NCBI GenBank assembly: GCA_028284705.1
Contig: JANQRE010000013.1
Location: 62,001-126,000 of the forward strand
Origin: Paracoccaceae bacterium
GTDB taxonomy: Bacteria > Pseudomonadota > Alphaproteobacteria > Rhodobacterales > Rhodobacteraceae
DNA length: 64,000 bases
Direction: 5' to 3'
Positions 1 to 64,000 of this stretch are shown in pieces. Each line of letters begins with the position of its first letter. Position 1 is the stretch's first letter. Below the pieces are notes generated by a model. That model saw only the letters and a list, made by a program, of their open reading frames with translations, did no database searches and was not told the origin of the DNA. Position numbers and translations under genes: made by a program.

Positions 1-1
1 T

Positions 2-985
2 GTTCTGGAAGCTGTGGGCGTGACCGCTGATGCCGCTGACGATTATGGCTATGCCTCGACCGGTTCGGACTTCTTCTTCCAGTTGATGTTCTGTGCCGCG
101 ACGGCTTCCATCGTGTCCGGTGCGCTTGCGGAACGTATCAAGCTCTGGCCGTTCCTGATCTTCACCATCGTTCTGACCGGCATCATCTACCCGATCCAGG
201 CCTCCTGGAAATGGGGCGGTGGTTTCCTCGACGCGATGGGCTTCCTCGATTTCGCAGGCTCCACTGTGGTGCACTCTGTGGGTGGCTGGGCTGCGCTGAC
301 CGGTGCGATCATTCTCGGACCGCGTCTTGGCAAGTATAAAGACGGTCGCGTGAACCCGATGCCCGGTTCGAACCTGGCCTTGGCCACGCTCGGCACATTC
401 ATCTTGTGGATGGGCTGGTTCGGCTTCAACGGCGGTTCGCAGCTTGCCATGGGCTCTGTCGGTGATGTCGCGGACGTTTCCCGCATCTTCTCCAACACCA
501 ACGCTGCGGCTGCGGGTGGGGCGATTGCTGCGCTGATCCTGACGCAGGTGATGTATCGCAAGCCGGACCTGACGATGATCCTCAACGGTGCGCTGGCCGG
601 TCTTGTCTCGATCACCGCTGAGCCTCTGACACCGACACTGGGTGTTGCCACGCTGATCGGTGCTGTCGGCGGTGTGATCGTGGTCTTCGCGGTGCCGATG
701 CTCGACAAGTTCAAGATCGATGATGTGGTCGGTGCGATCCCGGTTCACCTGATTGCCGGTATCTGGGGCACCATCGCGGTGGTCTTCACCAATGGCGATG
801 CAAGCCTCGGCACGCAGCTCTACTCGATCCTTGTTGTCGGCATCTTCGTGGTCGTGACCTCGGGCGTGCTCTGGTACATCCTGAAGCTTGTCATGGGCAT
901 CCGGGTCTCCGAAGAGAACGAGATCAACGGGCTCGACACCACCGAGCTTGGCATGGAAGCCTATCCCGACTTCTCGAAAGGCTGA
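2..985 (+). CDS. amt: Ammonium transporter Amt, C-terminal part (5' end outside window)
   Basis: Inner-membrane channel protein that takes up ammonium. The reading frame is open from the first bases of the window, so the true start and the first transmembrane helices lie upstream; only about 327 residues are visible. Both pore histidines of the family can be placed: one in VVHSVGGW and one in PVHLIAGIWG. Several hydrophobic helices follow each other, and the short polar tail ending in YPDFSKG is the cytoplasmic C terminus that in this family contacts the PII protein GlnK. A glnK gene would be expected just upstream, but that cannot be seen. A strong terminator follows, so this is the last gene of its unit. 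Family assignment is secure; the substrate is taken from the family. Confidence 0.95.
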   Translation, partial: VLEAVGVTADAADDYGYASTGSDFFFQLMFCAATASIVSGALAERIKLWPFLIFTIVLTGIIYPIQASWKWGGGFLDAMGFLDFAGSTVVHSVGGWAALTGAIILGPRLGKYKDGRVNPMPGSNLALATLGTFILWMGWFGFNGGSQLAMGSVGDVADVSRIFSNTNAAAAGGAIAALILTQVMYRKPDLTMILNGALAGLVSITAEPLTPTLGVATLIGAVGGVIVVFAVPMLDKFKIDDVVGAIPVHLIAGIWGTIAVVFTNGDASLGTQLYSILVVGIFVVVTSGVLWYILKLVMGIRVSEENEINGLDTTELGMEAYPDFSKG

Positions 986-1020
986 TAGCTCTCTCCCTGA
1001 CTTGTCAGTCTTTAACTTGA

Positions 1021-1048
1021 CCCGGGCCGTCACTGGCCCGGGTTTTTT
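1021..1048 (+). terminator. Intrinsic terminator after amt
   Basis: An 8-bp perfect GC stem (CCCGGGCC / GGCCCGGG) with a 6-nt loop is followed by six T residues. It lies 35 nt after the amt stop codon. Confidence 0.93.
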
Positions 1049-1131
1049 GATTTGATACCTCTCGACACTCCGCGCTAGGTTCCCGCGAGGCAGGCCCGAA
1101 CGGGCTTAAAGAGCAGTTGAGGTACATAAAT

Positions 1132-1752
1132 ATGCAGGCCAATCGACGTCGCTTCATGGCGCTGGGTGCGATGAGTTTTGTCGCGGCGTGCGCTAATCCC
1201 GGCGACGTGACGGCGACCCGGGATGACAGCGCGGAGATAGAGACGCTCGCCGCAGCGATCAAACGGCTGAACGGTCTGATTGATCCGGCTGAAGCCGACC
1301 GCGCTGCGAAGATTGCTTACAACTACACGCAGACGCTGGCGATTTCCTACCAGATCGAGGACCCGCCGCTGATCCACAACATCAAGGTCAATAACGGGGA
1401 GAAACCGCGTGGGCTTTGCTGGCATTGGGCCGAGGATATGGAGAAGCGGCTGGCGCGTGAGAATTTCCAAACACTGGATCTGCACCGGGCGATTGCCAAT
1501 GCGTTCAACCGGGTCCTGATCGATCATTCGACGGTTATTGTGAGCGGTCCCGGTGACACGATGCAGGATGGCATTGTCATCGACCCGTGGCGCTACGGGG
1601 GAACCTTGTTCTGGGCGCCGTTTTTCGAGGACACCCGCTACACCTGGGTTCGGCGCGAAGACGTGTTCGCGCGCAAGATCGAAATCCTGCGCCGGAAGGG
1701 GGAACTGCCCGGAGCCACCGATCCGTCGACCGAGCCTTTGCCGGTGCCCTAA
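1132..1752 (+). CDS. Secreted hypothetical protein with Tat-like/lipoprotein signal
   Basis: I do not recognise a named family. I chose the ATG at 1132, about 10 nt after TTGAGG, rather than an in-frame TTG at 1117. The N terminus reads MQANRRRFMALGAMSFVAAC: an arginine-rich start, a hydrophobic stretch and a cysteine in a lipobox-like setting (FVAAC), so export as a lipoprotein is likely, possibly by the Tat route. The mature part of about 185 residues has a conserved-looking core with GLCWHWAED and a DPWRYGG motif, which suggests a folded globular domain. It stands alone between the amt terminator and the convergent trxA gene. Confidence 0.7.
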   Translation: MQANRRRFMALGAMSFVAACANPGDVTATRDDSAEIETLAAAIKRLNGLIDPAEADRAAKIAYNYTQTLAISYQIEDPPLIHNIKVNNGEKPRGLCWHWAEDMEKRLARENFQTLDLHRAIANAFNRVLIDHSTVIVSGPGDTMQDGIVIDPWRYGGTLFWAPFFEDTRYTWVRREDVFARKIEILRRKGELPGATDPSTEPLPVP

Positions 1753-1771
1753 AAAGAGAAAACGGCATAAG

Positions 1772-1798
1772 AAAACCCCGCCGGAAGGTCGGGCGAGG
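1772..1798 (-). terminator. Intrinsic terminator of the trxA unit
   Basis: Read on the minus strand, CCTCGCC and GGCGGGG form a 7-bp stem (one G-U pair) followed by TTTTC. It lies about 60 nt past the trxA stop codon and faces the convergent gene at 1132-1752. Confidence 0.7.
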
Positions 1799-1856
1799 TT
1801 TGCTATATTTTGCCCTTCGGGAGTCTGCGATTTGCTACAAAATGGAGCAAAAGGGC

Positions 1857-2177
1857 TTAGACGGCCTCGTCGATCCAGCTTTGCAGAGCCGCTTTCGGAG
1901 CCGCACCAACCTTGTTGGAGACGACCTCGCCATCCTTGAACATGAACAGCGCCGGAATGCCACGTACGCCCATCTGAGCCGGTGAATTCGGGTTCTCGTC
2001 CACGTTCACTTTGACGATTTTCACCTTGCCTTCGTACTCGGCGGAAAGCTCCTCAAGTGCGGGGCCGATCTGTTTACACGGGCCACACCACTCCGCCCAG
2101 AAATCCACGACGACGGGCACGTCGGAATTGCGGACTTCGGCATCAAAAGTGTCGTCAGTGACGGGGACTGTGGCCAT
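1857..2177 (-). CDS. trxA: Thioredoxin
   Basis: Small cytoplasmic dithiol-disulfide oxidoreductase that keeps protein thiols reduced with electrons from thioredoxin reductase. The protein has 106 residues, the usual length. The active site WCGPCK lies in [14 protein letters not shown] and the cis-proline loop is RGIPALFMF. The start is supported by GGAGGG 6-7 nt upstream. It lies 66 nt downstream of addA on the same strand and is followed by a terminator. It can therefore be the last gene of the long regB-addA unit or use its own promoter in the short gap. Confidence 0.97.
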
Positions 2178-2243
2178 GGGGAACCCTCCGATATGGCGTG
2201 AAATTTTGTCAGTGGCAGAACGTATGTACGGATTGGGCCGAGG

Positions 2244-5200
2244 TCAAGATGTATGGGTTGATTGCAAGGCCTCCCTCACGATCTCGTGTGGCAACTCCAT
2301 GAGTTGCCGGGTTTCGGTCCAGAGGATTCCGGTGCGAATCCGGTGGTTTGGACAAATTTGCGTTAGCGCCGCGGCGTAAGCGCCCATCTGGCGGAGCAAC
2401 CCCTCCGGCGTGTTTTCGGCCGCGTCCGGGACGATGCGATTCGTCTTGTAATCGATGGCGAAGACCTCCTCGTCAGTGACGATGAGACGGTCGATTGCAC
2501 CCGTGATGCGGCGGTCATTGAGGTCGGGCAATATGGCCGTGATCGACACCTCACTGAGACTTCGGGGGCCAAAGACCTGCGCCAATTGCGGGTCTGTCAG
2601 AAGGGTGGAGACATGGTCGAGCATATCCGCCCGCTCCGCCTCATCGACATGCGAAAGCAGGTCCTGCGCTGCAAGAGGCCAGGCCGCCGGCGGCGTTCCG
2701 GGCAAGTGTTCAAGCAGGAGATGGATCGCTGTGCCACGTGCCTTGGCGGCCTCCGCATCGAGGCCAGTCTCCGGCTCGCCGGGGCAGATTTTTGCGCCGG
2801 GCAATTCGGAGGGCGAAAGCGGTTTCTCAGGGGCTTTGTGGGCTGGCACGGGGGTCGCGAGCCAGTCGGGAGTGGGTATTTCTTTAGGTGTTTCAGAGGT
2901 TTCCTCGGGGTTACCATCTGCGGGCCAGTCGCCATTTTCGAGCCGCAGGCCGCCACCATCGGCAAGTGTGTGTGCTCCTGCGGCAGCCATGCCCGCTTGC
3001 ACCAGTGGATACCAGCCGTCCTTGTCGGGCTTGGGCTCTTTGCCGGAGCCGCAGAGGATCAACCAGCTCTCCGCCCGGGTCATGGCGACATAGAGGAGCC
3101 GGGCGCGTTCCTCGGCGTCGCGAGTACGCCGGGCGTCTTCTGCCGCGCGCTGGGCGGCAGGTTGCGCGTCCGTGCGGGCCTTGCGATGGGCGTGACCGTT
3201 GATGGTGAGGATATCGGCGAAGGAGCGGTCCGTTCGGTCGCCGGTGTCGGGCAGAATGACGATGGGCGCCTCAAGCCCCTTCGCGCCATGCACCGTCATC
3301 ACGCGGATACGGTCTTGGGAGGCGTCCATCTGGCGTTTGATTTCGACCTCTTCCGAGGCCAGCCAGGTCAGAAATCCAGTGAGACTGGGGATTGCGCTTT
3401 GTTCATAGGTGAGGGCCTGCTGGAGCAGCGCCTCGATGCCTTCCTCGGCCTCTTCACCGAGGCGGGAGATCAGCTTTTTACGCAAACCGTGTCGGGTCAG
3501 CGCGCGGTCGAGCAGTTCATAGGGGCGCAGGAAATCGGCCTGTCCGCGCAGGTCTTGCAGGATTGCGTAAATCTCGGGGTGGGTCTGTTCTTCTTCTTCC
3601 AGGCGCTGCCGCAGGAATTTGTCACCGCGGCCATGAGCGAGCCGGAAGAGCGCGTCTTCCGATAGCCCACCGATAGGTGAACGCAGGATCGCGGCGAGCG
3701 ACAGATCGTCCTCGGGCGTCGCGATATAGGAGAGAAGTGTCGAGAGGTCTTTCACGCCCAGCTCCGCCCCGATGCGCAAGCGATCCGCCCCGGCCATCGG
3801 CAGGTTGCGGGATTTGCAGGCGCGGATGATCTCGTGGAAGAGGGCGGAGCGGCGCTGCACGAGGATCAGGAAATCGCCTGCCGTGATGGCGCGGGTTTTG
3901 AGTGTCAGTGCGCCATTCTCAAACACCTCTTGGGTGATCTGACCGTGGGCGAGGCGGTCGGCGATGAAATCGGCGATCCGGTCGGCCAATTGCACGGTAT
4001 GGTGATCGTCCGAGACCACATCGATGGGGTCGAACCACTCCTTCGGTTCGGGTTTTTCGGGCGGTGATATCCAGGGCCAGAGATCGACGCGCCCCGGTTG
4101 CGCGCCTTTGAACGGGATATGGGCCACTCCGTCGCCCATGCCTTTGGCCAGATCGCCTTGGAAGGTTTCGTCCACGAGCCGCAAGATCGCCGATGAAGAG
4201 CGAAAGGAGTGCTGCAACTCGCGTCGGGCGAGGCGTTGGTCGACATCCGACAAGGCGCCGTCGAAATAGTCCCGCATCCGGGCAAAGCCATCGGGGTCGG
4301 CGCCCTGGAAGGAGTAGATCGACTGCTTTTGATCGCCGACCACGAAGATCGTGCGGGGTGTGTCAGACCGCGAGGTTTCGCCGGACGTGAACTCATCTGC
4401 GAGCAGGCGCACCACCTCCCATTGATCGGGCGAGGTGTCCTGCGCTTCGTCGACAAGGATGTGGTCGATGCCGCCATCGAGCCGGTAGAGCACCCAAGCC
4501 GCGACGCCGGGGTTGGACAAAAGTCCGCGCGCCCGGGCGATCAGGTCGTCAAAATCGAGCCACCCGGCCTGGGCCTTGGCGGCATCGATGCGCGGCAGGA
4601 ACTCTTCAGCGAACCGGTGCAGAGCCACGGTCCGGTTGAAAGCGGCGAGGGCGAGACGGGTCTCGCGGGCCTCGGCCACACGGGCTCGCAGAGCGTCGAA
4701 CTCTTCGAAATCCTGCCCGAGCAGGGTGGCAGTGGCCTTGGTTGGCGGCGTCGACTTTGGCGAGAACGGGAGTTTGGCGGTTTTGCCGGTGAGGCAAAGC
4801 GGCTCCAGCGCCTCAAGCGTCGCCAAGCTGGGGGTCGTCAGGTCTAGGGCTGCCAGGTTCTCACCGAGCTTTTGATCGGTGGAACTGCCTTGCGCCAAGA
4901 CCGGGATCATGCGTGCGATCAGATCGGCTTCGTTGCCAAGGAACACCTCGCTGATCAGCCCCTCCTCCGAAGCGCCGGGGGCAAGGTTCAGATCGGCGCG
5001 CAGGTCGGCCTCGGAAGTGTTCTGGAAAGCATCGCGATTGGCGGCGATTTCGGCTGCGAAACGGGTTGGGTCATCGGTCGGGAATTGCTCGGCCACCGAC
5101 GTGAACAGCTCCGGCGCGTCGTTGGCCAGATCGTCCAGCACCTCGGCGATCAGAGCGGCGGAGGCGCGATCATCCATCTCGCGGAAAGCCGGGGAGACGG

Positions 5201-5618
5201 CGGCCTCCAGCGGGAAGCGCCGCAGAAGCGCGGCGCAGAAGGAGTGGATGGTCTGGATTTTCAACCCGCCGGGCGCTTCGATGGCCTTGGCAAAGAGACG
5301 GCGGGCCTCGCGCAAAGTCGTGGGGTCTGTGCGAACCCCATCGGGCTGCAGGAGCGCGAGGCTCTCGGTGAGGTCCGCGTCCGGCATCATCGACCAGGCC
5401 GAGAGGCGCCCGAACAGGCGGTTCTGCATCTCGCTGGCGGCGGCCTTGGTGTAGGTGAGGCAGAGGATTTTCTCAGGCGCCACACCTTGCAGCAAAAGCA
5501 AGGCCACGCGGTCGGTGAGCACACGCGTCTTGCCGGAGCCTGCATTGGCCGACAGCCATGTCGAGCGGGCCGGATCGGCTGCGGCGATCTGGGCCAGGGT
5601 TGCGGCGTCGTGGGTCAT
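2244..5618 (-). CDS. addA: Double-strand break repair helicase-nuclease AddA
   Basis: AddA is the UvrD-type helicase and nuclease subunit of AddAB, which resects DNA double-strand breaks for RecA loading in the cytoplasm. In 1124 residues one sees Walker A in NAGSGKTRVLTDR near the N terminus, the helicase motif DEAQDTSPDQW, VVGDQKQSIYSFQGADP (motif III), VMTVHGAKGLEAPIV and a late motif LLYVAMTRAE, and a C-terminal RecB-family nuclease with FAIDYKTNR. The start at 5618 (MTHDAATLAQ) overlaps the addB stop codon in an ATGA, so translation is coupled. A longer frame to 5660 exists but runs into addB and lacks a reason for use. Confidence 0.97.
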   Translation of the reverse strand: MTHDAATLAQIAAADPARSTWLSANAGSGKTRVLTDRVALLLLQGVAPEKILCLTYTKAAASEMQNRLFGRLSAWSMMPDADLTESLALLQPDGVRTDPTTLREARRLFAKAIEAPGGLKIQTIHSFCAALLRRFPLEAAVSPAFREMDDRASAALIAEVLDDLANDAPELFTSVAEQFPTDDPTRFAAEIAANRDAFQNTSEADLRADLNLAPGASEEGLISEVFLGNEADLIARMIPVLAQGSSTDQKLGENLAALDLTTPSLATLEALEPLCLTGKTAKLPFSPKSTPPTKATATLLGQDFEEFDALRARVAEARETRLALAAFNRTVALHRFAEEFLPRIDAAKAQAGWLDFDDLIARARGLLSNPGVAAWVLYRLDGGIDHILVDEAQDTSPDQWEVVRLLADEFTSGETSRSDTPRTIFVVGDQKQSIYSFQGADPDGFARMRDYFDGALSDVDQRLARRELQHSFRSSSAILRLVDETFQGDLAKGMGDGVAHIPFKGAQPGRVDLWPWISPPEKPEPKEWFDPIDVVSDDHHTVQLADRIADFIADRLAHGQITQEVFENGALTLKTRAITAGDFLILVQRRSALFHEIIRACKSRNLPMAGADRLRIGAELGVKDLSTLLSYIATPEDDLSLAAILRSPIGGLSEDALFRLAHGRGDKFLRQRLEEEEQTHPEIYAILQDLRGQADFLRPYELLDRALTRHGLRKKLISRLGEEAEEGIEALLQQALTYEQSAIPSLTGFLTWLASEEVEIKRQMDASQDRIRVMTVHGAKGLEAPIVILPDTGDRTDRSFADILTINGHAHRKARTDAQPAAQRAAEDARRTRDAEERARLLYVAMTRAESWLILCGSGKEPKPDKDGWYPLVQAGMAAAGAHTLADGGGLRLENGDWPADGNPEETSETPKEIPTPDWLATPVPAHKAPEKPLSPSELPGAKICPGEPETGLDAEAAKARGTAIHLLLEHLPGTPPAAWPLAAQDLLSHVDEAERADMLDHVSTLLTDPQLAQVFGPRSLSEVSITAILPDLNDRRITGAIDRLIVTDEEVFAIDYKTNRIVPDAAENTPEGLLRQMGAYAAALTQICPNHRIRTGILWTETRQLMELPHEIVREALQSTHTS

Positions 5619-8515
5619 TGGCCGACCTTGGTCCGACGCGGCTCTTGCGTGGTATCCCATTCGCCGTAGCGGGCGAGGTGATCATAGGGTTGTTCCCATC
5701 GGTTTTCCTCCACTGCGCGCCGCGCGGGATAACCTTTGTCGGGGTCTTGGTAGGCGCTCAGAAGTGTCGTGAGATCGTCCCAGACACGCGCCAGATCATC
5801 CGGCGTGTAGTCGCGGATCGCCGCATGTGGTGCGGAGCCGATAAGAAGAAACCCCGCCTGATCGATTGCGGTTTTGCCGAGTTTGTCGAACCCGCCCTCG
5901 GCGGCAATCGCTGCCAAAAGCGGGAGTTGCTTGTTGAAATGATCCTCCTGCTTTTTCGTTGGCGCGCTGCCGGTTTTGTAATCATAGACCGACGCGCCAC
6001 CCGGGCCGATATCGATCCGATCAGCGCGGCCTTTCAGGGTGAAATCGAGGGTTGGGATGGAGCGCGCGCCGGTCTCTTCAAAGAAACGCGGGCTGGCGGT
6101 GATGCGTTGCGTGGTCTCCCAAGCGGCGAACCACTCTGCCGCGGGGCGAAAGCGCGAGAGCCAAAGCGCGCGGATGGCCGGGAAGTCGACCGTCTCGGAC
6201 AGGACCTGTTCCGCCGTCGCGATCAAGTCGGTGGCTGAGACGGAAGGATTGTCGGCGGTGGCTTTCACGAAGCGTTCCATCACCTTGTGCAAGGCGATCC
6301 CGCGATGGGCCGCCGTGGGTTCCGTGGTCAGGGGATCGAGCGGGGCGAGGCCCAAGATGTGACGCGCATAGATCGCGTAAGGGTCGCGGATCAGCCATTC
6401 GATTCGCGTGACATAGAGCTCTTTCGGGCGTGCGGGGACAGGCGGACAGGGGGCCGGGCGCGGCTCGGGGTCGCTTTGGGCGACATGTTCCAGCGCCAGC
6501 GCATGGGCGTGCCACAGCTGACCGCGGACGCGCATCTGTTTGAGCGCCGGGCGCCCGGTTTCGGGAAGACCGTCGAGGAGTGAGGTGAGGCGGTTCAGCC
6601 AGCGGGATGGCACCGTCTCCGCCTCCGCATCGCGTTTGGCGCGCGTGAGCAGGACTTCGGGCGCCATCAGACCCTGTTGGAAATCATGCGCACTGAGGCC
6701 GATCAGCCGCTCGGGCAAAAACAGTCCGGCCCTGGCGCGCATCTTGCGGTTGAGCCAAGGGTCGGGGGCTGGGGCTTCGGGCCAGATGCCTTCATTGAGG
6801 CCCGCCAGAATGACCAGATCGGCACCCTGCACGCGGGCCTCCAGCGTGCCCCAGATCATCAGGTCGGGATGCGGCGCGAGGGCGTTGCGGATTTCGCCGC
6901 GCGAAAGCATATCGCTTAAGATTTGCGCGTAATCGGCAGCGGTGACAAATCCCGCCTGCGGGGAGGCATCCGCGATGTCTTCGAGGCAGGTCAGTGTGGC
7001 GGTGACATCGTCGCCGGACCAGTCCGCGCCGGTCAGCATCCCCAAAAGCGTGCGATGCTGCGTGATCCAGTCGTTCAGCGTGGTGGCGGTGGTGTTCGCG
7101 TTTGCGTCGAGCCAAGTGCGCAGCGTCTTGAACCAGTCGGGGTCGGGCAGTTTGGAGCGTGTGTTCTCAGCCCAACGTCGCAGAGTTGCGGAGGTGATCT
7201 TTGCGGGACCGCCGCGCAGGAAGTTCAGTTCCAGATCGCGCGTGTGTTTCAAGTGCGGACCACGTTCACCGAAGCGCACTTGCGGGTGTTTCAGCAGCGT
7301 GAGGAGCTGCGCGGGATCCGGTGAGGTGCCAAGCAGCTCCGCCGTTTGCCGTGCGAGACGACCGGCGGGGGATTGTTGCAGCGGCGTTCCCGCGGAATCG
7401 TCGGGGATCAGATGCCATTGGTCGAGGGCCGCGGTGATCCGCCGGGTGAGCGTGCGGTCCGGGGTGATCACGGCGGCGCGTTTACCCTCGTTCAGTGCAG
7501 CACGTAGGCGGACCGCGATGGCGAGCGCTTCTTCGCGGGGTGTTTCGGCTTCGAGCAGGGACAGCTGGTCGGTGGCCTGTTGCAGGTTCGGCAGGTCGGG
7601 TCCTTCCTCGAGCCAGGCGTCGGTGATCGGCGCAGGGCGAAGGGCGAGAGAGACCAGGCGGGCGCGGGGCGTGTTGACGGGCAGCGTCTCCCAATCCTCA
7701 GTGTCGTTCGGGTCGAGACCTGCGTCACGCAGCAGTTTGTGCAGGCGAAACTGGGGATGGTCCTGCGCGTCCTCCGAGGCCAGCACGTCCCAGGCTTCGG
7801 GCGGCATATGAGGATCGAAGCCGGGCAGGATCACCGCGCCTTGGGGCAGGCGGGCGACGGCTTGCATCAAGAGTGCCGTGGTGCCGCGCGACCCGGTGGA
7901 GCCTGCGATCAGAATGGGGTGGCTCGGTGGATCGGTGCGCCATCTCGCGATCAGCGCTTCGACAACCGCGCGCTGGCGCGCCTCCGGGCTGGGGCGGGTG
8001 CTGTCATCGAAAAAGGGCGCGATGATCTCCAGAAACTTCACGGCCTGTTGCCAGTGATCGGCGTGCTCGGCGAGGTCCTGGTCGAGTACAGTTTCGAGGC
8101 TCACACCCTCGCCATGCATTTCGGCGATAAGGTCCGCGAGCGTGTCTGCGTGATCCAACGCGGTGTGCAGCGGGGCCAGATCGGGCTGTGCGGTCAGCAA
8201 TTGTTTGACCAATTGGCGCAGCTCGAGGCGGCGTTTCAGAGGGGCAATGGGCTGCGGCAATGTGGAGAGGCCGGGGCTAGCCGCAAGGTCGGTGATGAGA
8301 CGGATTTTGGGCAGTAGCGCCGTGCTGTTCTCGGTGAGGAGCGCGTGCAGACGGCGCTCCATCCGGCGGGTGTTGACGAAGATTTCCACCTGCGCTGTGG
8401 CCTCGGGCGGGTGCGCATCGAGGCGTGATCTCAGGCCTGTCACCAAAGCCTGCGGGAAATCTGCGCCCAAGGGAACGGTGAAAAACCGCGGCGTGTCGGA
8501 GGGCTCAAACATCAT
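5615..8515 (-). CDS. addB: Double-strand break repair protein AddB
   Basis: Partner subunit of AddA, with 966 residues. The C-terminal nuclease motif is visible as VYDYKTGSAPT. The N-terminal helicase-like part shows only a degenerate P-loop (AGSTGSRGTT), as is usual for alphaproteobacterial AddB, so AddA supplies the motor. The start ATGATG at 8515/8512 lies inside the 3' end of murU, overlapping it by 8-11 nt; longer in-frame starts up to 8566 would overlap more. The gene order murU-addB-addA is continuous, with no room for a promoter. Confidence 0.95.
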   Translation of the reverse strand: MMFEPSDTPRFFTVPLGADFPQALVTGLRSRLDAHPPEATAQVEIFVNTRRMERRLHALLTENSTALLPKIRLITDLAASPGLSTLPQPIAPLKRRLELRQLVKQLLTAQPDLAPLHTALDHADTLADLIAEMHGEGVSLETVLDQDLAEHADHWQQAVKFLEIIAPFFDDSTRPSPEARQRAVVEALIARWRTDPPSHPILIAGSTGSRGTTALLMQAVARLPQGAVILPGFDPHMPPEAWDVLASEDAQDHPQFRLHKLLRDAGLDPNDTEDWETLPVNTPRARLVSLALRPAPITDAWLEEGPDLPNLQQATDQLSLLEAETPREEALAIAVRLRAALNEGKRAAVITPDRTLTRRITAALDQWHLIPDDSAGTPLQQSPAGRLARQTAELLGTSPDPAQLLTLLKHPQVRFGERGPHLKHTRDLELNFLRGGPAKITSATLRRWAENTRSKLPDPDWFKTLRTWLDANANTTATTLNDWITQHRTLLGMLTGADWSGDDVTATLTCLEDIADASPQAGFVTAADYAQILSDMLSRGEIRNALAPHPDLMIWGTLEARVQGADLVILAGLNEGIWPEAPAPDPWLNRKMRARAGLFLPERLIGLSAHDFQQGLMAPEVLLTRAKRDAEAETVPSRWLNRLTSLLDGLPETGRPALKQMRVRGQLWHAHALALEHVAQSDPEPRPAPCPPVPARPKELYVTRIEWLIRDPYAIYARHILGLAPLDPLTTEPTAAHRGIALHKVMERFVKATADNPSVSATDLIATAEQVLSETVDFPAIRALWLSRFRPAAEWFAAWETTQRITASPRFFEETGARSIPTLDFTLKGRADRIDIGPGGASVYDYKTGSAPTKKQEDHFNKQLPLLAAIAAEGGFDKLGKTAIDQAGFLLIGSAPHAAIRDYTPDDLARVWDDLTTLLSAYQDPDKGYPARRAVEENRWEQPYDHLARYGEWDTTQEPRRTKVGQ

Positions 8516-9194
8516 GCGCCGCCAGCATGTTTTCGGCGAGCCGGATGCCCTCTGGCGTGCCCACATCGGCCCAACGGCCCGGGTAAATCATCCCATAGGC
8601 ACGGCCCGCAGCGATGGCATTGTCCCAGAGCACGTGGAGGGAAAAGACATCCTCGGGGTGGTCGCGCAAAACCTCGGTGCGGATGATCTGCGCGCCGGTG
8701 TAGGCCTCGCCGGTTTTGTCCTTGCAGATGCGCCCCTCAGCGTCCCGCACGAAACTTCCGTCGCGGGTGTAGCCGACGGTTTGGGAGAGTGGGACGAGCA
8801 TGAGCAGGGCATCCATCGTCGCGGGGTCCCAAGCCTCGGCGAGGAGCTTGAGCGGGTTCGGGCCTGCCCAGACGGCATCCGAATTCAGGGCGAAAATCGG
8901 GTCGGACCCTAGATGTGGCAGAGCGTTTTTGATGCCGCCGCCGGTATCGAGAATCTCCGGTGTCTCCTGGATCACCGTGCAGTTCTCGCGACCCGCGCAG
9001 TGATCGGCGATCTGGTCACCTAGGTAATGCGCGTTGATGACAGCCCGGGCGGAGACATCACCCACGATGTCCAGCGCGTGATCCAGAAGCGGGCGACCGG
9101 CCACCTCGATCAGGGGCTTGGGGCGGGTGTCCGTTAGAGGGCGCATGCGTGTGCCGAAGCCGGCGGCGAAAACCATGGCGGTGTGCGGGTTCAC
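8505..9194 (-). CDS. murU: N-acetylmuramate 1-phosphate uridylyltransferase MurU
   Basis: Nucleotidyltransferase that turns MurNAc-1-phosphate and UTP into UDP-MurNAc in the shortcut of peptidoglycan recycling, which bypasses fosfomycin-sensitive MurA. The 229-residue protein begins with the sugar-nucleotidyltransferase signature AAGFGTRMRPLTDTRPKPL, followed by a metal-binding-type aspartate region (ALNSDAVW). It overlaps amgK by four bases (ATGA), and the pairing with amgK is what separates MurU from other NTP-transferases such as RmlA or GalU. It is shorter than GlmU and lacks the acyltransferase domain. Confidence 0.9.
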   Translation of the reverse strand: MNPHTAMVFAAGFGTRMRPLTDTRPKPLIEVAGRPLLDHALDIVGDVSARAVINAHYLGDQIADHCAGRENCTVIQETPEILDTGGGIKNALPHLGSDPIFALNSDAVWAGPNPLKLLAEAWDPATMDALLMLVPLSQTVGYTRDGSFVRDAEGRICKDKTGEAYTGAQIIRTEVLRDHPEDVFSLHVLWDNAIAAGRAYGMIYPGRWADVGTPEGIRLAENMLAAHDV

Positions 9195-10198
9195 GCGCGG
9201 ACCCCTGATTGCAAATTGGCGATGACCTCGGGCGTTGGTGATGCCGCCGCCCGGGCGAAGAGCGGGGTCAGGTCGCTCAAGCTGGGATGGGTCAGGGCCT
9301 CCTGAACATAGCCAAAGACGCGGGGCAGCAGCGTCGGGTAGTGCGGTTTGCCGTCGCGCAGGGCGAGGCGGGCGAAGATGCCGATGATCCGCAAGTTGCG
9401 TTGCAACGCGCAGAGCGCGAATTCTTGGGACAGCGCGGCTGCATCGCAGTCCGTCTTTCGTTGCACATGGTCGAGCATGTCTCGGCGCAGGTCGGCGGGG
9501 ACGTCCTGACGCGCGTCGGTCAGAAGCGAGGCGATGTCATAGGTTTGCGGGCCGAGCATCGCGTCCTGAAAGTCCAGGATGCCGATGCTGGCAAGACCCG
9601 AGCGGTCCGGCAGAAAAAGCAGATTCTGCACGTGGTAGTCGCGATGGATGAGGCCGAGTTCATTGGGCAGGGACTGCGCCAGTCGGTCGGAGAGGGTTGC
9701 CAGAAGCTCGCGTGCCGCAGCGGGGTCTGAGCCGGTTGTGTGGCTACAATACCAATCGGCGAAGAGGTCCATCTGCGCCGTCATCTCGCGCGCATCGTAA
9801 TGGGGCAGCGCCAGATTGGGCGGGTGCGCCCAGAGGTGCAGGGCGATGTCACAGAGTTTCCGGTACAGCGTGCATTCCGCGTCTGCATCCTGCGGAGCGC
9901 GGTCGTAAACTGTAGCCTGGCCGAGGTCCTCGAGAATGAGGAACCCACGGGTGAGATCGGCGGCATAGATGTTCGGTGCAGAGAGATTGATTTGACGCAG
10001 ATGCGTGGCAAGATCGACGAAGGCCCGGGTTTTTAGATCAAGCTCAGGTGGTGCGTCCATCAGGATCGCTGGGCCAGCGGGACCGGAAAGCCGCGCATAG
10101 CTTCGGGCCGAGGCGTCGCCTGCCAAGGGCGCGATGAGGGCGTCGTGCCAGTCTGTCGTGGCGAGGAATTCTGCGCGGGCGGCCTCGCGGGGTGTCAT
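9191..10198 (-). CDS. amgK: Anomeric N-acetylmuramate/N-acetylglucosamine kinase AmgK
   Basis: Aminoglycoside-phosphotransferase-fold sugar kinase of 335 residues that phosphorylates recycled MurNAc/GlcNAc at C1 and feeds MurU. The catalytic loop reads LIHRDYHVQN and the metal-binding motif ILDFQDAMLG, both typical of the fold. A lipid-like or drug substrate cannot be excluded from the fold alone, but the coupled murU gene makes the recycling role most likely. It is linked by ATGA overlaps on both sides (tsaE upstream, murU downstream). Confidence 0.9.
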   Translation of the reverse strand: MTPREAARAEFLATTDWHDALIAPLAGDASARSYARLSGPAGPAILMDAPPELDLKTRAFVDLATHLRQINLSAPNIYAADLTRGFLILEDLGQATVYDRAPQDADAECTLYRKLCDIALHLWAHPPNLALPHYDAREMTAQMDLFADWYCSHTTGSDPAAARELLATLSDRLAQSLPNELGLIHRDYHVQNLLFLPDRSGLASIGILDFQDAMLGPQTYDIASLLTDARQDVPADLRRDMLDHVQRKTDCDAAALSQEFALCALQRNLRIIGIFARLALRDGKPHYPTLLPRVFGYVQEALTHPSLSDLTPLFARAAASPTPEVIANLQSGVRA

Positions 10199-10689
10199 TG
10201 GGCGAGGTCCATGAGCGACGTCAGATCAATGCCCTGGGCGGTCAAGGTGGCGTTGCGGGCAGTTTCGGTAGTGCTAGGTTCCAGCGTGACGCGCAACATG
10301 GGCTGGGTGTCGGGCAAGGGCGCCATGCGGTCGGGCCATTCAATAAGGCAGAAGCCGGTCTGAAAGGCGGCCTCAAGACCCAGTTCGATCAGTTCCGCCG
10401 GATCGCTCAGACGGTAGAGATCGGCATGCCAGGTCTCAAACGCGCCGGTTTGGTAGGTCTGGACAAGCGTGAAGGTCGGAGAGGGGACATCCTCCTGCCG
10501 TCCATCGCGCGCCAAGAGCTCTTGGATCGTGGCACGCGCAAGTGTGGTTTTGCCCGCGCCGACGGGACCGTCGAGCAAAACCACGAGACCGGGTGCAGCG
10601 AGACCTGCCAACCGCTCCGCGAGACGGTTGGTTGCTTCGAGATCCGCAAGGATCAATGACTGAGATGTCTGCAAGTCCCCCGCCGCCAT
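10195..10689 (-). CDS. tsaE: tRNA threonylcarbamoyladenosine synthesis ATPase TsaE
   Basis: P-loop ATPase of the t6A37 tRNA-modification machinery; it cycles the TsaB-TsaD complex. The 164-residue protein has Walker A GPVGAGKTTLA near residues 41-51, the PSPTFTLVQ segment characteristic of TsaE, and EWPDRM near the C terminus. Its partner tsaD lies in this same window at 23430-24542. The stop codon overlaps the amgK start (ATGA). The shine-dalgarno sequence upstream of the chosen ATG is weak, so the start is moderately certain. Confidence 0.94.
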   Translation of the reverse strand: MAAGDLQTSQSLILADLEATNRLAERLAGLAAPGLVVLLDGPVGAGKTTLARATIQELLARDGRQEDVPSPTFTLVQTYQTGAFETWHADLYRLSDPAELIELGLEAAFQTGFCLIEWPDRMAPLPDTQPMLRVTLEPSTTETARNATLTAQGIDLTSLMDLAQ

Positions 10690-10728
10690 GGGCGGGAGTC
10701 TACGCCATGATCAGGGGGCTGCAAGCGG

Positions 10729-12324
10729 TCATCGAGAGGCGACCTGGGAAATCTTGGCGGGGGGCCGCGCGATAGGCGGCAACTCGGCTCTGGCGTCGTT
10801 CTCGGAAAAACTGATCATCGTGATATGCCCCGCCAGAGGCTGGATGGTCGCGGTCAGGGACCGGCCATCGCGGTGGATCACCGAGCCGGTCCATTCCGCG
10901 CGTTCGCTGGTCTGGAAACAGAAATCGCGGATATCGCCCCAGATCGGGCTCGGGTGGCAGCGCAATTGCATGAGCTTGATGACGTCCTGGATGTGCATTG
11001 GCTCTTTGGAAGCGCAGGGATCGCTGCCCCACATCTCCGCAAAGAGCCGGTTGGAGGCTCTGAGCTTGCCCTGTCCGTCGAAGGCGACAACTGCATCGGA
11101 GATTGCATCGAGCATATCGTCTTGCAGCTTCTTCTCGCCGCGAACCTTGCGGGTGAGGGCCATCTCGGAGGTGATGTCTTCGAAGAAGAACGCAATCGCG
11201 CCTTGTGGATGGGGGCGGCCGATGACGCGGTAGATCTGGCCGGTTGGTAAGGTCCAGGTCTCCAGATAGGTGCCCTTGGTGGCGGAGCGTTCCAGATCGA
11301 CAAGCTCGTCCCGCCAGCCCTTGAAGTCCTTGCGCTCGGGGATCATGCGCTGCTCGCGCAACTGATTGAGGAAGTCATAAAGCGTCGGTTTTGCGGTCAG
11401 CCAATTGGGTTTCAGCGACGTCAATTCCATCAGCGCCGGGTTGAACATCACCAGATGCCGCGCCTGATCGAAGATCGCGAGGCCCACGGGCAATTCGGCG
11501 AAGGTCTGGGTGAGCGTCTGGGCAAAGTTGCGCAGACTATCTTCGGCAAGAGCCGTCGCAGTGGCATCAATCGCGAAATGCACGGAGCGATCGCCCTGTC
11601 CGAGGCTGAGTGTCTCATACATCCGCGACGCGCCATCGTTCATTTTCAATGCGGAACGGCGCGGGCGCGGGGTTGTGCCGGGGCTAGCGACATGGGCGCT
11701 GGAGAACAAACGGACCGGCGGCCAATCCCGTCCGTCGCCGTTAAGTTCTGACTGCTCGACAAGTTTGCGGTAGGCGTTGTTCACCCAATCGATCTGACCC
11801 AGCGAGGTTTCACGCCAGGTCGGGACGGGAGAGATTTCAGCGAGTTCCTGCAGAATGCGCAGTTCTTCCGTTTCTTCCTCGTGGCGCGACAGGTCTACGA
11901 GTTTGAGATCGGCGAAGGGCGCGTCATGGCCGAGAAGGGCAAGGCGCACCCCGTCCTCGATGGGATCAATGCGAAGTTCGATGGGACCCGACTCGGCCAG
12001 TTTGGACAGCTCGACGGCTTTGCCCTCCTCCTCGACCTCAGTGATGCGGGCTGTGAGATCGGGGAAGAGACGACCGAGCTTTTCGAGGAGTTGCGGATAG
12101 GCCGTTTCCGACAGGCCGGCATCGGTGATCGCATTGAGGGCCGCGTCGGAAGCGCTGACCAACTGGCCGTCCTTGAATTCGAAAACATGGGCATCTGGCG
12201 GAAAACCTGCCGGCGAGGATCGGGATTTTCTGTGGGCGGATCGTAAGACCAGCTGCGTGATCAGGGCAGTAAACCCAAGAACGGCGAAGAAAGGGGCAAT
12301 CAGGGTTACTGGTATCTCGATCAT
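10729..12324 (-). CDS. Membrane-anchored PAS-domain protein without kinase domain
   Basis: A 531-residue protein with one N-terminal transmembrane helix (residues about 3-25) and then a soluble part containing PAS-like segments (for example LAEISPVPTWRETSLGQIDW and the stretch around FAELPVGLAIFDQARHLVMF and DAVVAFDGQGKLRASNRLF). It resembles the sensing half of a histidine kinase, but no H-box, N-box or G-box follows: the protein ends shortly after the third PAS-like region. It sits 56 nt downstream of regB and 39 nt upstream of tsaE on the same strand, so co-transcription and a role in redox or metabolic sensing are plausible inferences. A TTG start at 12351 is possible; I prefer the ATG at 12324. 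Confidence 0.8.
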   Translation of the reverse strand: MIEIPVTLIAPFFAVLGFTALITQLVLRSAHRKSRSSPAGFPPDAHVFEFKDGQLVSASDAALNAITDAGLSETAYPQLLEKLGRLFPDLTARITEVEEEGKAVELSKLAESGPIELRIDPIEDGVRLALLGHDAPFADLKLVDLSRHEEETEELRILQELAEISPVPTWRETSLGQIDWVNNAYRKLVEQSELNGDGRDWPPVRLFSSAHVASPGTTPRPRRSALKMNDGASRMYETLSLGQGDRSVHFAIDATATALAEDSLRNFAQTLTQTFAELPVGLAIFDQARHLVMFNPALMELTSLKPNWLTAKPTLYDFLNQLREQRMIPERKDFKGWRDELVDLERSATKGTYLETWTLPTGQIYRVIGRPHPQGAIAFFFEDITSEMALTRKVRGEKKLQDDMLDAISDAVVAFDGQGKLRASNRLFAEMWGSDPCASKEPMHIQDVIKLMQLRCHPSPIWGDIRDFCFQTSERAEWTGSVIHRDGRSLTATIQPLAGHITMISFSENDARAELPPIARPPAKISQVASR

Positions 12325-12380
12325 GTCGTCTCGCAAGTGGTGAGTCTCCAAATGCGTAAGACGTGTTGGTTAACCGGTCG

Positions 12381-13772
12381 TTAAATGCCGATGGGTTGGT
12401 TTTCGCCGAGGCCCGGCTGCTCGGTTTCCTCAATCGGGGCGAGCGCTTCGTGGGGCCAGATCACCTCGGCGATGGCACCGCGCTGGCTTTGGCGCTCGGA
12501 TGTGCCGAGATCGGACACGTTGGAAAACAGAACCTCGGCCCCGGAGCGCTCCAGTAGGGTCTTGGCGATGAAAAGGCCAAGTCCCATGCCTTCATATTCG
12601 GGGCGCGCCTTTTGTAACCCTTGATGGCGCCGCCGCCCGATGAACGGATCGCCGATCCGCCCGATCAGTTCCAGCGGATAGCCTTTGCCATTATCCATAA
12701 CCCGGATCGACAGCTTCTTGTCGGTCCAGCGCGTATCGATCCAGACCTTGCTGTCCGCAAAATCTACTGCGTTCTGGATCAGGTTGCGCAGTCCATGGAT
12801 TACCTCGGCATGGCGTTGAATCTGGGGCATCCGATCTGCGCCGCCATCGTGAGGTTCGTAAGAGAACGAGATTTCCTTGCCGCGGTCGCGATGCGGTTCG
12901 GCGGCCTCTTCCACCACCGCAGAAACCGGAGCGGTCAGAAGATGCCGGTCGCTTTTGCCGCGTCGCCCCATGGAATGAAGAATGTCGCGACAGCGATCCG
13001 CCTGATCGCGGATCAGGGTGACGTCTTCGAGGAGGTCGGGGCGATCCTCCAACTCTTCGCTGAGTTCTGAACTGACCAGCTTGATGGTGGCAAGCGGCGT
13101 GCCAAGCTCATGGGCGGCAGCGGCGACAACGCCGCCAAGATCGGTGAGTTTTTGCTCGCGGGCGAGCGCCATTTGTGTGGCCAGAAGCGCCTGGCTCATG
13201 GAATAGGTCTCCGCCGTCACGCGCCATGTATAGGCCCCAAGGAAAGCGATACTGATCATCAGCGCGATCCAGAAGCCGACAATGAAAAGCTGCGGCATGC
13301 GCAGGACGAAGCCCTGATCGTTGCGCAGGGGTAGGTAATAGAAGGCCAGGACCGAGACGAGTACCACGGCAAGCGCCCCCATAAAGACGGTTGCCCGAGG
13401 GCGTAGCGTCATGGCCGACACGGTCACGGGCGCGAGAATAAGCACCGCAAAGGGGTTGTTCAGACCACCGGTCAGATAAAGCAGAAACGCCAGTTGTGAG
13501 AGGTCGAAGAGCAGCGTCAGCAAGACCTCGCGTTCAAGAAGCCGTCGGTTTTCGGGATACACGAACACCGCGATGAGATTGATGATCACCGCCGCGCCGA
13601 TGGCTGCGGTACAAAGTCCCAACTCGATATCGAGGCCCAGTACATAGCTGGCGATAAAAACCGCGACCGACTGCCCGATAATCGCCAGCCACCGCAGGAT
13701 GATCAGCGTGCGTAGGCGAATGAGACCGCGCCGCTCGTTCTCGTGCAGAAGGCCGCTCGAGATATCGGTCAT
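12381..13772 (-). CDS. regB: Redox-sensing histidine kinase RegB/PrrB
   Basis: Global redox sensor kinase of the RegB-RegA (PrrBA, ActSR) system. It has an N-terminal block of about six transmembrane helices (residues about 25-185) with the quinone-site motif GGLNNPF, then the H-box AAAHELGTPLATIKL. The redox-active cysteine lies in DQADRCRDIL, followed by a catalytic ATPase domain with GMGLGLFIAKTLLERSG. The protein has 463 residues, the family length. It is divergent from senC/regA across about 90 nt, the classic arrangement in Rhodobacter and relatives. It is the first gene of the minus-strand unit that continues to the PAS protein and probably beyond. Confidence 0.96.
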   Translation of the reverse strand: MTDISSGLLHENERRGLIRLRTLIILRWLAIIGQSVAVFIASYVLGLDIELGLCTAAIGAAVIINLIAVFVYPENRRLLEREVLLTLLFDLSQLAFLLYLTGGLNNPFAVLILAPVTVSAMTLRPRATVFMGALAVVLVSVLAFYYLPLRNDQGFVLRMPQLFIVGFWIALMISIAFLGAYTWRVTAETYSMSQALLATQMALAREQKLTDLGGVVAAAAHELGTPLATIKLVSSELSEELEDRPDLLEDVTLIRDQADRCRDILHSMGRRGKSDRHLLTAPVSAVVEEAAEPHRDRGKEISFSYEPHDGGADRMPQIQRHAEVIHGLRNLIQNAVDFADSKVWIDTRWTDKKLSIRVMDNGKGYPLELIGRIGDPFIGRRRHQGLQKARPEYEGMGLGLFIAKTLLERSGAEVLFSNVSDLGTSERQSQRGAIAEVIWPHEALAPIEETEQPGLGENQPIGI

Positions 13773-13863
13773 AAAGCAGTTGTGATCAGCAGCGTCATAA
13801 TGGCCGATTGATACCGCCCCCGGGATGCCGGATCAACGAAGGAACTGGTTTCGGAGTGACGTC

Positions 13864-14487
13864 ATGCGCAATCTCTATGCGATCACCGCCTTGGTTCTGG
13901 TCATCGCCATGTTGGGCGGTCTTGCGGGGTTCATCATCATGAACAAGGGTGGCGAGACGGCGTTCGCCAGTTGCTCTCAATCGACGATAGCCACCGGTGC
14001 GGGCGGTATTGGCGGCCCGTTTGAATTGGTGGACGAGACCGGTGCGACGGTCACCGATGCGGATGTGATCACCGAACCGACGCTTGTCTATTTCGGCTAT
14101 ACTTTCTGCCCGGATGTCTGCCCGCTCGATGCGGCGCGCAATGCCGAAGCGGTCGAAGTCCTTGAGACCCAAGGCGTGCAATCGACGCCTGTCTTTATCT
14201 CCATCGATCCTGAACGGGATACTCCGGAGGTTCTGGCGGAGTTCACCGATATCATGCATCCCAAGATGCTGGGACTGACAGGGTCCGCCGAACAGGTCAA
14301 AGCCGCCAGTCAGGCCTATAAGACCTTCTACCGGCGGCAACCGGGCGAGGACGACTATTACCTCGTTGATCACTCGACCTTCACCTATCTGGTGTTGCCG
14401 GAGCACGGGTTTGTCGATTTCTTCCGGCGTGACGCCACGGTCGAGCAAATCGTTGAGACCGTCGCCTGTTATGCGCAAGCGTCCTGA
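13864..14487 (+). CDS. senC: SCO1/SenC/PrrC copper-binding thioredoxin-fold protein
   Basis: Membrane-anchored periplasmic protein of 207 residues that helps copper insertion into cytochrome c oxidase and modulates RegB signalling. An N-terminal anchor helix (residues about 4-26) is followed by the thioredoxin-like domain with the metal-binding CxxxC in YFGYTFCPDVCPLD and the distal histidine in LVDHSTFTYLV. The start at 13864 is preceded by CGGAGTGACGTC; an upstream in-frame ATG at 13825 lacks such support. It lies between regB (divergent) and regA (72 nt downstream). Confidence 0.95.
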   Translation: MRNLYAITALVLVIAMLGGLAGFIIMNKGGETAFASCSQSTIATGAGGIGGPFELVDETGATVTDADVITEPTLVYFGYTFCPDVCPLDAARNAEAVEVLETQGVQSTPVFISIDPERDTPEVLAEFTDIMHPKMLGLTGSAEQVKAASQAYKTFYRRQPGEDDYYLVDHSTFTYLVLPEHGFVDFFRRDATVEQIVETVACYAQAS

Positions 14488-14558
14488 CGTCAGTATTTGA
14501 CCTAACCCTGACTCGAACCTAGTCTCTCCCGGACGACAGGATCCAAGAGGGATGGATT

Positions 14559-15113
14559 ATGGCAGACAGGCCACTGGCAGATATCGGTGAAGACAAATCA
14601 CTTCTGATCGTTGATGACGACGAGCCGTTTCTGCGCCGACTTGCGCGGGCGATGGAAAAACGCGGCTTTGAACCTGAGACATCGGAGACGGTTGCGGGGG
14701 GTAAGGCCATCGCAACGGCGCGTCCGCCAGCCTATGCGGTGATCGATCTGCGGCTTGAGGATGGCAACGGCCTCGACGTGGTCGAGGTGCTGCGCGAGAA
14801 GCGGCCCGATTCCAAAGTGGTGGTTCTGACGGGTTATGGCGCGATTGCGACGGCAGTGGCGGCTGTGAAGATCGGGGCCACGGATTACCTGTCAAAGCCA
14901 GCGGATGCGAATGACGTCACCAATGCGCTTCTGGCCAATGGCGATGATTTGCCTCCACCACCGGAGAACCCGATGTCGGCGGATCGCGTGCGCTGGGAGC
15001 ATATTCAGCGGGTCTATGAGTTGTGCGATCGCAATGTCTCGGAGACCGCGCGGCGGCTGAACATGCATCGCCGGACCCTGCAACGGATATTGGCCAAACG
15101 CAGCCCGCGCTGA
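14559..15113 (+). CDS. regA: Redox response regulator RegA/PrrA
   Basis: DNA-binding response regulator phosphorylated by RegB; it controls energy, photosynthesis, carbon and nitrogen genes in Rhodobacteraceae. In 184 residues one sees the acidic pocket LLIVDDDEPF, the phospho-acceptor aspartate in VIDLRLEDGNG, the conserved TG in VVLTGYGAIATA, KPADA after the switch lysine, a proline-rich linker (LPPPPENP) and a Fis-type helix-turn-helix VSETARRLNMHRRTLQRIL. The usual hvrA neighbour is absent; instead a small lipoprotein is coupled to the stop codon. Confidence 0.97.
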   Translation: MADRPLADIGEDKSLLIVDDDEPFLRRLARAMEKRGFEPETSETVAGGKAIATARPPAYAVIDLRLEDGNGLDVVEVLREKRPDSKVVVLTGYGAIATAVAAVKIGATDYLSKPADANDVTNALLANGDDLPPPPENPMSADRVRWEHIQRVYELCDRNVSETARRLNMHRRTLQRILAKRSPR

Positions 15114-15442
15114 TGCGCTGGCTTGTCGTGCTGCTTTTGGCGGGGTGTGCGAGCTCATCGGGCTCTGGCAACCCCGCCTCGCAACCTATTGCGCATCAAC
15201 TCGATCCGCGTGGCGTGCAACTTTTGGATCGTCCGCAGCGGATTGATTTCGGACGGACCGATCATTCCGCAGAACGGGCGATGACCAAAATCCTGGCGAG
15301 CGACCCCGTGCAGCGCGGGGCCTGTGGCGGTGGCGCGCAATTTGTGGCCTGGGGCGACGGGACGGTGTTCGTCTTTCAGCGCGGCGATTTTCGCGGCTGG
15401 GCGCGGGGCGAGGCCGTGGCGGGTCAACGGTGCACGGCTTAG
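15113..15442 (+). CDS. Small lipoprotein translationally coupled to regA
   Basis: A 109-residue protein whose ATG overlaps the regA stop codon (TGATG). The N terminus MRWLVVLLLAGCASSSGSG is a textbook lipoprotein signal with lipobox LLAGC; residue 12 would be the lipidated cysteine, and serine at position +2/+3 favours outer-membrane sorting. The mature domain of about 95 residues contains GACGGGAQFVAWGDGTVFVFQ in its C-terminal half and two further cysteines. I do not recognise a family. Coupling suggests expression with the redox regulator. Its 3' end overlaps the convergent LysR gene by four bases. Confidence 0.75.
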   Translation: MRWLVVLLLAGCASSSGSGNPASQPIAHQLDPRGVQLLDRPQRIDFGRTDHSAERAMTKILASDPVQRGACGGGAQFVAWGDGTVFVFQRGDFRGWARGEAVAGQRCTA

Positions 15443-16305
15443 GCGCTCAAGAGCCAGCGTTTTAAGGTTCTGAGCCGGGGAGAGACCGCGTTCTTGCGGG
15501 TGCAAATCCAGTAGGCGTAGCGCGTGTCATCCGCCTCGCAGATCGACACCAGAGTGCCGTCGTTGAGGTCGCGTTCGACAATTGCGCGCGACAGGACCGT
15601 GAGGCCTGCGCCGTCCCGCACAGCGGATAACACCATGCCGAAGGTGGGCAGGGGACGGACATCTTCGTCGCGCAACTCAAGGCCCTCGCTTTTGAGCCAA
15701 CGGCGGCCCTCGGGGTAGGCCGGTTCGAAGATGAAGGGCTGATCGGTGAGAGCAGGAATATCGCAGCTTGGAATGGTCGCGGCGAATTCGGGGGAGGCGA
15801 CGATCACATAATTGCCGCTGGTCAGGAAGGTCGCTTCAAGCCCGGGCCAATCGCCTGCGCCATAGCGGATGGCCATATCCACCGGATCGCGTCGGAAATC
15901 GGCGAGGGCGAAGGTCGGCTGGATGGAGAGCTGGATATCCGGGTGATCGGCCCAGAATTTACCAAGACGCGGCATCAGCCAGGTTTCAGCGAAGGAAGGG
16001 GTGACGCTGAGGATCAGCGGTGCCTCTTCGGTATCCTGGGCGAGAGACTGCACACCGCTCGCGATCTGCTCGAACCCGTCCTGCAATGGCGCGATCAGTT
16101 GAGACCCTGCCTCGGTCAGAACCATGCCGCGGCCCTGGCGTTTCATCAGCGGACGCCCGAAATGAGCCTCCAAAGCGCGGAGGTGTTGGGCAATTGCGGC
16201 ATGAGTGACGTTCAACTCGCGCGCCGCGGCGGAGAGGCTGCCGGTGCGGGCGGCGGCCTCGAATGCGCGAAGGGCGGCGAGAGAGGGGATATCAGCCCAG
16301 TTCAT
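15439..16305 (-). CDS. LysR-family transcriptional regulator (GcvA-like)
   Basis: A 288-residue regulator with an N-terminal winged helix-turn-helix (PSLAALRAFEAAARTGSLSA, followed by AARELNVTHAAIAQHLRALE) and a periplasmic-binding-protein-like effector domain. The pattern of the N terminus is closest to the GcvA/TrpI branch. It is divergent from a 54-codon gene at 16403, its most likely local target. The effector is unknown. Confidence 0.92.
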   Translation of the reverse strand: MNWADIPSLAALRAFEAAARTGSLSAAARELNVTHAAIAQHLRALEAHFGRPLMKRQGRGMVLTEAGSQLIAPLQDGFEQIASGVQSLAQDTEEAPLILSVTPSFAETWLMPRLGKFWADHPDIQLSIQPTFALADFRRDPVDMAIRYGAGDWPGLEATFLTSGNYVIVASPEFAATIPSCDIPALTDQPFIFEPAYPEGRRWLKSEGLELRDEDVRPLPTFGMVLSAVRDGAGLTVLSRAIVERDLNDGTLVSICEADDTRYAYWICTRKNAVSPRLRTLKRWLLSA

Positions 16306-16402
16306 ATGTTAGTTAAACTCATAGTTATGAAATCTTCCTGACTCGCTTGATTGGCGAATGGCTCGTAAAACTGAGCTTAGCAGCAGAGATCGGAGAAAAG
16401 CC

Positions 16403-16567
16403 ATGCTTTCATTTATTGCCAAGACACTCACCAGCCCGACCCGTCATGAGAAGTGGAGCCCGCCACCCCATTGGCATGACCGTCCGCGGGGCAAATCAGC
16501 CTGGGAGATTGAGCGCGATCTGGCGGCGGAACGCGATGCGATGATCCGCCGGACGGGTATCTTCTGA
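16403..16567 (+). CDS. Small conserved-looking hypothetical protein, 54 aa
   Basis: Starts at ATG 16403 behind GGAG (spacing about 8 nt): MLSFIAKTLTSPTRHEKW. It is basic in the N-terminal half with a run of prolines and histidines (SPPPHWHDRPRG), and acidic/basic helical at the C terminus. An in-frame ATG at 16358 would add 15 residues but has no ribosome site. It is divergent from the LysR gene and ends just before a terminator, so it looks like a real single-gene unit. Function unknown. Confidence 0.6.
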   Translation: MLSFIAKTLTSPTRHEKWSPPPHWHDRPRGKSAWEIERDLAAERDAMIRRTGIF

Positions 16568-16592
16568 ACTCCCCCGGCCCGACTGGCCGAAA

Positions 16593-16632
16593 CGCGGGTG
16601 GCGAGGCCCTGATCGCTGCCCGCGTCTTTTTA
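16593..16632 (+). terminator. Terminator between convergent genes
   Basis: CGCGGG and CCCGCG form the base of a stem, extended inside by GGCGA/TCGCT, and are followed by TCTTTTTAT. It closes the 54-aa gene and meets the 3' end of the GNAT gene. Confidence 0.75.
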
Positions 16633-17109
16633 TAGCTTGAATTCTTTGCGCATCCGATCGACCGGTGTCCCGTCTGTCAAAGGCACCGCCTTTTCAACAG
16701 AGCGATCCTCGAAGCCCATTTTCGAGTAATAGGCGAGACCACCCGTGTTGTCGGCGCGGATCACCGCCACAATCGTGGTGAAGCCTGCCGCGATGGCCGC
16801 AGCTTTGGTCGCCGCAAACAGCGCAGACCCTATGCCGCGCTGGGTGATGCCGGGTTTTGCGAAGGTGGCGATGCCGCCCAAATGCTCCTCGGGTGGATCG
16901 AACGGATTGATCCATTGGAAACCCAGAATTTGCGCCTCGTCTTCTGCGACATGCATGAAAGACCTGGGAAATTCGGGCGATATCTGCTCGTTGAAATAGT
17001 CCGGCCTGCGCGGTGTCTGATAGGCGGTCGTGCCGCCGATCTCGATGATTTCATTGAGAATTTCGGTGATCGCGACCAAATCGCTGGCGCGTGCTTTTCT
17101 GATGATCAT
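16630..17109 (-). CDS. GNAT-family N-acetyltransferase
   Basis: A 159-residue acetyl-CoA-dependent acetyltransferase. The start MIIRKARASDLVAITEILNE is typical of the family, the acetyl-CoA loop corresponds to ITQRGIGSALF, and VIRADNTGGLAYYSKMGF is the usual end of motif B. The acceptor (small molecule or protein) cannot be told. Its start overlaps the stop of the upstream HD gene (ATGA), so the two are co-translated. Confidence 0.9.
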   Translation of the reverse strand: MIIRKARASDLVAITEILNEIIEIGGTTAYQTPRRPDYFNEQISPEFPRSFMHVAEDEAQILGFQWINPFDPPEEHLGGIATFAKPGITQRGIGSALFAATKAAAIAAGFTTIVAVIRADNTGGLAYYSKMGFEDRSVEKAVPLTDGTPVDRMRKEFKL

Positions 17110-17699
17110 ATCTGCTCTGATAACTTGCGGAACCTTGCGATGAACTCCGCCTTTACCTCCATCGGTGGGCGCGGGTTGAGGCGGTCAGGCAGGGGACCAT
17201 CCTCGGGCGGTTGGCCGAAGAATCTGTTGGCCTCCTCGATGGTGAACCCGGCGATTTGCGTGGCTTCCAACCAGGCGGACATCTTGTCGGCCTTCTTGAT
17301 CTGCTTTTTCACGGTGGCGGGAATGGCGGCGGGCAGACCGAAACGGAGGTGGATCGCGGCGGTCAGACGGTCGTCAAGCTCCGCATAGCCGGGGCCGACA
17401 GCGGCTTTCACCGGCGAGATCATGTCACCAATCACGTATTCCGGGGCATCATGCAGAAGGGCGGCGAGTTGCCATTTCACCGGTGCCTTGGGCTGAGCGG
17501 CGCGGTAGAGGTCGACCACCAGAAGCGAGTGTTCGGCAACGGAATAAGCAAACTCCCCATGGGTCTGGCCATTCCAGCGGGCCACGAAGGCCAGCCCATG
17601 GGCGATATCCTCGATCTCGATGTCCAGCGGTGTCGGATCGAGCAGATCGAGCCTGCGACCGGACAACATACGCTGCCATGCGCGGGGCGGTGTTGCCAT
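17106..17699 (-). CDS. HD-domain phosphohydrolase (YfbR 5'-nucleotidase-like)
   Basis: A 197-residue HD-superfamily enzyme. The metal ligands are visible as H in VAEHSLLVVDL, HD in ALLHDAPEYVIGDM and a distal D in IKKADKMSAW, the pattern of YfbR-like deoxynucleoside 5'-monophosphatases. The ATG at 17699 is chosen because GGGAGAGAG lies about 8 nt upstream; a longer frame to 17735 crosses that site. The nucleotide substrate is inferred from the family only. Confidence 0.88.
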   Translation of the reverse strand: MATPPRAWQRMLSGRRLDLLDPTPLDIEIEDIAHGLAFVARWNGQTHGEFAYSVAEHSLLVVDLYRAAQPKAPVKWQLAALLHDAPEYVIGDMISPVKAAVGPGYAELDDRLTAAIHLRFGLPAAIPATVKKQIKKADKMSAWLEATQIAGFTIEEANRFFGQPPEDGPLPDRLNPRPPMEVKAEFIARFRKLSEQI

Positions 17700-17913
17700 T
17701 ATGTCTCTCTCCCAATCTGACACCAGCCGCGCCACGAGATTGCCACAATCCCCAGCAACGGTTTCTCAGTTGTGGTCGCGTGCTGCCATCGCCTTTGTGA
17801 ACGAGCGTGTTTTGCAATTCGGCGTCACGATCACGACCTAGTAAGTGAAGGGGGCATCGCCTCCTCTAGGCACGCCCCTCTCGCAAAAGAAGCAGTAGCG
17901 AAAGGAGCTTGCC

Positions 17914-18219
17914 ATGTTCAAGCCAATCCTCACCGCCGGACTGCTGATTGCAGCAACGGGTTTTGTGCAACCAGCACTTGCGGCAAATTGTGCGCAGCGC
18001 GACGTCGTCGTCGAACGCCTCGAGAGCAAATATTCCGAGCGTCTGACGGCAGGTGGCCTGCAAACATCGAAGTCGATCATGGAAGTCTGGGCCTCGGACG
18101 AGACCGGCACATTCACCGTGATCCTGACCCATCCGAGCGGCCTGAGCTGCATCGTTGCCAGTGGCACCCACTGGTATGTCGATGAGAGCGCACCGCAACC
18201 GACCGGAACCGCGAGCTAA
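17914..18219 (+). CDS. Small periplasmic hypothetical protein
   Basis: A 101-residue protein behind a good ribosome site (AAAGGAG, 7 nt). A cleavable signal peptide is clear: FKPILTAGLLIAATGFVQPA followed by LAA-NC. The mature 75 residues carry two cysteines (NCAQR and LSCIV) that could form a disulfide, and the sequence EVWASDETGTFTVILTHPSG. The size and composition match small secreted proteins common in Rhodobacteraceae; no function is known to me. It is a single-gene unit upstream of ahcY. Confidence 0.75.
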   Translation: MFKPILTAGLLIAATGFVQPALAANCAQRDVVVERLESKYSERLTAGGLQTSKSIMEVWASDETGTFTVILTHPSGLSCIVASGTHWYVDESAPQPTGTAS

Positions 18220-18325
18220 GCGGCAAAACGGCTCTTGAAAACTGCCGCAGGTAATGCAGTTGCCTGTGTAGAAGTCGAGTGCTAAGGCACCCGCCGAACC
18301 ACGCAGAATTTCAGGAGCAGGTCGA
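18220..18325 (+). promoter_or_regulatory. Structured leader upstream of ahcY
   Basis: The 106 nt before ahcY can form a GCGGCA/TGCCGC hairpin (18220-18225 with 18243-18248), an AGGTAA..TTGCCT hairpin just after it, and a GTGC-TAAG-GCAC hairpin (18279-18290). It ends in AGGAGCAGG before the ATG. The first stem could instead be the tail of the preceding transcript. I could not match it to the known SAH or SAM/SAH riboswitch consensus. Confidence 0.35.
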
Positions 18326-19711
18326 ATGGCCGAAGACTATACTGTCAAAGATATCGCATTGGCTGATTTCGGCCGCAAAGAACTGGACATTGCTGAGACC
18401 GAAATGCCGGGCCTGATGGCTCTGCGCGAAGAATACGGTGAGAGCAAACCCCTAAGCGGCGCGCGCATTGTCGGCTCGCTGCATATGACCATCCAAACCG
18501 CTGTTCTGATTGAAACGCTCGTGGCGTTGGGCGCCGATGTGCGCTGGGCGTCGTGCAACATCTTCTCCACCCAGGACCATGCTGCCGCCGCGATTGCTGC
18601 TGCTGGCATTCCGGTCTTTGCGATCAAGGGCCAGACGCTGGAGGAGCATTGGGACTATCTTGATAAATCCTTCATGTTCCCGGACGGGCCAAACATGATC
18701 CTCGACGATGGTGGAGACGCGACGCTTTATATCCTTCTCGGCGCACGGATCGAGGGCGGGGAAGAGTTCGGCGTTGCGACCTCTGAGGAAGAGGAAGTTA
18801 TTCAGGCGCAGATCAAAAAGCGCATGGAGGCGAGCCCCGGTTGGTTCACCAAGATGCGCGATCAGATCAAAGGGGTGTCGGAAGAGACCACCACCGGCGT
18901 GCACCGGCTCTATGATCTGGTGAAGAAAGGGCAACTGCCCTTTCCCGCGATCAATGTGAACGACAGCGTCACCAAGTCGAAATTCGACAACAAGTATGGC
19001 TGTAAAGAGAGCCTTGTGGACGGCATTCGCCGGGCCACGGATACGATGATGGCTGGCAAGACGGCTGTTGTGATGGGCTATGGAGATGTTGGCAAGGGCT
19101 CTGCCGCGTCGCTGCGTGGGGCCGGGGCGCGCGTGAAAGTCACCGAGGTTGACCCGATCTGCGCGCTGCAGGCGGCGATGGACGGGTTCGAAGTGGTTGT
19201 GCTGGAAGATGTGGTGGACAGCGCTGACATTTTCATCACCACGACCGGCAATAAGGACGTGATCCGCATCGAGCACATGCGCGAGATGAAGGACATGGCG
19301 ATCGTCGGCAACATTGGTCACTTCGACAATGAAATTCAGGTCGCCGCGCTGAAGAACCACAAATGGACCAACATCAAAGAGCAGGTGGATATGATCGAGA
19401 TGCCGAACGGCAATCGTTTGATCCTGCTGTCTGAGGGGCGTCTGCTGAACCTTGGTAACGCCACCGGCCACCCGTCGTTTGTGATGTCGGCCTCCTTCAC
19501 CAACCAGGTTCTGGCGCAGATCGAACTTTGGACCAAGGGCGAGGAATACAAGAATGAGGTGTACATCCTGCCGAAGCACCTCGACGAGAAAGTCGCGCGG
19601 CTGCATCTCAAGAAGATCGGCGTCAAGCTGACCGAACTGAATGCCGATCAAGCATCTTACATTGGTGTGAAACCCGAAGGTCCGTTCAAACCGGAACATT
19701 ACCGCTACTGA
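18326..19711 (+). CDS. ahcY: S-adenosylhomocysteine hydrolase
   Basis: Cytoplasmic NAD-dependent enzyme that splits S-adenosylhomocysteine into adenosine and homocysteine, keeping methylation running. The 461-residue protein has the substrate motifs [27 protein letters not shown] and [17 protein letters not shown], the NAD-binding loop [25 protein letters not shown], and the C-terminal signature ending FKPEHYRY. In Rhodobacter relatives ahcY lies next to the reg genes; here about 3 kb of other genes separates them. A terminator follows. Confidence 0.98.
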
Positions 19712-19732
19712 TCGGTCAGACGAATTTGAAGG

Positions 19733-19759
19733 AAGCCGGGTCGTTGTGCCCGGCTTTTT
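19733..19759 (+). terminator. Intrinsic terminator after ahcY
   Basis: AAGCCGGG and CCCGGCTT form an 8-bp stem with an 8-nt loop, followed by TTTC. It lies 22 nt after the ahcY stop codon. Confidence 0.92.
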
Positions 19760-19830
19760 CATGCGCAGATTATTTGCAGGTCGCCGAATTGAGTTAGGCC
19801 CGGTGAGCCGTTGTCGATATAGACAAAGCG

Positions 19831-20544
19831 ATGAAAACCCTGCGGATATTTTTGAGTATCTTGAGTGCTGTATCGGTTTTTGGTGCTGTGTCTTTCGGCC
19901 TCTATTGGACCTTCACCGATCCACGATCTCCCATCCCCCGCGCCTGGAATCCGTTCCAACCACTTCACGTCACTGATGCTGCGACGCCGGTAACGGGCTA
20001 TAAATTGCGGCGCGTGTTGCGGGACCCTGCGCAATGCCTTGTGACACTCGGACAAGCGGCGGATTTCACCGAGATGGAACCGCTGCGGGTGAGTGAGGAC
20101 TGCGGGATTGAGAACCGCATCGATTTAAGGCGTGTTGCCGGTGTCAGTCTGAGACCCGTCGAGACGTCTTGTGAGACCGCCTTGCGCCTGACGCTCTGGA
20201 CTGAGCATGGGCTGAAACCGGCGGCACGCGAGGCGTTTGGGCAAGAACCCACGCGAATGCTGCACATCGGCAGTTACAATTGCCGCCCCATTCGCGGCTC
20301 AACGACGCGGATGAGCAGCCATGCAACGGCGAGTTCCATTGATATCGCAGGGGTGACGCTTGCCGATGGCAGGCAGTTGAGCCTGCTGAAAGGGTGGGAC
20401 GGACCGGGCGCGCAACCGCAGTTCTTCGCAGATTTGCGCAACACCGGCTGCGACTGGTTTCAGACCGTTCTGGGGCCGGAGTTCAATGCGCTGCACGCAG
20501 ATCACTTCCATTTTCAGTCGCGTGGATGGGGGACCTGCCGATGA
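19831..20544 (+). CDS. Extensin-like family protein, membrane-anchored or secreted
   Basis: A 237-residue protein with an N-terminal hydrophobic segment (MKTLRIFLSILSAVSVFG onward) and a C-terminal domain of the extensin-like family. The recognisable parts are YNCRPIRGSTTRMSSHATA, then SSIDIAGVTLADGR, NTGCDWF and HADHFHFQSRG. The histidine/aspartate set (H in SSHATA, D in SIDIAG, HADHFH) resembles D-Ala-D-Ala metallopeptidase-like folds, so cell-wall action is possible but inferred. Several cysteines point to a periplasmic, disulfide-bonded protein. It is monocistronic. Confidence 0.85.
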   Translation: MKTLRIFLSILSAVSVFGAVSFGLYWTFTDPRSPIPRAWNPFQPLHVTDAATPVTGYKLRRVLRDPAQCLVTLGQAADFTEMEPLRVSEDCGIENRIDLRRVAGVSLRPVETSCETALRLTLWTEHGLKPAAREAFGQEPTRMLHIGSYNCRPIRGSTTRMSSHATASSIDIAGVTLADGRQLSLLKGWDGPGAQPQFFADLRNTGCDWFQTVLGPEFNALHADHFHFQSRGWGTCR

Positions 20545-20658
20545 GGTATTTTGAAACCCCGCACGGCGAGGGAGCGCGCAGACAATAAATTCCCCTTTGT
20601 TTTGGCCTAGTTCGCGCATATCGTTGCGCCGCGAGGGCCTTTTGGGAGGCTCAATTCC

Positions 20659-20674
20659 GACCGGCGCGCCGGTC
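20659..20674. repeat. 16-bp perfect palindrome upstream of the DUF2853 gene
   Basis: GACCGGCGCGCCGGTC is a perfect inverted repeat located 21 nt before the start codon at 20695, so it lies in or near the 5' leader. It could be an operator or an mRNA hairpin affecting ribosome access; no T-run follows. Confidence 0.6.
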
Positions 20675-20694
20675 TACAGGTGGGAGACACTGAT

Positions 20695-21036
20695 ATGGGT
20701 AAAAGAGACGAACTGATCGCGCAGTATGCGGATGATCTTCGCAACAAATGCGGCATGACCCCGGATATGGATTTGCTGACGAAAGTGACGATTGGCTGCG
20801 GGCCGGCGATCTACGATGCCGATGCATCCACTGTTGCCGCCACCCAGGACGGCGAGCTTGAGACGGTGAAGAACAACTTCCTGATCAAGAAACTGGGCCT
20901 AAGCGACAGCCCGGCGCTGATGGATGCGATCAATTCGGTGATCAACACCTATGGCCAGTCCGAGCGCAACAAGTACCGCGCCGTGGTCTACTACATGCTG
21001 GTGAAGCATTTCGGCAAAGAGTCGGTCTACGGCTGA
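20695..21036 (+). CDS. DUF2853-family small cytoplasmic protein
   Basis: A 113-residue all-helical-looking protein. The start MGKRDELIAQYADDL is preceded by GTGGGAGAC at good spacing. The segments KCGMTPDMDLL, VTIGCGPAIYDADAS and KYRAVVYYMLVKHFGK are typical of the DUF2853 family, which has no assigned function. It ends with its own terminator and is therefore monocistronic; the palindrome in its leader may be regulatory. Confidence 0.82.
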   Translation: MGKRDELIAQYADDLRNKCGMTPDMDLLTKVTIGCGPAIYDADASTVAATQDGELETVKNNFLIKKLGLSDSPALMDAINSVINTYGQSERNKYRAVVYYMLVKHFGKESVYG

Positions 21037-21062
21037 CCTGATCTTTGCACAGAGTTCGCAAG

Positions 21063-21087
21063 CGCCCGCGCTCCGTGCGGGCGTTTT
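21063..21087 (+). terminator. Intrinsic terminator after the DUF2853 gene
   Basis: CGCCCGC and GCGGGCG form a 7-bp stem with a 7-nt loop followed by TTTT. Confidence 0.9.
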
Positions 21088-21140
21088 GCGTTTACACTTC
21101 GTAAACTATTGATTTTAGAGAATTTGTCGTTGTTCTTTCG

Positions 21141-21169
21141 TTGATTGGGCCCGGGTCGTGGGGTATATA
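21141..21169 (+). promoter_or_regulatory. Sigma70-like promoter of the candidate small RNA
   Basis: TTGATT (-35, 21141-21146) and TATATA (-10, 21164-21169) are separated by exactly 17 nt in a gap with no open reading frame. Transcription would begin at about 21176. Confidence 0.65.
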
Positions 21170-21175
21170 TCACTC

Positions 21176-21280
21176 ATCGGGTCAGGATGACCGGAACCAG
21201 ATATTCGAACACGTGTGGTGCGAGTTTCCAAAAGCACGTGGGGTAGAAGAGGGTTCCGGAGGGGTCGGAACCCTCTTTTC
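21176..21280 (+). ncRNA. Candidate small RNA of about 105 nt
   Basis: A near-consensus promoter is followed after about 75 nt by a strong intrinsic terminator, with no coding frame between and with another terminator closing the previous gene 90 nt upstream. The predicted transcript has a short 5' hairpin (GGTCA-GGA-TGACC), a middle hairpin closed by GTGC/GCAC with the single-stranded stretch GAGTTTCCAAAA, and the terminator stem. I compared it by eye with the SRP RNA and found no GGAA-loop signature. The class is unknown, and expression is inferred from signals only. Confidence 0.55.
21248..21280 (+). terminator. Strong intrinsic terminator with no upstream ORF
   Basis: AGAGGGTTCC and GGAACCCTCT form a perfect 10-bp stem with a 9-nt loop (GGAGGGGTC), followed by TTTC. 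It can also catch transcripts of the convergent DUF1761 gene ending at 21284. Confidence 0.88.
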
Positions 21281-21283
21281 ATT

Positions 21284-21667
21284 TCAAAGCAGCATCAATA
21301 CCGCTCCAATCACGGCGCATCCGACAGTCGCATAAATGCCGTCGATCAGGATTAACTGCGCGGGCCGTTGTGCGAAAAGGTAGTTGGTTGCGATCCAGGG
21401 AGTGGCGATAAACAGGCCCAGACCGAGCCCGGAAATCAATCCCTCGCCGACGGTCTCCACGGCAGAAGTGGCAAAGATATGCCGCATCATGCCCGCGACG
21501 AGGATGGCGCATAGAAAGCTGCCGACAAAGGCCACGATGTTCTTGCGGTTGATGGTGTCTTCGGTCAGGCCAGCGGCGACCATCCACTGCTTTCCCATGA
21601 TCCCGTACCAGATCGCTCCGAAAATCCACGCGGCCGCAGCGGCCGCAATCACACTCAGCAATCCCAT
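21284..21667 (-). CDS. DUF1761-family membrane protein
   Basis: A 127-residue integral membrane protein with about four hydrophobic helices. The start MGLLSVIAAAAAAWIFGAIW, with WYGIMGKQW after it, is the recognisable signature of DUF1761. No catalytic residues are apparent. It is encoded alone, and its 3' end meets the terminator of the small-RNA unit. No function has been established for the family. Confidence 0.82.
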   Translation of the reverse strand: MGLLSVIAAAAAAWIFGAIWYGIMGKQWMVAAGLTEDTINRKNIVAFVGSFLCAILVAGMMRHIFATSAVETVGEGLISGLGLGLFIATPWIATNYLFAQRPAQLILIDGIYATVGCAVIGAVLMLL

Positions 21668-21802
21668 CTTGCGCTTCCATTCTCTGATTTAAGGTCAGTA
21701 TGGCACCTTAGGCGAAAAGAGGTGCCGGTCACAAACCACCGAAAGCTTAAGCATTGGTTGCCGCTCGCAGCACCTCGCGCTGGATCGTAGCGATCTTGGC
21801 GC

Positions 21803-22216
21803 CTAGATACCGCCAATTTTACGGATTATCTTCCATTCGGCTTCGGTCACCGGTTGCACCGAAAGCCGGGAATTCTTGACCAGAACCATCTCCGACAGGC
21901 GCTCATCGGCTTTGACCATTTCCAGCGTCACCGGCGTTTTCAGAGATTCAATCGCTTTGATATCCACGCATTCCCACCGCTCATCATCGGTGGTGCTGTC
22001 AGGATGGGCCTCGGCGCAGACCTCGACGGTTCCGACAATCGCCTTCTCAGTTTGCGAGTGGTAGAAAAACCCGCGATCCCCGATCTTCATGTCCCGCATG
22101 TGATTGCGTGCCTGATAGTTGCGCACGCCATCCCACTCCTCGCCCTCTTCGCCTTTCGCGAGTTGCTGATCCCAGGACCAGGTGGAGGGTTCGGATTTAA
22201 AGAGCCAGTAATTCAT
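21803..22216 (-). CDS. EVE-domain protein
   Basis: A 137-residue protein made of one EVE domain (PUA/YTH-like fold that can bind modified nucleic-acid bases). The start MNYWLFKSEPSTWSWDQQ is the family hallmark, followed by GVRNYQARNHMRDMKIGD and FFYHSQTEKAIVG. The ATG is fused to the stop codon of the upstream YciI gene (TAATG), which fixes the start. It is the last gene of a tsaD-gpsA-yciI-EVE unit; in alphaproteobacteria this grouping is common, so linkage with RNA or DNA modification is only an inference. Confidence 0.93.
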   Translation of the reverse strand: MNYWLFKSEPSTWSWDQQLAKGEEGEEWDGVRNYQARNHMRDMKIGDRGFFYHSQTEKAIVGTVEVCAEAHPDSTTDDERWECVDIKAIESLKTPVTLEMVKADERLSEMVLVKNSRLSVQPVTEAEWKIIRKIGGI

Positions 22217-22488
22217 TAGCCGATCACCTTGTTCCAGTGTTCCAGACGCACATCGGAAAAGAGCCCCGCTTTCGCATAAGGGTCTTCCGCCGCCCAAGCT
22301 TTTGCCGCCGCCATATCCGCCACGTCGAGAATGATAAGCGAGCCATACATCTCACCCCCATCATTCAGGAAAGGCCCGGCTTGCACAACGCTATCTGACG
22401 CCTTGAGGTAAGCCACATGCGCATCGCGATTGGCTTTGCGGGTCTCGAGGTGGCCGGGTTTATCGGTGCAGATGAGTGCAACGAGCAT
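22216..22488 (-). CDS. YciI-like protein
   Basis: A 90-residue dimeric alpha/beta-barrel protein of the YciI family. Visible features are the histidine in RDAHVAYLKA and the aspartate-containing FLNDGGEMYGSLIILD. The enzymatic role is not established. It starts 3 nt after the gpsA stop codon and shares its own stop with the EVE start. Confidence 0.9.
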   Translation of the reverse strand: MLVALICTDKPGHLETRKANRDAHVAYLKASDSVVQAGPFLNDGGEMYGSLIILDVADMAAAKAWAAEDPYAKAGLFSDVRLEHWNKVIG

Positions 22489-22491
22489 ATG

Positions 22492-23433
22492 TCATTCCTT
22501 CTTCAAAGGGCGGGAGAGCAGGTCCGAAAGCGCCTGTTCGAGCGTCGTGGTGCCATCGACCATGTCGCGCACGGTCGCGGCGATGGGCATGTCGATGCTG
22601 TGTTTGTCGGCAAGGGCGACCACTGCCTGCGCCGTGGCCTTGCCTTCGATCGTCTTGGTCGCATCGCCCGCGACGTTGCTGCCAAGCGCCAGACCATAGG
22701 CGTAGTTGCGGGACTGCTCAGAGGTGCAGGTTAGCGCCAAATCGCCAAAGCCGGAGAGACCTGCAAGCGTGTCGGGCCGCGCCCCGAGTTTGAGCGCGAG
22801 GCGCTGCATTTCGGCGTAACCGCGGGTCATCAGGGCGGCGCGGGCGGATTGGCCGAGGCCCGCGCCGATGCAGATGCCGCAAGCGATGGCGATGACGTTC
22901 TTCAAGGCACCGCCAAGCTCGGCCCCGGTTGGGTCATCGGAGAGATAGACGCGCAGGGTCTCGGTCGAGAGGGTTTCTTGAAGCTCCGCGGCGGTTGTGT
23001 CTTTCGTGGCCAGCGTCAGTGCGGTCGGCAGGCCGCGGGCGATGTCGGATGCAAAGCTCGGACCAGTCAGCACTGCGCCCATGCGGCCCAGTGTTTCATC
23101 GACGACACCGGTGGGACCGAGGCCCGTTGTCAGGTCGATGCCTTTGCAACATGCGACGAGCGCGAAGGGATCGGGGCGGTGCTCGGTCAGAAATTCGCGC
23201 AGGGTTTGGGTGGGGGTGGCAAGTAGGAGGATATCGTCGCTGCCCACCGTAAAATCGCCCGTGACGACAATGGATTTGGGTAGCTCGATACCGGGCAGGC
23301 GGGGGTTGTCGCGGGCCGAGGGCCAGTTTGCGATGCTGCGGCCCCAAAGCGTGACCTCGCGCCCGGCTCGGGCCAACGTGATCGCGAGCGCAGTGCCAAA
23401 GGCGCCCGCGCCCGCAACGGTGATCGGTTTCAT
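22492..23433 (-). CDS. gpsA: Glycerol-3-phosphate dehydrogenase [NAD(P)+]
   Basis: Cytoplasmic enzyme making sn-glycerol 3-phosphate from dihydroxyacetone phosphate for phospholipid synthesis. The 313-residue protein has the Rossmann loop [12 protein letters not shown], the [11 protein letters not shown] segment, and the catalytic-lysine region [19 protein letters not shown] followed by [14 protein letters not shown]. The four-base overlap with tsaD (ATGA) is widely conserved in alphaproteobacteria. Confidence 0.96.
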
Positions 23434-24542
23434 GCCTTCGCCCCCTTCTTGCCGGAGCCGAGCATGGGGGCGGCCTGGTCGTCAAGCGGCCAGCGGGGGC
23501 GAGCGGCGAGCGTCATGTCATCAAAAAGGCCAAGCCGAAACCGCTCGATCCCAGCCCAGGCGATCATCGCGGCATTGTCGGTACAAAGCGCCAAGGGAGG
23601 GGCGGTGAAACCCACGCCCTTGTCGCTGCAGAGGCTTTGCAGCTTGGCGCGGATTTCGGCGTTGGCCGCGACACCGCCTGCGACGGCCAATGTGGGGTTT
23701 TCTGGGTTTTCAGCGAGATAGAGGTCAAGCGCGCGGGCGGTCTTCTCAGTCAGCACATCCGCGACAGCACGTTGGAAACTGGCACTGAGATCGGCTTGAT
23801 CCCGTTTGTAGAGCCCGCCCTGCGCCGCGATCAGTTTGTCGCGTTCGCGCAAGGCGGCGGTTTTGAGTCCCGAGAACGACATATCGCAATCGGGGCGGTC
23901 CAAGAGCGGGCGGGGCAGGGCAAACCGTGTCGCATCTCCCTGCGCTGCGGCGCTCTCAATGGCCGGGCCACCGGGTTGCGGCAAACCGATCAGCTTGGCG
24001 ACTTTGTCGAAGGCCTCGCCCGGGGCGTCATCGATGGTGCCGCCCAGACGGGAGAAGGACGTGGCCGAATGCGCGATCAGGAGCTGGCAATGCCCGCCTG
24101 AGACCAGCAGCATCAGATAGGGAAATTCCACTTCATCGGTCAGGCGTGGGGTCAGGGCATGCCCGGCAAGGTGGTTCACGCCGATGAGCGGTAGACCACT
24201 GCCCACCGCGAGACCCTTGGCGCACATGACGCCGGACATCACGCCGCCGATCAGGCCGGGACCAGCGGTGACGGCGACGGCGTCCATGTCGCTCAAGCTA
24301 AGATTGGCGTGGGTCAGAGCCGCCTCGACCATCAGGTCCAGCTTCTCGGCATGGGCGCGCGCGGCAATCTCGGGCACGACACCGCCGAAATCGGAATGCA
24401 AATCCGTCTGGCCGAAGACCTCCGAAGACAGGATCTCCGGACTTTCGCCCACGCGATGGCGCACCACAGCCGCAGCCGTATCGTCGCAACTGCTTTCGAT
24501 TCCGAGGATCGTGACGAGACCCATGTCGCTTGCCTGGTTCAT
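23430..24542 (-). CDS. tsaD: tRNA N6-adenosine threonylcarbamoyltransferase TsaD
   Basis: ASKHA-fold enzyme that transfers the threonylcarbamoyl group to A37 of ANN-decoding tRNAs, working with TsaB and TsaE. About 370 residues: [16 protein letters not shown] at the N terminus, the metal-binding HxxxH in [30 protein letters not shown], and [14 protein letters not shown] near the C terminus. Two starts are possible (24542 MNQASD or 24524 MGLVTILG); neither has a strong ribosome site. It is divergent from hemD with about 50 nt between them. Confidence 0.95.
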
Positions 24543-24593
24543 GGCAGGCAGGTAACACCCTGTTATGAGCCTTACAATGACGCGGACCGCGTG

Positions 24594-25277
24594 ATGCGCG
24601 TGGTATTGACCCGGCCTCGGCGGCAAGCCCACGCGTTTGCCGAGGCTCTGGCCGCCCGGTTTGGAGACCGGTTTGAGCCTGTGTTCGCGCCGATCATGGA
24701 AATCCTCCCACTGCCGGTCGAGGTCGATTTCACGGCGTTTGATGCGGTCGTATTTACCTCTCAGAACGGCGTGGTGTCCTATGAGGCGCTTGGCGGTCCG
24801 AAGAATCTGCCCGCCTATTGCGTCGGAGATCAGACCGCTGAGGCTGCCAAGGCGCTGGGCCTTTCCGCGATTTCCGCCAACGGAGATGTGGAGGCGCTGA
24901 ATGCTCTTCTGCAGGAACAGGCCTCTGGCCAGCGACTGCTCCATGTCAGCGGTCGGCATGTCGCGGGACGTGTCGAGGGGGCTGTGACGCGGGTTGAAGC
25001 TTACGATCAGCGCCCGCTCACACCCGGCAAGCAATTGGAAAATCTCCTTATTTCGGAGGTGACACTGCTTGTGCCGCTGTTTTCGCCGAACGCGGCGCGT
25101 TGGTTTCAGAACACGCTCGGTGATGGCGTTCGGGCGCGTCTGATCGCGATCTGCATGAGCGCGGCGGTGTCAGGCCACCTCGATCCCAAACGATTTGCAC
25201 AGATCGTGGTCTGTGCGCACCCCACGCGGGACGAGATGATCGCGCAAATCGGTCGTGCCTTAGAGTCCGGGCCATAG
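24594..25277 (+). CDS. hemD: Uroporphyrinogen-III synthase
   Basis: Tetrapyrrole-pathway enzyme that closes hydroxymethylbilane. The 227-residue protein begins [19 protein letters not shown], and further family segments are [27 protein letters not shown] and [11 protein letters not shown]. The family is weakly conserved; gene order (divergent from tsaD, upstream of the mitofilin-like gene and hemY) supports the call strongly. Typical length. Confidence 0.88.
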
Positions 25278-25385
25278 AGTCGCAGAGCGCTTGAGACCGC
25301 GCGGAGACTCGGTTTAGACTGCTTCTCGGGCGGGCGTCGGGGAGTCGGTCCAACAGCGCTAATCCCATTGAAAGGAAGAGGTTCG

Positions 25386-26819
25386 TTGGCCACTTCAGGT
25401 AAATCTTCGTCCCAGTCCTCGAAGAAATCCGCCACCTCCAAAAGCACGGACGCCAAGCCTTCGACCGCCAAGGAGGCGGGCGACAAGGGCAAAGCAGATG
25501 CCGTCATGAAAGCGGTGAAGGAGGGCGATGCCAGCGCGAAGGATACCTCCGACAAGACGTTGATCCTGACCGAGGATCAGAAGAAGGAGGCAAAACCGGC
25601 GGCGAAACCTGCCAGCGTGAAAGCGTCCTCCTCGAAGTCGACCGCTAAGCCGGTGGCGAAAGAGGCGCCGAAAAAAGAGCCTGCCAAAAAAGAACCATCG
25701 AAAAAACCGGCGCCTGCAAATGCGGCGAGCGCCTCAAAGCCTGCGGAGAAAAAGTCTGATACGCCACCTGCCGCAAAAACGCCGGAGCCGGAGAAAGAGC
25801 CAGAGAAAAAGCCCGTGCCGACACCGCCGCCTGCCGCTCAGCAGCCGGAGCAAGGTGGGTCCAGCTTCTTCACGATGGTTCTGGGTGGTGCGGTCGCGGC
25901 GGCACTTGGCTTTGGGGTTGCGTTGATCGCCTTTCCCGAGGGCCTCAATCCCAACCGGGAGACGGCCCGCAAGGTCGCCGCCCAGGACGATACTATCGCT
26001 GCCATCGATGCGCGGGTTGACGAGGCTTCGGCCGCCGTTGAAGCCGTTGAAGAGGTCACGACGCGCCTGTCTGCCGTTGAAGATGCGCAGAGCGAGCTTG
26101 AGGATCGTCTGTCCACAATGACGTCCGATCTTGCGGTCCTGACGCAACAGGTCGCCGAGGCGCCGCAAGGCGATCCATCGCTTCTCTCGGATGAACTCGC
26201 CGCTGCCATCGAAGCCCAGAAAGCAGAACTTGCCCGTCTTCAGGGCGAGCTTGAGACCATGGCGGCCTTTGCAGAGTCGCAGATCGCCGCTGCGGAGGCG
26301 GAACAGGCCAATGCAGAACAGGCCGAAGCGCGTGTCAAAGCACGCGGCGCGCTGAATGTCGTGCGGGACGCGCTGGCGGCGGGCGATCCTTTTGCGGAGG
26401 CCTTGCCGGATATCGCGGCTGCGGTGGAAGTGCCGGACGCGCTCACCAGCGTCGCGGATACCGGGGTGACGAGCCTCAACGACCTGCAATCGGGTTTCGC
26501 CGATGGCGCACGGGCCGCTCTCTCTGCCTCTGTGCGGGAGATGGCAGGATCGGGGGCGGGAGACCGGTTCCGGCTCTTCCTGCAGGACCAGTTCGGGGCG
26601 CGCTCTTTGTCACCGCGAGAGGGCGATGACCCTGACGCGGTTCTATCCCGCGCCGAGGCGGCGTTGCGCGATGGCAATCTGGCCTCCACGTTGGAGACAC
26701 TTGCGGCACTGCCAGAAAGCGGCCAGGCGGCGCTGTCAGATTGGGTCGCCACGGCGCAAACCCGACAAGATGCGCTCGACGGCTTTCAATCCGTCGCAGC
26801 CGCGTTGAGCGAAAACTAG
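25386..26819 (+). CDS. Mitofilin/Mic60-like membrane protein (COG4223 type)
   Basis: A 477-residue inner-membrane protein. A very Lys/Ala/Ser/Pro-rich low-complexity cytoplasmic N terminus of about 155 residues is followed by one transmembrane helix (SFFTMVLGGAVAAALGFGV), a long coiled-coil (about residues 205-330, repeated AAVEAVEEV / EAEQANAEQAEARVKARG) and a C-terminal globular domain. This architecture and the position between hemD and hemY identify the alphaproteobacterial homologue of mitochondrial Mic60, which shapes inner membranes. A TTG start at 25386 is chosen because AAGGAAGAGG lies just before it; a TTG at 25368 is also in frame. Confidence 0.85.
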   Translation: MATSGKSSSQSSKKSATSKSTDAKPSTAKEAGDKGKADAVMKAVKEGDASAKDTSDKTLILTEDQKKEAKPAAKPASVKASSSKSTAKPVAKEAPKKEPAKKEPSKKPAPANAASASKPAEKKSDTPPAAKTPEPEKEPEKKPVPTPPPAAQQPEQGGSSFFTMVLGGAVAAALGFGVALIAFPEGLNPNRETARKVAAQDDTIAAIDARVDEASAAVEAVEEVTTRLSAVEDAQSELEDRLSTMTSDLAVLTQQVAEAPQGDPSLLSDELAAAIEAQKAELARLQGELETMAAFAESQIAAAEAEQANAEQAEARVKARGALNVVRDALAAGDPFAEALPDIAAAVEVPDALTSVADTGVTSLNDLQSGFADGARAALSASVREMAGSGAGDRFRLFLQDQFGARSLSPREGDDPDAVLSRAEAALRDGNLASTLETLAALPESGQAALSDWVATAQTRQDALDGFQSVAAALSEN

Positions 26820-26831
26820 GATACGAATGGT

Positions 26832-28328
26832 ATGATTTGGTCTTTCACAAAAATTCTGGTTTTCGTCTGTGTCGTCGTGGCCGCGACAATCGGCGTCGGC
26901 ATGCTGCTGGAAACCAGCGGTGGCGTGCGTATTTCCGTTGCCAACACTGAATATTCGCTCAGCCCGCTGACCGCTCTGATCGCCCTGGCGGCGTTGCTCC
27001 TCGCTTTCTGGCTGACCCTGAAACTGCTCAATCTGCTGATCGCGGTGTTTCGCTTTCTCAATGGTGATGAGACCGCGATCTCCCGCTATTTCGACCGTAA
27101 CCGGGAGCGAAAAGGGTTTGAAGCTCTGGCGGATGGCCTGATGGCGCTGGCGTCGGGCGAAAGCCGCACCGCGATGGCGAAAGCGGCCAAGGCGGAGAAA
27201 TATCTCAAGCGCCCGGAACTGACCAACCTGATTACCGCGCAAGCAGCAGAAGCCTCCGGCGACCGGCGCAAGGCGGAGCAGACCTACAAGAAGCTTCTGT
27301 CCGATGAACGCACCCGGTTCGTCGGCGTGCGCGGGATCATGAAACAGAAGCTCGATGATGGTGACACGGATACCGCACTGAAACTGGCCGAGAAGGCCTT
27401 TGCGTTGAAACCGCGCCATGAGGAAACGCAGGACGTCTTGTTGAAGCTGCAAGCCGGGGCCGAGGATTGGAGCGGCGCGCGCAAGACGCTGAACGCGAAG
27501 CTGAAACATGGCAGCCTGCCGCGGGACGTGCATCGTCGCCGCGACGCGGTGCTGGCCCTGTCGGAGGCGAAGGACGTCATGGCGGATGGCAAATCCATCG
27601 AGGCGCGGGAAGCCGCGATTGAGGCCAACCGCCTGTCACCCGATCTGGTGCCGGCGGCTGTCGCGGCTGCGCAGGGTTACATTGAGGCAGGCAAGCCGCG
27701 CTATGCGACGCGCGTGTTGAAGAAAGCCTGGGACGCTCAACCGCACCCCGATCTGGCGGCGGCCTTTGCCGCGATTGATCCCGATGAGAACGCGCAAGCC
27801 CGGATCAAACGCTTCCGGCAATTGACCCGGTCGAAACCGGATCACCCCGAGACAAAAATGCTGCTCGCGGAACTTCATATCGCAGCGGAAGACTTCCCAG
27901 AGGCGCGCCGCTCTATTGGCAATCTGGCGGAGACCGACCCCACTGCGCGCAGCGTCTCCATCATGGCCGCAATCGAACGCGGCGAAGGGGCTGAGGATCA
28001 CATCGTGCGGGCCTGGCTTGCCAAAGCGCTCACGGTCAGTCGCGGTCCGCAATGGGTCTGTGACAACTGCCAGCATATCCATGCGAGCTGGGCGCCGGTC
28101 TGCCAGAATTGCGGCAGTTTCGATACGCTGAGCTGGAAGGAGCCGCCGCAAGCGGAGACATCGCTGCCCTCGGGCGCGGAAATGCTGCCGCTGATTGTCG
28201 GAGCGATCCAGGACAAGTCCGAGGACGTGGCTGAGGAGACACCTGAGGACGTGTCTGAGGCACCCGAAGCCGAGGTCGTCGACGCAGAAATCGCACCCGA
28301 ACCAGAGGCGAAAGCAGAGGCCAAATAG
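26832..28328 (+). CDS. hemY: HemY-type TPR membrane protein with C-terminal zinc ribbon
   Basis: A 498-residue protein. Two N-terminal membrane helices (residues about 5-25 and 42-64) match the HemY_N domain. TPR-like helical repeats follow (for example AEKAFALKPRHEETQ, EANRLSPDLVPAAVA, RQLTRSKPDHPETK). Near residue 410 comes a four-cysteine element, CDNCQHIHASWAPVCQNC, a zinc-ribbon/rubredoxin-like knuckle, then an acidic tail rich in E and A. This HemY is not the protoporphyrinogen oxidase of Gram-positives that shares the name. It lies 12 nt after the mitofilin-like gene. Confidence 0.9.
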   Translation: MIWSFTKILVFVCVVVAATIGVGMLLETSGGVRISVANTEYSLSPLTALIALAALLLAFWLTLKLLNLLIAVFRFLNGDETAISRYFDRNRERKGFEALADGLMALASGESRTAMAKAAKAEKYLKRPELTNLITAQAAEASGDRRKAEQTYKKLLSDERTRFVGVRGIMKQKLDDGDTDTALKLAEKAFALKPRHEETQDVLLKLQAGAEDWSGARKTLNAKLKHGSLPRDVHRRRDAVLALSEAKDVMADGKSIEAREAAIEANRLSPDLVPAAVAAAQGYIEAGKPRYATRVLKKAWDAQPHPDLAAAFAAIDPDENAQARIKRFRQLTRSKPDHPETKMLLAELHIAAEDFPEARRSIGNLAETDPTARSVSIMAAIERGEGAEDHIVRAWLAKALTVSRGPQWVCDNCQHIHASWAPVCQNCGSFDTLSWKEPPQAETSLPSGAEMLPLIVGAIQDKSEDVAEETPEDVSEAPEAEVVDAEIAPEPEAKAEAK

Positions 28329-28371
28329 GGCTTTCCCGGAAAGGGATGAGATGCTAGAGACCGCGCCGGAA

Positions 28372-28410
28372 GCCGCTGTAGCTCAGATGGTAGAGCACGT
28401 CATTCGTAAT
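28372..28410 (+). pseudogene. tRNA-Thr(CGT) 5' half, truncated after the anticodon loop
   Basis: These 39 nt are identical to the first 39 nt of the intact tRNA-Thr at 28507 except for one base in the D loop (A for C). The match stops just past the anticodon loop and the rest of the tRNA is missing. The copy sits at the position right after hemY and is the expected scar of site-specific recombination inside the tRNA gene. Confidence 0.85.
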
Positions 28411-28467
28411 TAGCGGGTCTGTCTGCGATTGACGTTTGAAGCCAATGAGTTAGGAAAGGCACATTGT

Positions 28468-28489
28468 GATTAGTAGGGCTCTAGTAGGG
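28468..28489 (+). repeat. Left arm-site-like repeat pair
   Basis: GATTAGTAGGG-CT-CTAGTAGGG: two TAGTAGGG units in the same orientation with an 11-nt period, one helical turn. The same two units occur in swapped order at 38527-38546. It lies between the half tRNA and the intact tRNA. Confidence 0.6.
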
Positions 28490-28506
28490 CCAATCCAGAG
28501 AAGAAT

Positions 28507-28582
28507 GCCGCTGTAGCTCAGCTGGTAGAGCACGTCATTCGTAATGATGGGGTCGTAGGTTCAAGTCCTATCAGCGGCACCA
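28507..28582 (+). tRNA. tRNA-Thr (anticodon CGT)
   Basis: The 76 nt fold as a complete cloverleaf: acceptor GCCGCTG/CAGCGGC, D arm GCTC..GAGC, anticodon stem CGTCA/TGATG with loop TTCGTAA (anticodon CGT, reading ACG), T arm GTAGG-TTCAAGT-CCTAT, discriminator A and an encoded CCA. It is the functional copy at this locus; the copy upstream is only a half. Confidence 0.97.
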
Positions 28583-28980
28583 TTCTTCCTGAAAATCAAA
28601 CCCAAATAGATCGGTACGGCCCATAGCTGCCGTTGACTGTGTTGATCCGATGCTGCAGCGGCAGCCCGCATTCCGGTCATTCGCTGCGGTGAGAAGCCTA
28701 GAGATCATCGTACTCCCTTGTTGCTGGTTCTCAAGTAGATCGGCACCCACTAGAATTAAGCTTCCGCACTTGATTTCATCAGCAGTCGGCACAATTGCTA
28801 ATTTAGCTGGCTACGGCCGAATGGTAGCAAAGGCGGGAGGCGCGGAGACCTCAACTATCGCAGCGGCTCTCGCCTTTGCGTTAGCTGTCGTGTGATCCTA
28901 TACGCTGCCCAAGCAGCGTAACAGGCCCCGCATTGATTCGACAGGTCAGGTTCAACAGACGAGGACAAAGTGGCTGGCCC
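28583..28980. other. Non-coding stretch between tRNA-Thr and the hsdR remnant
   Basis: About 400 nt with no convincing gene. The only structure I see is a perfect 8-bp hairpin, TACGCTGC-CCAA-GCAGCGTA (28901-28920), 60 nt past the hsdR stop codon and without a T-run. A short plus-strand frame (28650-28895) has no ribosome site and no family features. Confidence 0.5.
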
Positions 28981-31197
28981 CTAAGTGACCTCATTTCTTG
29001 CCATGAGCTCTGCCTGAGCAATGATTAGCTTGGTAGCTGATTCCTGTGCGTCAGGTGGATATCCATATTTTGCGAGCAGTCGACGCACCGTGCGACGCAT
29101 ATCGGCTCGAACTGTATCGCGCTGTGTCCAATCCAAAGTCGCCTTTCGCTTGATGCTCTCAGCCAACTCCCTAGCGATTTGCTTGAGTGTTTCATCCTGC
29201 ATCACTTGCTTAGCAGACGAGTTATCGGCCAACGCCTGATAGAAGGCGATTTCCTCTTCTGTTAGGCCAGTTTCATGGCCTTCAGCAATCGCCGACGAAA
29301 TGGACTTTGCTAAGCCGATTAGCTCTTCGATGACCTGTGCCGTTGAAATCGCTCGGTTGGAATAACGGATTAGGACGTTCTCAAGTGACTCTCGAAATGA
29401 CCGCGATTGTACGATGTTGACCTGTTCACGAGTTCGAATTTGATCGCTCAACAGCTTTTTGAGCGTCTCAAGCGCTAGATTTTTCTGTGGCAGCGCCGCG
29501 AGGCGATCAAGGAACTCATCTGACAAAATACCAACGTTTGTGTTTGGTAATCCGGCTACTTCAAAGAGATCGATCACGCCGTCAGTTCGAATTGCACCTG
29601 AAATGACTTGATTAACTGCTGGTGAGCTTGCGCTAGATCGAGTGTGGTTTTCATCGTCGAACCGCTTGCGGATCGCAGAGCGGACATTCTGATAAAAGGC
29701 CAAATGGTCACGGACTGCATTGGTCTCGGGGCGTGGCACGGCAAGTGCAAACGCCTTCGACAAACGGACAGTCATTTCGTCAAATCGTTTCTTGCCGTTC
29801 TCCTTTTGAAGAACGTAATTGGCACCATCGATAATTGCTCTAAGCTGATCTGCATCTGAACCTGCGACAAGGCTCATATAATCGAAACCACCAAAGAAGG
29901 CCGTTAACTCTTCCGCATGCCGCAGCATGAGGGGCACTGCCTGATCCTGAATGTTCTCGACAGGTTTTCCTTCCCCACCAGCCTGAGTGTAGGTCTGAAT
30001 TGCGTCACGAAGCTGGTCGGCGATACCCAAATAGTCCACGACTACGCCGCCTGGCTTGTCACCAAAGACACGGTTCACCCTGGCGATGGCCTGCATGAGG
30101 TTATGCCCGGCGAGCGGCTTGTCTAGATACATTGTGTGAAGGGAAGGACAGTCGAAGCCCGTCAGCCACATGTCGCATACGATCACGAGATTGAGCGGAT
30201 CGGCATTGTCCTTCAGACGAAGCGCCAGTTTCTCACGACGTGTCTTTGTCCGTCCATGATACTTGGTCCGTTGTGTGCGTTCTTCGAACTGCTCGACGGT
30301 TTCTTCGTAGACTTGATTCCCGGCGGCATCTCTAATTGGCTTCCCCGTTGCGTCCTTTTTCACCCGCCGCGGTGTAACGTTTGAATCCATTACGACCTTG
30401 ATCGCGCCTGCATCGTCTTCATCCGAGTGCCAGTCAGGCCGGAGCGACGTGATCTTATCGTAAAGGTTCATGCAGATATCGCGGCTCATACAGACGATCA
30501 TCGCCTTCCCATCAATCACCTCTGATCTCTGATCGAAGTGGCTGATGATTTGAGAGGCTAAGATCTCAAGACGTTTGTCTGCGCCAGCAAGCATCTCTAG
30601 TGGAACTGTAATGTCAGGATCGACGGACGAACCCGCGTCGTCGTCATCTGCTGCTTCTGCGATCAGCCTTTCAGCCTCTGTTATCCCCTCATCGTCTGGA
30701 ATTAGCTTGATGAGTTGCATCTCGTAGTAAATCGGGACCGTAGCGTTATCGTCGATTGCTTGTTTTATGTCGTAGATATCGACATCGCTTCCAAAGACAC
30801 CGCGTGTAGATCGGTCACCACCCTCAACCGGAGTTCCTGTGAATCCAACAAAAGTTGCATTCGGATGGTTTTCTCGCATCCAACGCGCACCGCCTTTGAG
30901 AAAACCGTATTGGCTACGGTGTGCTTCGTCCGCAAGAACCACAATATTTGAACGGTCACTGATGGGCTCCGCACGCTCTTCGAACTTCTGGATAGTCGTA
31001 AAGATCACGCCGCCCGACGCGCGGTTGAGTTTGCTGGAAAGGTCTTCCCGATCCGCAGCTTGCTCCGGGTCCTGGCGCAAGAGTGCGCGTCCATCAGCAA
31101 AAGTGCCGAAGAGCTGGCCGTCGAGATCATTGCGGTCGGTGACAACGACAATAGTCGGGTTCTGAAGCGCTGTGGCGGATCCATTAGGGCGTCTCTG
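28981..31197 (-). pseudogene. hsdR: Type I restriction enzyme HsdR, 5'-truncated remnant
   Basis: The open frame of about 739 codons encodes only the C-terminal two thirds of an HsdR translocase. Homology begins at about [20 protein letters not shown] (31170) and an in-frame TAG lies at 31198-31200. Present are the motif II box [25 protein letters not shown] (motif III), [15 protein letters not shown] and [14 protein letters not shown] (motifs V-VI), and the helical C-terminal coupling region. Missing are the N-terminal nuclease domain and the Walker A motif, so cutting and translocation are not possible. No hsdM or hsdS is nearby. It is a relic of a former defence cassette. Confidence 0.88.
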
Positions 31198-31620
31198 CTA
31201 GGTTGGCCAAACCGACCCATAGCGCAGGGTCGATGCATGGGCTAACAGTAGATGGTACGAGGAAATCCGTCTATCGGCTTGCTAAAGATTGTCTTCTTCG
31301 CGGAGGCCTGGTTTATGGAAATCGAATTAACATAATGGACCTTACGCGCCCGCGGTGAAGGTCCGGATCGAACGCATTCTAACCCACGCTGCACCGTGCA
31401 TGAATGTCAGCGATGCGCAGAAAGCGGACTTTGCAAAGTCGCTAGCGAATGGCGGCAGTGAGCCCAAAATGACCAATGCCGCGTCGACGACGAACGGCTG
31501 CTATCCAAAATGGGCCGACTGCTGAACGCCTACTCAAAAAGACAACATAACATTCTGGCTTGTTTGTTATGTTGTGGAAGTAAACGGCTAGGTGTTCCAG
31601 CATGTCCTACGAAATCAGAC
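31198..31620. other. Non-coding junction region
   Basis: About 420 nt between the broken 5' end of hsdR and the 3' end of the kinase gene. I see no gene; a plus-strand frame of about 60 codons (31350-31525) has no start signal or family features. The abrupt loss of hsdR homology marks this as a deletion or insertion junction. A perfect inverted repeat lies at 31542-31575. Confidence 0.5.
31542..31575. repeat. 11-bp perfect inverted repeat
   Basis: ACAACATAACA and TGTTATGTTGT are exact reverse complements separated by 12 nt. The repeat is AT-rich with no T-run, 46 nt past the stop codon of the minus-strand kinase gene. It may be a weak terminator, a protein-binding site or a mobile-element end. 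Confidence 0.7.
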
Positions 31621-33120
31621 TTAGCACATCTCATCTAGTTCGGAATACATTGCCACAGAGTTCTGATACAGTTTTTCGAATACAGGGGCCATTGCATCAT
31701 ATACTTCAACCCATCGGTCGTCAGGTCGAATGGTGGTTTGGATTTTGACCATGTTAGTGGCTGCTTCTTGCAGATTGGCCGCGTTTCCCGAAGAAACTGC
31801 CATCAACACCGCAGATCCAATTATTCCACATTCAAGTTCCGTGGGTACAGCATACTGGACGTTGAACATTGAAGCCTTGATCCTTAGCCAAATCTCCGAC
31901 TTCGCTCCCCCGCCAGCAGCGATAATTTGCTCAGGCCTTCGATGTCCGCTGGGGAGACTGTCGAGCTTTCTTCGGATAGAGAACGCAACGCCTTCAAGGA
32001 TAGACCGGTGAATCTCGGAAAGACAGTGTTGGGAGTTGAGTCCAAAGAACTGAGCCCTTGCGTTGCTCAACTCGGCCTCACGCTCGCCGTTCAAGTATGG
32101 TAGAAATAATAGTCTGTTGGAACCAGGAGCGGCACGCGAAGCAATCTTGCTCAGCTCCCCTAAACTGAGGGTGTCTTCATGGAAGGCGCGCTTAGCCCAT
32201 CTCACCGCATCTCCTCCGTTATCGACAAGTGTCATACTCCCCCACACGCCATTTGGTGTCAGGATGTTAGCAATCCGCTCGTCGACAATGGGCAGCTCGT
32301 TAAGTAGAGTAACAATTGAGGAAGAACCAGTTACATCCGAACCCTGCCCAGATGACGTTGCGCCAGAACCTAACAAAGCCATGGGATAGTCTCCAGCACC
32401 TACCAATACGGGAATGCCATGGGATATCTGTAGCGCATCAGCTACTTCAAAACGCAATCCACCGAGTATCGTTGACGGGGAATTCAAAGGAGGGAGCATT
32501 TTCTCTTCGATGCCAAATAGAGAGCAAAGCTCGACCGACCATTCCTTCGTTTTCCAGTCCATGAGAAAACTCAATGAGCCTTCAGTGTAATCCTGTGAAA
32601 TCTCGCCTGTGAGCCTAAAATTAATCCAGTCTTTTGGCATAAGTACGGCAGCCGTGCGTTCTAGTATCTCTGGGTGATTCTCCCTAAACCACGCTAACTT
32701 AAATGCTGGCCAAGCAGTCGATGGCGAATTCGCCGATAACTGCAGACACAGTTTCTTTGAAGCATGGGTTGAGAAGCGTTCCACCTGTAGCTTTGTTCGC
32801 TTGTCGTTCCATAGCGGCACGAAATCGCATGCCAACTGGCCATATTCATCAATCAAAACAGTTCCGTGCATTTGACCGCATGTGCATATGGCCGCGATAC
32901 GACTTCTCGCACCTTCAAGCTGGCTGAGAACTTGAACCAATGACTTTAGGGTCGAATGCCACCATTTACCTGGGCTATCCTCACTCCAGCCAAGCTGCGG
33001 CACAGTTGGCTCGTGCGGCAAATGATCATAGGCCAAGATGGATCCACTGGTGTCTACGATCGCGGTACGTATGCCTCCGGTGCCCACATCGATAGCAAGA
33101 TAGAGATCGCGTTTCATCAT
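31621..33120 (-). CDS. FGGY-family carbohydrate kinase (xylulokinase-like)
   Basis: A 499-residue sugar kinase of the ASKHA fold. The N-terminal phosphate loop is AIDVGTGGIRTAIVDTSG, CTCGQMHG corresponds to the substrate-binding segment, and VGAGDYPMALLGSGA and AAGGGAKSEIWLRIKA are the FGGY C-terminal signatures. Overall it is closest to xylulokinases, but the sugar cannot be told. The start is preceded by AAAGGGGC, and two adjacent ATG codons (33120/33117) are possible. It is divergent from the glmS operon with a 268-nt shared gap in which I see no clear operator. Codon use and GC are those of the island. Confidence 0.88.
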   Translation of the reverse strand: MMKRDLYLAIDVGTGGIRTAIVDTSGSILAYDHLPHEPTVPQLGWSEDSPGKWWHSTLKSLVQVLSQLEGARSRIAAICTCGQMHGTVLIDEYGQLACDFVPLWNDKRTKLQVERFSTHASKKLCLQLSANSPSTAWPAFKLAWFRENHPEILERTAAVLMPKDWINFRLTGEISQDYTEGSLSFLMDWKTKEWSVELCSLFGIEEKMLPPLNSPSTILGGLRFEVADALQISHGIPVLVGAGDYPMALLGSGATSSGQGSDVTGSSSIVTLLNELPIVDERIANILTPNGVWGSMTLVDNGGDAVRWAKRAFHEDTLSLGELSKIASRAAPGSNRLLFLPYLNGEREAELSNARAQFFGLNSQHCLSEIHRSILEGVAFSIRRKLDSLPSGHRRPEQIIAAGGGAKSEIWLRIKASMFNVQYAVPTELECGIIGSAVLMAVSSGNAANLQEAATNMVKIQTTIRPDDRWVEVYDAMAPVFEKLYQNSVAMYSELDEMC

Positions 33121-33388
33121 TTTGCCCCTTTGAATATCCGCCACGGATGGCGAATGACGAATAGACGGCAGCGGCGCGGAGCTCCGAGGTAGCTCACCTT
33201 CTCAATCACACTGGACAAGCCCGAGATTTGCAACACGCCCTACACGTTGTCCTAACCCTTCTTGGGTCTGAGATTTTCATTTTTATCAGAGGGTTAGCCT
33301 CCTACTGCGAGTAGTTTGCCGTCGTTTGCACCTGGTTGGCAACCCTCGTCGAATACCTTAAGTTAGGATCACACGAGAGGATCGAAGT

Positions 33389-33970
33389 TTGGAAACAGTC
33401 ATACAGTTGATAGAGGCGTTGGTGTGGCCTGCCACGACCGTAACCTGCCTTTATATGTTCCGCTCAGATATTCGCGGGTTTGCTCAGCGAATTTCCGAAG
33501 CCAAGTTTGCTGGTATCGAACTTAAGGCGGATAAGGAGGCTCAGGAAGCATACGTGAGCGCCCTCAAGGTAGCAGCTACGGAAATCGAAGACGCAGAGTT
33601 TGAGGAAATCGAGAAATCTGAAGACAAAACTGAAGCGGAAATAAAGCGGATCGGTCCCGTCAACGCGCTCAGACTTAAAGAAAGTGAGATTAGAGCAGAC
33701 GTGGAGGAGCTAGCAGTGAAGTTTTGCTCTATCCAGCAGTCGGACTTGTCTTCTTATAGCACGCCTAAGCTTCTGTTCTCCTTGCGAACGAAGCAACCTA
33801 GGATGCAAGCAGAACTAGACTCAATTGCAAAAATTATTGCTGCAATTGAAGAAGCAAACTCGGAGCGAAACATCGACACGAGTACAACAAAAAGTCTGAT
33901 CGATGCATCAAACTTTGCGAGAGCGGCCTTGAAGTCGAAGGCAAGGAAAATTGAGGAGAGTGAGGCATAA
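33389..33970 (+). CDS. Membrane-anchored coiled-coil protein of unknown function
   Basis: A 193-residue protein starting at a TTG behind GAGAGGATCG. One N-terminal transmembrane helix (IEALVWPATTVTCLYMF, about residues 8-25) is followed by a long charged helical region rich in E and K (for example EIEDAEFEEIEKSEDKTEAE). No domain is recognised. The stop codon overlaps the glmS start (TAATG), so the two proteins are made together, and a membrane scaffold or sensor role for the pathway is a reasonable but untested guess. Low GC compared with the flanking chromosome. Confidence 0.72.
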   Translation: METVIQLIEALVWPATTVTCLYMFRSDIRGFAQRISEAKFAGIELKADKEAQEAYVSALKVAATEIEDAEFEEIEKSEDKTEAEIKRIGPVNALRLKESEIRADVEELAVKFCSIQQSDLSSYSTPKLLFSLRTKQPRMQAELDSIAKIIAAIEEANSERNIDTSTTKSLIDASNFARAALKSKARKIEESEA

Positions 33971-35787
33971 TGTGTGGAATAGTTGGGGCGTTGGCGTCGA
34001 AACGTAATGCAGTACCTGATCTCTTCGAAATGTTAAGCCAAGTCGAGTACCGCGGATATGATTCCGCCGGAATTTCTACGGTCGACGAGATCGGTTTAAC
34101 CCTTCGAAAGTCCAAGGGGATGTTGGATATTCTTCGAAAGAAGGTTGATGAATCTCCCATCAGTGGTGAGGTTGGCATCGGGCATACCCGGTGGGCAACC
34201 CACGGTGAGCCATCAGACAAAAATGCACACCCACATTCCTCCAAGTCTGGTGGGGTTTCAATTGTCCACAACGGAATCATAGAAAACTATGCAGCTATAA
34301 AAGAGGAGCTCAGTGGGGAGGGTGTTCACTTTTTTTCGGAAACAGACTCCGAAGTGATTGCTGCATATACACAGAAACTCTTAAATGAAAACGCCGAGCT
34401 TGAGCCGGAACGACTGGTTTCGCAACTCACTTCAAAGCTAGAGGGTGCATATGCTATTCTTGTGCTTCTGCCCGGATCCGGAGGTAAGATTATAGCAATC
34501 CGGCAAGCTTGCCCTTTGAATTTTGTTGTGACCGAGCGGGGAACTTTTATCTCATCTGATATTTCGTCACTTTCCATTTATGGAAGAAAGATATCAATTT
34601 TGGAGGATGGCCAGGCCGCGGTATTTGTGGGTAGTTCCGCTTCAGTGATTGATTTTCAAGGACATCCGTCGAATCCAACGACAATTGAAGTTGACTGGGA
34701 CACTTCTAAGGCCAGGAAGGAAGGTTTTGACACATTCTTGCGAAAGGAAATCCAAGAAGAACCTGGAGCACTAGGATCGTTAGTGGCAGCGGTCACATCG
34801 CAAGTGCACGATTTTAGAAGGTTGCTTGACCAAATTGATCCGGACTCGGTTCTTTTCTTGGCATGCGGTTCAGCATCCTACAGCTGCCAATTCGCCCGAT
34901 CTCTCTCGCGTTGGATGCGAGTACCTGTTCATGTAGATGCGGACATCGGTTCAGAGTTTCGTTACAATCCAAGCCTGATCTCGGAACGCACACTGGTTGT
35001 AGCGGTTAGTCAATCAGGGGAGACGGCGGATACACTACAATCTGTCAAGCTGGCAAGAGACTCCGGGGCCAAAGTGGTATCTTTCATCAACGTAGTTGGC
35101 TCGTCTTTGGAGAGAATGAGTGACTTTGTGTTTAGGCTTTCAGCGGGCCCTGAAATCGCGGTTCCTAGTTCGAAGGCCGTTGTCAACCAATTCGCAGCTA
35201 CCAATTTTGTTGTTTCAATGCTTGTCGAGTCAGGCTTGAAGGGGCATGAGGATTGGAAGAATGGAGCCAATCTTGCTGTCGATGCGATCTCGAGAATCCT
35301 TGAGATGGAGGGGGACTTCCAAAAAGTGGCTGAGAAAGTCTCGGGCTTTCAAAGCTCTTTTGCACTTGGTCGCGGTCTTGACTTTCCAACGGCGCTTGAA
35401 ATGGCGCTTAAGTTGAAAGAAACTGCGTACATGCATTGCGAACCTATGTTCGCAGGAGAGTTCAAACATGGTAGTATCTCTCTTGTAGAGCGTGGTATGC
35501 CAGTGTTTGCATTTCTTGGCGATGAGCGGGTTGTTCAGAAGTCAATTTCGAATATGTCAGAAGTCAAAGCGCGAGGTGCTAGACTTTTCGTTTTTGATGC
35601 CGTCGGCGTGGACAAGAATACCCTCGCGGACTTGGGCGACTTTATTCAACTTCCAAAACTGCCTGCTCAATTCGCCTCACTTGTTCAATTGGCGGCTGTT
35701 CACTTGACTAGCTATCACTGCGGAATTCTTCGAAACGTGTCCGTCGACAGGCCTCGAAATCTGGCCAAATCCGTCACCGTTGAATGA
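33970..35787 (+). CDS. glmS: Glutamine-fructose-6-phosphate aminotransferase (GlmS family), island copy
   Basis: A full-length 605-residue enzyme that makes glucosamine-6-phosphate from fructose-6-phosphate and glutamine, or a close variant. The glutaminase domain starts with the catalytic Cys2 (MCGIVGALAS) and has GHTRWATHG and VHNGIIENY. Two SIS sugar-isomerase domains follow, with LACGSASYSCQFAR, SQSGETADT and GRGLDFPTALEMALKLKET, and the C terminus is DRPRNLAKSVTVE as in canonical GlmS. A housekeeping glmS with glmU is expected elsewhere, so this is probably a dedicated paralogue. It is coupled by TAATG to the gene before and by ATGA to the gene after. Confidence 0.93.
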   Translation: MCGIVGALASKRNAVPDLFEMLSQVEYRGYDSAGISTVDEIGLTLRKSKGMLDILRKKVDESPISGEVGIGHTRWATHGEPSDKNAHPHSSKSGGVSIVHNGIIENYAAIKEELSGEGVHFFSETDSEVIAAYTQKLLNENAELEPERLVSQLTSKLEGAYAILVLLPGSGGKIIAIRQACPLNFVVTERGTFISSDISSLSIYGRKISILEDGQAAVFVGSSASVIDFQGHPSNPTTIEVDWDTSKARKEGFDTFLRKEIQEEPGALGSLVAAVTSQVHDFRRLLDQIDPDSVLFLACGSASYSCQFARSLSRWMRVPVHVDADIGSEFRYNPSLISERTLVVAVSQSGETADTLQSVKLARDSGAKVVSFINVVGSSLERMSDFVFRLSAGPEIAVPSSKAVVNQFAATNFVVSMLVESGLKGHEDWKNGANLAVDAISRILEMEGDFQKVAEKVSGFQSSFALGRGLDFPTALEMALKLKETAYMHCEPMFAGEFKHGSISLVERGMPVFAFLGDERVVQKSISNMSEVKARGARLFVFDAVGVDKNTLADLGDFIQLPKLPAQFASLVQLAAVHLTSYHCGILRNVSVDRPRNLAKSVTVE

Positions 35788-36215
35788 CTAGACCCGCGTC
35801 GAAGTTCGAACTCAGCGAGATGCTCGAAAACATCTCAACAGTATCGGTGGACAAGGTCGCAGAGGCTCTTGCTTCTCAGCTTTCCGGCGGTCAGCTAGAC
35901 CCTGAAATTAGTGAGATCTGCCTCAAAATCGCCAACGCATCGGCTCGGCTTCAGTTAGATGAGGGGGCATCAGAAAGTGTTCTCAAAACCATAATGTTTG
36001 GCCGTAGTTTCGCACGTAGCGAGCAGGAGATTGCCGAGCTGGAATTATTGGCTGCGGAGTATTTTGTGAAACGGGGTGAATTTGAGAACGCTTTACAACG
36101 CGTCAAGAGCCTTGTGAAAGTGAGAGAATACTTAAGCAATGAGCTCAGAGTGAGAGCGACAGAACTACAAAAACTAGCACTGGCCCATGAACAAGGAGGC
36201 CCAAAACGTGACTGA
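35784..36215 (+). CDS. Small helical protein of unknown function
   Basis: A 143-residue soluble protein, predicted almost wholly helical. Its C-terminal half looks like a TPR-type pair of helices (EIAELELLAAEYFVKRGEFE, then NALQRVKSLVKVREYLSNEL). It is not recognised as an enzyme. It overlaps glmS by four bases (ATGA) and the next gene by eight bases, which places it inside the operon and suggests a stoichiometric partner of one of its neighbours. Confidence 0.7.
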   Translation: MTRPASKFELSEMLENISTVSVDKVAEALASQLSGGQLDPEISEICLKIANASARLQLDEGASESVLKTIMFGRSFARSEQEIAELELLAAEYFVKRGEFENALQRVKSLVKVREYLSNELRVRATELQKLALAHEQGGPKRD

Positions 36216-37125
36216 CTCTCGACCCGTGCCCGCCTCTTGGTTTCTGGATGAGAGAAATATTGAAGGGACTTTCGAAGCAATAGTACAGGAACTGGAGTCC
36301 AGTTTCTTACCAGACCTAATTGTTCAGATAGCTGATCTCAAATCGCCAGGAGGACTTGTCGTCGGTAATGAAATTCAACGGCGCCTGGGTGCCAATCCTG
36401 GTTTGGTGACAGCGCGAGTAACTAACCGCCACGGCGAGGTTGATCTCATTCGGGAAGTCATCGATGTAGAAGGAAACCCTACGAAACTCCTCAATGAAAG
36501 AATCCTAGTAGTAGACGACGTAGTCTTTTCTGGCAGCACGACAGCAACAGTTATTGAAACGATAAGGCAGATCTACGAAGGTGCTTCGATTGCAGTAACC
36601 GCATTAGTGACGCATTCGGACTTTAATGCTCGTGAAGCGTTTGAGGACGATCACGTTCGGGTTATTTGCCCGAACTCCACACGCGGGCGGAAAGTCAATT
36701 TCCCATGGGGAGAAGTTGGGTGGCAAGGTGTGGTTGTCCATAGCTTTGGCGAAAGCGACATGGTGTGTGAAGTTGTCCGACGGCCTTGGGGTTTCTACGA
36801 AGACTTTGCACAGAACCGTGAGTGCACGGTTAGGGTTCACAGTATTGATCCAGGACATAAATTAAGCCTCCAAAGGCATAAACATAGAGACGAGTTCTTT
36901 GTCATTTTGGACGATGGCGTTGCGTGCACGATCGATCAACAAACTACAGTAGCAACGCAAGGGGATTACTTCTATGTTCCTAGAGGCACCTGGCACAGGC
37001 TTGGCAATCCAACCCGTTCAGTTGCGCGAGCGTTAGAAGTGGCATTTGGTGAATATGATCAAGTTGGCGACATCGAGAGACGAGAAGATGATTACGGGCG
37101 GACAAATGAAGACGGCTCCATTTGA
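36208..37125 (+). CDS. Phosphoribosyltransferase fused to mannose-6-phosphate isomerase-type cupin
   Basis: A two-domain protein of 305 residues. Residues about 1-185 are a type I PRTase of the orotate-PRTase style, with the PRPP-binding signature ERILVVDDVVFSGST near residue 100. Residues about 192-300 are the cupin found at the C terminus of mannose-1-phosphate guanylyltransferase/PMI type II: RPWGFYEDF, LSLQRHKHRDEFF (metal-ligand histidines and glutamate), GDYFYVPRGTWHRLGNPT, GEYDQVGDIERREDDYGR. I know of no standard enzyme with this fusion. The GTG at 36208 is chosen because AAGGAGG lies 8 nt upstream; an ATG at 36187 is in frame but has no ribosome site. Confidence 0.85.
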   Translation: MTDSRPVPASWFLDERNIEGTFEAIVQELESSFLPDLIVQIADLKSPGGLVVGNEIQRRLGANPGLVTARVTNRHGEVDLIREVIDVEGNPTKLLNERILVVDDVVFSGSTTATVIETIRQIYEGASIAVTALVTHSDFNAREAFEDDHVRVICPNSTRGRKVNFPWGEVGWQGVVVHSFGESDMVCEVVRRPWGFYEDFAQNRECTVRVHSIDPGHKLSLQRHKHRDEFFVILDDGVACTIDQQTTVATQGDYFYVPRGTWHRLGNPTRSVARALEVAFGEYDQVGDIERREDDYGRTNEDGSI

Positions 37126-37175
37126 CCAATGATTTTTTGTCTGTCCAATGCTAAATGTGACCGAATTTTTGCATC

Positions 37176-38165
37176 ATGCTGAAAGTCGGCTTGATATCTG
37201 GAACAGGAAGTGGATTGAAGCGGACACTCCCCGCGCTATCCAACAGTAGTATCGCAAGAGTATCAGTTGTTCACGGCAGAGACTTGCCGACATTGAATCG
37301 TATAGCCGACGATTTTAAAGTGGATGTAACAACAAATATTGATTATGTTTTGAGGTCCGACGTTGATCTACTGTATGTTGCTTCGCCTCCAGCACAGCAC
37401 CTGGAACAATTGCGGCAGGTTCATACCTCAGGGCTTCCAATAATTGTTGAGAAACCGCTTTGCCTGACGGCTGAAGATACAGAAGAAATCCGAAAGCTTG
37501 AAGTATCCCAACTGATGGTGGCGCATCACTTGCGGCATCAGGAATCAATGAGAACGATCCGAAGTGTTGTTAGAGATGGGACACTCGGTCCGGTGCGGTC
37601 CGCTGTATTTCAATGGAACTACCTTCTGTCTCCGGAAGCGAAGAACGCCCGTTGGAAAAATGACCTTGCTTTGGGTGGGGCGCACGCCTTATACGACGCT
37701 GGAGTACATCTAGTTGATTTGGCTCAGTTTCTTTTTGGGCTTCCCAAGAGCGTAGAAGCACTCGGTAGGCTTGATGGATACACCGGCAGGTATCCCGATG
37801 TGGTTGCCTCATTAGAGTACGACCGTTTCTTTGTCACTTTGAGCGCGGCAACAAATTCTGATGCAGTGTCCAATGATCTATTCATTCAGTTTGCAGGAGG
37901 TTCCATATTTATTGCGAATGCCTTTTCTGAAACCGCCAGTGAAGAGCTGATCATGCGCTCGGCGGCAGGGTATGATCGGCAGTCATTCAACAAGGTGAAT
38001 CTCTATCGGGCTGAGGTCGAGCAATTCTGTAAATTTCATTTTGTGGGCACGGGTTTACTGGAAACCTCATTCGATGGCACTTCAGAAGATGAGGCAATAG
38101 ATGCAGTACGAATACTCAATGCTATAGATGTCGCATTGAATGATCGGAGACGCTTTCATCTGTAA
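37176..38165 (+). CDS. Gfo/Idh/MocA-family dehydrogenase
   Basis: A 329-residue NAD(P)-dependent oxidoreductase. The N-terminal Rossmann strand is LKVGLISGTGSGLKR (an atypical glycine loop). The family lysine motif is VEKPLCLT, and GGAHALYDAGVHLVD carries the catalytic-region D and H. Members oxidise or reduce sugar or cyclitol carbons, and several act on glucose-6-phosphate-type substrates in amino-sugar pathways. It follows the PRTase-cupin gene by 50 nt without a clear ribosome site; the start is fixed by the beginning of the Rossmann fold. Confidence 0.88.
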   Translation: MLKVGLISGTGSGLKRTLPALSNSSIARVSVVHGRDLPTLNRIADDFKVDVTTNIDYVLRSDVDLLYVASPPAQHLEQLRQVHTSGLPIIVEKPLCLTAEDTEEIRKLEVSQLMVAHHLRHQESMRTIRSVVRDGTLGPVRSAVFQWNYLLSPEAKNARWKNDLALGGAHALYDAGVHLVDLAQFLFGLPKSVEALGRLDGYTGRYPDVVASLEYDRFFVTLSAATNSDAVSNDLFIQFAGGSIFIANAFSETASEELIMRSAAGYDRQSFNKVNLYRAEVEQFCKFHFVGTGLLETSFDGTSEDEAIDAVRILNAIDVALNDRRRFHL

Positions 38166-38674
38166 TTGGCAACACTGTTCGAGAGACAGATGATCTATTG
38201 CTTTGCCTCTCGCCAAACGCTGAATGGCTGGCATAAACGCTTGTGGAGTCCGTTCCCATGCTCAAATTTAGCACAGGCCTAACACAATAGAGTTTCAGCC
38301 AAACAAGATCAACGGCTTAACCCGCTTTGGCGCGCACTGAAAATCAACTGCTCCATGGTTGTTAACAGAGGAGCCTCTATGCCTTTGGCGATGTAACAAC
38401 TGAAGCGATATCACCAGAGCAGACACAGATCGGCAAAGCGCGAACGGCCGCTTAGTCCCGCATAGTGGCCATTTAGGTAGACCGCAGCGCCGGGCAACTT
38501 TGCGCCTCGCTCGAGTCCGGTTTTCCCTAGTAGGGGATTAGTAGGGGAGACGCTTGATTTCTTCTTCAGGGAACGCAGGTGCATGGAGAAGACAGTGGCG
38601 GAATTTTGTGGTGGGCACAAAGTATTGCCGGAGAACGCGTTGCTGCGCGCCAATTAGATTATGCTGCTGGGTGT
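38166..38674. other. Non-coding right edge of the island
   Basis: About 500 nt without a supportable gene on either strand. It contains the second TAGTAGGG repeat pair and marks the return to higher-GC chromosome. No integrase fragment and no second tRNA piece could be found by eye. Confidence 0.55.
38527..38546 (+). repeat. Right arm-site-like repeat pair
   Basis: CTAGTAGGG directly followed by GATTAGTAGGG, the same two units as at 28468-28489 in swapped order and again with an 11-nt period. Confidence 0.6.
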
Positions 38675-39628
38675 TCAAAGACCGGTGTCGTAGCTGGTCA
38701 GTTTAAAACTGTCGATCTTAACCAAGTCGCGCATCACCGCAAACTCCTCGCTCCAGCTTTGCGCCTGAGCGTTTAACGTCTCCATATCCGGGCGGTTGGT
38801 CCAGTAGTTCACGCACAGCCAGGTGCCATCCTCACCCTGTCCGACCGTTCGGTAGAGCAGCGTGTCATTCTGGTTCATCTTCTGAGTAATCGCTTCAAAG
38901 AACGCGCGTATTTTGGTGGGGTCAGCTCCATCCGCCTGTTCGAACAGGACGATCTCGACATGGCGTGGGACCCGTAGATCATCCGCACCGACCTTCTGGC
39001 TTTGCCCACCCGACCGCCGTTTGAGCGGCATCTGCAGCGCAGTTGGCCGCGCCTCCGGTTGCGCAAGGGGCTGCCCGTCAATTGGGCGCGCACCAAAGTA
39101 GAGATGACCCGCAGAGACGTGCAGCACTTCGAACTCAGTCGTGGGTGAATTTGCCGCCACGCCCATGACCGAGCACCCGGTCTGGAAAATGTCCTGCTCG
39201 AGGCCCACCGACCACGCTTCGGAGCCACAGGCACCAGCCTCCGCCGTTTGGAGAAATTCAACGAACCCCTGCATCCGCGGCGTCACGGTCAGGTAGTCAT
39301 TGACAATCAGATCAACCTCCTTCGCGCCATCTGCAACATCTGAGGGCCCCCGCACGATGACGTCACCGCCAAACTTCAGCTCGACCAACGGCATCGAGCA
39401 GCTGGGATCGGTGTAGGTGGTGAAATGTGCGTCAATTCTGCCCGGAGTGAAATTAATCGAGCGCCTTAGATACCAAGGGGCGACACCATCCCGCGCTGCT
39501 TGAGGTCTCAGCTCGCACGCTATGCTCTCCCAGGCTCCGTTCAGGTCTATCTCGGTCTCTTGTGCAGCAACTGGCGTTGTCGCGGCGACAAGCGCAACGG
39601 CGCAGAGAAAGTTTCTGGAATGCGTCAT
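38675..39628 (-). CDS. Secreted two-domain protein (APCDD1-like N part, dimeric-barrel-like C part)
   Basis: A 317-residue exported protein with signal peptide MTHSRNFLCAVALVAATTPV, cut after AAQ. The first half (GAWESIACELRPQ, APWYLRRSINF, TYTDPSCSMPLVELKFGG, then three more cysteines) resembles the APCDD1 domain, a cysteine-containing barrel seen in secreted proteins; I am only moderately sure. The second half, from about residue 220 (VPRHVEIVLFEQADGAD onward), looks like a dimeric alpha/beta barrel (ABM/EthD type). The start is supported by GGGAGACACC. It is divergent from a LysR gene that probably controls it. Confidence 0.65.
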   Translation of the reverse strand: MTHSRNFLCAVALVAATTPVAAQETEIDLNGAWESIACELRPQAARDGVAPWYLRRSINFTPGRIDAHFTTYTDPSCSMPLVELKFGGDVIVRGPSDVADGAKEVDLIVNDYLTVTPRMQGFVEFLQTAEAGACGSEAWSVGLEQDIFQTGCSVMGVAANSPTTEFEVLHVSAGHLYFGARPIDGQPLAQPEARPTALQMPLKRRSGGQSQKVGADDLRVPRHVEIVLFEQADGADPTKIRAFFEAITQKMNQNDTLLYRTVGQGEDGTWLCVNYWTNRPDMETLNAQAQSWSEEFAVMRDLVKIDSFKLTSYDTGL

Positions 39629-39708
39629 GGTGGTGTCTCCCAATGGATGGCAAAGCCAGAGTGCCAGAGGGATAGCCTGTGCATCAAATCGATGGTTATT
39701 ATGTATCT

Positions 39709-40641
39709 ATGAACAAAACTAATGTTAGCTTGGCTGCGCTGGACCTGAATCTGATCACTGCATTGCATGCGTTGCTGCAGCATCAGTCTGTTTCGCAAGC
39801 TGCGGTCTCCGTCGGGCGAACACAATCCGCTATGTCTCACAGCCTCGCGCGTTTGCGAGACCATTTCGCTGATCCGATCCTGGTTCGAGAAGGGCGGAAC
39901 ATGCAGCGGACACCGCTGGCTGAACGCCTATATCCACGTGTGATCGAGGCCGCCCGAACCGCCCGCAATGTGTTCGAAGCGGAACGCCCGTTTGATCCAG
40001 TAACCAGCGACCGTAGGATCAGGATTGCGACGCCCGATCTTTGCGCACCGTTGTTTTCAAGAACCATCGCAAGCGTTGCGCGTACAGCACCCGGGATGGC
40101 AGTTGAATTTCTCGACACGCTCCCAGCACGACAGGCAGTGCTGACCTCAAATGCCGATGTTGGCCTGGGGTTCGGTCACCCCAAGTCAGACACGAACCTG
40201 ACCATTGTTCCGCTTATCCCATTGGACTGGTGCACCTTTGCACCGAAGGGTCACCCATTCGCGAAGGCGCCGTCACCCGAGACCTGGCAGGACTCGGCGC
40301 ATGTGGTTGTGGGGAAGCGAGGAGCAGATGAAGGACCGGTCGAAAAGGCGAGCCGTGCTCATGGGTTGACACGTCATGTGTCCTGCTACGCTCCAAACTT
40401 CAGCGCGGCGTTGGCATTGGCACGGGAGTGTAATGCTCTTTTTATCACGCTTCGCGCGCCGTTCGAGGCGATGGCGACGAAGTTCGGCCTCGTCGCCTGC
40501 CCAACTCCCATGGCCATCGGGGACGCCCCGGTTGCTTTGGTTCTGCGTGCGCCACATGGAGATCGGTTTCACCTGTGGCTCCATCAGATCTGCCATGACA
40601 CGATTATTGCGCCCTTCAATGATGGTAACAGGACGGCCTAG
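39709..40641 (+). CDS. LysR-family regulator (NodD-like N terminus)
   Basis: A 310-residue regulator. The DNA-binding part has LDLNLITALHALLQHQSVSQ, AAVSVGRTQSAMSHSLARLR and DPILVREGRNMQRTP, the pattern of the NodD/NahR/LinR branch. The rest is the LysR substrate-binding domain. The start is uncertain: ATG 39709 has no clear ribosome site, and a GTG at 39679 follows GAGGGA. It is divergent from the secreted protein gene, with about 50-80 nt between the two starts. Confidence 0.88.
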   Translation: MNKTNVSLAALDLNLITALHALLQHQSVSQAAVSVGRTQSAMSHSLARLRDHFADPILVREGRNMQRTPLAERLYPRVIEAARTARNVFEAERPFDPVTSDRRIRIATPDLCAPLFSRTIASVARTAPGMAVEFLDTLPARQAVLTSNADVGLGFGHPKSDTNLTIVPLIPLDWCTFAPKGHPFAKAPSPETWQDSAHVVVGKRGADEGPVEKASRAHGLTRHVSCYAPNFSAALALARECNALFITLRAPFEAMATKFGLVACPTPMAIGDAPVALVLRAPHGDRFHLWLHQICHDTIIAPFNDGNRTA

Positions 40642-40665
40642 GGTCGAACGTGTACCCAGGGGCGC

Positions 40666-41319
40666 TCACTTCGGGGCGACGACAATCCGATAGTTGAAGT
40701 CAGCGTGTCCCACAGCACCGTAGAGACGCAACCAGAAGTTCATCAGCCCTTCTGTTCCTCGCGCGGCCTCAATGGGCCCCAGGTCGATGGGTGCCGTCCA
40801 GCCGAAGCTCTTAAGAAGCTCGACCACTGTTTCTTTCGCGGCCCCATCATTCCCGCACAGAAACACATCATGCGCACCGGGTACCCGGGCAGGGTCAACC
40901 ATGACGTCACAGTTCATGGTGTTCAGTGCCTTAACCACTTTGGCATCTGGATGTGCCGCCTGAAGGGCTTCGCCCAAGGAAGATTTGTTCACCAGATCAT
41001 CCATCAGAGTTGGCGGAAAACCAGAAGACATATCGAGCGGGTTCGTCACATCCAAGACAATCTTCCCCGACAGGTTTTCTGTGCCGGCCATTTCTGCGGC
41101 CGTCAGTGTGGCGGAACCGAGTGTGGCCAGTACCACAAGTTCGCCAAAGGCACCCGCCTCCTCAAAACTGCCCGTAGCGCCGTCATTTGCTGAGGCCCAG
41201 GCCATTGCTTTTTCGTTACCGCGCTCGCGCGCGCCCATCATCACATCGTGACCCAATGCGGCCAGTTTCGTTGCCAAGGCATGACCAACCATACCCGTGC
41301 CAAGGACTGAAATCTTCAT
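40666..41319 (-). CDS. NADP-dependent dinucleotide-binding reductase (F420-reductase-like)
   Basis: A 217-residue single-Rossmann protein: MKISVLGTGMVGHALATKLA, the NADP-specificity stretch MMGARERGNEKAMAW, LDVTNPLDMSSGFPPTL, and VVKALNTMNCDVMV. This matches the family of small NADP oxidoreductases annotated as F420-dependent NADP reductase-like; F420 itself is unlikely here. The start has GGGAG 6 nt upstream. It is divergent from the LysR gene at 41419, its probable regulator. Confidence 0.87.
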   Translation of the reverse strand: MKISVLGTGMVGHALATKLAALGHDVMMGARERGNEKAMAWASANDGATGSFEEAGAFGELVVLATLGSATLTAAEMAGTENLSGKIVLDVTNPLDMSSGFPPTLMDDLVNKSSLGEALQAAHPDAKVVKALNTMNCDVMVDPARVPGAHDVFLCGNDGAAKETVVELLKSFGWTAPIDLGPIEAARGTEGLMNFWLRLYGAVGHADFNYRIVVAPK

Positions 41320-41418
41320 GTCGAAACTCCCATTGTCACCGCAGTGTGACTGCGTCTCACTCACAAGATATCAGCACTTACCGTTGCAAAATAGCGTTCA
41401 ATATGCTGGCATTCTGTC

Positions 41419-42342
41419 ATGAATATTGAGACAATTGACCGGATCGAGTTGCGCACCTTGCTTTGTTTTGAGCGTGTCGCGATCTTGGGAAGTTTCGCCG
41501 CTGCAGGTCGTCAGCTACAGATGCCCCGGGCTGCGGTTAGCCGACTGATACAGCAGCTCGAGGATCATGTCGGAGCCAAGGTGTTTCATCGCACAACGCG
41601 CAGTGTGGCCTTGACAGAGGAAGGGCAAGCGCTTGTGGACAAAGCTCTGCCCGCGTTGCGGGACCTGAGATCCGCTCTTTTGGAGACGACGTCCACCAGA
41701 AACGAGCACCGCGGAACAGTGCGCTTCTCGGTTAGCCAGGCTTTTGGTCGCCGCTTCGTTCTACCGGCATTGCCCGAGTTCTCGCGACTGTTTCCTGACA
41801 TCCGTCTGGATATCTCGGTGGCAGATGATTTGGACGACCTTGTGGTCGAAGCACTGGATTTTGCGATCCGGATCGGGGAGATGCCAGACAGTTCGATCGT
41901 GACCTGTAAGCTTGCAGACATCGAGGTTGTTTTTGCGATCCCCTCTGTTTTGCGGGGCGCAGGACAAAAACCTACCAGCCTGAATGATCTCGATAAGCTC
42001 CCGAAGATCGCATTTCGCATTCCTGGAACGCAGGGCTTTTACCGATGGGATTTTGAGCGGGACGGTCAGGTGCATTCCAAGGTTCCGGACCAGGCAAGAT
42101 ATGTCACCGACTCGATAGAAGAAGTTGCCCAACTGGTGCTGGACGGCGTCGGGGTGGCGCCCCTGCCGCGATACCTCATCGAAGACGAAATCGCCGATGG
42201 CCGCGTCACACTGGGTTTGCCTGACTATACGCTGCCATCCGTCCCACTTCAGATTTGTTTCCCGGCGGCAGGAAAAAGACCGGCCCGTGTTGATGCATTG
42301 GCCAATCACCTGACGCAACACATAAAGCGACGTCTCGGTTAG
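41419..42342 (+). CDS. LysR-family transcriptional regulator
   Basis: A 307-residue regulator: RIELRTLLCFERVAILGSFA, AAGRQLQMPRAAVSRLIQQLE and HRTTRSVALTEEGQ are the helix-turn-helix region, then the effector domain. It belongs to the broad CrgA/DsdC-like branch. A 99-nt gap separates its start from the divergent reductase gene. An SDR-gene relic lies directly downstream. Confidence 0.92.
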   Translation: MNIETIDRIELRTLLCFERVAILGSFAAAGRQLQMPRAAVSRLIQQLEDHVGAKVFHRTTRSVALTEEGQALVDKALPALRDLRSALLETTSTRNEHRGTVRFSVSQAFGRRFVLPALPEFSRLFPDIRLDISVADDLDDLVVEALDFAIRIGEMPDSSIVTCKLADIEVVFAIPSVLRGAGQKPTSLNDLDKLPKIAFRIPGTQGFYRWDFERDGQVHSKVPDQARYVTDSIEEVAQLVLDGVGVAPLPRYLIEDEIADGRVTLGLPDYTLPSVPLQICFPAAGKRPARVDALANHLTQHIKRRLG

Positions 42343-42377
42343 TCTCGAAACGAGCTAGAGTGAGCCGCCAATGGCTA

Positions 42378-42530
42378 CTAGCTCGAATGCGAAATCCCTC
42401 CATTCGCGAAGGAGTTCACAGTGATCCGCCGTGCGCCCAATTCCTTGGTGAGCATGCGGGTGAATTCTTCAAACGGGGCCTTCGTGCCCGAATAGATCGT
42501 TGTCACCCTTCGCGTCGGAGAGCTTCCGGA
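42378..42530 (-). pseudogene. Relic of a short-chain dehydrogenase gene
   Basis: On the minus strand this stretch encodes the SDR active-site region: VTTIYSGTKAPFEEFTRML and KELGARRITVNSFANGGI, with the catalytic YxxxK as YSGTK. It then stops at TAG (42378-42380). The upstream glycine-rich NAD loop and the downstream third of the family are absent, so it is a fragment. The surrounding gap (42343-42788) holds nothing else I can support except a 7-bp GGATTTG/CAAATCC hairpin. Confidence 0.75.
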
Positions 42531-42788
42531 TACCAGCCCGAACAACGAGCTTCATCGATCACGTTGCTGAAAAGGTTCGGTTTGTTGACTGCTTACTTCC
42601 AGTGCTGCGCCCTTGATGGATTTGCAGTTCAAATCCGTATTCGTGCGCTAGGTGAACGCAGCACGAGCTCAGTTTGCAGCATTCGGCGGTACTGTACTGG
42701 ATCGAATCGACGCCCCCAAGCGGTAGCGCTACAAAGGCGGGCGCGGCAGCTGGGACGGCCTAAACTGTCATTCGATCTTCGCCGCACA

Positions 42789-45323
42789 CTACTCGCTGGT
42801 CCGCAAAACCCGCGCGGGGCGTGCGGCCAGGGGTCCCCAGGCGAAAGCCAGCCCTGCGGCGGTTGTGGCGAATATCCCGCCAAGGATAATCGCCATCGCG
42901 GAATAGGGCTCGAAGGCAAAGTCGGTGTCCATCACAAAGGTCATGATCGCCCAGCTTGCCGCGCCGCCAGCGAGAACCGCGACAAGACCCGCGGAAAGTC
43001 CAAAGATGGCGGAACGCAGCGCGAAGCTCAGCAGAATTGTGCGCCGCGATGCGCCAAGCGTCTTCAGGACCGCGGCCTCATATGTCCGGGCGCGTTCTCC
43101 CGCCGCGGCCGCACCGATCAGGACGATGAGCCCGGTTAGAAGTGTCGCGGCGGCTCCATAGGTGGCGGCCGAAGCGATGCCAGCCAGAACCCCGGCCACA
43201 CGGTCAATCGCATCGCGCACACGAATCATGGTCATGTTCGGCCAGGTGTTTCCGACATCGCGCAACAGACGCGCCTCCGCGTCTGCATCACTGTAAATCG
43301 TCGCGATATGGCTATGCGGAGCGCCGACGAGCGCGGCGGGGTTCATCGACAGGATGAAACCGATGCCAGCGGTCGAAAAATCGACCTCGCGGAAGCTCGT
43401 GATCGTCGCTTCAATGTCTCGTCCTAGGATGTTGACCGTCAGATCATCGCCCAGAGAGAGCCCCATCTCGGCGGCTTCCTCAGCGGCGAAACTGATCTGT
43501 GGCGGGCCCGCATATCCTGCTGGCCACCACTGCCCATAGGTGATCTCTGCCCCTTCGGGCGGCGCAGCGGAATAGGTGATGCCCCGGTCTCCTTGCAGGA
43601 CCCAGTGATCTCCCGCCACGTCGCTGGCGGACCTGCCATTTATGCGCGTGATGACGCCACGCAACATTGGCGCGGTTTCAACATTCGTGACCCCGTCATC
43701 CGCCCGCACACTTGTCAAGAAATCCTCAAGCTGATGGGTTTGGATATCCACAACGAAATAGCTGGGTGCGCGTTCGGGCAGGTTCGTGGCAATTGCTGTG
43801 CGGAAGTTGGTATCGATCTGGCCAATCGCAGACAGAACCGTCAACCCCAGGCCAAGCGACAGGATAACCGGCGCGGCCTCCGATCTTGGCCCGGCGACCG
43901 AGCCAAGCGCCATGCGAAGCGCCGTTCGCCCGCGCATCCGGCGGTTTTGCGACAGCAAGTTCGCCACCCGTCGCGTCGCCAGAGCGATCAACCAGAGCGC
44001 CACAAACGCCACGGCCAATCCACCCGCCGACCACAGCGTCAGGCGCAGAAGCCCCGAAAACCAGGCCGCCACGACAACAAGCACCGCAGTCAGGGCGCAA
44101 ATCAACAGCACAAATCTCAGCTGCGGGCGGGGCAACGTGCTGTCTGTGCCTTGCCGGTAGAGCGCCGAGCCGCGCACCGTTTCGGTCCTTGCCAGCGGCC
44201 AGATGGTGAAGATCGCCGCCGCAAGCGCGCCGTAAATTGCCGCCTCCACCAAGACCGCCGGATAGATGCCGAAGACCGCCGGAACCGGCAGGCGCGCCTC
44301 GATGATCGGCGACAGCGCCAAGGGGATGAGCGATCCGAACAACAGCCCCAATCCGATGCCAAGGGCGGCGACGGCGCCGATCTGAAAGGCGTAGGTTGCG
44401 AAGATCGTGCCGCTGCTCGCGCCGAGGGTTTTCAGCGTCGCGATCGTGTTGGTCTTCTCATCGAGATAGCCGCGCACAGCTGCATAAACACCGACACCTC
44501 CAACGGCCAATCCGGCGAGTCCAACCAGCACCAGAAAGGCGCTCAATCGGTCGACGAATTCCGCAATGCCGGGGGCTCCGTTTCGGGAGTCCCGCCACCG
44601 CAAACCAGCCCCTTCCATGGATTGCTGCGCGCTCGCCTCAAGCGCATCGAGCTCTGCATCCTGGCGTAACTCCAGACGATAGGCGCTTTCGAACAGTGTT
44701 CCGGGTGCCAGCAGACCGGACGCGCTCAAATCCTCGGTCCGAACCAGCGTGCGTGGACCGAGGCCAAATCCGCCGCCTGCATTGTCCGGTTCCCGCTCCA
44801 ACGTGGCCGTCAGCACGAAGTTCTGGCTTCCGAGCGAAAACCTATCGCCAAGCGTCAGTCCCAGGCGGTCGATCAGAACCCCGTCCATGACCGCCCCGGG
44901 GAGACCACCATCCCCGGCTAGGGCCTGATCCAAACCCATGGGCGGCGACAATTGTACGTCCCCGTAAATCGGATAGGCGTTATCAACGCCTTTGACCTGG
45001 GTCAGTCCGCGCTCTGAGGTGCCATCGCGGTTTACCACGGCCATGGAGCGGAAATCCACGATCTCAGAAACCTGCAGCGCGGTCTCCCCCATCCACGCGC
45101 GCTCCACCGCACTGGCAAAGCGATAGGTCAGCGTGATCTCGGCATCGCCACCCAGAAGTGCGGCACCCTCGCGGGACAAGCCGCTCTCGATACTGTCGCG
45201 CACCGTGCCGACGACCGTGATCGCCGCGACACTCAAGGTGAGGCAGATCAGCAGAATGCGAAAACCGCGCACGCCGCCGCGCAACTCGCGGCGGGCAAAT
45301 CTGAGAGCGTTCGTGAAGGTCAC
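42789..45323 (-). CDS. ybbP: ABC transporter permease, FtsX/MacB type (YbbP-like)
   Basis: An 844-residue membrane protein with the duplicated FtsX layout. The N-terminal helix (FRILLICLTLSVAAITVVGT) is followed by a large periplasmic domain, a middle block of helices (about residues 255-450), a second periplasmic domain and three C-terminal helices (from about residue 720). It resembles YbbP rather than LolC/E because of its length and ten-helix pattern. It overlaps the ATPase gene by four bases (ATGA). With the arylesterase divergent from the ATPase, the trio mirrors tesA-ybbA-ybbP of E. coli. The substrate is unknown; envelope-lipid or protein release is a family-based inference. Confidence 0.92.
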   Translation of the reverse strand: MTFTNALRFARRELRGGVRGFRILLICLTLSVAAITVVGTVRDSIESGLSREGAALLGGDAEITLTYRFASAVERAWMGETALQVSEIVDFRSMAVVNRDGTSERGLTQVKGVDNAYPIYGDVQLSPPMGLDQALAGDGGLPGAVMDGVLIDRLGLTLGDRFSLGSQNFVLTATLEREPDNAGGGFGLGPRTLVRTEDLSASGLLAPGTLFESAYRLELRQDAELDALEASAQQSMEGAGLRWRDSRNGAPGIAEFVDRLSAFLVLVGLAGLAVGGVGVYAAVRGYLDEKTNTIATLKTLGASSGTIFATYAFQIGAVAALGIGLGLLFGSLIPLALSPIIEARLPVPAVFGIYPAVLVEAAIYGALAAAIFTIWPLARTETVRGSALYRQGTDSTLPRPQLRFVLLICALTAVLVVVAAWFSGLLRLTLWSAGGLAVAFVALWLIALATRRVANLLSQNRRMRGRTALRMALGSVAGPRSEAAPVILSLGLGLTVLSAIGQIDTNFRTAIATNLPERAPSYFVVDIQTHQLEDFLTSVRADDGVTNVETAPMLRGVITRINGRSASDVAGDHWVLQGDRGITYSAAPPEGAEITYGQWWPAGYAGPPQISFAAEEAAEMGLSLGDDLTVNILGRDIEATITSFREVDFSTAGIGFILSMNPAALVGAPHSHIATIYSDADAEARLLRDVGNTWPNMTMIRVRDAIDRVAGVLAGIASAATYGAAATLLTGLIVLIGAAAAGERARTYEAAVLKTLGASRRTILLSFALRSAIFGLSAGLVAVLAGGAASWAIMTFVMDTDFAFEPYSAMAIILGGIFATTAAGLAFAWGPLAARPARVLRTSE

Positions 45324-45985
45324 GCGGCGATCCGCCCGTCGGCCAGACGGATCGTCCGGTCGCAGCGCGCCGCCAGTTCCGGAGCATGGGTCACGAGCAC
45401 AAGCGTGCTGGCATGGCGGTCTCTAAGCGCGAAGAGCGCATCCATGATCACCTCGCCATTGCTTGCATCCAGATTCCCCGTAGGTTCATCGGCCAACAGA
45501 ATGTCGGGACGCGGCGCGGCGGCGCGAGCAAGCGCGACGCGCTGCTGCTCGCCACCAGAGAGTTGGGCGGGGTAGTGATGCAGGCGGTCCGCAAGCCCGA
45601 CGGCCTCCAATTCCGAGGTCGCCCGCTCGAACGCGTCGCTCTTCCCGGCCAGTTCCAGAGGCGTTGCGACGTTCTCCAACGCCGTCATTGTCGGGATCAG
45701 GTGGAAGGATTGGAACACGATCCCCATGTGATCTCTGCGAAACCGGGCCAGCGCGTCCTCTCCCATTGCCGTCATGTCATTGCCGAGCACATCAACGCGG
45801 CCCCCGGTTGCCAACTCCAAACCGGCCACTAACATGAGAAGTGAGGACTTGCCCGAACCGGATGGTCCGATCAGTCCCACGGTTTCCTGCTTATCGATAG
45901 AGAGATCAATGCCGCGCAAAATTTCGACACGCCCGACATTGCCGTCCAAAGCCAGTTGCGCGTTTTCGAGCGTGATGACAGCCAT
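45320..45985 (-). CDS. ybbA: ABC transporter ATP-binding protein (YbbA-like)
   Basis: A 221-residue ATPase of the MacB/LolD group: Walker A GLIGPSGSGKSSLL, Q-loop VFQSFHLIPTM, signature LSGGEQQRVALARA, Walker B DILLADEPTGNLD, and H-loop LVTHAPELAARC. The start at 45985 follows GGAG; a longer frame upstream runs into the divergent arylesterase gene. It energises the YbbP-like permease. Confidence 0.95.
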   Translation of the reverse strand: MAVITLENAQLALDGNVGRVEILRGIDLSIDKQETVGLIGPSGSGKSSLLMLVAGLELATGGRVDVLGNDMTAMGEDALARFRRDHMGIVFQSFHLIPTMTALENVATPLELAGKSDAFERATSELEAVGLADRLHHYPAQLSGGEQQRVALARAAAPRPDILLADEPTGNLDASNGEVIMDALFALRDRHASTLVLVTHAPELAARCDRTIRLADGRIAA

Positions 45986-46007
45986 TTGGAAACTCCGGCA
46001 GCGCAGG

Positions 46008-46661
46008 GTGTCTCCCGGATATGGGGCCCGCAAGGCAATACTCAAGTTTGCTTTGATATTTGGGCTGATGGCAGGCCCGGCGACGTCCGAGACGAAGGTG
46101 GTCGCCATGCTTGGAGACTCCTTGACGCAAGGCTACGGCCTGCCGGTCGAAGACGGGTTGGTGCCAACTCTGCAGAGATGGCTCACCGAGCGAGGCGCTG
46201 ATGTCCGGCTGATAAATGCAGGTGTGAGCGGCGACACAACAGCCGGAGGCGCTGCACGTATCGACTGGACTTTGACACCGGATGTCGATGGGCTGATCGT
46301 GTCGCTCGGGGCCAATGACATGCTGCGCGGCCTGCCACCGGAAGACGCGCGGCAAAATCTGAAGGAAATCCTCCTGGCTGCAAAAGACCGCGACGTTCAG
46401 ACGATGCTGATCGGGTTTCCAGCGCCGCTGAACTATGGCGCAGAGTACAAGTCAGCCTTCGGCACCACCTATGTGACGCTTGCCACCGAGTTCGAGGTGG
46501 TTTTCCTCCGCAACCTCCTCGCCCCGATCCAGACGGCGGAAGGTCCGAACACGGACTACCTACAAAGCGATCAATTGCATCCAAACGCCGAGGGCGTCGC
46601 ATTGATCGTGGAGGACCTAGGTCCGCGCGTGCTCGACCTGCTGGCGCGCATCGAAGGCTGA
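46008..46661 (+). CDS. tesA: Secreted SGNH arylesterase/lysophospholipase (TesA-like)
   Basis: A 217-residue hydrolase: signal segment ARKAILKFALIFGLMAGPA, block I GDSLTQGYG with the nucleophile serine, block II glycine in NAGVSGDTT, block III GANDMLRG with the oxyanion asparagine, and block V DQLHPNAEG with the catalytic Asp and His. This is the periplasmic TesA/arylesterase family. The GTG at 46008 is chosen because it retains a full signal peptide; no strong ribosome site is seen. Its start is 22 nt from that of ybbA on the other strand, so the two share one regulatory gap. Confidence 0.92.
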   Translation: MSPGYGARKAILKFALIFGLMAGPATSETKVVAMLGDSLTQGYGLPVEDGLVPTLQRWLTERGADVRLINAGVSGDTTAGGAARIDWTLTPDVDGLIVSLGANDMLRGLPPEDARQNLKEILLAAKDRDVQTMLIGFPAPLNYGAEYKSAFGTTYVTLATEFEVVFLRNLLAPIQTAEGPNTDYLQSDQLHPNAEGVALIVEDLGPRVLDLLARIEG

Positions 46662-47020
46662 CTTTCTTTCTGCAATATTGCCCAGGTTGCAATCCAAGCT
46701 GCAACGAAGGGAAGAACCATCAAGCTTGCCAGGAAGAGACAGTTCCCTGAGGTCCGTTCACAGCACACCGATTCTTGGCCCCTAGCAGAGATTTATTGCG
46801 GTCCCAAAAGTCGAAATGACTAGCGGGCAATGAGATACAGCAGTCTTGGACACCTGATGGCGCTGTTGCCGCCCGTTTCCTCGTATTTGCGTTTCCAAGG
46901 CAGCTTGAGAGTCGCGTCGGTTCAGCAAACGGTATGTTGACAGTCGCTGCTCTCTGTATTATTTATTAACTGATAAATAAAGGATTGCTCTTTGTTTCCA
47001 TGCTTTGAATGGAGGAGAAA
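46662..47020. other. Intergenic region with one TetR-type operator
   Basis: About 360 nt without a supportable gene. A 65-codon minus-strand frame (46571-46768) is mostly antisense to the esterase. The region upstream of 47021 carries the AT-rich palindrome described separately and must hold the monooxygenase promoter. Confidence 0.6.
46960..46979. promoter_or_regulatory. Operator 1 (20-bp AT-rich palindrome)
   Basis: TATTTATTAACTGATAAATA, with perfect outer arms TATTTAT/ATAAATA, lies 41 nt before the monooxygenase start. It differs at one position from the site at 51143-51162. Confidence 0.8.
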
Positions 47021-48226
47021 ATGAAAGGACGCGCGATTGTCATTGGGGGATCCATCGGAGGTCTCTTCACTGCTGCCTTGCTGCGAAAAGAAGGTTGGGA
47101 CGTAAACGTTTACGAACGGGTCGATGTGGAATTGGCGGGCCGAGGAGCAGGGATTGTCACCCATCAACCATTACTTGATGCACTCGAGGCATCCGGTGCG
47201 GGAACTGAGGCACTCGGCGTCGTGAGCCAGAACCGAACGGCCTATGACAGAGCTGGAAACGTAACACACCAGTTTGAATTCCCGCAGCTCGTAACATCCT
47301 GGGACAGGCTGCAAAACCTGACCCGTGCGACGATCCCCGATGATCACTACCATCTCGATCACTGGCTTGTCCGGTACGAGGAAACCGGCGACGGCGTTCG
47401 GGCATTCTTCAAAAACGGTCATGTCGATGAAGCCGATCTGATTGTGGGTGCCGACGGTTTTCGGTCCGGCGTCCGCGGACAGTTATTCCCTGACGTTCAG
47501 CCGGAATATGCGGGATATGTCGTTTGGCGAGGTGTCGCCAATGAAGCCGATCTGCCGCAGGACATTCAGGACTCGGTTTTCAAGGATTTCGGCTTCTTCC
47601 TTCCAGACGGCGATGGGGAAGTTATCGGCTATCCGATTGCAGGGACCGACAACAACTTGGAGGTCGGTCAGCGACGTTACAACTGGGTTTGGTATCGGGT
47701 CGTTGATCAGGATGCGTTGGCCGACATACTCACTGATGAGAGCGGTGTGACCCACGACATCTCGATCCCTCCGCCTCTGATCCGCAGAGATGTGATCGCG
47801 CAGTTGCGCGAGGATGCGCATCGCGCGCTTGCCCCCCAATTTTCGGCGATCCTGGATCACGTGAAAGCGCCGTTTTTCACGCCGATTTATGATCACGCAT
47901 CGCCGGCCATGACTTCAGGGCGGGTCGCCATGGTCGGTGATGCGGCCTTTGTTGCGCGACCGCATATCGGTGCAGGCGTGACCAAAGCGGCCGAAGACGC
48001 ACATGCGTTAGCGCGCGCTCTGGGCAAGGCTTCGAGTGTCGAGGAGGCACTCAAAGCCTACGATGCGGAGCGGCACAGTATTGACCAGATTGCCTATGAA
48101 CGTGCGCAGTACCTGGGCGAATATCTGATGCCGAAATACAAAACCGAGGAAGAGAAGGCAGCCTGGGCGCGGCATCACAACATCGAGACGATCATGCGAG
48201 ATACGGCGGTGCTGAACTTCTATTGA
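47021..48226 (+). CDS. FAD-dependent aromatic ring monooxygenase (2,6-dihydroxypyridine hydroxylase-like)
   Basis: A 401-residue flavoprotein of the PHBH class. The dinucleotide-binding loop is VIGGSIGGLFTAALLRKEGW ending in VYER, the DG motif is DLIVGADGFRS, and the GD motif is VAMVGDAAFVARPHIGAG. The N-terminal pattern with GRGAGIVTH is typical of 2,6-dihydroxypyridine 3-monooxygenases and relatives acting on electron-rich N-heteroaromatics. The start at 47021 follows GGAGGAG. The upstream operator places it in the TetR regulon. The true substrate is not known. Confidence 0.88.
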   Translation: MKGRAIVIGGSIGGLFTAALLRKEGWDVNVYERVDVELAGRGAGIVTHQPLLDALEASGAGTEALGVVSQNRTAYDRAGNVTHQFEFPQLVTSWDRLQNLTRATIPDDHYHLDHWLVRYEETGDGVRAFFKNGHVDEADLIVGADGFRSGVRGQLFPDVQPEYAGYVVWRGVANEADLPQDIQDSVFKDFGFFLPDGDGEVIGYPIAGTDNNLEVGQRRYNWVWYRVVDQDALADILTDESGVTHDISIPPPLIRRDVIAQLREDAHRALAPQFSAILDHVKAPFFTPIYDHASPAMTSGRVAMVGDAAFVARPHIGAGVTKAAEDAHALARALGKASSVEEALKAYDAERHSIDQIAYERAQYLGEYLMPKYKTEEEKAAWARHHNIETIMRDTAVLNFY

Positions 48227-48252
48227 GAGACAGCAATACCAAGTCAAAAAAG

Positions 48253-48283
48253 AAAAGCGCCGGGATGTCCCCGGCGCCTTTTA
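48253..48283. terminator. Bidirectional terminator between convergent genes
   Basis: GCGCCGGG and CCCGGCGC form an 8-bp stem with a 5-nt loop, flanked by AAAA on the left and TTTT on the right, so it works for the monooxygenase and for the cupin gene. Confidence 0.92.
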
Positions 48284-48315
48284 TTATGAGCTGGTCCGAA
48301 GTTCGTGCAACGAGC

Positions 48316-48744
48316 TTACGCCACTTCCTTCAGTCTTGGCACATCTGCGGAAAGCACATGCGGTGTATTGGGACTGTCGAGATGTTCGACAGTTACGAAA
48401 CTCAGGTCCGTATCGCCGATATTCTCGAGATCGTGGATCATGTAGTCGCCCTCTCCATAAGAATAGTGACGTGTTGTTCCAGCGGCATATTCACTTTCGA
48501 CAATGCTACCGTCCTGCATGTGAGACCGTGAACGTCCGGGCGTTAGCGCGCTCCAGAAATAATTGAGCACATGGTGGTGAAACCCGATCCGCTCGCCTGG
48601 TGCGAGGCGGATTTGCCAGACGCGTACCTTGTCAGTTTCTGACACCAGTATATGCCCAACCTGGCCATTGCCCCAGGCGGCCTTAAACTCCTCAATGCGG
48701 TCGCGCGGCCAATCGAAGCTATCCGGGTCGCAATGTTTGGACAT
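48316..48744 (-). CDS. Single-domain cupin protein
   Basis: A 142-residue cupin. The first metal-binding motif is GERIGFHHHVLNYFWSALTPG (three histidines, with no glutamate at the usual spacing); the second is less clear, around ENIGDTDLSFVTVEHLDSP. Several cupins of this size open or isomerise ring-cleavage intermediates; this one could act after the monooxygenase or be a sensor, and the data do not decide. GGAGG lies 6-10 nt before the ATG at 48744. It is divergent from tetR across operator 2. Confidence 0.82.
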   Translation of the reverse strand: MSKHCDPDSFDWPRDRIEEFKAAWGNGQVGHILVSETDKVRVWQIRLAPGERIGFHHHVLNYFWSALTPGRSRSHMQDGSIVESEYAAGTTRHYSYGEGDYMIHDLENIGDTDLSFVTVEHLDSPNTPHVLSADVPRLKEVA

Positions 48745-48774
48745 TTGAACCTCCATTTCTTTCATAGCCAGCTT

Positions 48775-48794
48775 AATTTATCGATTGATAATTG
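48775..48794. promoter_or_regulatory. Operator 2 (diverged copy)
   Basis: AATTTATCGATTGATAATTG matches the site at 51143-51162 at 15 of 20 positions. It lies between the divergent starts of the cupin gene and tetR, where an autoregulatory site is expected. Confidence 0.65.
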
Positions 48795-48833
48795 TAAAGA
48801 GCACAACTAGGGTAGATATCAAAGGAGACCGCG

Positions 48834-49496
48834 ATGCCCGAAGACGCAGCGACGCCGAAGAAAAGAAAGAGATACTCACCGGAAGAACGGCGGCGCATGA
48901 TTGTCGAGGGCGCGATAGAGTTCTTTGCCGAGAACGGATTTGATGGCTCCACGCACCAGCTCGCAAAGTATATCGGCGTTACTCAGCCACTGATTTATCA
49001 GTACTTTCCGAGCAAAGAAGATCTGATCGAGGCGGTCTATTCGGAACTCTTCCAAGGACGCTGGAATGATGAATGGGACGGAATCCTGGCGGATCGGTCG
49101 CGGTCCCTTGAAGATCGGCTGACGGATTTTTACCAGCGCTATTGCGCCGTCATTCACGCGCCTGATTGGATCCGCGTCTTCCTCTATTCAGGCCTGAAAG
49201 AGATGGACATCACCCAGCGCTACGCTCCGCTTGTCGAGGAACGGGCAATTCGTCGAATTTGTATTGAAGCGCGCGATGCGTTCGGCCTTCCCGGCCTTGA
49301 TAAAGTGCCGCTTTCGCATGAAGAGTTCGAGGCGGCGTGGATGCTTCATGGCGGGATTTTCTACTACGGTGTAAGGCGTTTTGTTTATCGTGTGCCAGTC
49401 GAAGCGAGCACCGAGAAGCTGATCAACGCCAGTGTAAAACTCTATCTCGAAGGTGTCGGCGGCGTCGCGAAATCAATCGGCCTGAGCGTGAGCTAA
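48834..49496 (+). CDS. TetR-family transcriptional regulator
   Basis: A 220-residue regulator. A basic N-terminal arm (KKRKRYSPEERRRM) is followed by the TetR helix-turn-helix: IVEGAIEFFAENGFDGSTHQ, LAKYIGVTQPLIYQYFPSKE and DLIEAVYSE. The rest is the all-helical ligand and dimer domain. AAAGGAG is 7 nt upstream. Three similar palindromes around it fit a local repressor released by a pathway substrate. Its last codon overlaps the convergent ydcZ-type gene. Confidence 0.94.
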   Translation: MPEDAATPKKRKRYSPEERRRMIVEGAIEFFAENGFDGSTHQLAKYIGVTQPLIYQYFPSKEDLIEAVYSELFQGRWNDEWDGILADRSRSLEDRLTDFYQRYCAVIHAPDWIRVFLYSGLKEMDITQRYAPLVEERAIRRICIEARDAFGLPGLDKVPLSHEEFEAAWMLHGGIFYYGVRRFVYRVPVEASTEKLINASVKLYLEGVGGVAKSIGLSVS

Positions 49497-49948
49497 AGCC
49501 CTCGGATCAACCACAGACCAGCGAAAATCAAAACCACACCCGACACTCGTTGCAAAGTAATGGGATCGATCGGCACGCCGAGCCAACCGTTGTGATCCAT
49601 GGCGGTCGATACAATAATCTGACCGAACAGAACGGCGGCAACGAACACGCCGGCCCCGATCTTGGGGACGACAAATGTGGACGTTGCGACAAAGAGCGCT
49701 CCCAGAAGACCGCCCGTCCAACAGATCATTGGAACTTCTTTCAAATCCGCGAGCCGTGGCCATTTTTCAAGCGTTAGGGCCGCCAAACCAAGCAGGAAAA
49801 CTGTGGATACAATGACCGAGATGAGCGCGGCCCAAATCGCTGTGCTGTCGACTTTGCCTGCAAGTTTCGCGTTCAATGCAAACTGGATGGGCAAGAGACC
49901 ACCGGCGGCTATCGTCATGCCAACAAGGAACGGAAAGCTGGTGTTCAC
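49493..49948 (-). CDS. YdcZ-type DMT-family transporter
   Basis: A 151-residue membrane protein with about five helices, the length of the DUF606/YdcZ half-transporters: NTSFPFLVGMTIAAGGLLPI, QFALNAKLAGKVDS, WTGGLLGALFVATSTFVVPK, IGAGVFVAAVLFGQI, LQRVSGVVLIFAGLWLI. The GTG start at 49948 is preceded by AAGGAG; a longer upstream frame would overlap dctP and is rejected. It lies 73 nt downstream of dctP on the same strand, and may move the same compound or a product. Stop codons overlap with convergent tetR. Confidence 0.85.
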   Translation of the reverse strand: MNTSFPFLVGMTIAAGGLLPIQFALNAKLAGKVDSTAIWAALISVIVSTVFLLGLAALTLEKWPRLADLKEVPMICWTGGLLGALFVATSTFVVPKIGAGVFVAAVLFGQIIVSTAMDHNGWLGVPIDPITLQRVSGVVLIFAGLWLIRGL

Positions 49949-50021
49949 GTCGAGGACTCCTTCAGAAAAAAAGGCGGCGTGCTGAGTGAGTGCAGCCGCC
50001 GCCGTCATTCGCTTGGAGAGA

Positions 50022-51104
50022 TCAGTTGATCTCGTACCGAACCGGCAGAGAATAGCCGTCCTCTTCGAGGAACTTGATATAGTCCTGGAAAATGCCAGTC
50101 CCGTCAAAGCCAGCTTCCGTAACTTTCTGAGCCATTTCGTTCGGCCAATCGGCCAGTTTCTCGGCCCAGGCGATACGCTGACCCTGCGGTAGCACAGTGA
50201 TGACGGCACCCGCCTCTTCCAGCTTGGCAAGTCCCGCCTTGTTTGCGTCATCCAGTGCTTCGGCCACCTTAACCTCATATTCTGACGCGACCTCTTGGAT
50301 GATGGTCAAAACTTCGGGCGGCAGTTTCGCTTTGGTGCGGTTGTTGATCATCATGCCATTGACCATGACGGCACCGATGTCGATCACTTTGTAGTGCGGC
50401 GCGACCTCGTGAAATTTGAAACCGAAGTAGCTGCCCGGAAACATCAGCATCCCTTCAAAGACGCCGGTTGCGACGGCTGAATACATCTCGTTGAGGCTCG
50501 TCTGAACCACGGTGGCTCCCGTTCCCTCAAGCCAGGGAAGGTTCGGACCAGCACCGCCGATCTTGTGACCGGCAAGCTCGGCGACTTCGTTCCACTCGAA
50601 GCTGGTCCCGAGGTTGTAGTTGTCATAGCCCGTCAGCGCGAGAAGTGTCTGGCCATAATTGTCCTCGAAATGCGTGGCAAGTTGCGGATGCGCGTCATAG
50701 ACCTTCCGCGTCACACGCAATTGCTGAACGGCCGAGGGCGTCGAGAAGGGCACATAGTAGTTCAGATTCTGCGCGAAGGCCTTGGTCGGCTCAAAACAGA
50801 AACATGTGTGGCCGATGTCGAGGATACCGCGCTGCGTCGCTTCCAGAACCTCCGGCAGTTTGGCGATTGTGCCGCCATAGGCCTCGATGAACCGGATCTT
50901 GTGGTTGGTCTCCTCTTCCACGCGGCGCGTAACTTCAGGCACGAAGAACTCGGATGTCAGGCGCACGTAAGCCACTGGACCTTCCGGGTGGCCGGCACCG
51001 ATTCTGAGCGTGATGTTGTCGGCATTTGACTGAGTCGCCGCCAAAGCGAGGGCTAGTCCGCCGATCAGTGCCTTTCCGTAAGTCATTGTTTTGTTGATGA
51101 ACAT
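50022..51104 (-). CDS. dctP: TRAP transporter solute-binding protein DctP
   Basis: A 360-residue periplasmic receptor. A signal peptide (KALIGGLALALAATQSNA) is followed by LRIGAGHPEGPVAYVRLTSE. A conserved carboxylate-binding-type region occurs around GAGPNLPWLEGTGATVVQT, and IDIGAVMVNGMMINNR is near the hinge. It delivers an organic acid or similar anion to DctQM. GGAGGAG precedes ATG 51104. It is divergent from dctQM with operator 3 in the 131-nt gap. Confidence 0.93.
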   Translation of the reverse strand: MFINKTMTYGKALIGGLALALAATQSNADNITLRIGAGHPEGPVAYVRLTSEFFVPEVTRRVEEETNHKIRFIEAYGGTIAKLPEVLEATQRGILDIGHTCFCFEPTKAFAQNLNYYVPFSTPSAVQQLRVTRKVYDAHPQLATHFEDNYGQTLLALTGYDNYNLGTSFEWNEVAELAGHKIGGAGPNLPWLEGTGATVVQTSLNEMYSAVATGVFEGMLMFPGSYFGFKFHEVAPHYKVIDIGAVMVNGMMINNRTKAKLPPEVLTIIQEVASEYEVKVAEALDDANKAGLAKLEEAGAVITVLPQGQRIAWAEKLADWPNEMAQKVTEAGFDGTGIFQDYIKFLEEDGYSLPVRYEIN

Positions 51105-51142
51105 TTCGATCTCCTCCGAAACATATAGATTGTGCTTGCTTT

Positions 51143-51162
51143 TATTTATTAATTGATAAATA
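51143..51162. promoter_or_regulatory. Operator 3 (20-bp AT-rich palindrome)
   Basis: TATTTATTAATTGATAAATA, a near-perfect palindrome in the gap between divergent dctP and dctQ. It differs from operator 1 by a single base, although the two sites are over 4 kb apart. Confidence 0.82.
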
Positions 51163-51235
51163 GTGATCGCCAACCAATCTGTCAATCGTTTCAGACCATG
51201 GCGCAAAAGCGGTGATCGAGCCGTAGGAGGAGCAA

Positions 51236-51775
51236 ATGGGCCAAATCATCGGAAAGTCGGCAAGCTGGCTAAACGGCCTTGCGACCCTCTGGGCCTTTCT
51301 GCTCGCAGTGCTCATCCTCGCAGACGTGATTGGACGGTCATTCTTCGGTCAACCGCTTCAAGGCACCAAGGAGATTGTTGCCAATTCCATCGTCGCGATT
51401 GTCTTTCTTCAGTTCCCCTTGGCAGTGCGCGACAAGGCGTTCCTGCGCACAACACTTGTCTATGATGTACTGCCGCGCATCCTCCAAAAACTTGTGGACT
51501 CCGCTGGCTTCCTGATCGGCTTCGCCTTCTTCGCGGCAATGGCCTGGGGCGGCTGGGAAGACATGATCATCGGCTGGCAAATCGGCGAGTTTGAAGGCGA
51601 AGGCGCATTTCGAGTTCCGGTTTATCCAGTGCGCACGATCATTGTCGTCCTGTCCGCGATCTGCGCGGCGGGCTTCCTAATCCAAATTTTTGCAACACTC
51701 ACCGACAAATCAGGTGAATACGAAGTGGTTTCCAAAGAGGCCGGAGACACGTCCTCACAGGAGGCCAAATCATGA
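51236..51775 (+). CDS. dctQ: TRAP transporter small membrane subunit DctQ
   Basis: A 179-residue protein with four transmembrane helices (about residues 16-35, 48-66, 86-106, 128-150) and the family motif LADVIGRSFFG. GGAGGAG lies upstream of the ATG. Its stop codon overlaps the dctM start (ATGA). It opens the five-gene run dctQ-dctM-thioesterase-LVIVD-dehydrogenase. Confidence 0.94.
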   Translation: MGQIIGKSASWLNGLATLWAFLLAVLILADVIGRSFFGQPLQGTKEIVANSIVAIVFLQFPLAVRDKAFLRTTLVYDVLPRILQKLVDSAGFLIGFAFFAAMAWGGWEDMIIGWQIGEFEGEGAFRVPVYPVRTIIVVLSAICAAGFLIQIFATLTDKSGEYEVVSKEAGDTSSQEAKS

Positions 51776-53082
51776 GCCCGGAACTTCTGACCCTCGTCGC
51801 ACTTGGCGCGCTGATCCTGATGATCATCATCGGTCTCCCCATCGGATTGAGCCTCGCGGCCACCGCATTGGTTGGAACTTACTTTCTGTTCGAAAGCTGG
51901 GAACTGGCGATCTTCACCGCAGGTAATGCCTCGTTCAGCATTCTGAGGAACTACATCTTCGCGACGATCCCGCTCTTTATTATCATGGGCAATCTGATTT
52001 CTCGCTGCGGAGCGGCGGGCGATCTCTACACCATGATGAACCAGTTGATGCGCCGCGTTCCCGCGAGGCTCGCAATCGCGACCGTTGCTGGGAATGCTGT
52101 TTTCGCCGCAATCTCCGGTGTCAGCGTTGCTGCGGCGGCGACCTTCAGTCAGGTCGCCTATCCGCAGATGCGGCGCTACGACTATAACCGGCCATTGGCT
52201 TTGGGTGTGATTTCCGGCAGCGCGATGCTGGGTATGCTGATCCCGCCCTCCATCCTTTTGATCTTCTGGGGTATTCTGACGGAAACGTCGATCGGCGAGC
52301 TCTTCCTTGCAGGTGTTATCCCGGGCCTTTTGCTGGCGCTGTTGTTCATGGGTTTTCTCTACATTGTCGCCAAGCGCCGCCCTGAGCTGACGCCGTTCGC
52401 ACCCATCGATGCGGAAGATGATGCCGGAATGACAAAATCTGTTATCGGCAGTGGCCTGGGTATTATCGGCCTCATCGTGCTTGTCATCGGAGGCATTTGG
52501 GGCGGGTTCTTCACGCCTACCGAAGCGGCAGGCGTCGGTGCAATCGGGGGCCTTTTGCTCGCCATTGCCAAGGGTTTGAAGCCAGGCGAGATCGTAGATG
52601 CGATTATTGCGGCGGGACGTACGAGTGCACCGATCATGTTCCTGCTTCTCACGGCCGCGCTCTATTCACAGTTTCTGGTGACCAGCGGCGCGATTGGTGT
52701 GATCACCGACACAATCGAGGGTGCCGGGTTCGGACCGGTTGGCCTGATCGTCGCAATGACGTTGATCTGGCTGGTCCTCGGCATGATCCTCGACTCCACG
52801 TCGATCATCCTTCTGACCGTGCCGATCTTCGCCCCGCTCGCCATGGGATTTGGCTACGACCCACTTGTCTTTGCGATCTACGGCATCCTGATCATTGAGG
52901 CCGGACTGCTGACGCCGCCCTTTGGTCTACTAGTCTATGTCGTGAAAGGCGCGGTTCCTGAGAGTGTCTCGTTGTCAGAAGTTTTCCGCGGATCGGTCCC
53001 CTATTGGATCATCATCCTGATCGCAGGCATCCTGATCCTGATGTTCCCCGCACTTGTGACCTGGCTGCCGGGAACAGCTTGA
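51772..53082 (+). CDS. dctM: TRAP transporter large permease DctM
   Basis: A 436-residue sodium-coupled permease with about a dozen helices. Typical segments are IPLFIIMGNLISRCGAAGDL, SGVSVAAAATFSQVAYPQM, SGSAMLGMLIPPSILLIFWG, FTPTEAAGVGAIG and LILDSTSI-like GMILDSTSIILLTVPIF. With DctP and DctQ it forms a complete TRAP system for uptake of a carboxylate-like compound. Confidence 0.96.
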   Translation: MSPELLTLVALGALILMIIIGLPIGLSLAATALVGTYFLFESWELAIFTAGNASFSILRNYIFATIPLFIIMGNLISRCGAAGDLYTMMNQLMRRVPARLAIATVAGNAVFAAISGVSVAAAATFSQVAYPQMRRYDYNRPLALGVISGSAMLGMLIPPSILLIFWGILTETSIGELFLAGVIPGLLLALLFMGFLYIVAKRRPELTPFAPIDAEDDAGMTKSVIGSGLGIIGLIVLVIGGIWGGFFTPTEAAGVGAIGGLLLAIAKGLKPGEIVDAIIAAGRTSAPIMFLLLTAALYSQFLVTSGAIGVITDTIEGAGFGPVGLIVAMTLIWLVLGMILDSTSIILLTVPIFAPLAMGFGYDPLVFAIYGILIIEAGLLTPPFGLLVYVVKGAVPESVSLSEVFRGSVPYWIIILIAGILILMFPALVTWLPGTA

Positions 53083-53085
53083 GCC

Positions 53086-53508
53086 ATGTCGAGACCAACT
53101 CCGCCCAGCACCTCGCCGGTCATCCGTACGGTTGCGATGCCAGCCGACACAAATCCTGCGGGCGACATCTTCGGGGGCTGGTTGATGGCCCAGATGGACC
53201 TTGCCGCAGGGAATGTTGCCGCGCGGATCGCGCGGGGTCGCTGCGCCACGGTTGCTGTTGAGGCGATCAAGTTCCTTAATCCGGTCTTTGTCGGCGACGA
53301 AGTTTCGCTTTTTGCCGATGAGGAACGTCGCGGTCGCACCTCGCTTGGCATTCACGTCGAAGCATGGCGTCGCAGTCGCGACGGCGATCTCAGCGAAAAA
53401 GTCACCGATGCGACATTCACCTTCGTCGCCTTGGATCAACGTGGACGGCCCCGCGCGCTCGATCAGCGGCCCGCGCCAGTCGGAACAGTCGAGAGGACAA
53501 TTCCATGA
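53086..53508 (+). CDS. Hotdog-fold acyl-CoA thioesterase (YciA-like)
   Basis: A 140-residue enzyme. PADTNPAGDIFGGWLMAQMD is the hotdog active-site region of the YciA/BFIT group, followed by VAVEAIKFLNPVFVGDEVSL. It starts 3 nt after the dctM stop and its own stop overlaps the next gene (ATGA), so it belongs to the TRAP operon. It suggests CoA-bound intermediates in the pathway or CoA recycling; the acyl substrate is not known. Confidence 0.9.
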   Translation: MSRPTPPSTSPVIRTVAMPADTNPAGDIFGGWLMAQMDLAAGNVAARIARGRCATVAVEAIKFLNPVFVGDEVSLFADEERRGRTSLGIHVEAWRRSRDGDLSEKVTDATFTFVALDQRGRPRALDQRPAPVGTVERTIP

Positions 53509-54758
53509 ACGCGATGGACCTTCCCAAACCCGATTACGCCAAGAACATGAAGCTGATCGGCCATTCCAATCAGGGCGGCCGCCCGGATGGTGTTCAACTC
53601 ATGGTCAACAAGGGCTTCGCGTTCACGGGCCATATGTTTTCAAAAGGGTTCAGTATCATCGATGTGCGCGACCCGCGGCACCCCAAGCCGGTTAATTACA
53701 TCCCTGCAGCACCGAACACCTGGAACATCCATCTGCAGACCCACGAGGACCTTCTGCTGGTGATCAATGCCAAGGACATGTTTGCCTCGGACGAATTTCA
53801 GGACGAGACCGAATACTACACCGGTGCACTCGGCAAGAAAGTTGGCACCGCTGACAAGAAGCGGGCCCGCGACTGGAAGGCGGGCATGTCGGTCTATGAT
53901 ATCGCCGATCCGGCAAACCCGCGTGAGATCGCCTTCATGCCCGTCGAGGGCGGCGGTATCCATCGCATTTGGTATACCGGCGGTCGATGGGCCTATGCCT
54001 CCGTCCTGCTGGACGGCTTCACCGACTACATCTTCATGACCATCGACATGGCCGATCCTACGGACCCGAAGGAGGCCGGGCGGTATTGGCTGCCAGGCAT
54101 GAACGCCGCGGCGGGCGAGGTGTCGGAGGACGGTGCGGCGCGGGCCGGTCTGCACCATGCGATCATCCACGGCGACACGGCCTATGGGGCGTGGCGGGAT
54201 GCCGGTCTGGTCGTCATGGACGTGTCCGACCGAACAGCGCCTTCGCTCATCGCGCACAAGAACTGGTCCCCGCCATTTGGTGGCGGCACTCACAACTGCC
54301 TGCCGCTGCCCGACCGTGACCTGCTCGTTGTGCTCGACGAAGCGGTGCTGGACAATTGCGCCGACGGGATCAAACACATCTGGATGTTCGACATCCGCGA
54401 GCCGTCGAACCCGATCAGCATTTCGACATTCCCGGTTCCATCTGAGGCTGACTATACCAACAAGGGCGCTCATTTCGGACCGCACAACCTCTATGAGAAC
54501 CGTCCTGACGGGTTGGTCAGCGATCAACTGATCTTCTCGACCTATCAGAACGCTGGCATCCGCGTGACCGATACCTCCGATCCCTATCGCCCGATTGAAG
54601 TCGGAGCCTTCGTGCCACCGACCCCGGCACGTCTTGTAGACCACCGACCCAACCGCCCGCTTGTGATCCAGTCCTGCGATGTCTGGGTGTCCAAAGAGGG
54701 GCTCGTCTATAGCAATGACTACAATGGCGGCCTCTACATCATGGAATACGAGGGGTGA
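53505..54758 (+). CDS. LVIVD-repeat beta-propeller protein
   Basis: A 417-residue protein made of six or more repeats of the LVIVD type: KGFSIIDVRDPRHPKPV, AGMSVYDIADPANPREI, IFMTIDMADPTDPKEAG, AGLVVMDVSDRTAPSLI, HIWMFDIREPSNPISI, AGIRVTDTSDPYRPIEV. These would form a beta-propeller. There is no signal peptide, so it should be cytoplasmic, unlike many LVIVD proteins. Histidines recur in GGGIHRIW, LHHAIIHGD, GTHNCLP and KGAHFGPHNLYE, a pattern that could bind a metal as in selenium-binding/methanethiol-oxidase-type propellers; this is inference. It is coupled to the thioesterase gene and followed after one base by the FAD/Fe-S gene. Confidence 0.82.
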   Translation: MNAMDLPKPDYAKNMKLIGHSNQGGRPDGVQLMVNKGFAFTGHMFSKGFSIIDVRDPRHPKPVNYIPAAPNTWNIHLQTHEDLLLVINAKDMFASDEFQDETEYYTGALGKKVGTADKKRARDWKAGMSVYDIADPANPREIAFMPVEGGGIHRIWYTGGRWAYASVLLDGFTDYIFMTIDMADPTDPKEAGRYWLPGMNAAAGEVSEDGAARAGLHHAIIHGDTAYGAWRDAGLVVMDVSDRTAPSLIAHKNWSPPFGGGTHNCLPLPDRDLLVVLDEAVLDNCADGIKHIWMFDIREPSNPISISTFPVPSEADYTNKGAHFGPHNLYENRPDGLVSDQLIFSTYQNAGIRVTDTSDPYRPIEVGAFVPPTPARLVDHRPNRPLVIQSCDVWVSKEGLVYSNDYNGGLYIMEYEG

Positions 54759-54759
54759 G

Positions 54760-57687
54760 ATGGACGGCTCTCTGGTTCAGACCGACCTCCAAGAGGTCGA
54801 TGCCACAACGCTTGCCTATCTCGAAGAACTGAGGCGCGAGGGGTTGGTAGGCGAATGCGCCTCAGACCTCGCCAACCGCGTTGTGAGTTCCACTGATAAC
54901 TCGATCTATCAGATCATGCCGCAGGCCGTGCTCTACCCAAAAAGCAGCGACGACCTGGACTTGATCATGCGCGTTGCCAACCGTGACGCGTTCAAATCCC
55001 TGAAATTCTATGCGCGCGGCGGAGGCACCTCCACCAACGGACAATCGCTTGGCCCCGGCGTCGTCGTAGATACGTCTCGCCACATGCGCGGTATACTCGA
55101 ATTTGATCCCGACACCGGCAACATCCGCGTCGAACCCGGCCTGATCCGAGACAAGCTGAACGACTTTCTGAAGCCCCATGGCCGGTTCTTCGCACCGCAT
55201 GTCTCGACAACCAATCGCGCCACAATCGGCGGGATGGTCTCTAATGAAAGTTCGGGTAAAGGCTCGGTGGTTTATGGAAAGACCTCCGATCACGTCGTCT
55301 CCGTCGAATGCGTGCTGCCAAATGGCGATGTCGCTGAACTAGGAACCGAGACCGATCCCGCATCGAACCATCTCACGCAACAGATTGACGAAACGCTCGC
55401 ACCGCATCACGACGGCATTCGGGCCCGGTTTCCCGATCTCAAGCGCGGATTCACCGGCTACAACCTCAAACATGCGCGGGACAAAGATGGCACACTCAAC
55501 CTTGCCAAACTGATCTCAGGGTCCGAGGGAACGCTGGCCCTCATCAAATCGATTACCCTGAAGACGGAACCGATCTCGGCGCATACCGCTCTGGTGGTGC
55601 TGACCTATGAAAGCCACGACGCTGGCCTACGCGCGGTGCCGGGACTGCTGTCGTTCAAACCCCACGCTATCGAGTTCATCGACGACAAAATCATGGGCGC
55701 TGCCTTGCGGTCGCCTTTTGCCGATGATGTGTGCGATGTGCTCGGGATCGAAGGCGATACAGAGAACACAGCAGCCCATTTCTTCGAGATGTCGGATGAC
55801 GATGTAGATGTGCTCCAAACTCGTCTGACGGAATTCGCTCAAAACCTGGAAAACCTACCGCAAGCGACCCGACCTGCCGGTTTTCGCGTGGTGAGCGCAC
55901 CCCAGGACATTGCGCGGGTTTGGGAAATTCGCCGCGCCTGCCAGGGCCTGCTCGCCGGATTCGACAAGAACAAACGGGCCGTCGCCTTCATCGAAGATTG
56001 TGCCGTGCCACCGGAAAACCTCGCCGATTTCGTGTCTGAACTGGAGGAAACCCTCGACGCCTTGAACATCCCCTTGGGCATGTATGGCCACGCCGATGTC
56101 GGATGTGTGCACATCAGACCGTTGATGAACCTAAATGCCGCGGATGAGCGGCGCCAGATTCGGGTGATTTCCGACGCTGTTTTTGAGCTTACCCAAAAGT
56201 ACGGCGGCCTGCTCTGGGGGGAGCATGGCAAGGGCATGCGCGGCGAGTATTCCGAAGAAGTGATCGGACCCGAGCTTTATAATGTCATGCGCAAAATCAA
56301 GGGCATCTTCGATCCCGACAACCGCATGAACCCCGGCAAGATCGCACGTCCGCTCGACGACCCAGAGCCGGTCCTGCCGCTCGATGCGGTTCCGATGCGC
56401 GGGGCGTTCGATCAGGACGTTGTTCCGGACCTCGCAGAACCCTTCGCGAATGCCCTGCGCTGCGACGGCAACGGAGCCTGTTTCAACCTCGATGACGACG
56501 TCCCGTTTTGTCCCTCTTACAAGGCCACCGATGATCGGCGGCAATCGCCAAAGGGCCGCGCAAGCCTGCTCAGAACTTGGGTGCGCGAACGCTCTCTGGG
56601 AAACGAAAACGGTGCGCAGAGCGTGGCGGAGGAATTGCATAACACGTTGGACACGTGCCTTTCCTGCAAGTCCTGCGCTGGAGCCGGATGCCCCGCCCGC
56701 GTCGACATCCCCGAGATGAAGTCGCTGTTCCTCGACTGGTTTTTTAGTACGCGCCGTCGACCGCTCTCGGACCACATCGTCTCCAGACTCGAGACATTGG
56801 CACCACTGTTGGATCGGTTCGGAGGAATTCTCAACGCTGCCCAGTCCTTTGGAGCGGTGCAGCGCATCGTCGAACACGGACTTGGCTTGGTCGATTTACC
56901 CAAGTTGCGAAACCGACGCACCTTCCTTCGCAGGCAGGCGCAATTGGGCGTTCCGACCCTAACTGTTCAGGACATTCTAAGCCTCCCGAAGGAGCAGCGC
57001 GACGAAACCGTCGTGGTCGTCCAGGATTGCTTCACAACTTTCTACGACGCCGACGTGGTCTTGGCGCAATTGGAGCTCATCCAGAAACTTGGATACAAGC
57101 CGGTGCTTCTGGCGTACCGCCCCGGAGGCAAACCTCTGCATGTCCGGGGGTTCATCGACCGCTTCGAAGGTGTCGCCAAAGCCCAGGCGCGCGACTTGGC
57201 GAAGCTGCACGCAGCGGGATTCACGCTTGTCGGCGTGGACAGCGCGACAACGCTTCTTTACCGACAAGAATATCCCGCACATCTTCGGGGTTGCCCCGAC
57301 TTCGAGGTTGCACTGCTGTCCGAGTGGCTGTCTTCGATCGACCTCCCACGCGCCCGGAGCACGGAGGTCTACACCATGATCCAGCATTGCACGGAACGCT
57401 CAACGACGCCTTCCACCACTCAGCAATGGGTCGATGCGTTCGATCGTGTCGGGGTTTTTCTTGAAATCATCAACACCGGCTGCTGCGGAATGTCCGGCTT
57501 ATTCGGCCACGAAGCTCGCAACAGAAGCATGTCCGAGGCGCTCTACAATGAGAACTGGCGTGACATCGTAAGCGCAACGCCGGCCCACAAACTGATCGCG
57601 ACAGGCTATTCGTGCCGATCACAGGTCAAGCGTTTTTCTGGTGAGACGACACTCCACCCCGCCCAAGCTTTGCTTGAGGTTTTGTAG
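54760..57687 (+). CDS. ydiJ: FAD-binding/4Fe-4S D-2-hydroxyacid dehydrogenase (YdiJ-like)
   Basis: A 975-residue fusion. An N-terminal PCMH FAD domain has RGGGTSTNGQSLGPGVVVD and TIGGMVSNESSGKG. The vanillyl-alcohol-oxidase-type C-terminal cap ends in FDPDNRMNPGKIARP. The Fe-S part has CDGNGACF..FCPSYKATDDRRQSPKGRA and DTCLSCKSCAGAGCP, and CCG-like motifs occur near the end (NTGCCGMSGLFGHE). This is the YdiJ type, known to oxidise D-2-hydroxyglutarate or D-lactate-like acids and pass electrons to the respiratory chain. As the last gene of the TRAP operon it probably handles a D-2-hydroxyacid from the imported compound. Confidence 0.93.
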   Translation: MDGSLVQTDLQEVDATTLAYLEELRREGLVGECASDLANRVVSSTDNSIYQIMPQAVLYPKSSDDLDLIMRVANRDAFKSLKFYARGGGTSTNGQSLGPGVVVDTSRHMRGILEFDPDTGNIRVEPGLIRDKLNDFLKPHGRFFAPHVSTTNRATIGGMVSNESSGKGSVVYGKTSDHVVSVECVLPNGDVAELGTETDPASNHLTQQIDETLAPHHDGIRARFPDLKRGFTGYNLKHARDKDGTLNLAKLISGSEGTLALIKSITLKTEPISAHTALVVLTYESHDAGLRAVPGLLSFKPHAIEFIDDKIMGAALRSPFADDVCDVLGIEGDTENTAAHFFEMSDDDVDVLQTRLTEFAQNLENLPQATRPAGFRVVSAPQDIARVWEIRRACQGLLAGFDKNKRAVAFIEDCAVPPENLADFVSELEETLDALNIPLGMYGHADVGCVHIRPLMNLNAADERRQIRVISDAVFELTQKYGGLLWGEHGKGMRGEYSEEVIGPELYNVMRKIKGIFDPDNRMNPGKIARPLDDPEPVLPLDAVPMRGAFDQDVVPDLAEPFANALRCDGNGACFNLDDDVPFCPSYKATDDRRQSPKGRASLLRTWVRERSLGNENGAQSVAEELHNTLDTCLSCKSCAGAGCPARVDIPEMKSLFLDWFFSTRRRPLSDHIVSRLETLAPLLDRFGGILNAAQSFGAVQRIVEHGLGLVDLPKLRNRRTFLRRQAQLGVPTLTVQDILSLPKEQRDETVVVVQDCFTTFYDADVVLAQLELIQKLGYKPVLLAYRPGGKPLHVRGFIDRFEGVAKAQARDLAKLHAAGFTLVGVDSATTLLYRQEYPAHLRGCPDFEVALLSEWLSSIDLPRARSTEVYTMIQHCTERSTTPSTTQQWVDAFDRVGVFLEIINTGCCGMSGLFGHEARNRSMSEALYNENWRDIVSATPAHKLIATGYSCRSQVKRFSGETTLHPAQALLEVL

Positions 57688-57798
57688 TGGGGATACTTAA
57701 GCCAAATTCCGGCCCAACGTTGTCATTAAGAAACCATTTTAGATGCCGAATTGCGCCTGTCACACAGGGGTTTGGCCGCTGTTGTTCGCTTGCACGGG

Positions 57799-58536
57799 TC
57801 AGGAGCGGATATCGACCTTCGGCAGCGACTCCAATGCGCTTTGGAGAGCTTCGCCCCAGTTGCGGGAGACGGTTTGCAGGGCGGGGTCGTCGGCCTCGAA
57901 CCGGCCCTCCACGGCGATCTGCCCGGTGTCGCTGTCATAGCACATGAAATCCAGCGGCGGACCGACGGTCAGATTGGCCTTCATCGTTGAATCGAAACTC
58001 ACCAGCAGAAGGCGCACGGCGTCTTCGAAGCTCATATCGGACTGGAAGGCGCGCACCAGGATCGGGCGACCGTATTTGATCTCGCCGATCTGAAAGAACG
58101 GTGTGTCGGGGCTGGCTTCGATGAAATTGCCCTCGGGATAGATCAGGAAAAGCTTTGGTGGACCGCCGGCGATCTGGCCGCCGAAGATCAGCGTTGAATT
58201 GAAGGTGCTGTCTGCGGTCGGGCCATCCTCGGTCTGATCCTCGATCACTTCGCGCAAGGTCTCTGCAACCATGCGCACGGCCTGAAACATCGACGGCGAG
58301 TCCAAAAGCGCGGGGTTGCGATCCTCCGGCGATTTGGTGCGTTCATCAAGCAGGCTGACGACCGATTGCGTGGTGGCCAGGTTGCCCGCCGACAAGAGCG
58401 TGAACACGCGGTCGCCCGGCAGGTTCCAGGTCTTCATCTTCTTGAAGCTGGAGATATTGTCGAGCCCTGCATTGGTCCGCGTGTCGGACATGAAGACCAG
58501 GCCGTGGTCGAGCATCAAGCCCACGCAATATGTCAT
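57799..58536 (-). CDS. Anbu (bacterial proteasome-like) peptidase
   Basis: A 245-residue Ntn-hydrolase of the proteasome beta-subunit fold. After removal of Met1 the catalytic Thr1 is exposed (MTYCVGLMLDHGLVFMSDTR); the matching aspartate lies in MSDTRTNAG and the lysine in SFKKMKTWN. Anbu proteins assemble into open helical or ring particles in the cytoplasm. It starts 9 nt after the transglutaminase gene and closes the four-gene cluster. The substrate of Anbu is not known; the neighbours suggest turnover of a ligase-made peptide tag. Confidence 0.93.
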   Translation of the reverse strand: MTYCVGLMLDHGLVFMSDTRTNAGLDNISSFKKMKTWNLPGDRVFTLLSAGNLATTQSVVSLLDERTKSPEDRNPALLDSPSMFQAVRMVAETLREVIEDQTEDGPTADSTFNSTLIFGGQIAGGPPKLFLIYPEGNFIEASPDTPFFQIGEIKYGRPILVRAFQSDMSFEDAVRLLLVSFDSTMKANLTVGPPLDFMCYDSDTGQIAVEGRFEADDPALQTVSRNWGEALQSALESLPKVDIRS

Positions 58537-58545
58537 CTGAGGCCC

Positions 58546-59355
58546 TTACTGCTGTGCCACGCTGATTTCGACCTGCAGCGCTTCGCCCGCGCCGCCGATC
58601 CGGGTCCCAGATATCGGAGCTGCGTCGGAATAGTCCAGCCCCGTTGCGACGCGAATGTAGCGTGTGTCCGGGGAGATACCGTTCGAGATGTCAAACCCGA
58701 CCCAGCCAAGGCCATCCACATGGGCCTCGGCCCAGGCATGCATCGCGTCCTGCGCGGTTGTGTCATCGAGCATCAGGTAACCGGAGACATAGCGCGCCGG
58801 GATGCCCATGGCACGGGCGGCGGCGAGGAAGATATGGGTGTGGTCCTGACAGACACCAGCCCCGGCCTCGATGGCGTCTTCAGCGGTCCAGCCGGGTTCC
58901 GAGACGCCAATCTTGTAGGTCACGGATTTGCGAATGGCGTCCGACAGCCCATGCAGGCGGGCCAGCACATCCTCGTCGGTCGCGCCTTTCACAAGGGCCT
59001 TGGCGCCGGATTTTGCCTCCGTTGCCGGTGTCGATTGCAGGTAGAGCCAGAGCGCGGCAGGGCCACGATGAGCGCCCAACACGCCTTTCGTGTCCGTCAG
59101 TTCCACCTCACCCTCACTGGTGACCACCATTTCCGTGGTTGCGCCGTCGAAGCTGACAAGCTCGACGGTGTTGCGATGGTGGTCTTCGAAGCTCAGCTCT
59201 TTCGTGCCGCCTTCGATCTGGGTTTCCCAGGAGATGACTTTCTGCTGATCGGTGTCCTTTGGGGTCTTGCGCAATTGCTGCAACCCGTACTGAACCGGGC
59301 CATCGAATTTGTAGCGGGTGATATGACGGGTGTGCAGGCGCAAGGGATCACTCAT
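58546..59355 (-). CDS. Transglutaminase-like cysteine protease
   Basis: A 269-residue protein with an N-terminal beta domain (LRLHTRHITRYKFDGPVQYG, bacterial transglutaminase N type) and a transglutaminase core. The catalytic triad is visible as Cys in GAGVCQDHTHIFL, His in DAMHAWAEAHVDGLGW and Asp in GFDISNG. It overlaps the alpha-E gene by eight bases. In this conserved cluster it is thought to be a peptidase or amide-bond-forming partner of the ATP-grasp ligase. Confidence 0.93.
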   Translation of the reverse strand: MSDPLRLHTRHITRYKFDGPVQYGLQQLRKTPKDTDQQKVISWETQIEGGTKELSFEDHHRNTVELVSFDGATTEMVVTSEGEVELTDTKGVLGAHRGPAALWLYLQSTPATEAKSGAKALVKGATDEDVLARLHGLSDAIRKSVTYKIGVSEPGWTAEDAIEAGAGVCQDHTHIFLAAARAMGIPARYVSGYLMLDDTTAQDAMHAWAEAHVDGLGWVGFDISNGISPDTRYIRVATGLDYSDAAPISGTRIGGAGEALQVEISVAQQ

Positions 59356-60289
59356 AGAACCTGTAATCCAGTTCGATCTGTTGGGTCAGCGCGGCGAGGC
59401 GTTGCTGGGCCTCCTGAATGAACTCGTGCAGGCCGAACTCGAAAATCTCATCGATGCTCTGGGCAAGCGGTCCCTGGCGCAAGTCATCGGCGAGGTCCAT
59501 CGCGCTCGGGCGGGTGCCATAATCCTGGCAGAGGTAGCCCAGATTGTCGCAAATCTTCTTGGCACAGAAAGACAGAGAGCGCGGCATGCGGCTGTCGAGG
59601 ATCAGAAACTGCGCGATCTCGCGCGGACCACCCCCGGCGCCATATTCCATGCGGAAACCGCCGCGAGCGGACAGGGAGCGCAGGATCGTTTCCCATTGCA
59701 CGTTGTCGATGGAGGTGCCGACGGCGCTCGACGCGGGCAGAAGCACATAATATTTCACGTCAAGAATGCGGGCGGTGTTGTCGGCGCGTTCCAGAAAGGT
59801 GCCGATGCGTGAGAAATCGAAGATTTCATTGCGCAGCATGGTGCCTAGCGTGACGCCGCGCACCAAAGCAGTGTTTTCCCGCAAGCGGCGTAATGTGTTT
59901 GGCAGATCGCGTTCGGTCACCTTGCGCGCCAGAAGCTTTTCGGCGGTCATGTGTGCCGCGTTGGTTGCCTCCCAAACATCTCCGGTGATTGCGGTGCGCA
60001 CGAGGCGGGCGTTTTGTCGGGCGGCCGCGATGCAGGATTTAACCGAGGACGGATTGTCCTGATTGCGCAGCATCCAGTCGATGGCGTTGTCCTTGGTCAG
60101 CGCCTCATAGGCCGTGTCGAACCCCGGAAGCGCACCCGCAGATTGCAGCACCGAGCGCCATTCCTCGTCACTCTGGCTGAGACGCGTCAGCGCGATCCGC
60201 TGACCGGTTTCGATCAGGCGCGCAGTGTTTTCGGCCCGCTCCAGATAGCGGTACATCCAAAAGAGGCCATTCGCGGTCTTGCCCAGCAT
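59348..60289 (-). CDS. Alpha-E domain protein
   Basis: A 313-residue all-helical protein of the alpha-E family (DUF403). The N terminus LGKTANGLFWMYRYLERAEN and the internal repeat GTFLERADNTARILDVKYY are the typical R/E-rich helices. It occurs almost always with a circularly permuted ATP-grasp ligase and a transglutaminase, as here. No catalytic activity has been shown for the domain. Gap to the ATP-grasp gene is four bases. Confidence 0.93.
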   Translation of the reverse strand: MLGKTANGLFWMYRYLERAENTARLIETGQRIALTRLSQSDEEWRSVLQSAGALPGFDTAYEALTKDNAIDWMLRNQDNPSSVKSCIAAARQNARLVRTAITGDVWEATNAAHMTAEKLLARKVTERDLPNTLRRLRENTALVRGVTLGTMLRNEIFDFSRIGTFLERADNTARILDVKYYVLLPASSAVGTSIDNVQWETILRSLSARGGFRMEYGAGGGPREIAQFLILDSRMPRSLSFCAKKICDNLGYLCQDYGTRPSAMDLADDLRQGPLAQSIDEIFEFGLHEFIQEAQQRLAALTQQIELDYRFYE

Positions 60290-60293
60290 CGCG

Positions 60294-61718
60294 TTATTCC
60301 TCCAGCACCCAGGTGTCCTTGGTGCCGCCGCCTTGTGAGGAGTTCACGACCAGCGAGCCCTGTTTCAAGGCAACTCGGGTCAGACCGCCGGGCGTCACGT
60401 TCACACTTTCGGGACTGACCAGAACGAAGGGGCGCAGGTCCACATGCCGCGGCGAAAGACCGGCCTTGGAGAAGATCGGCACGGTCGAGAGGCTGAGCGT
60501 CGGTTGAGCGATATAGTTGCCCGGACGCGCCTCCAGTTTCTTGCGAAAGAGGCTGAGCTCCTTCTTGCTGGAGGTCGGACCGATCAGCATGCCATAGCCG
60601 CCCGAGCCATGCACCTCCTTCACCACCAACTCGCTGAGGTGATCGAGCACGTAGGCCAGCGCATCGGGTTCCGAACAGCGCCAGGTGGGCACGTTTTGCA
60701 GGAGTGGGCGCTCGCCGGTGTAGAATTCGACAATCTCGGGCATGTAGGAATAGATCGCCTTGTCATCGGCGATCCCGGTGCCGGGCGCATTGGCGATTGT
60801 GATCCCGCCGGCGCGGTAGACATCCATGATGCCGGCCACGCCAAGCTGGCTTTCGGGGTTGAAATTCAGCGGATCGAGGAAATCGTCATCGACCCGGCGA
60901 TAGAGCACGTCGATAGGTTTGTAGCCGCGTGTGGTGCGCATGGCGACACGGCCATCCACGACCCGCAGATCATGACTTTCGACCAACTCAACGCCCATCT
61001 GATCGGCGAGGAAGGCGTGTTCGAAATAGGCGGAGTTGTAGATGCCGGGGGTCAGAACGGCGACGGTCGGTTTGCCGTCTGCTGCTGCGGGCGCGGCGGC
61101 GGATAGGGAGCGCAACAGGCTGACGGGATAGTTCTGAACCGGCTGCACGCGGTTTTGCGAGAAGAGCTCGGGGAACATCTGCAACATGGTCTCGCGGTTT
61201 TCGAGCATGTAGCTGACGCCTGAGGGCGTGCGGGCATTGTCCTCCAGCACGAAAAACTCGCCCGGACCCGTGCGCACCAGATCGATGCCGACGATATGGG
61301 TGTAGACCCCGCCTGGCGGTTTGACCCCGATCATATGCGGCAGGAAGGCCTCGTTGCGGCTGATCATCTCTTGCGGAATGCGCCCGGCCTTCACGATCTC
61401 CTGCTTGTGATAGATGTCATAGAGAAACGCGTTGATCGCGCGCACACGCTGTTCGATGCCACGGGTGAGACGCTGCCATTCGCTGCCCGAGATGATCCGC
61501 GGAATGATGTCGAACGGGATCAGGCGCTCCTCGGCTTCGGCGCGACCATAAACGTTGAAGGTGATGCCGGTGAGGCGGAACAATTCCTCGGCTTCGCGGT
61601 TCTTCGCCCGCAGGCGCTTGGGGTCTTCCTCATCGAACCAGTTGTGGAACTGTCGGTATGGGGCGCGTAGATCGCCGTCGCTGCCCCACATCTCGTCGAA
61701 ATTCACGTCTTCTACCAT
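60294..61718 (-). CDS. Circularly permuted ATP-grasp peptide ligase
   Basis: A 474-residue putative carboxylate-amine ligase of the circularly permuted ATP-grasp family (DUF404/DUF407 type). Diagnostic parts are GIDLVRTGPGEFFVLEDN-like IDLVRTGPGEFFVLEDNART, PSGVSYMLENRE, VAVLTPGIYNSAYFEHAFLA, VLYRRVDDDFLDPL, ANAPGTGIADDKAIYSYMP and VKEVHGSGGYGMLIGP. It would make an unknown peptide bond at the cost of ATP. It is the first gene of the cluster; the ribosome site before the ATG is weak. Confidence 0.94.
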   Translation of the reverse strand: MVEDVNFDEMWGSDGDLRAPYRQFHNWFDEEDPKRLRAKNREAEELFRLTGITFNVYGRAEAEERLIPFDIIPRIISGSEWQRLTRGIEQRVRAINAFLYDIYHKQEIVKAGRIPQEMISRNEAFLPHMIGVKPPGGVYTHIVGIDLVRTGPGEFFVLEDNARTPSGVSYMLENRETMLQMFPELFSQNRVQPVQNYPVSLLRSLSAAAPAAADGKPTVAVLTPGIYNSAYFEHAFLADQMGVELVESHDLRVVDGRVAMRTTRGYKPIDVLYRRVDDDFLDPLNFNPESQLGVAGIMDVYRAGGITIANAPGTGIADDKAIYSYMPEIVEFYTGERPLLQNVPTWRCSEPDALAYVLDHLSELVVKEVHGSGGYGMLIGPTSSKKELSLFRKKLEARPGNYIAQPTLSLSTVPIFSKAGLSPRHVDLRPFVLVSPESVNVTPGGLTRVALKQGSLVVNSSQGGGTKDTWVLEE

Positions 61719-61917
61719 GGGGATAGGGTGACATGCCGTGGTGAGAATTCAAGCAATTGGTCTCGGCGGCACCGATTCCGTGCTGAAAACAGTGGCGTTC
61801 GCACAGAAATTAGGCACGCCGCCATTGACGCTTGGTAAGCTTAACAAAAGAATACACAAGACCCGCCGAAGGGCGCCGTGCTATGACGTCCTGCGATTAA
61901 CGAATTGGTAAGGTCCC

Positions 61918-62514
61918 ATGGCACGTTTTTCCTTGCTTATCTCATGTCTTCTTCTCGGCGCGAGCCCGGCGCTTGCACAATGCCCGACAGCGGCCGATCT
62001 GAGATCGGGCGTGTCCTTCACGCTGGCTGACGGCAGCACTGAAGTGTTCCGCCGGATCGGACCCGACAAGATCGAAGCGATTTTTGCTGATCGTCTGGGA
62101 GGAACCACGCGCAACGTTTTGGCGAAAGGCATCTACTTGGTCGATGTGGGCGATCTGGTCGGTGGTAAGCTCGATCCTGTGACCCGATCGGTCACGACCT
62201 TCCCGGTTTCGGATGCGAACCTGCCGGACCCGACGCCAGGCACCCGTTGGAACGTGGAGGTTATCGCCAAGGAGGCTGTCGGCACGATCCGCAGCAAGGA
62301 GGAATATGTCTTCGGCAGCAAAAGCACCTTTGCCATCGGAAGCTGCACCTATTCCGCCGTCCCGATCACGCTGACCTATCTTGATCTGCCGCGCGGGAAT
62401 TTCGACGAATATATATGGCTCGACGAGCTGGGCCTCTCGGTGGTGGTGAAGGAGAGCTACGGCGTTGGTGACGTAGACAATTACCGCTACACACGAGTTG
62501 AGGCGGTCAAATAG
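61918..62514 (+). CDS. Secreted hypothetical protein
   Basis: A 198-residue protein with signal peptide ARFSLLISCLLLGASPALA followed by QCPTAADL. The mature domain is rich in beta-type stretches (GVSFTLADGSTEVFRRIGP, NVLAKGIYLVDVGDL) and contains two cysteines (QCPTA, GSCTYS) that may pair in the periplasm. No family is recognised. It is divergent from the ATP-grasp gene with about 200 nt between them and converges on the adenylate-forming gene. Confidence 0.72.
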   Translation: MARFSLLISCLLLGASPALAQCPTAADLRSGVSFTLADGSTEVFRRIGPDKIEAIFADRLGGTTRNVLAKGIYLVDVGDLVGGKLDPVTRSVTTFPVSDANLPDPTPGTRWNVEVIAKEAVGTIRSKEEYVFGSKSTFAIGSCTYSAVPITLTYLDLPRGNFDEYIWLDELGLSVVVKESYGVGDVDNYRYTRVEAVK

Positions 62515-62541
62515 CTATCCCCGGCGCTGCCTGACCCGGCC

Positions 62542-64000
62542 TTATGGCTCGGTGGTCGCCGTGAGTTCCGCGATTTTCAGCCGCTGGATTTTGCCCGATG
62601 GTCCCTTTGGCAATTCCGTCAAAACATGGATCACGTCGGGGGCCTTGAAGCTGCCGACCTTCTGGGCGCAGAGATCAATCAGCGTTGCGGGCGACACGTC
62701 CGAGCCGGCCCGGATTTTCACCGCAGCTTCGATACGCTGGCCGTAACTGTCACAGGGTCGCCCAAAAGCTGCTGCCTCAATCACGTCCGGATGCGCATAG
62801 AGCGCTTCGTCGATTTCGCGTGGTGCGATGTTCTCGCCGCCTTTGATGATCAACTCTTTCAAGCGACCGGTCACGTAGACAAAACCATCCGCATCCATTT
62901 TGCCGAGATCGCCAGTGCGCAGCCAATCGCCGACGAAGCTGGCCTCTGTGGCTTGTGGGTTTTTGAGATATTCCAGCATCACATTTGGGCCGCGGACGAC
63001 GATTTTCCCTTCGGCGTCCGGCGGGCAGGGCCGAAGCTCCTTATCGAAGATCGCAACCTCGTTCCCGAAAGCCACGCCAGGTGACCCGATCTTGCGCGGC
63101 TTGGGCGGGAGCGGGTTGGAGAGAATTTGCGCGGCTGTTTCGGTGAGGCCCATGGTTTCGATGATCGGCACATCGAACCGGGTCTCGAAGGCCGTTTGTA
63201 TATCCGGGGCCAGAGGGGAGGAGGCGGAACGTCCAAAGCGCAGGCGGGCCTTCGTGATGGGATCGGGGTCGATGTCGCTGTGCAGCAAATGGCTGATAAT
63301 CGTTGGCACGACAGAGAACCATGTCGCTTCGCTTGTGCTGGCGGTGTGCCAGAACCGCGACTCCGAAAACTTCGGGCAAATTGCGAGTGACCCGCCCGAG
63401 ATAAGGGCGCCCATCACCGTCACACAAAGCCCGTTGATGTGATAGATCGGCAAGACACAGAGCCCGCGATCCTCCGGCGTCAGGGCGTGGGCAATCGTGG
63501 TTGTCCAGCCGCCAGCGAGCAAGCTGGCATGGGTATGTACGACGCCTTTCGGCTTGCCGGTTGTGCCGGATGTGTACATCAGCAGCGCGTGGTCGCCCGG
63601 CGCGATATCCGCTAGCTCCTGTTGCTCCGCGTGGTCGGCGATATCGCATCGGGTGATATGTCCGGGCTGCGCGCTTTCAAAGAGCGACAAAGCGGATGCG
63701 TGGACAAAGGCGAAGCGGGCCTCGGAATGCTCCAGCGCATAGGCAATGGCGTCTTGCCCCGCGGCGAGGTTGATCATGGCAGCCCGAAACCCGCCATAAA
63801 GCGCCGCATAGAGCGCGATAATACCCGCACGGCCGTTTGGGTGCAGGATGGCGACGCTCTCGCCTTTTTTGATACCCAGCCGGGCCAACACACAGGCTGT
63901 GGCGCGAGCCGCGTCGCGGAGTTCGCGCCATGTCAGCGTCATGGCCTCATCAGGAAAAAGGCAGGCGGTCTTGTCCGATGCGCGGTCATCAAGCCAATCG
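62542..64000 (-). CDS. Class I adenylate-forming enzyme (acyl-CoA synthetase), N terminus outside window
   Basis: At least 485 residues of an AMP-binding ligase; the frame stays open through position 64000, so the start is missing. Motifs in order are the phosphate loop YTSGTTGKPKGVVHTH, A4-like PIYHINGLC, ETMGLTETAAQIL, LRTGDLGKMDADGFVYVTGR with the hinge, and KGGENIAPREIDE. The catalytic lysine lies in LPKGPSGKIQR. It activates a carboxylic acid as acyl-AMP and most likely transfers it to CoA; the acid is not identifiable. In length and style it resembles OSB/long-chain acyl-CoA ligases. Confidence 0.93.
   Translation of the reverse strand, partial: DWLDDRASDKTACLFPDEAMTLTWRELRDAARATACVLARLGIKKGESVAILHPNGRAGIIALYAALYGGFRAAMINLAAGQDAIAYALEHSEARFAFVHASALSLFESAQPGHITRCDIADHAEQQELADIAPGDHALLMYTSGTTGKPKGVVHTHASLLAGGWTTTIAHALTPEDRGLCVLPIYHINGLCVTVMGALISGGSLAICPKFSESRFWHTASTSEATWFSVVPTIISHLLHSDIDPDPITKARLRFGRSASSPLAPDIQTAFETRFDVPIIETMGLTETAAQILSNPLPPKPRKIGSPGVAFGNEVAIFDKELRPCPPDAEGKIVVRGPNVMLEYLKNPQATEASFVGDWLRTGDLGKMDADGFVYVTGRLKELIIKGGENIAPREIDEALYAHPDVIEAAAFGRPCDSYGQRIEAAVKIRAGSDVSPATLIDLCAQKVGSFKAPDVIHVLTELPKGPSGKIQRLKIAELTATTEP

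Follow-up and report, generated by a model that had tools for sequence, protein, structure and literature searches.

A foreign-looking operon in a tRNA-Thr island

Five genes lie in tandem on the forward strand of the window, that is, of the whole 64,000-nucleotide stretch that was analyzed. They encode P1 (33389-33970, 193 aa, TTG start), a paralogue of GlmS with glutaminase and SIS domains (33970-35787, 605 aa), P3 (35784-36215, 143 aa), P4 (36208-37125, 305 aa, GTG start), and P5 (37176-38165, 329 aa). P1 and the GlmS gene overlap by 1 nt (TAATG), the GlmS gene and P3 by 4 nt (ATGA), and P3 and P4 by 8 nt; P5 follows P4 after a 50-nt gap. The order and the junctions are those described in an earlier, sequence-only reading of this DNA. 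The overlap of four genes suggests that they function jointly. The motif AAGGAGG (36193-36199, +), located inside the 3' end of P3 and 8 nt ahead of the GTG codon of P4, is the likely ribosome-binding site of the latter. Scans yielded three promoters against 5.5 expected and four terminators against 5.3 expected, and no RNA family other than the tRNA was found over 28300-38700.

The G+C content of the five genes is 0.48-0.50, compared with 0.57-0.64 in six resident reference genes, and GC3 and the codon fit are also lower in all five. The composition of the operon is foreign, and the operon was probably acquired laterally. It shares an island with tRNA-Thr (CGT; 28507-28582, +), the probable integration site, and, as the earlier reading had it, with a broken type I restriction gene. 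A fragment of the 5' part of a tRNA is found at 28372-28419. The restriction gene, hsdR (28981-31080, minus strand), is truncated; it matches its PADLOC model only from position 347 of 1029, and its upstream remains are present in other frames. At the DNA level, 33380-37180 has no relatives among E. coli genomes, and in plasmids the only relative of 28400-38700 is a single 42-base stretch. The region also has a 16-base inverted repeat (28885-28900 and 33364-33379), which by a rough estimate is near chance expectation.

Encoded proteins

The enzyme names proposed earlier were borne out by HMM searches, with GlmS, the phosphomannose isomerase (PMI) cupin, the Gfo/Idh/MocA dehydrogenase, and a divergently oriented FGGY kinase all scoring above the family cut-offs. 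The GlmS paralogue matches the NCBIfam equivalog TIGR01135 with 558.9 bits (cut-off 418.05), is full length, and is colinear with the solved GlmS structure 4amv. It is a second copy, as the genome has its own GlmS, 39% identical to that of the operon. Both have retained the N-terminal Cys, the SQSGET loop, and the C-terminal KSVTVE, which have a catalytic role in GlmS. The best-ranked plasmid relative, 45.9% identical, is encoded close to murA on a megaplasmid of Ruegeria pomeroyi, without the operon partners. In viral contigs, six stretches were inspected for GlmS relatives, and none was a relative.

In P4, a type I phosphoribosyltransferase (PRTase)-like domain is fused to a type II PMI cupin. 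The cupin domain (36784-37110, +; motifs LSLQRHKHRDE, HR, and EDDYGR) scores 73.7 bits against PF01050 (gathering score 23.6). It carries QxHxHR, a later His, and DDYGR, together the motif of type II phosphomannose isomerases. His263, Asp294, and Arg298 are invariant across 18 cupins from viral contigs; the QxHxHRDE columns of the same alignment are invariant by construction, as its rows were fetched with that pattern. The structure model of P4 is good only for the cupin (block pLDDT 90-98 for residues 191-280), the PRTase part being of low confidence. The match to the bifunctional ManC/AlgA model TIGR01479 is confined to the C-terminal domain and reaches 73.4 bits, below the cut-off of 372.95. 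A stand-alone cupin relative, 41% identical, sits in a sugar-utilization cluster, presumably for mannose catabolism judging by gene names that we assigned from the translations. This relative is poor evidence for the activity of P4, since it has SHSGRGE at the site of the RHKHRDE of P4.

The PRTase domain scores 25.5 bits against PF00156 when taken alone and 24.3 bits in the full protein, compared with the gathering score of 26.3. Its PRPP motif, VVDDVVFSGST (36508-36540, +; residues 101-111 of P4), agrees with the pattern of hydrophobic residues, DD, four residues, G, any residue, and T. Two residues before the Gly, where HGPRT-type purine PRTases have a catalytic Asp, P4 has Phe. The HGPRT match has Asp at this position, and so does L017, one of the weak PRTase matches from other genomes (see below). 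The motif thus is not of the purine PRTase type, and the replacement of the catalytic Asp argues against purine salvage. The nearest counterpart of this Phe is the Tyr of PyrR.

The latter similarity fits an alternative explanation, in which the GlmS paralogue provides a spare or inhibitor-resistant supply of hexosamine. The other genes would then be passengers or have regulatory roles, with the PRTase domain sensing PRPP in the manner of PyrR. The retained catalytic motifs of the GlmS paralogue and the occurrence of the Ruegeria paralogue without these partners are consistent with it. Still, we consider this explanation unlikely, as the overlap of four genes suggests a joint function, and the sequence has no sign of inhibitor resistance. 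Natural GlmS inhibitors are known (PMC3535389), which speaks for the explanation; against it, in the one inhibitor cluster considered, self-resistance is ascribed to an efflux pump and not to a second GlmS.

P5 belongs to the Gfo/Idh/MocA family (PF01408, 53.9 bits; gathering score 24) and has intact catalytic motifs, EKP at residue 92 and DxGxHxxD. Our searches found no close relative of it. The nearest named model, D-xylose dehydrogenase, is matched with 62.2 bits, far below the cut-off of 350, and hence does not identify the substrate of P5.

The FGGY sugar kinase (31621-33117, minus strand) is xylulokinase-like. Its family is clear from the FGGY_N score of 180.9 bits (cut-off 28.8), and it falls below the cut-off of the XylB xylulokinase model TIGR01312 (325.8 bits, cut-off 380.25). 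Its nearest plasmid relative, 55.5% identical, is found in a catabolic ABC-transporter operon of Marinovum, and a congener encodes a 55% identical relative surrounded by ORFs of comparable sizes. While the earlier reading named this gene and its divergent strand correctly, its membership in the operon system is doubtful: the link is one of position, and the nearest relative is in a sugar-uptake operon. Both kinase relatives, together with the cupin relative inside the sugar-utilization cluster, would suit a catabolic remnant, in which the FGGY kinase, the PMI cupin, and the Gfo/Idh/MocA dehydrogenase once served sugar uptake and breakdown. However, GlmS is anabolic, the kinase is on the opposite strand, and none of the seven island proteins scanned is a transporter, making such a remnant quite improbable.

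P1 had been described as a membrane coil protein. The helical part of this description holds, as an N-terminal hydrophobic segment is followed by an Ala/Glu/Lys-rich, helical-looking stretch; the membrane part is borderline, the mean Kyte-Doolittle hydropathy of residues 3-21 being 1.41, so that the N-terminal segment is a borderline candidate for a membrane anchor. P1 has no match above the cut-offs in Pfam and NCBIfam and none in PADLOC. Its residues 1-44 align with an annotated Shewanella plasmid protein starting from residue 1 of the latter, and this supports the TTG start. The plasmid protein is encoded just ahead of a TrlF-family ATPase. P3 may be TPR-like, judging by low scores; its best PADLOC TPR model yields 24.9 bits (E 2.2e-6, with no curated cut-off for the PADLOC scores given here), and no close relative was found.

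Similarities of this kind, along with the hsdR remnant in the same island, could hint at a defense or conflict module, with the PRTase domain as the effector and the sugar genes as the source of a metabolite. P4 also has PADLOC matches to PRTase effectors, the best with 16.4 bits (E 0.0014), none of them a clear match to the PRTase defense systems. In our judgement, however, these matches cover the PRPP-motif region common to such enzymes, and the TPR match of P3 may be generic to helical repeats. Moreover, defense modules do not typically include intact biosynthetic enzymes. We therefore see a defense module as very improbable, and the defense-linked metabolite proposed earlier fares poorly, having the island shared with a decayed hsdR and low PADLOC scores to its credit.

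Occurrence elsewhere and possible origin

Searches of genomes, plasmids, phages, and viral contigs, each with its own stated sensitivity, revealed no further PRTase-cupin fusion; they were aimed at the fused protein, and not systematically at sets of separate PRTase and cupin genes. The fusion is thus rare in these samples. Nine of 385 genomes of the class, besides the genome itself, had weak PRTase matches. Read by eye, these were taken to be ordinary APRT, OPRT, PRPP synthetase, PurF, and a COG2236-like PRTase. In the neighborhoods of two weak PRTase matches, L017 from these class genomes and one from another search, there was no other relative of the operon proteins or of the FGGY kinase. 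Another candidate, L127, is by our reading a 158-aa PyrR-like protein lacking a cupin; it also has Phe in the PRPP motif, where the search pattern itself demanded Phe or Tyr. A literature search for this gene set returned nothing. As no recurrence was found, other genomes offer no contextual support for the genes acting in one pathway. The sequence-only reading is right about which enzymes these are and about the operon and its island, and its dedicated, recurring cassette is not supported as a conserved one; as far as these searches go, they gave the outcome that it had itself named as speaking against such a cassette.

Capsule and O-antigen loci can contain GlmS paralogues, PMI cupins, and Gfo/Idh/MocA dehydrogenases. 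The operon is possibly a fragment of such a surface-glycan locus, moved into the tRNA-Thr island, which has kept the precursor genes and lost those for glycosyltransferases and export. The decay of the island, as seen from the broken hsdR, is in line with this, and PRPP-using glycan ribosyltransferases exist, although the prototypical ones are paired with a HAD phosphatase domain (PMC11127046). No HAD phosphatase was matched at E 1 in the seven island proteins. Among these proteins and eight neighbors (six to the right and two to the left), 15 in total, there is no glycosyltransferase, flippase, polymerase, or nucleotidyltransferase. Accordingly, a known polysaccharide locus, which the earlier reading had named as the outcome that would speak against it, was not seen among these proteins. 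The operon genes are, besides, intact and tightly coupled. We rate the lost-locus origin as nearly as likely as the one that we favor.

Proposed function and comparison with known systems

Tentatively, we favor the operon encoding a small-molecule pathway that branches from sugar-phosphate metabolism and came in by lateral transfer. A ketose-6-phosphate is a substrate of GlmS as well as of type II PMI. The scheme that we infer, from its substrates and the order of steps to the PRTase reaction and the roles of P1 and P3, would run as follows. The cupin half of P4 would interconvert an aldose phosphate and a ketose phosphate (mannose-6-phosphate and fructose-6-phosphate, or a near analogue), from which the GlmS paralogue would, with glutamine, make a 2-amino-aldose phosphate. 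P5 would oxidize a hydroxyl of the latter or of a compound derived from it. The PRTase half of P4 would transfer phosphoribosyl onto a non-purine acceptor, or serve as a sensor that binds PRPP. P1 may hold the proteins at the membrane, with P3 perhaps acting as a scaffold. On the other hand, the cupin and GlmS reactions could supply ordinary hexosamine. Among the scanned proteins, there is no phosphatase, glycosyltransferase, or exporter to show where a product would go.

A bolder version, and rather a long shot, is that P4 is a new bifunctional enzyme, combining isomerization with phosphoribose transfer onto the amino-sugar phosphate made by GlmS, and that P5 oxidizes the product in a membrane complex held by P1 and P3, yielding an undescribed ribosylated amino sugar. 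Should P4 indeed transfer phosphoribose to a sugar, it would open a way to ribosylated sugars that uses PRPP but lacks the HAD phosphatase known from the described systems, and would also give access to an unknown metabolite. Were the operon no more than a fragment of a glycan locus, it would have little import beyond the reshuffling of sugar genes by islands.

Of the known systems, the glycan phosphoribosyltransferase with its HAD phosphoribose phosphatase, as described in PMC11127046, is likened here by description and not by sequence: the chemistry would be similar for an enzyme that uses PRPP and is encoded next to sugar genes, while the operon is set apart by having no genes for a HAD phosphatase or an acceptor glycan among the scanned proteins. 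The GlmS paralogue resembles the isomerizing glutamine-fructose-6-phosphate transaminase in full length, catalytic motifs, and the equivalog score, and differs in that the genome has another GlmS besides it, with 39% identity between the two. P4 is similar to type II PMI cupins, which form the C-terminal domain of ManC/AlgA and stand alone in viral contigs, in the PF01050 score and the motifs, but has a PRTase-like domain where ManC/AlgA have a nucleotidyltransferase. With type I PRTases, both PyrR- and HGPRT-like, it shares the PRPP motif; it differs from them by the Phe at the HGPRT-type Asp position, by a score just under the Pfam cut-off, and by its fusion to a cupin.

An operon in a low-G+C island behind hemY

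The 4.0-Mb genome holding the window (G000:C22:62001-126000), judged by its nearest relatives probably that of a roseobacter, carries one operon of five plus-strand genes at 33389-38165. These encode a helical protein, P1 (33389-33970), a GlmS paralogue (33970-35787), a TPR-like protein, P3 (35784-36215), a fusion of a PRTase-like domain with a cupin, P4 (36208-37125), and a Gfo/Idh/MocA dehydrogenase, P5 (37176-38165). The tight gene coupling claimed in the sequence-only reading was confirmed, as consecutive genes overlap by 1, 4, and 8 nt, with a 50-nt gap before the dehydrogenase gene; P4 starts with GTG at 36208, with AAGGAGG 8 nt ahead. Between 28 and 39 kb of the window, the G+C content of 2-kb blocks is 0.48-0.53. 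The five operon genes have G+C of 0.48-0.50 and codon fit of 0.48-0.53 (P4 counted as two halves), compared with 0.57-0.64 and 0.66-0.77 in the six resident genes on which the index is based, and 0.58-0.59 and 0.60-0.66 in two right-hand neighbours outside the index set.

The left end of the island is tRNA-Thr(CGT) (28507-28582), located behind hemY. A 48-nt fragment of the tRNA 5' part (28372-28419, 92% identical), beginning 135 nt upstream of the intact tRNA, is probably a trace of integration. hemY is present in 20 of the 21 genus genomes searched, own included (E 1e-60), and its downstream side (up to 16 kb) was taken from 16 of the 19 others. With a 3.8-kb stretch omitted, ARAGORN placed tRNA-Thr near hemY in 12 of 15 stretches and ∼7 kb off in one, and found none in two. 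None of the 16 stretches contains a match to the operon, the divergent FGGY kinase (31621-33117, minus strand), or hsdR (E 1e-20), and only one of eleven window proteins from 38.7-53 kb matches them (35-41% identity, six stretches). The site is variable, and synteny gives no fixed position for the right edge of the island. The minus-strand protein at 38675-39643 matches APCDDC above the cut-off (PF14921, 34.3 bits against 27); this domain takes its name from the Adenomatosis polyposis coli down-regulated 1 protein.

The restriction relic reported earlier in the island is indeed a decayed type I hsdR (28981-31300, minus strand), its N-terminal third either missing or out of frame: the PADLOC model is matched at 28981-31080 from position 347 of 1029, and upstream of it are pieces that we read as hsdR-like in another frame. 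The hints of a defence role for the operon are weak.

Operon proteins and the FGGY kinase

The GlmS paralogue scores 558.9 bits in the HMM search, is colinear over its full length with the solved GlmS 4amv, and retains the catalytic motifs; it shares 39% identity with the genome's own GlmS. With the threshold at E 1e-133, the own genome is the sole match, both among 398 phylum and among 248 family genomes. On plasmids, 809 records match, 316 of them at query coverage of at least 80%; the top-ranked relative, 45.9% identical, lies on an R. pomeroyi megaplasmid among different neighbours. That gene (L026, 11968-13791) adjoins a RES/Xre pair, with murA near.

The C-terminal half of P4 is a type II phosphomannose-isomerase (PMI) cupin (PF01050, 73.7 bits). 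In fifty-six viral-contig loci, fetched with the pattern LQxHxHRDE and compared by phmmer at E 1e-3, the only matches are to this half, with none to the PRTase half, GlmS, P1, P3, P5, or the kinase. In the alignment with 18 of these cupins the motif is invariant by construction, as the rows were fetched with it, while His263, Asp294, and Arg298 are invariant independently of the pattern. Stand-alone PMI-type cupins with the HRDE motif recur in viral contigs (L030-L085), and 12 phage records, eight of them from Synechococcus phages, contain related cupins, for some of which the annotation is mannose-6-phosphate isomerase. Another relative, 41% identical over P4 residues 190-298 and lacking the HxHRDE form of the motif, belongs to a sugar-utilisation cluster (L169, 175-5237), where, in our reading, it accompanies an MFS-type transporter, a ROK-type kinase, and other isomerase-like proteins.

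The N-terminal half of P4 has a PRPP motif and, against PF00156 (cut-off 26.3), reaches 25.5 bits. Its matches in the PDB are weak, none better than E 0.05, and are led by HGPRT and PyrR. At one position of the PRPP motif HGPRT has a catalytic Asp; the residue there is Phe in P4, Tyr in PyrR, and Asp in a COG2236-like PRTase (L017). Judged by this replacement, purine salvage by P4 is unlikely. The AlphaFold model of P4 (mean pLDDT 62.3), built from a 19-row alignment with 18 cupin rows, is confident for the cupin only.

P5 has the family motifs, and its searches brought up no close relative. At E 1e-25, it matches only the own genome among 91 class genomes, and its plasmid relatives are 25.6-27.9% identical among 15 listed of 458 records. 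TPR-type scores of P3 are low (best 24.9 bits, PADLOC), and it has no plasmid match at E 1 and no viral-contig relative in an exact-pattern search. The N-terminal hydrophobic segment of P1 is borderline. Residues 1-44 of P1 align with the start, residue 1 onwards, of a Shewanella baltica plasmid protein of 182 aa (L174, 5001-5549), whose gene directly precedes that of a TrlF-family ATPase. A Marinovum plasmid kinase (annotated as two pieces) from an ABC-transporter operon shares 55.5% identity with the FGGY kinase, and a congener kinase shares 55%; at E 1e-80, the FGGY kinase matches two of 41 genomes, own included.

Recurrence of the P4 fusion

We searched with full P4 and with its separate halves, in genome samples that overlap between searches. 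Recurrence, which the sequence-only reading named as support for a conserved system, did not emerge for the fused form: no second P4 fusion was found in the relatives, phylum genomes, plasmids, phages, and viral contigs searched. At E 1e-3, 44 of 61 relatives match, own included; outside the operon itself, every match is confined to the cupin or, for two genomes, to the PRTase part. At E 1e-20, three of 398 phylum genomes match, own included, the other two by the cupin only. Among 345 genomes from the phylum of a Bacteroidetes MAG (G780), the single match is likewise limited to the cupin. Of 343 matching plasmid records, none reaches 80% coverage, and six viral-contig stretches found with exact patterns include no relative. 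At E 1e-3, the PRTase half matches ten class genomes out of 385, counting the own one, and in our reading the other matches are ordinary PRTases; this half has no match in plasmids (E 1e-3) or phages (E 1e-2). Across 84,980 species, one genome each, six exact 8-residue patterns picked out 58 stretches with no relative among them, and one PRTase-half motif pattern picked out 95, including one PyrR-like relative. Such narrow patterns may miss the window's own kin, and therefore these scans are no proof of absence.

Possible joint function

The coupling of the genes and the preserved active-site motifs speak for the operon being a working unit. Since GlmS and type II PMI share ketose-6-phosphate chemistry, the simplest joint function would be an amino-sugar branch, and oxidation of its product by P5 would fit. 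Almost as probable is a truncated glycan locus, given that no recurrence was found and that the proteins scanned include none for glycans or transport. We found no paper on this gene set among the open-licence papers searched. Every part of the operon belongs to a known enzyme family.
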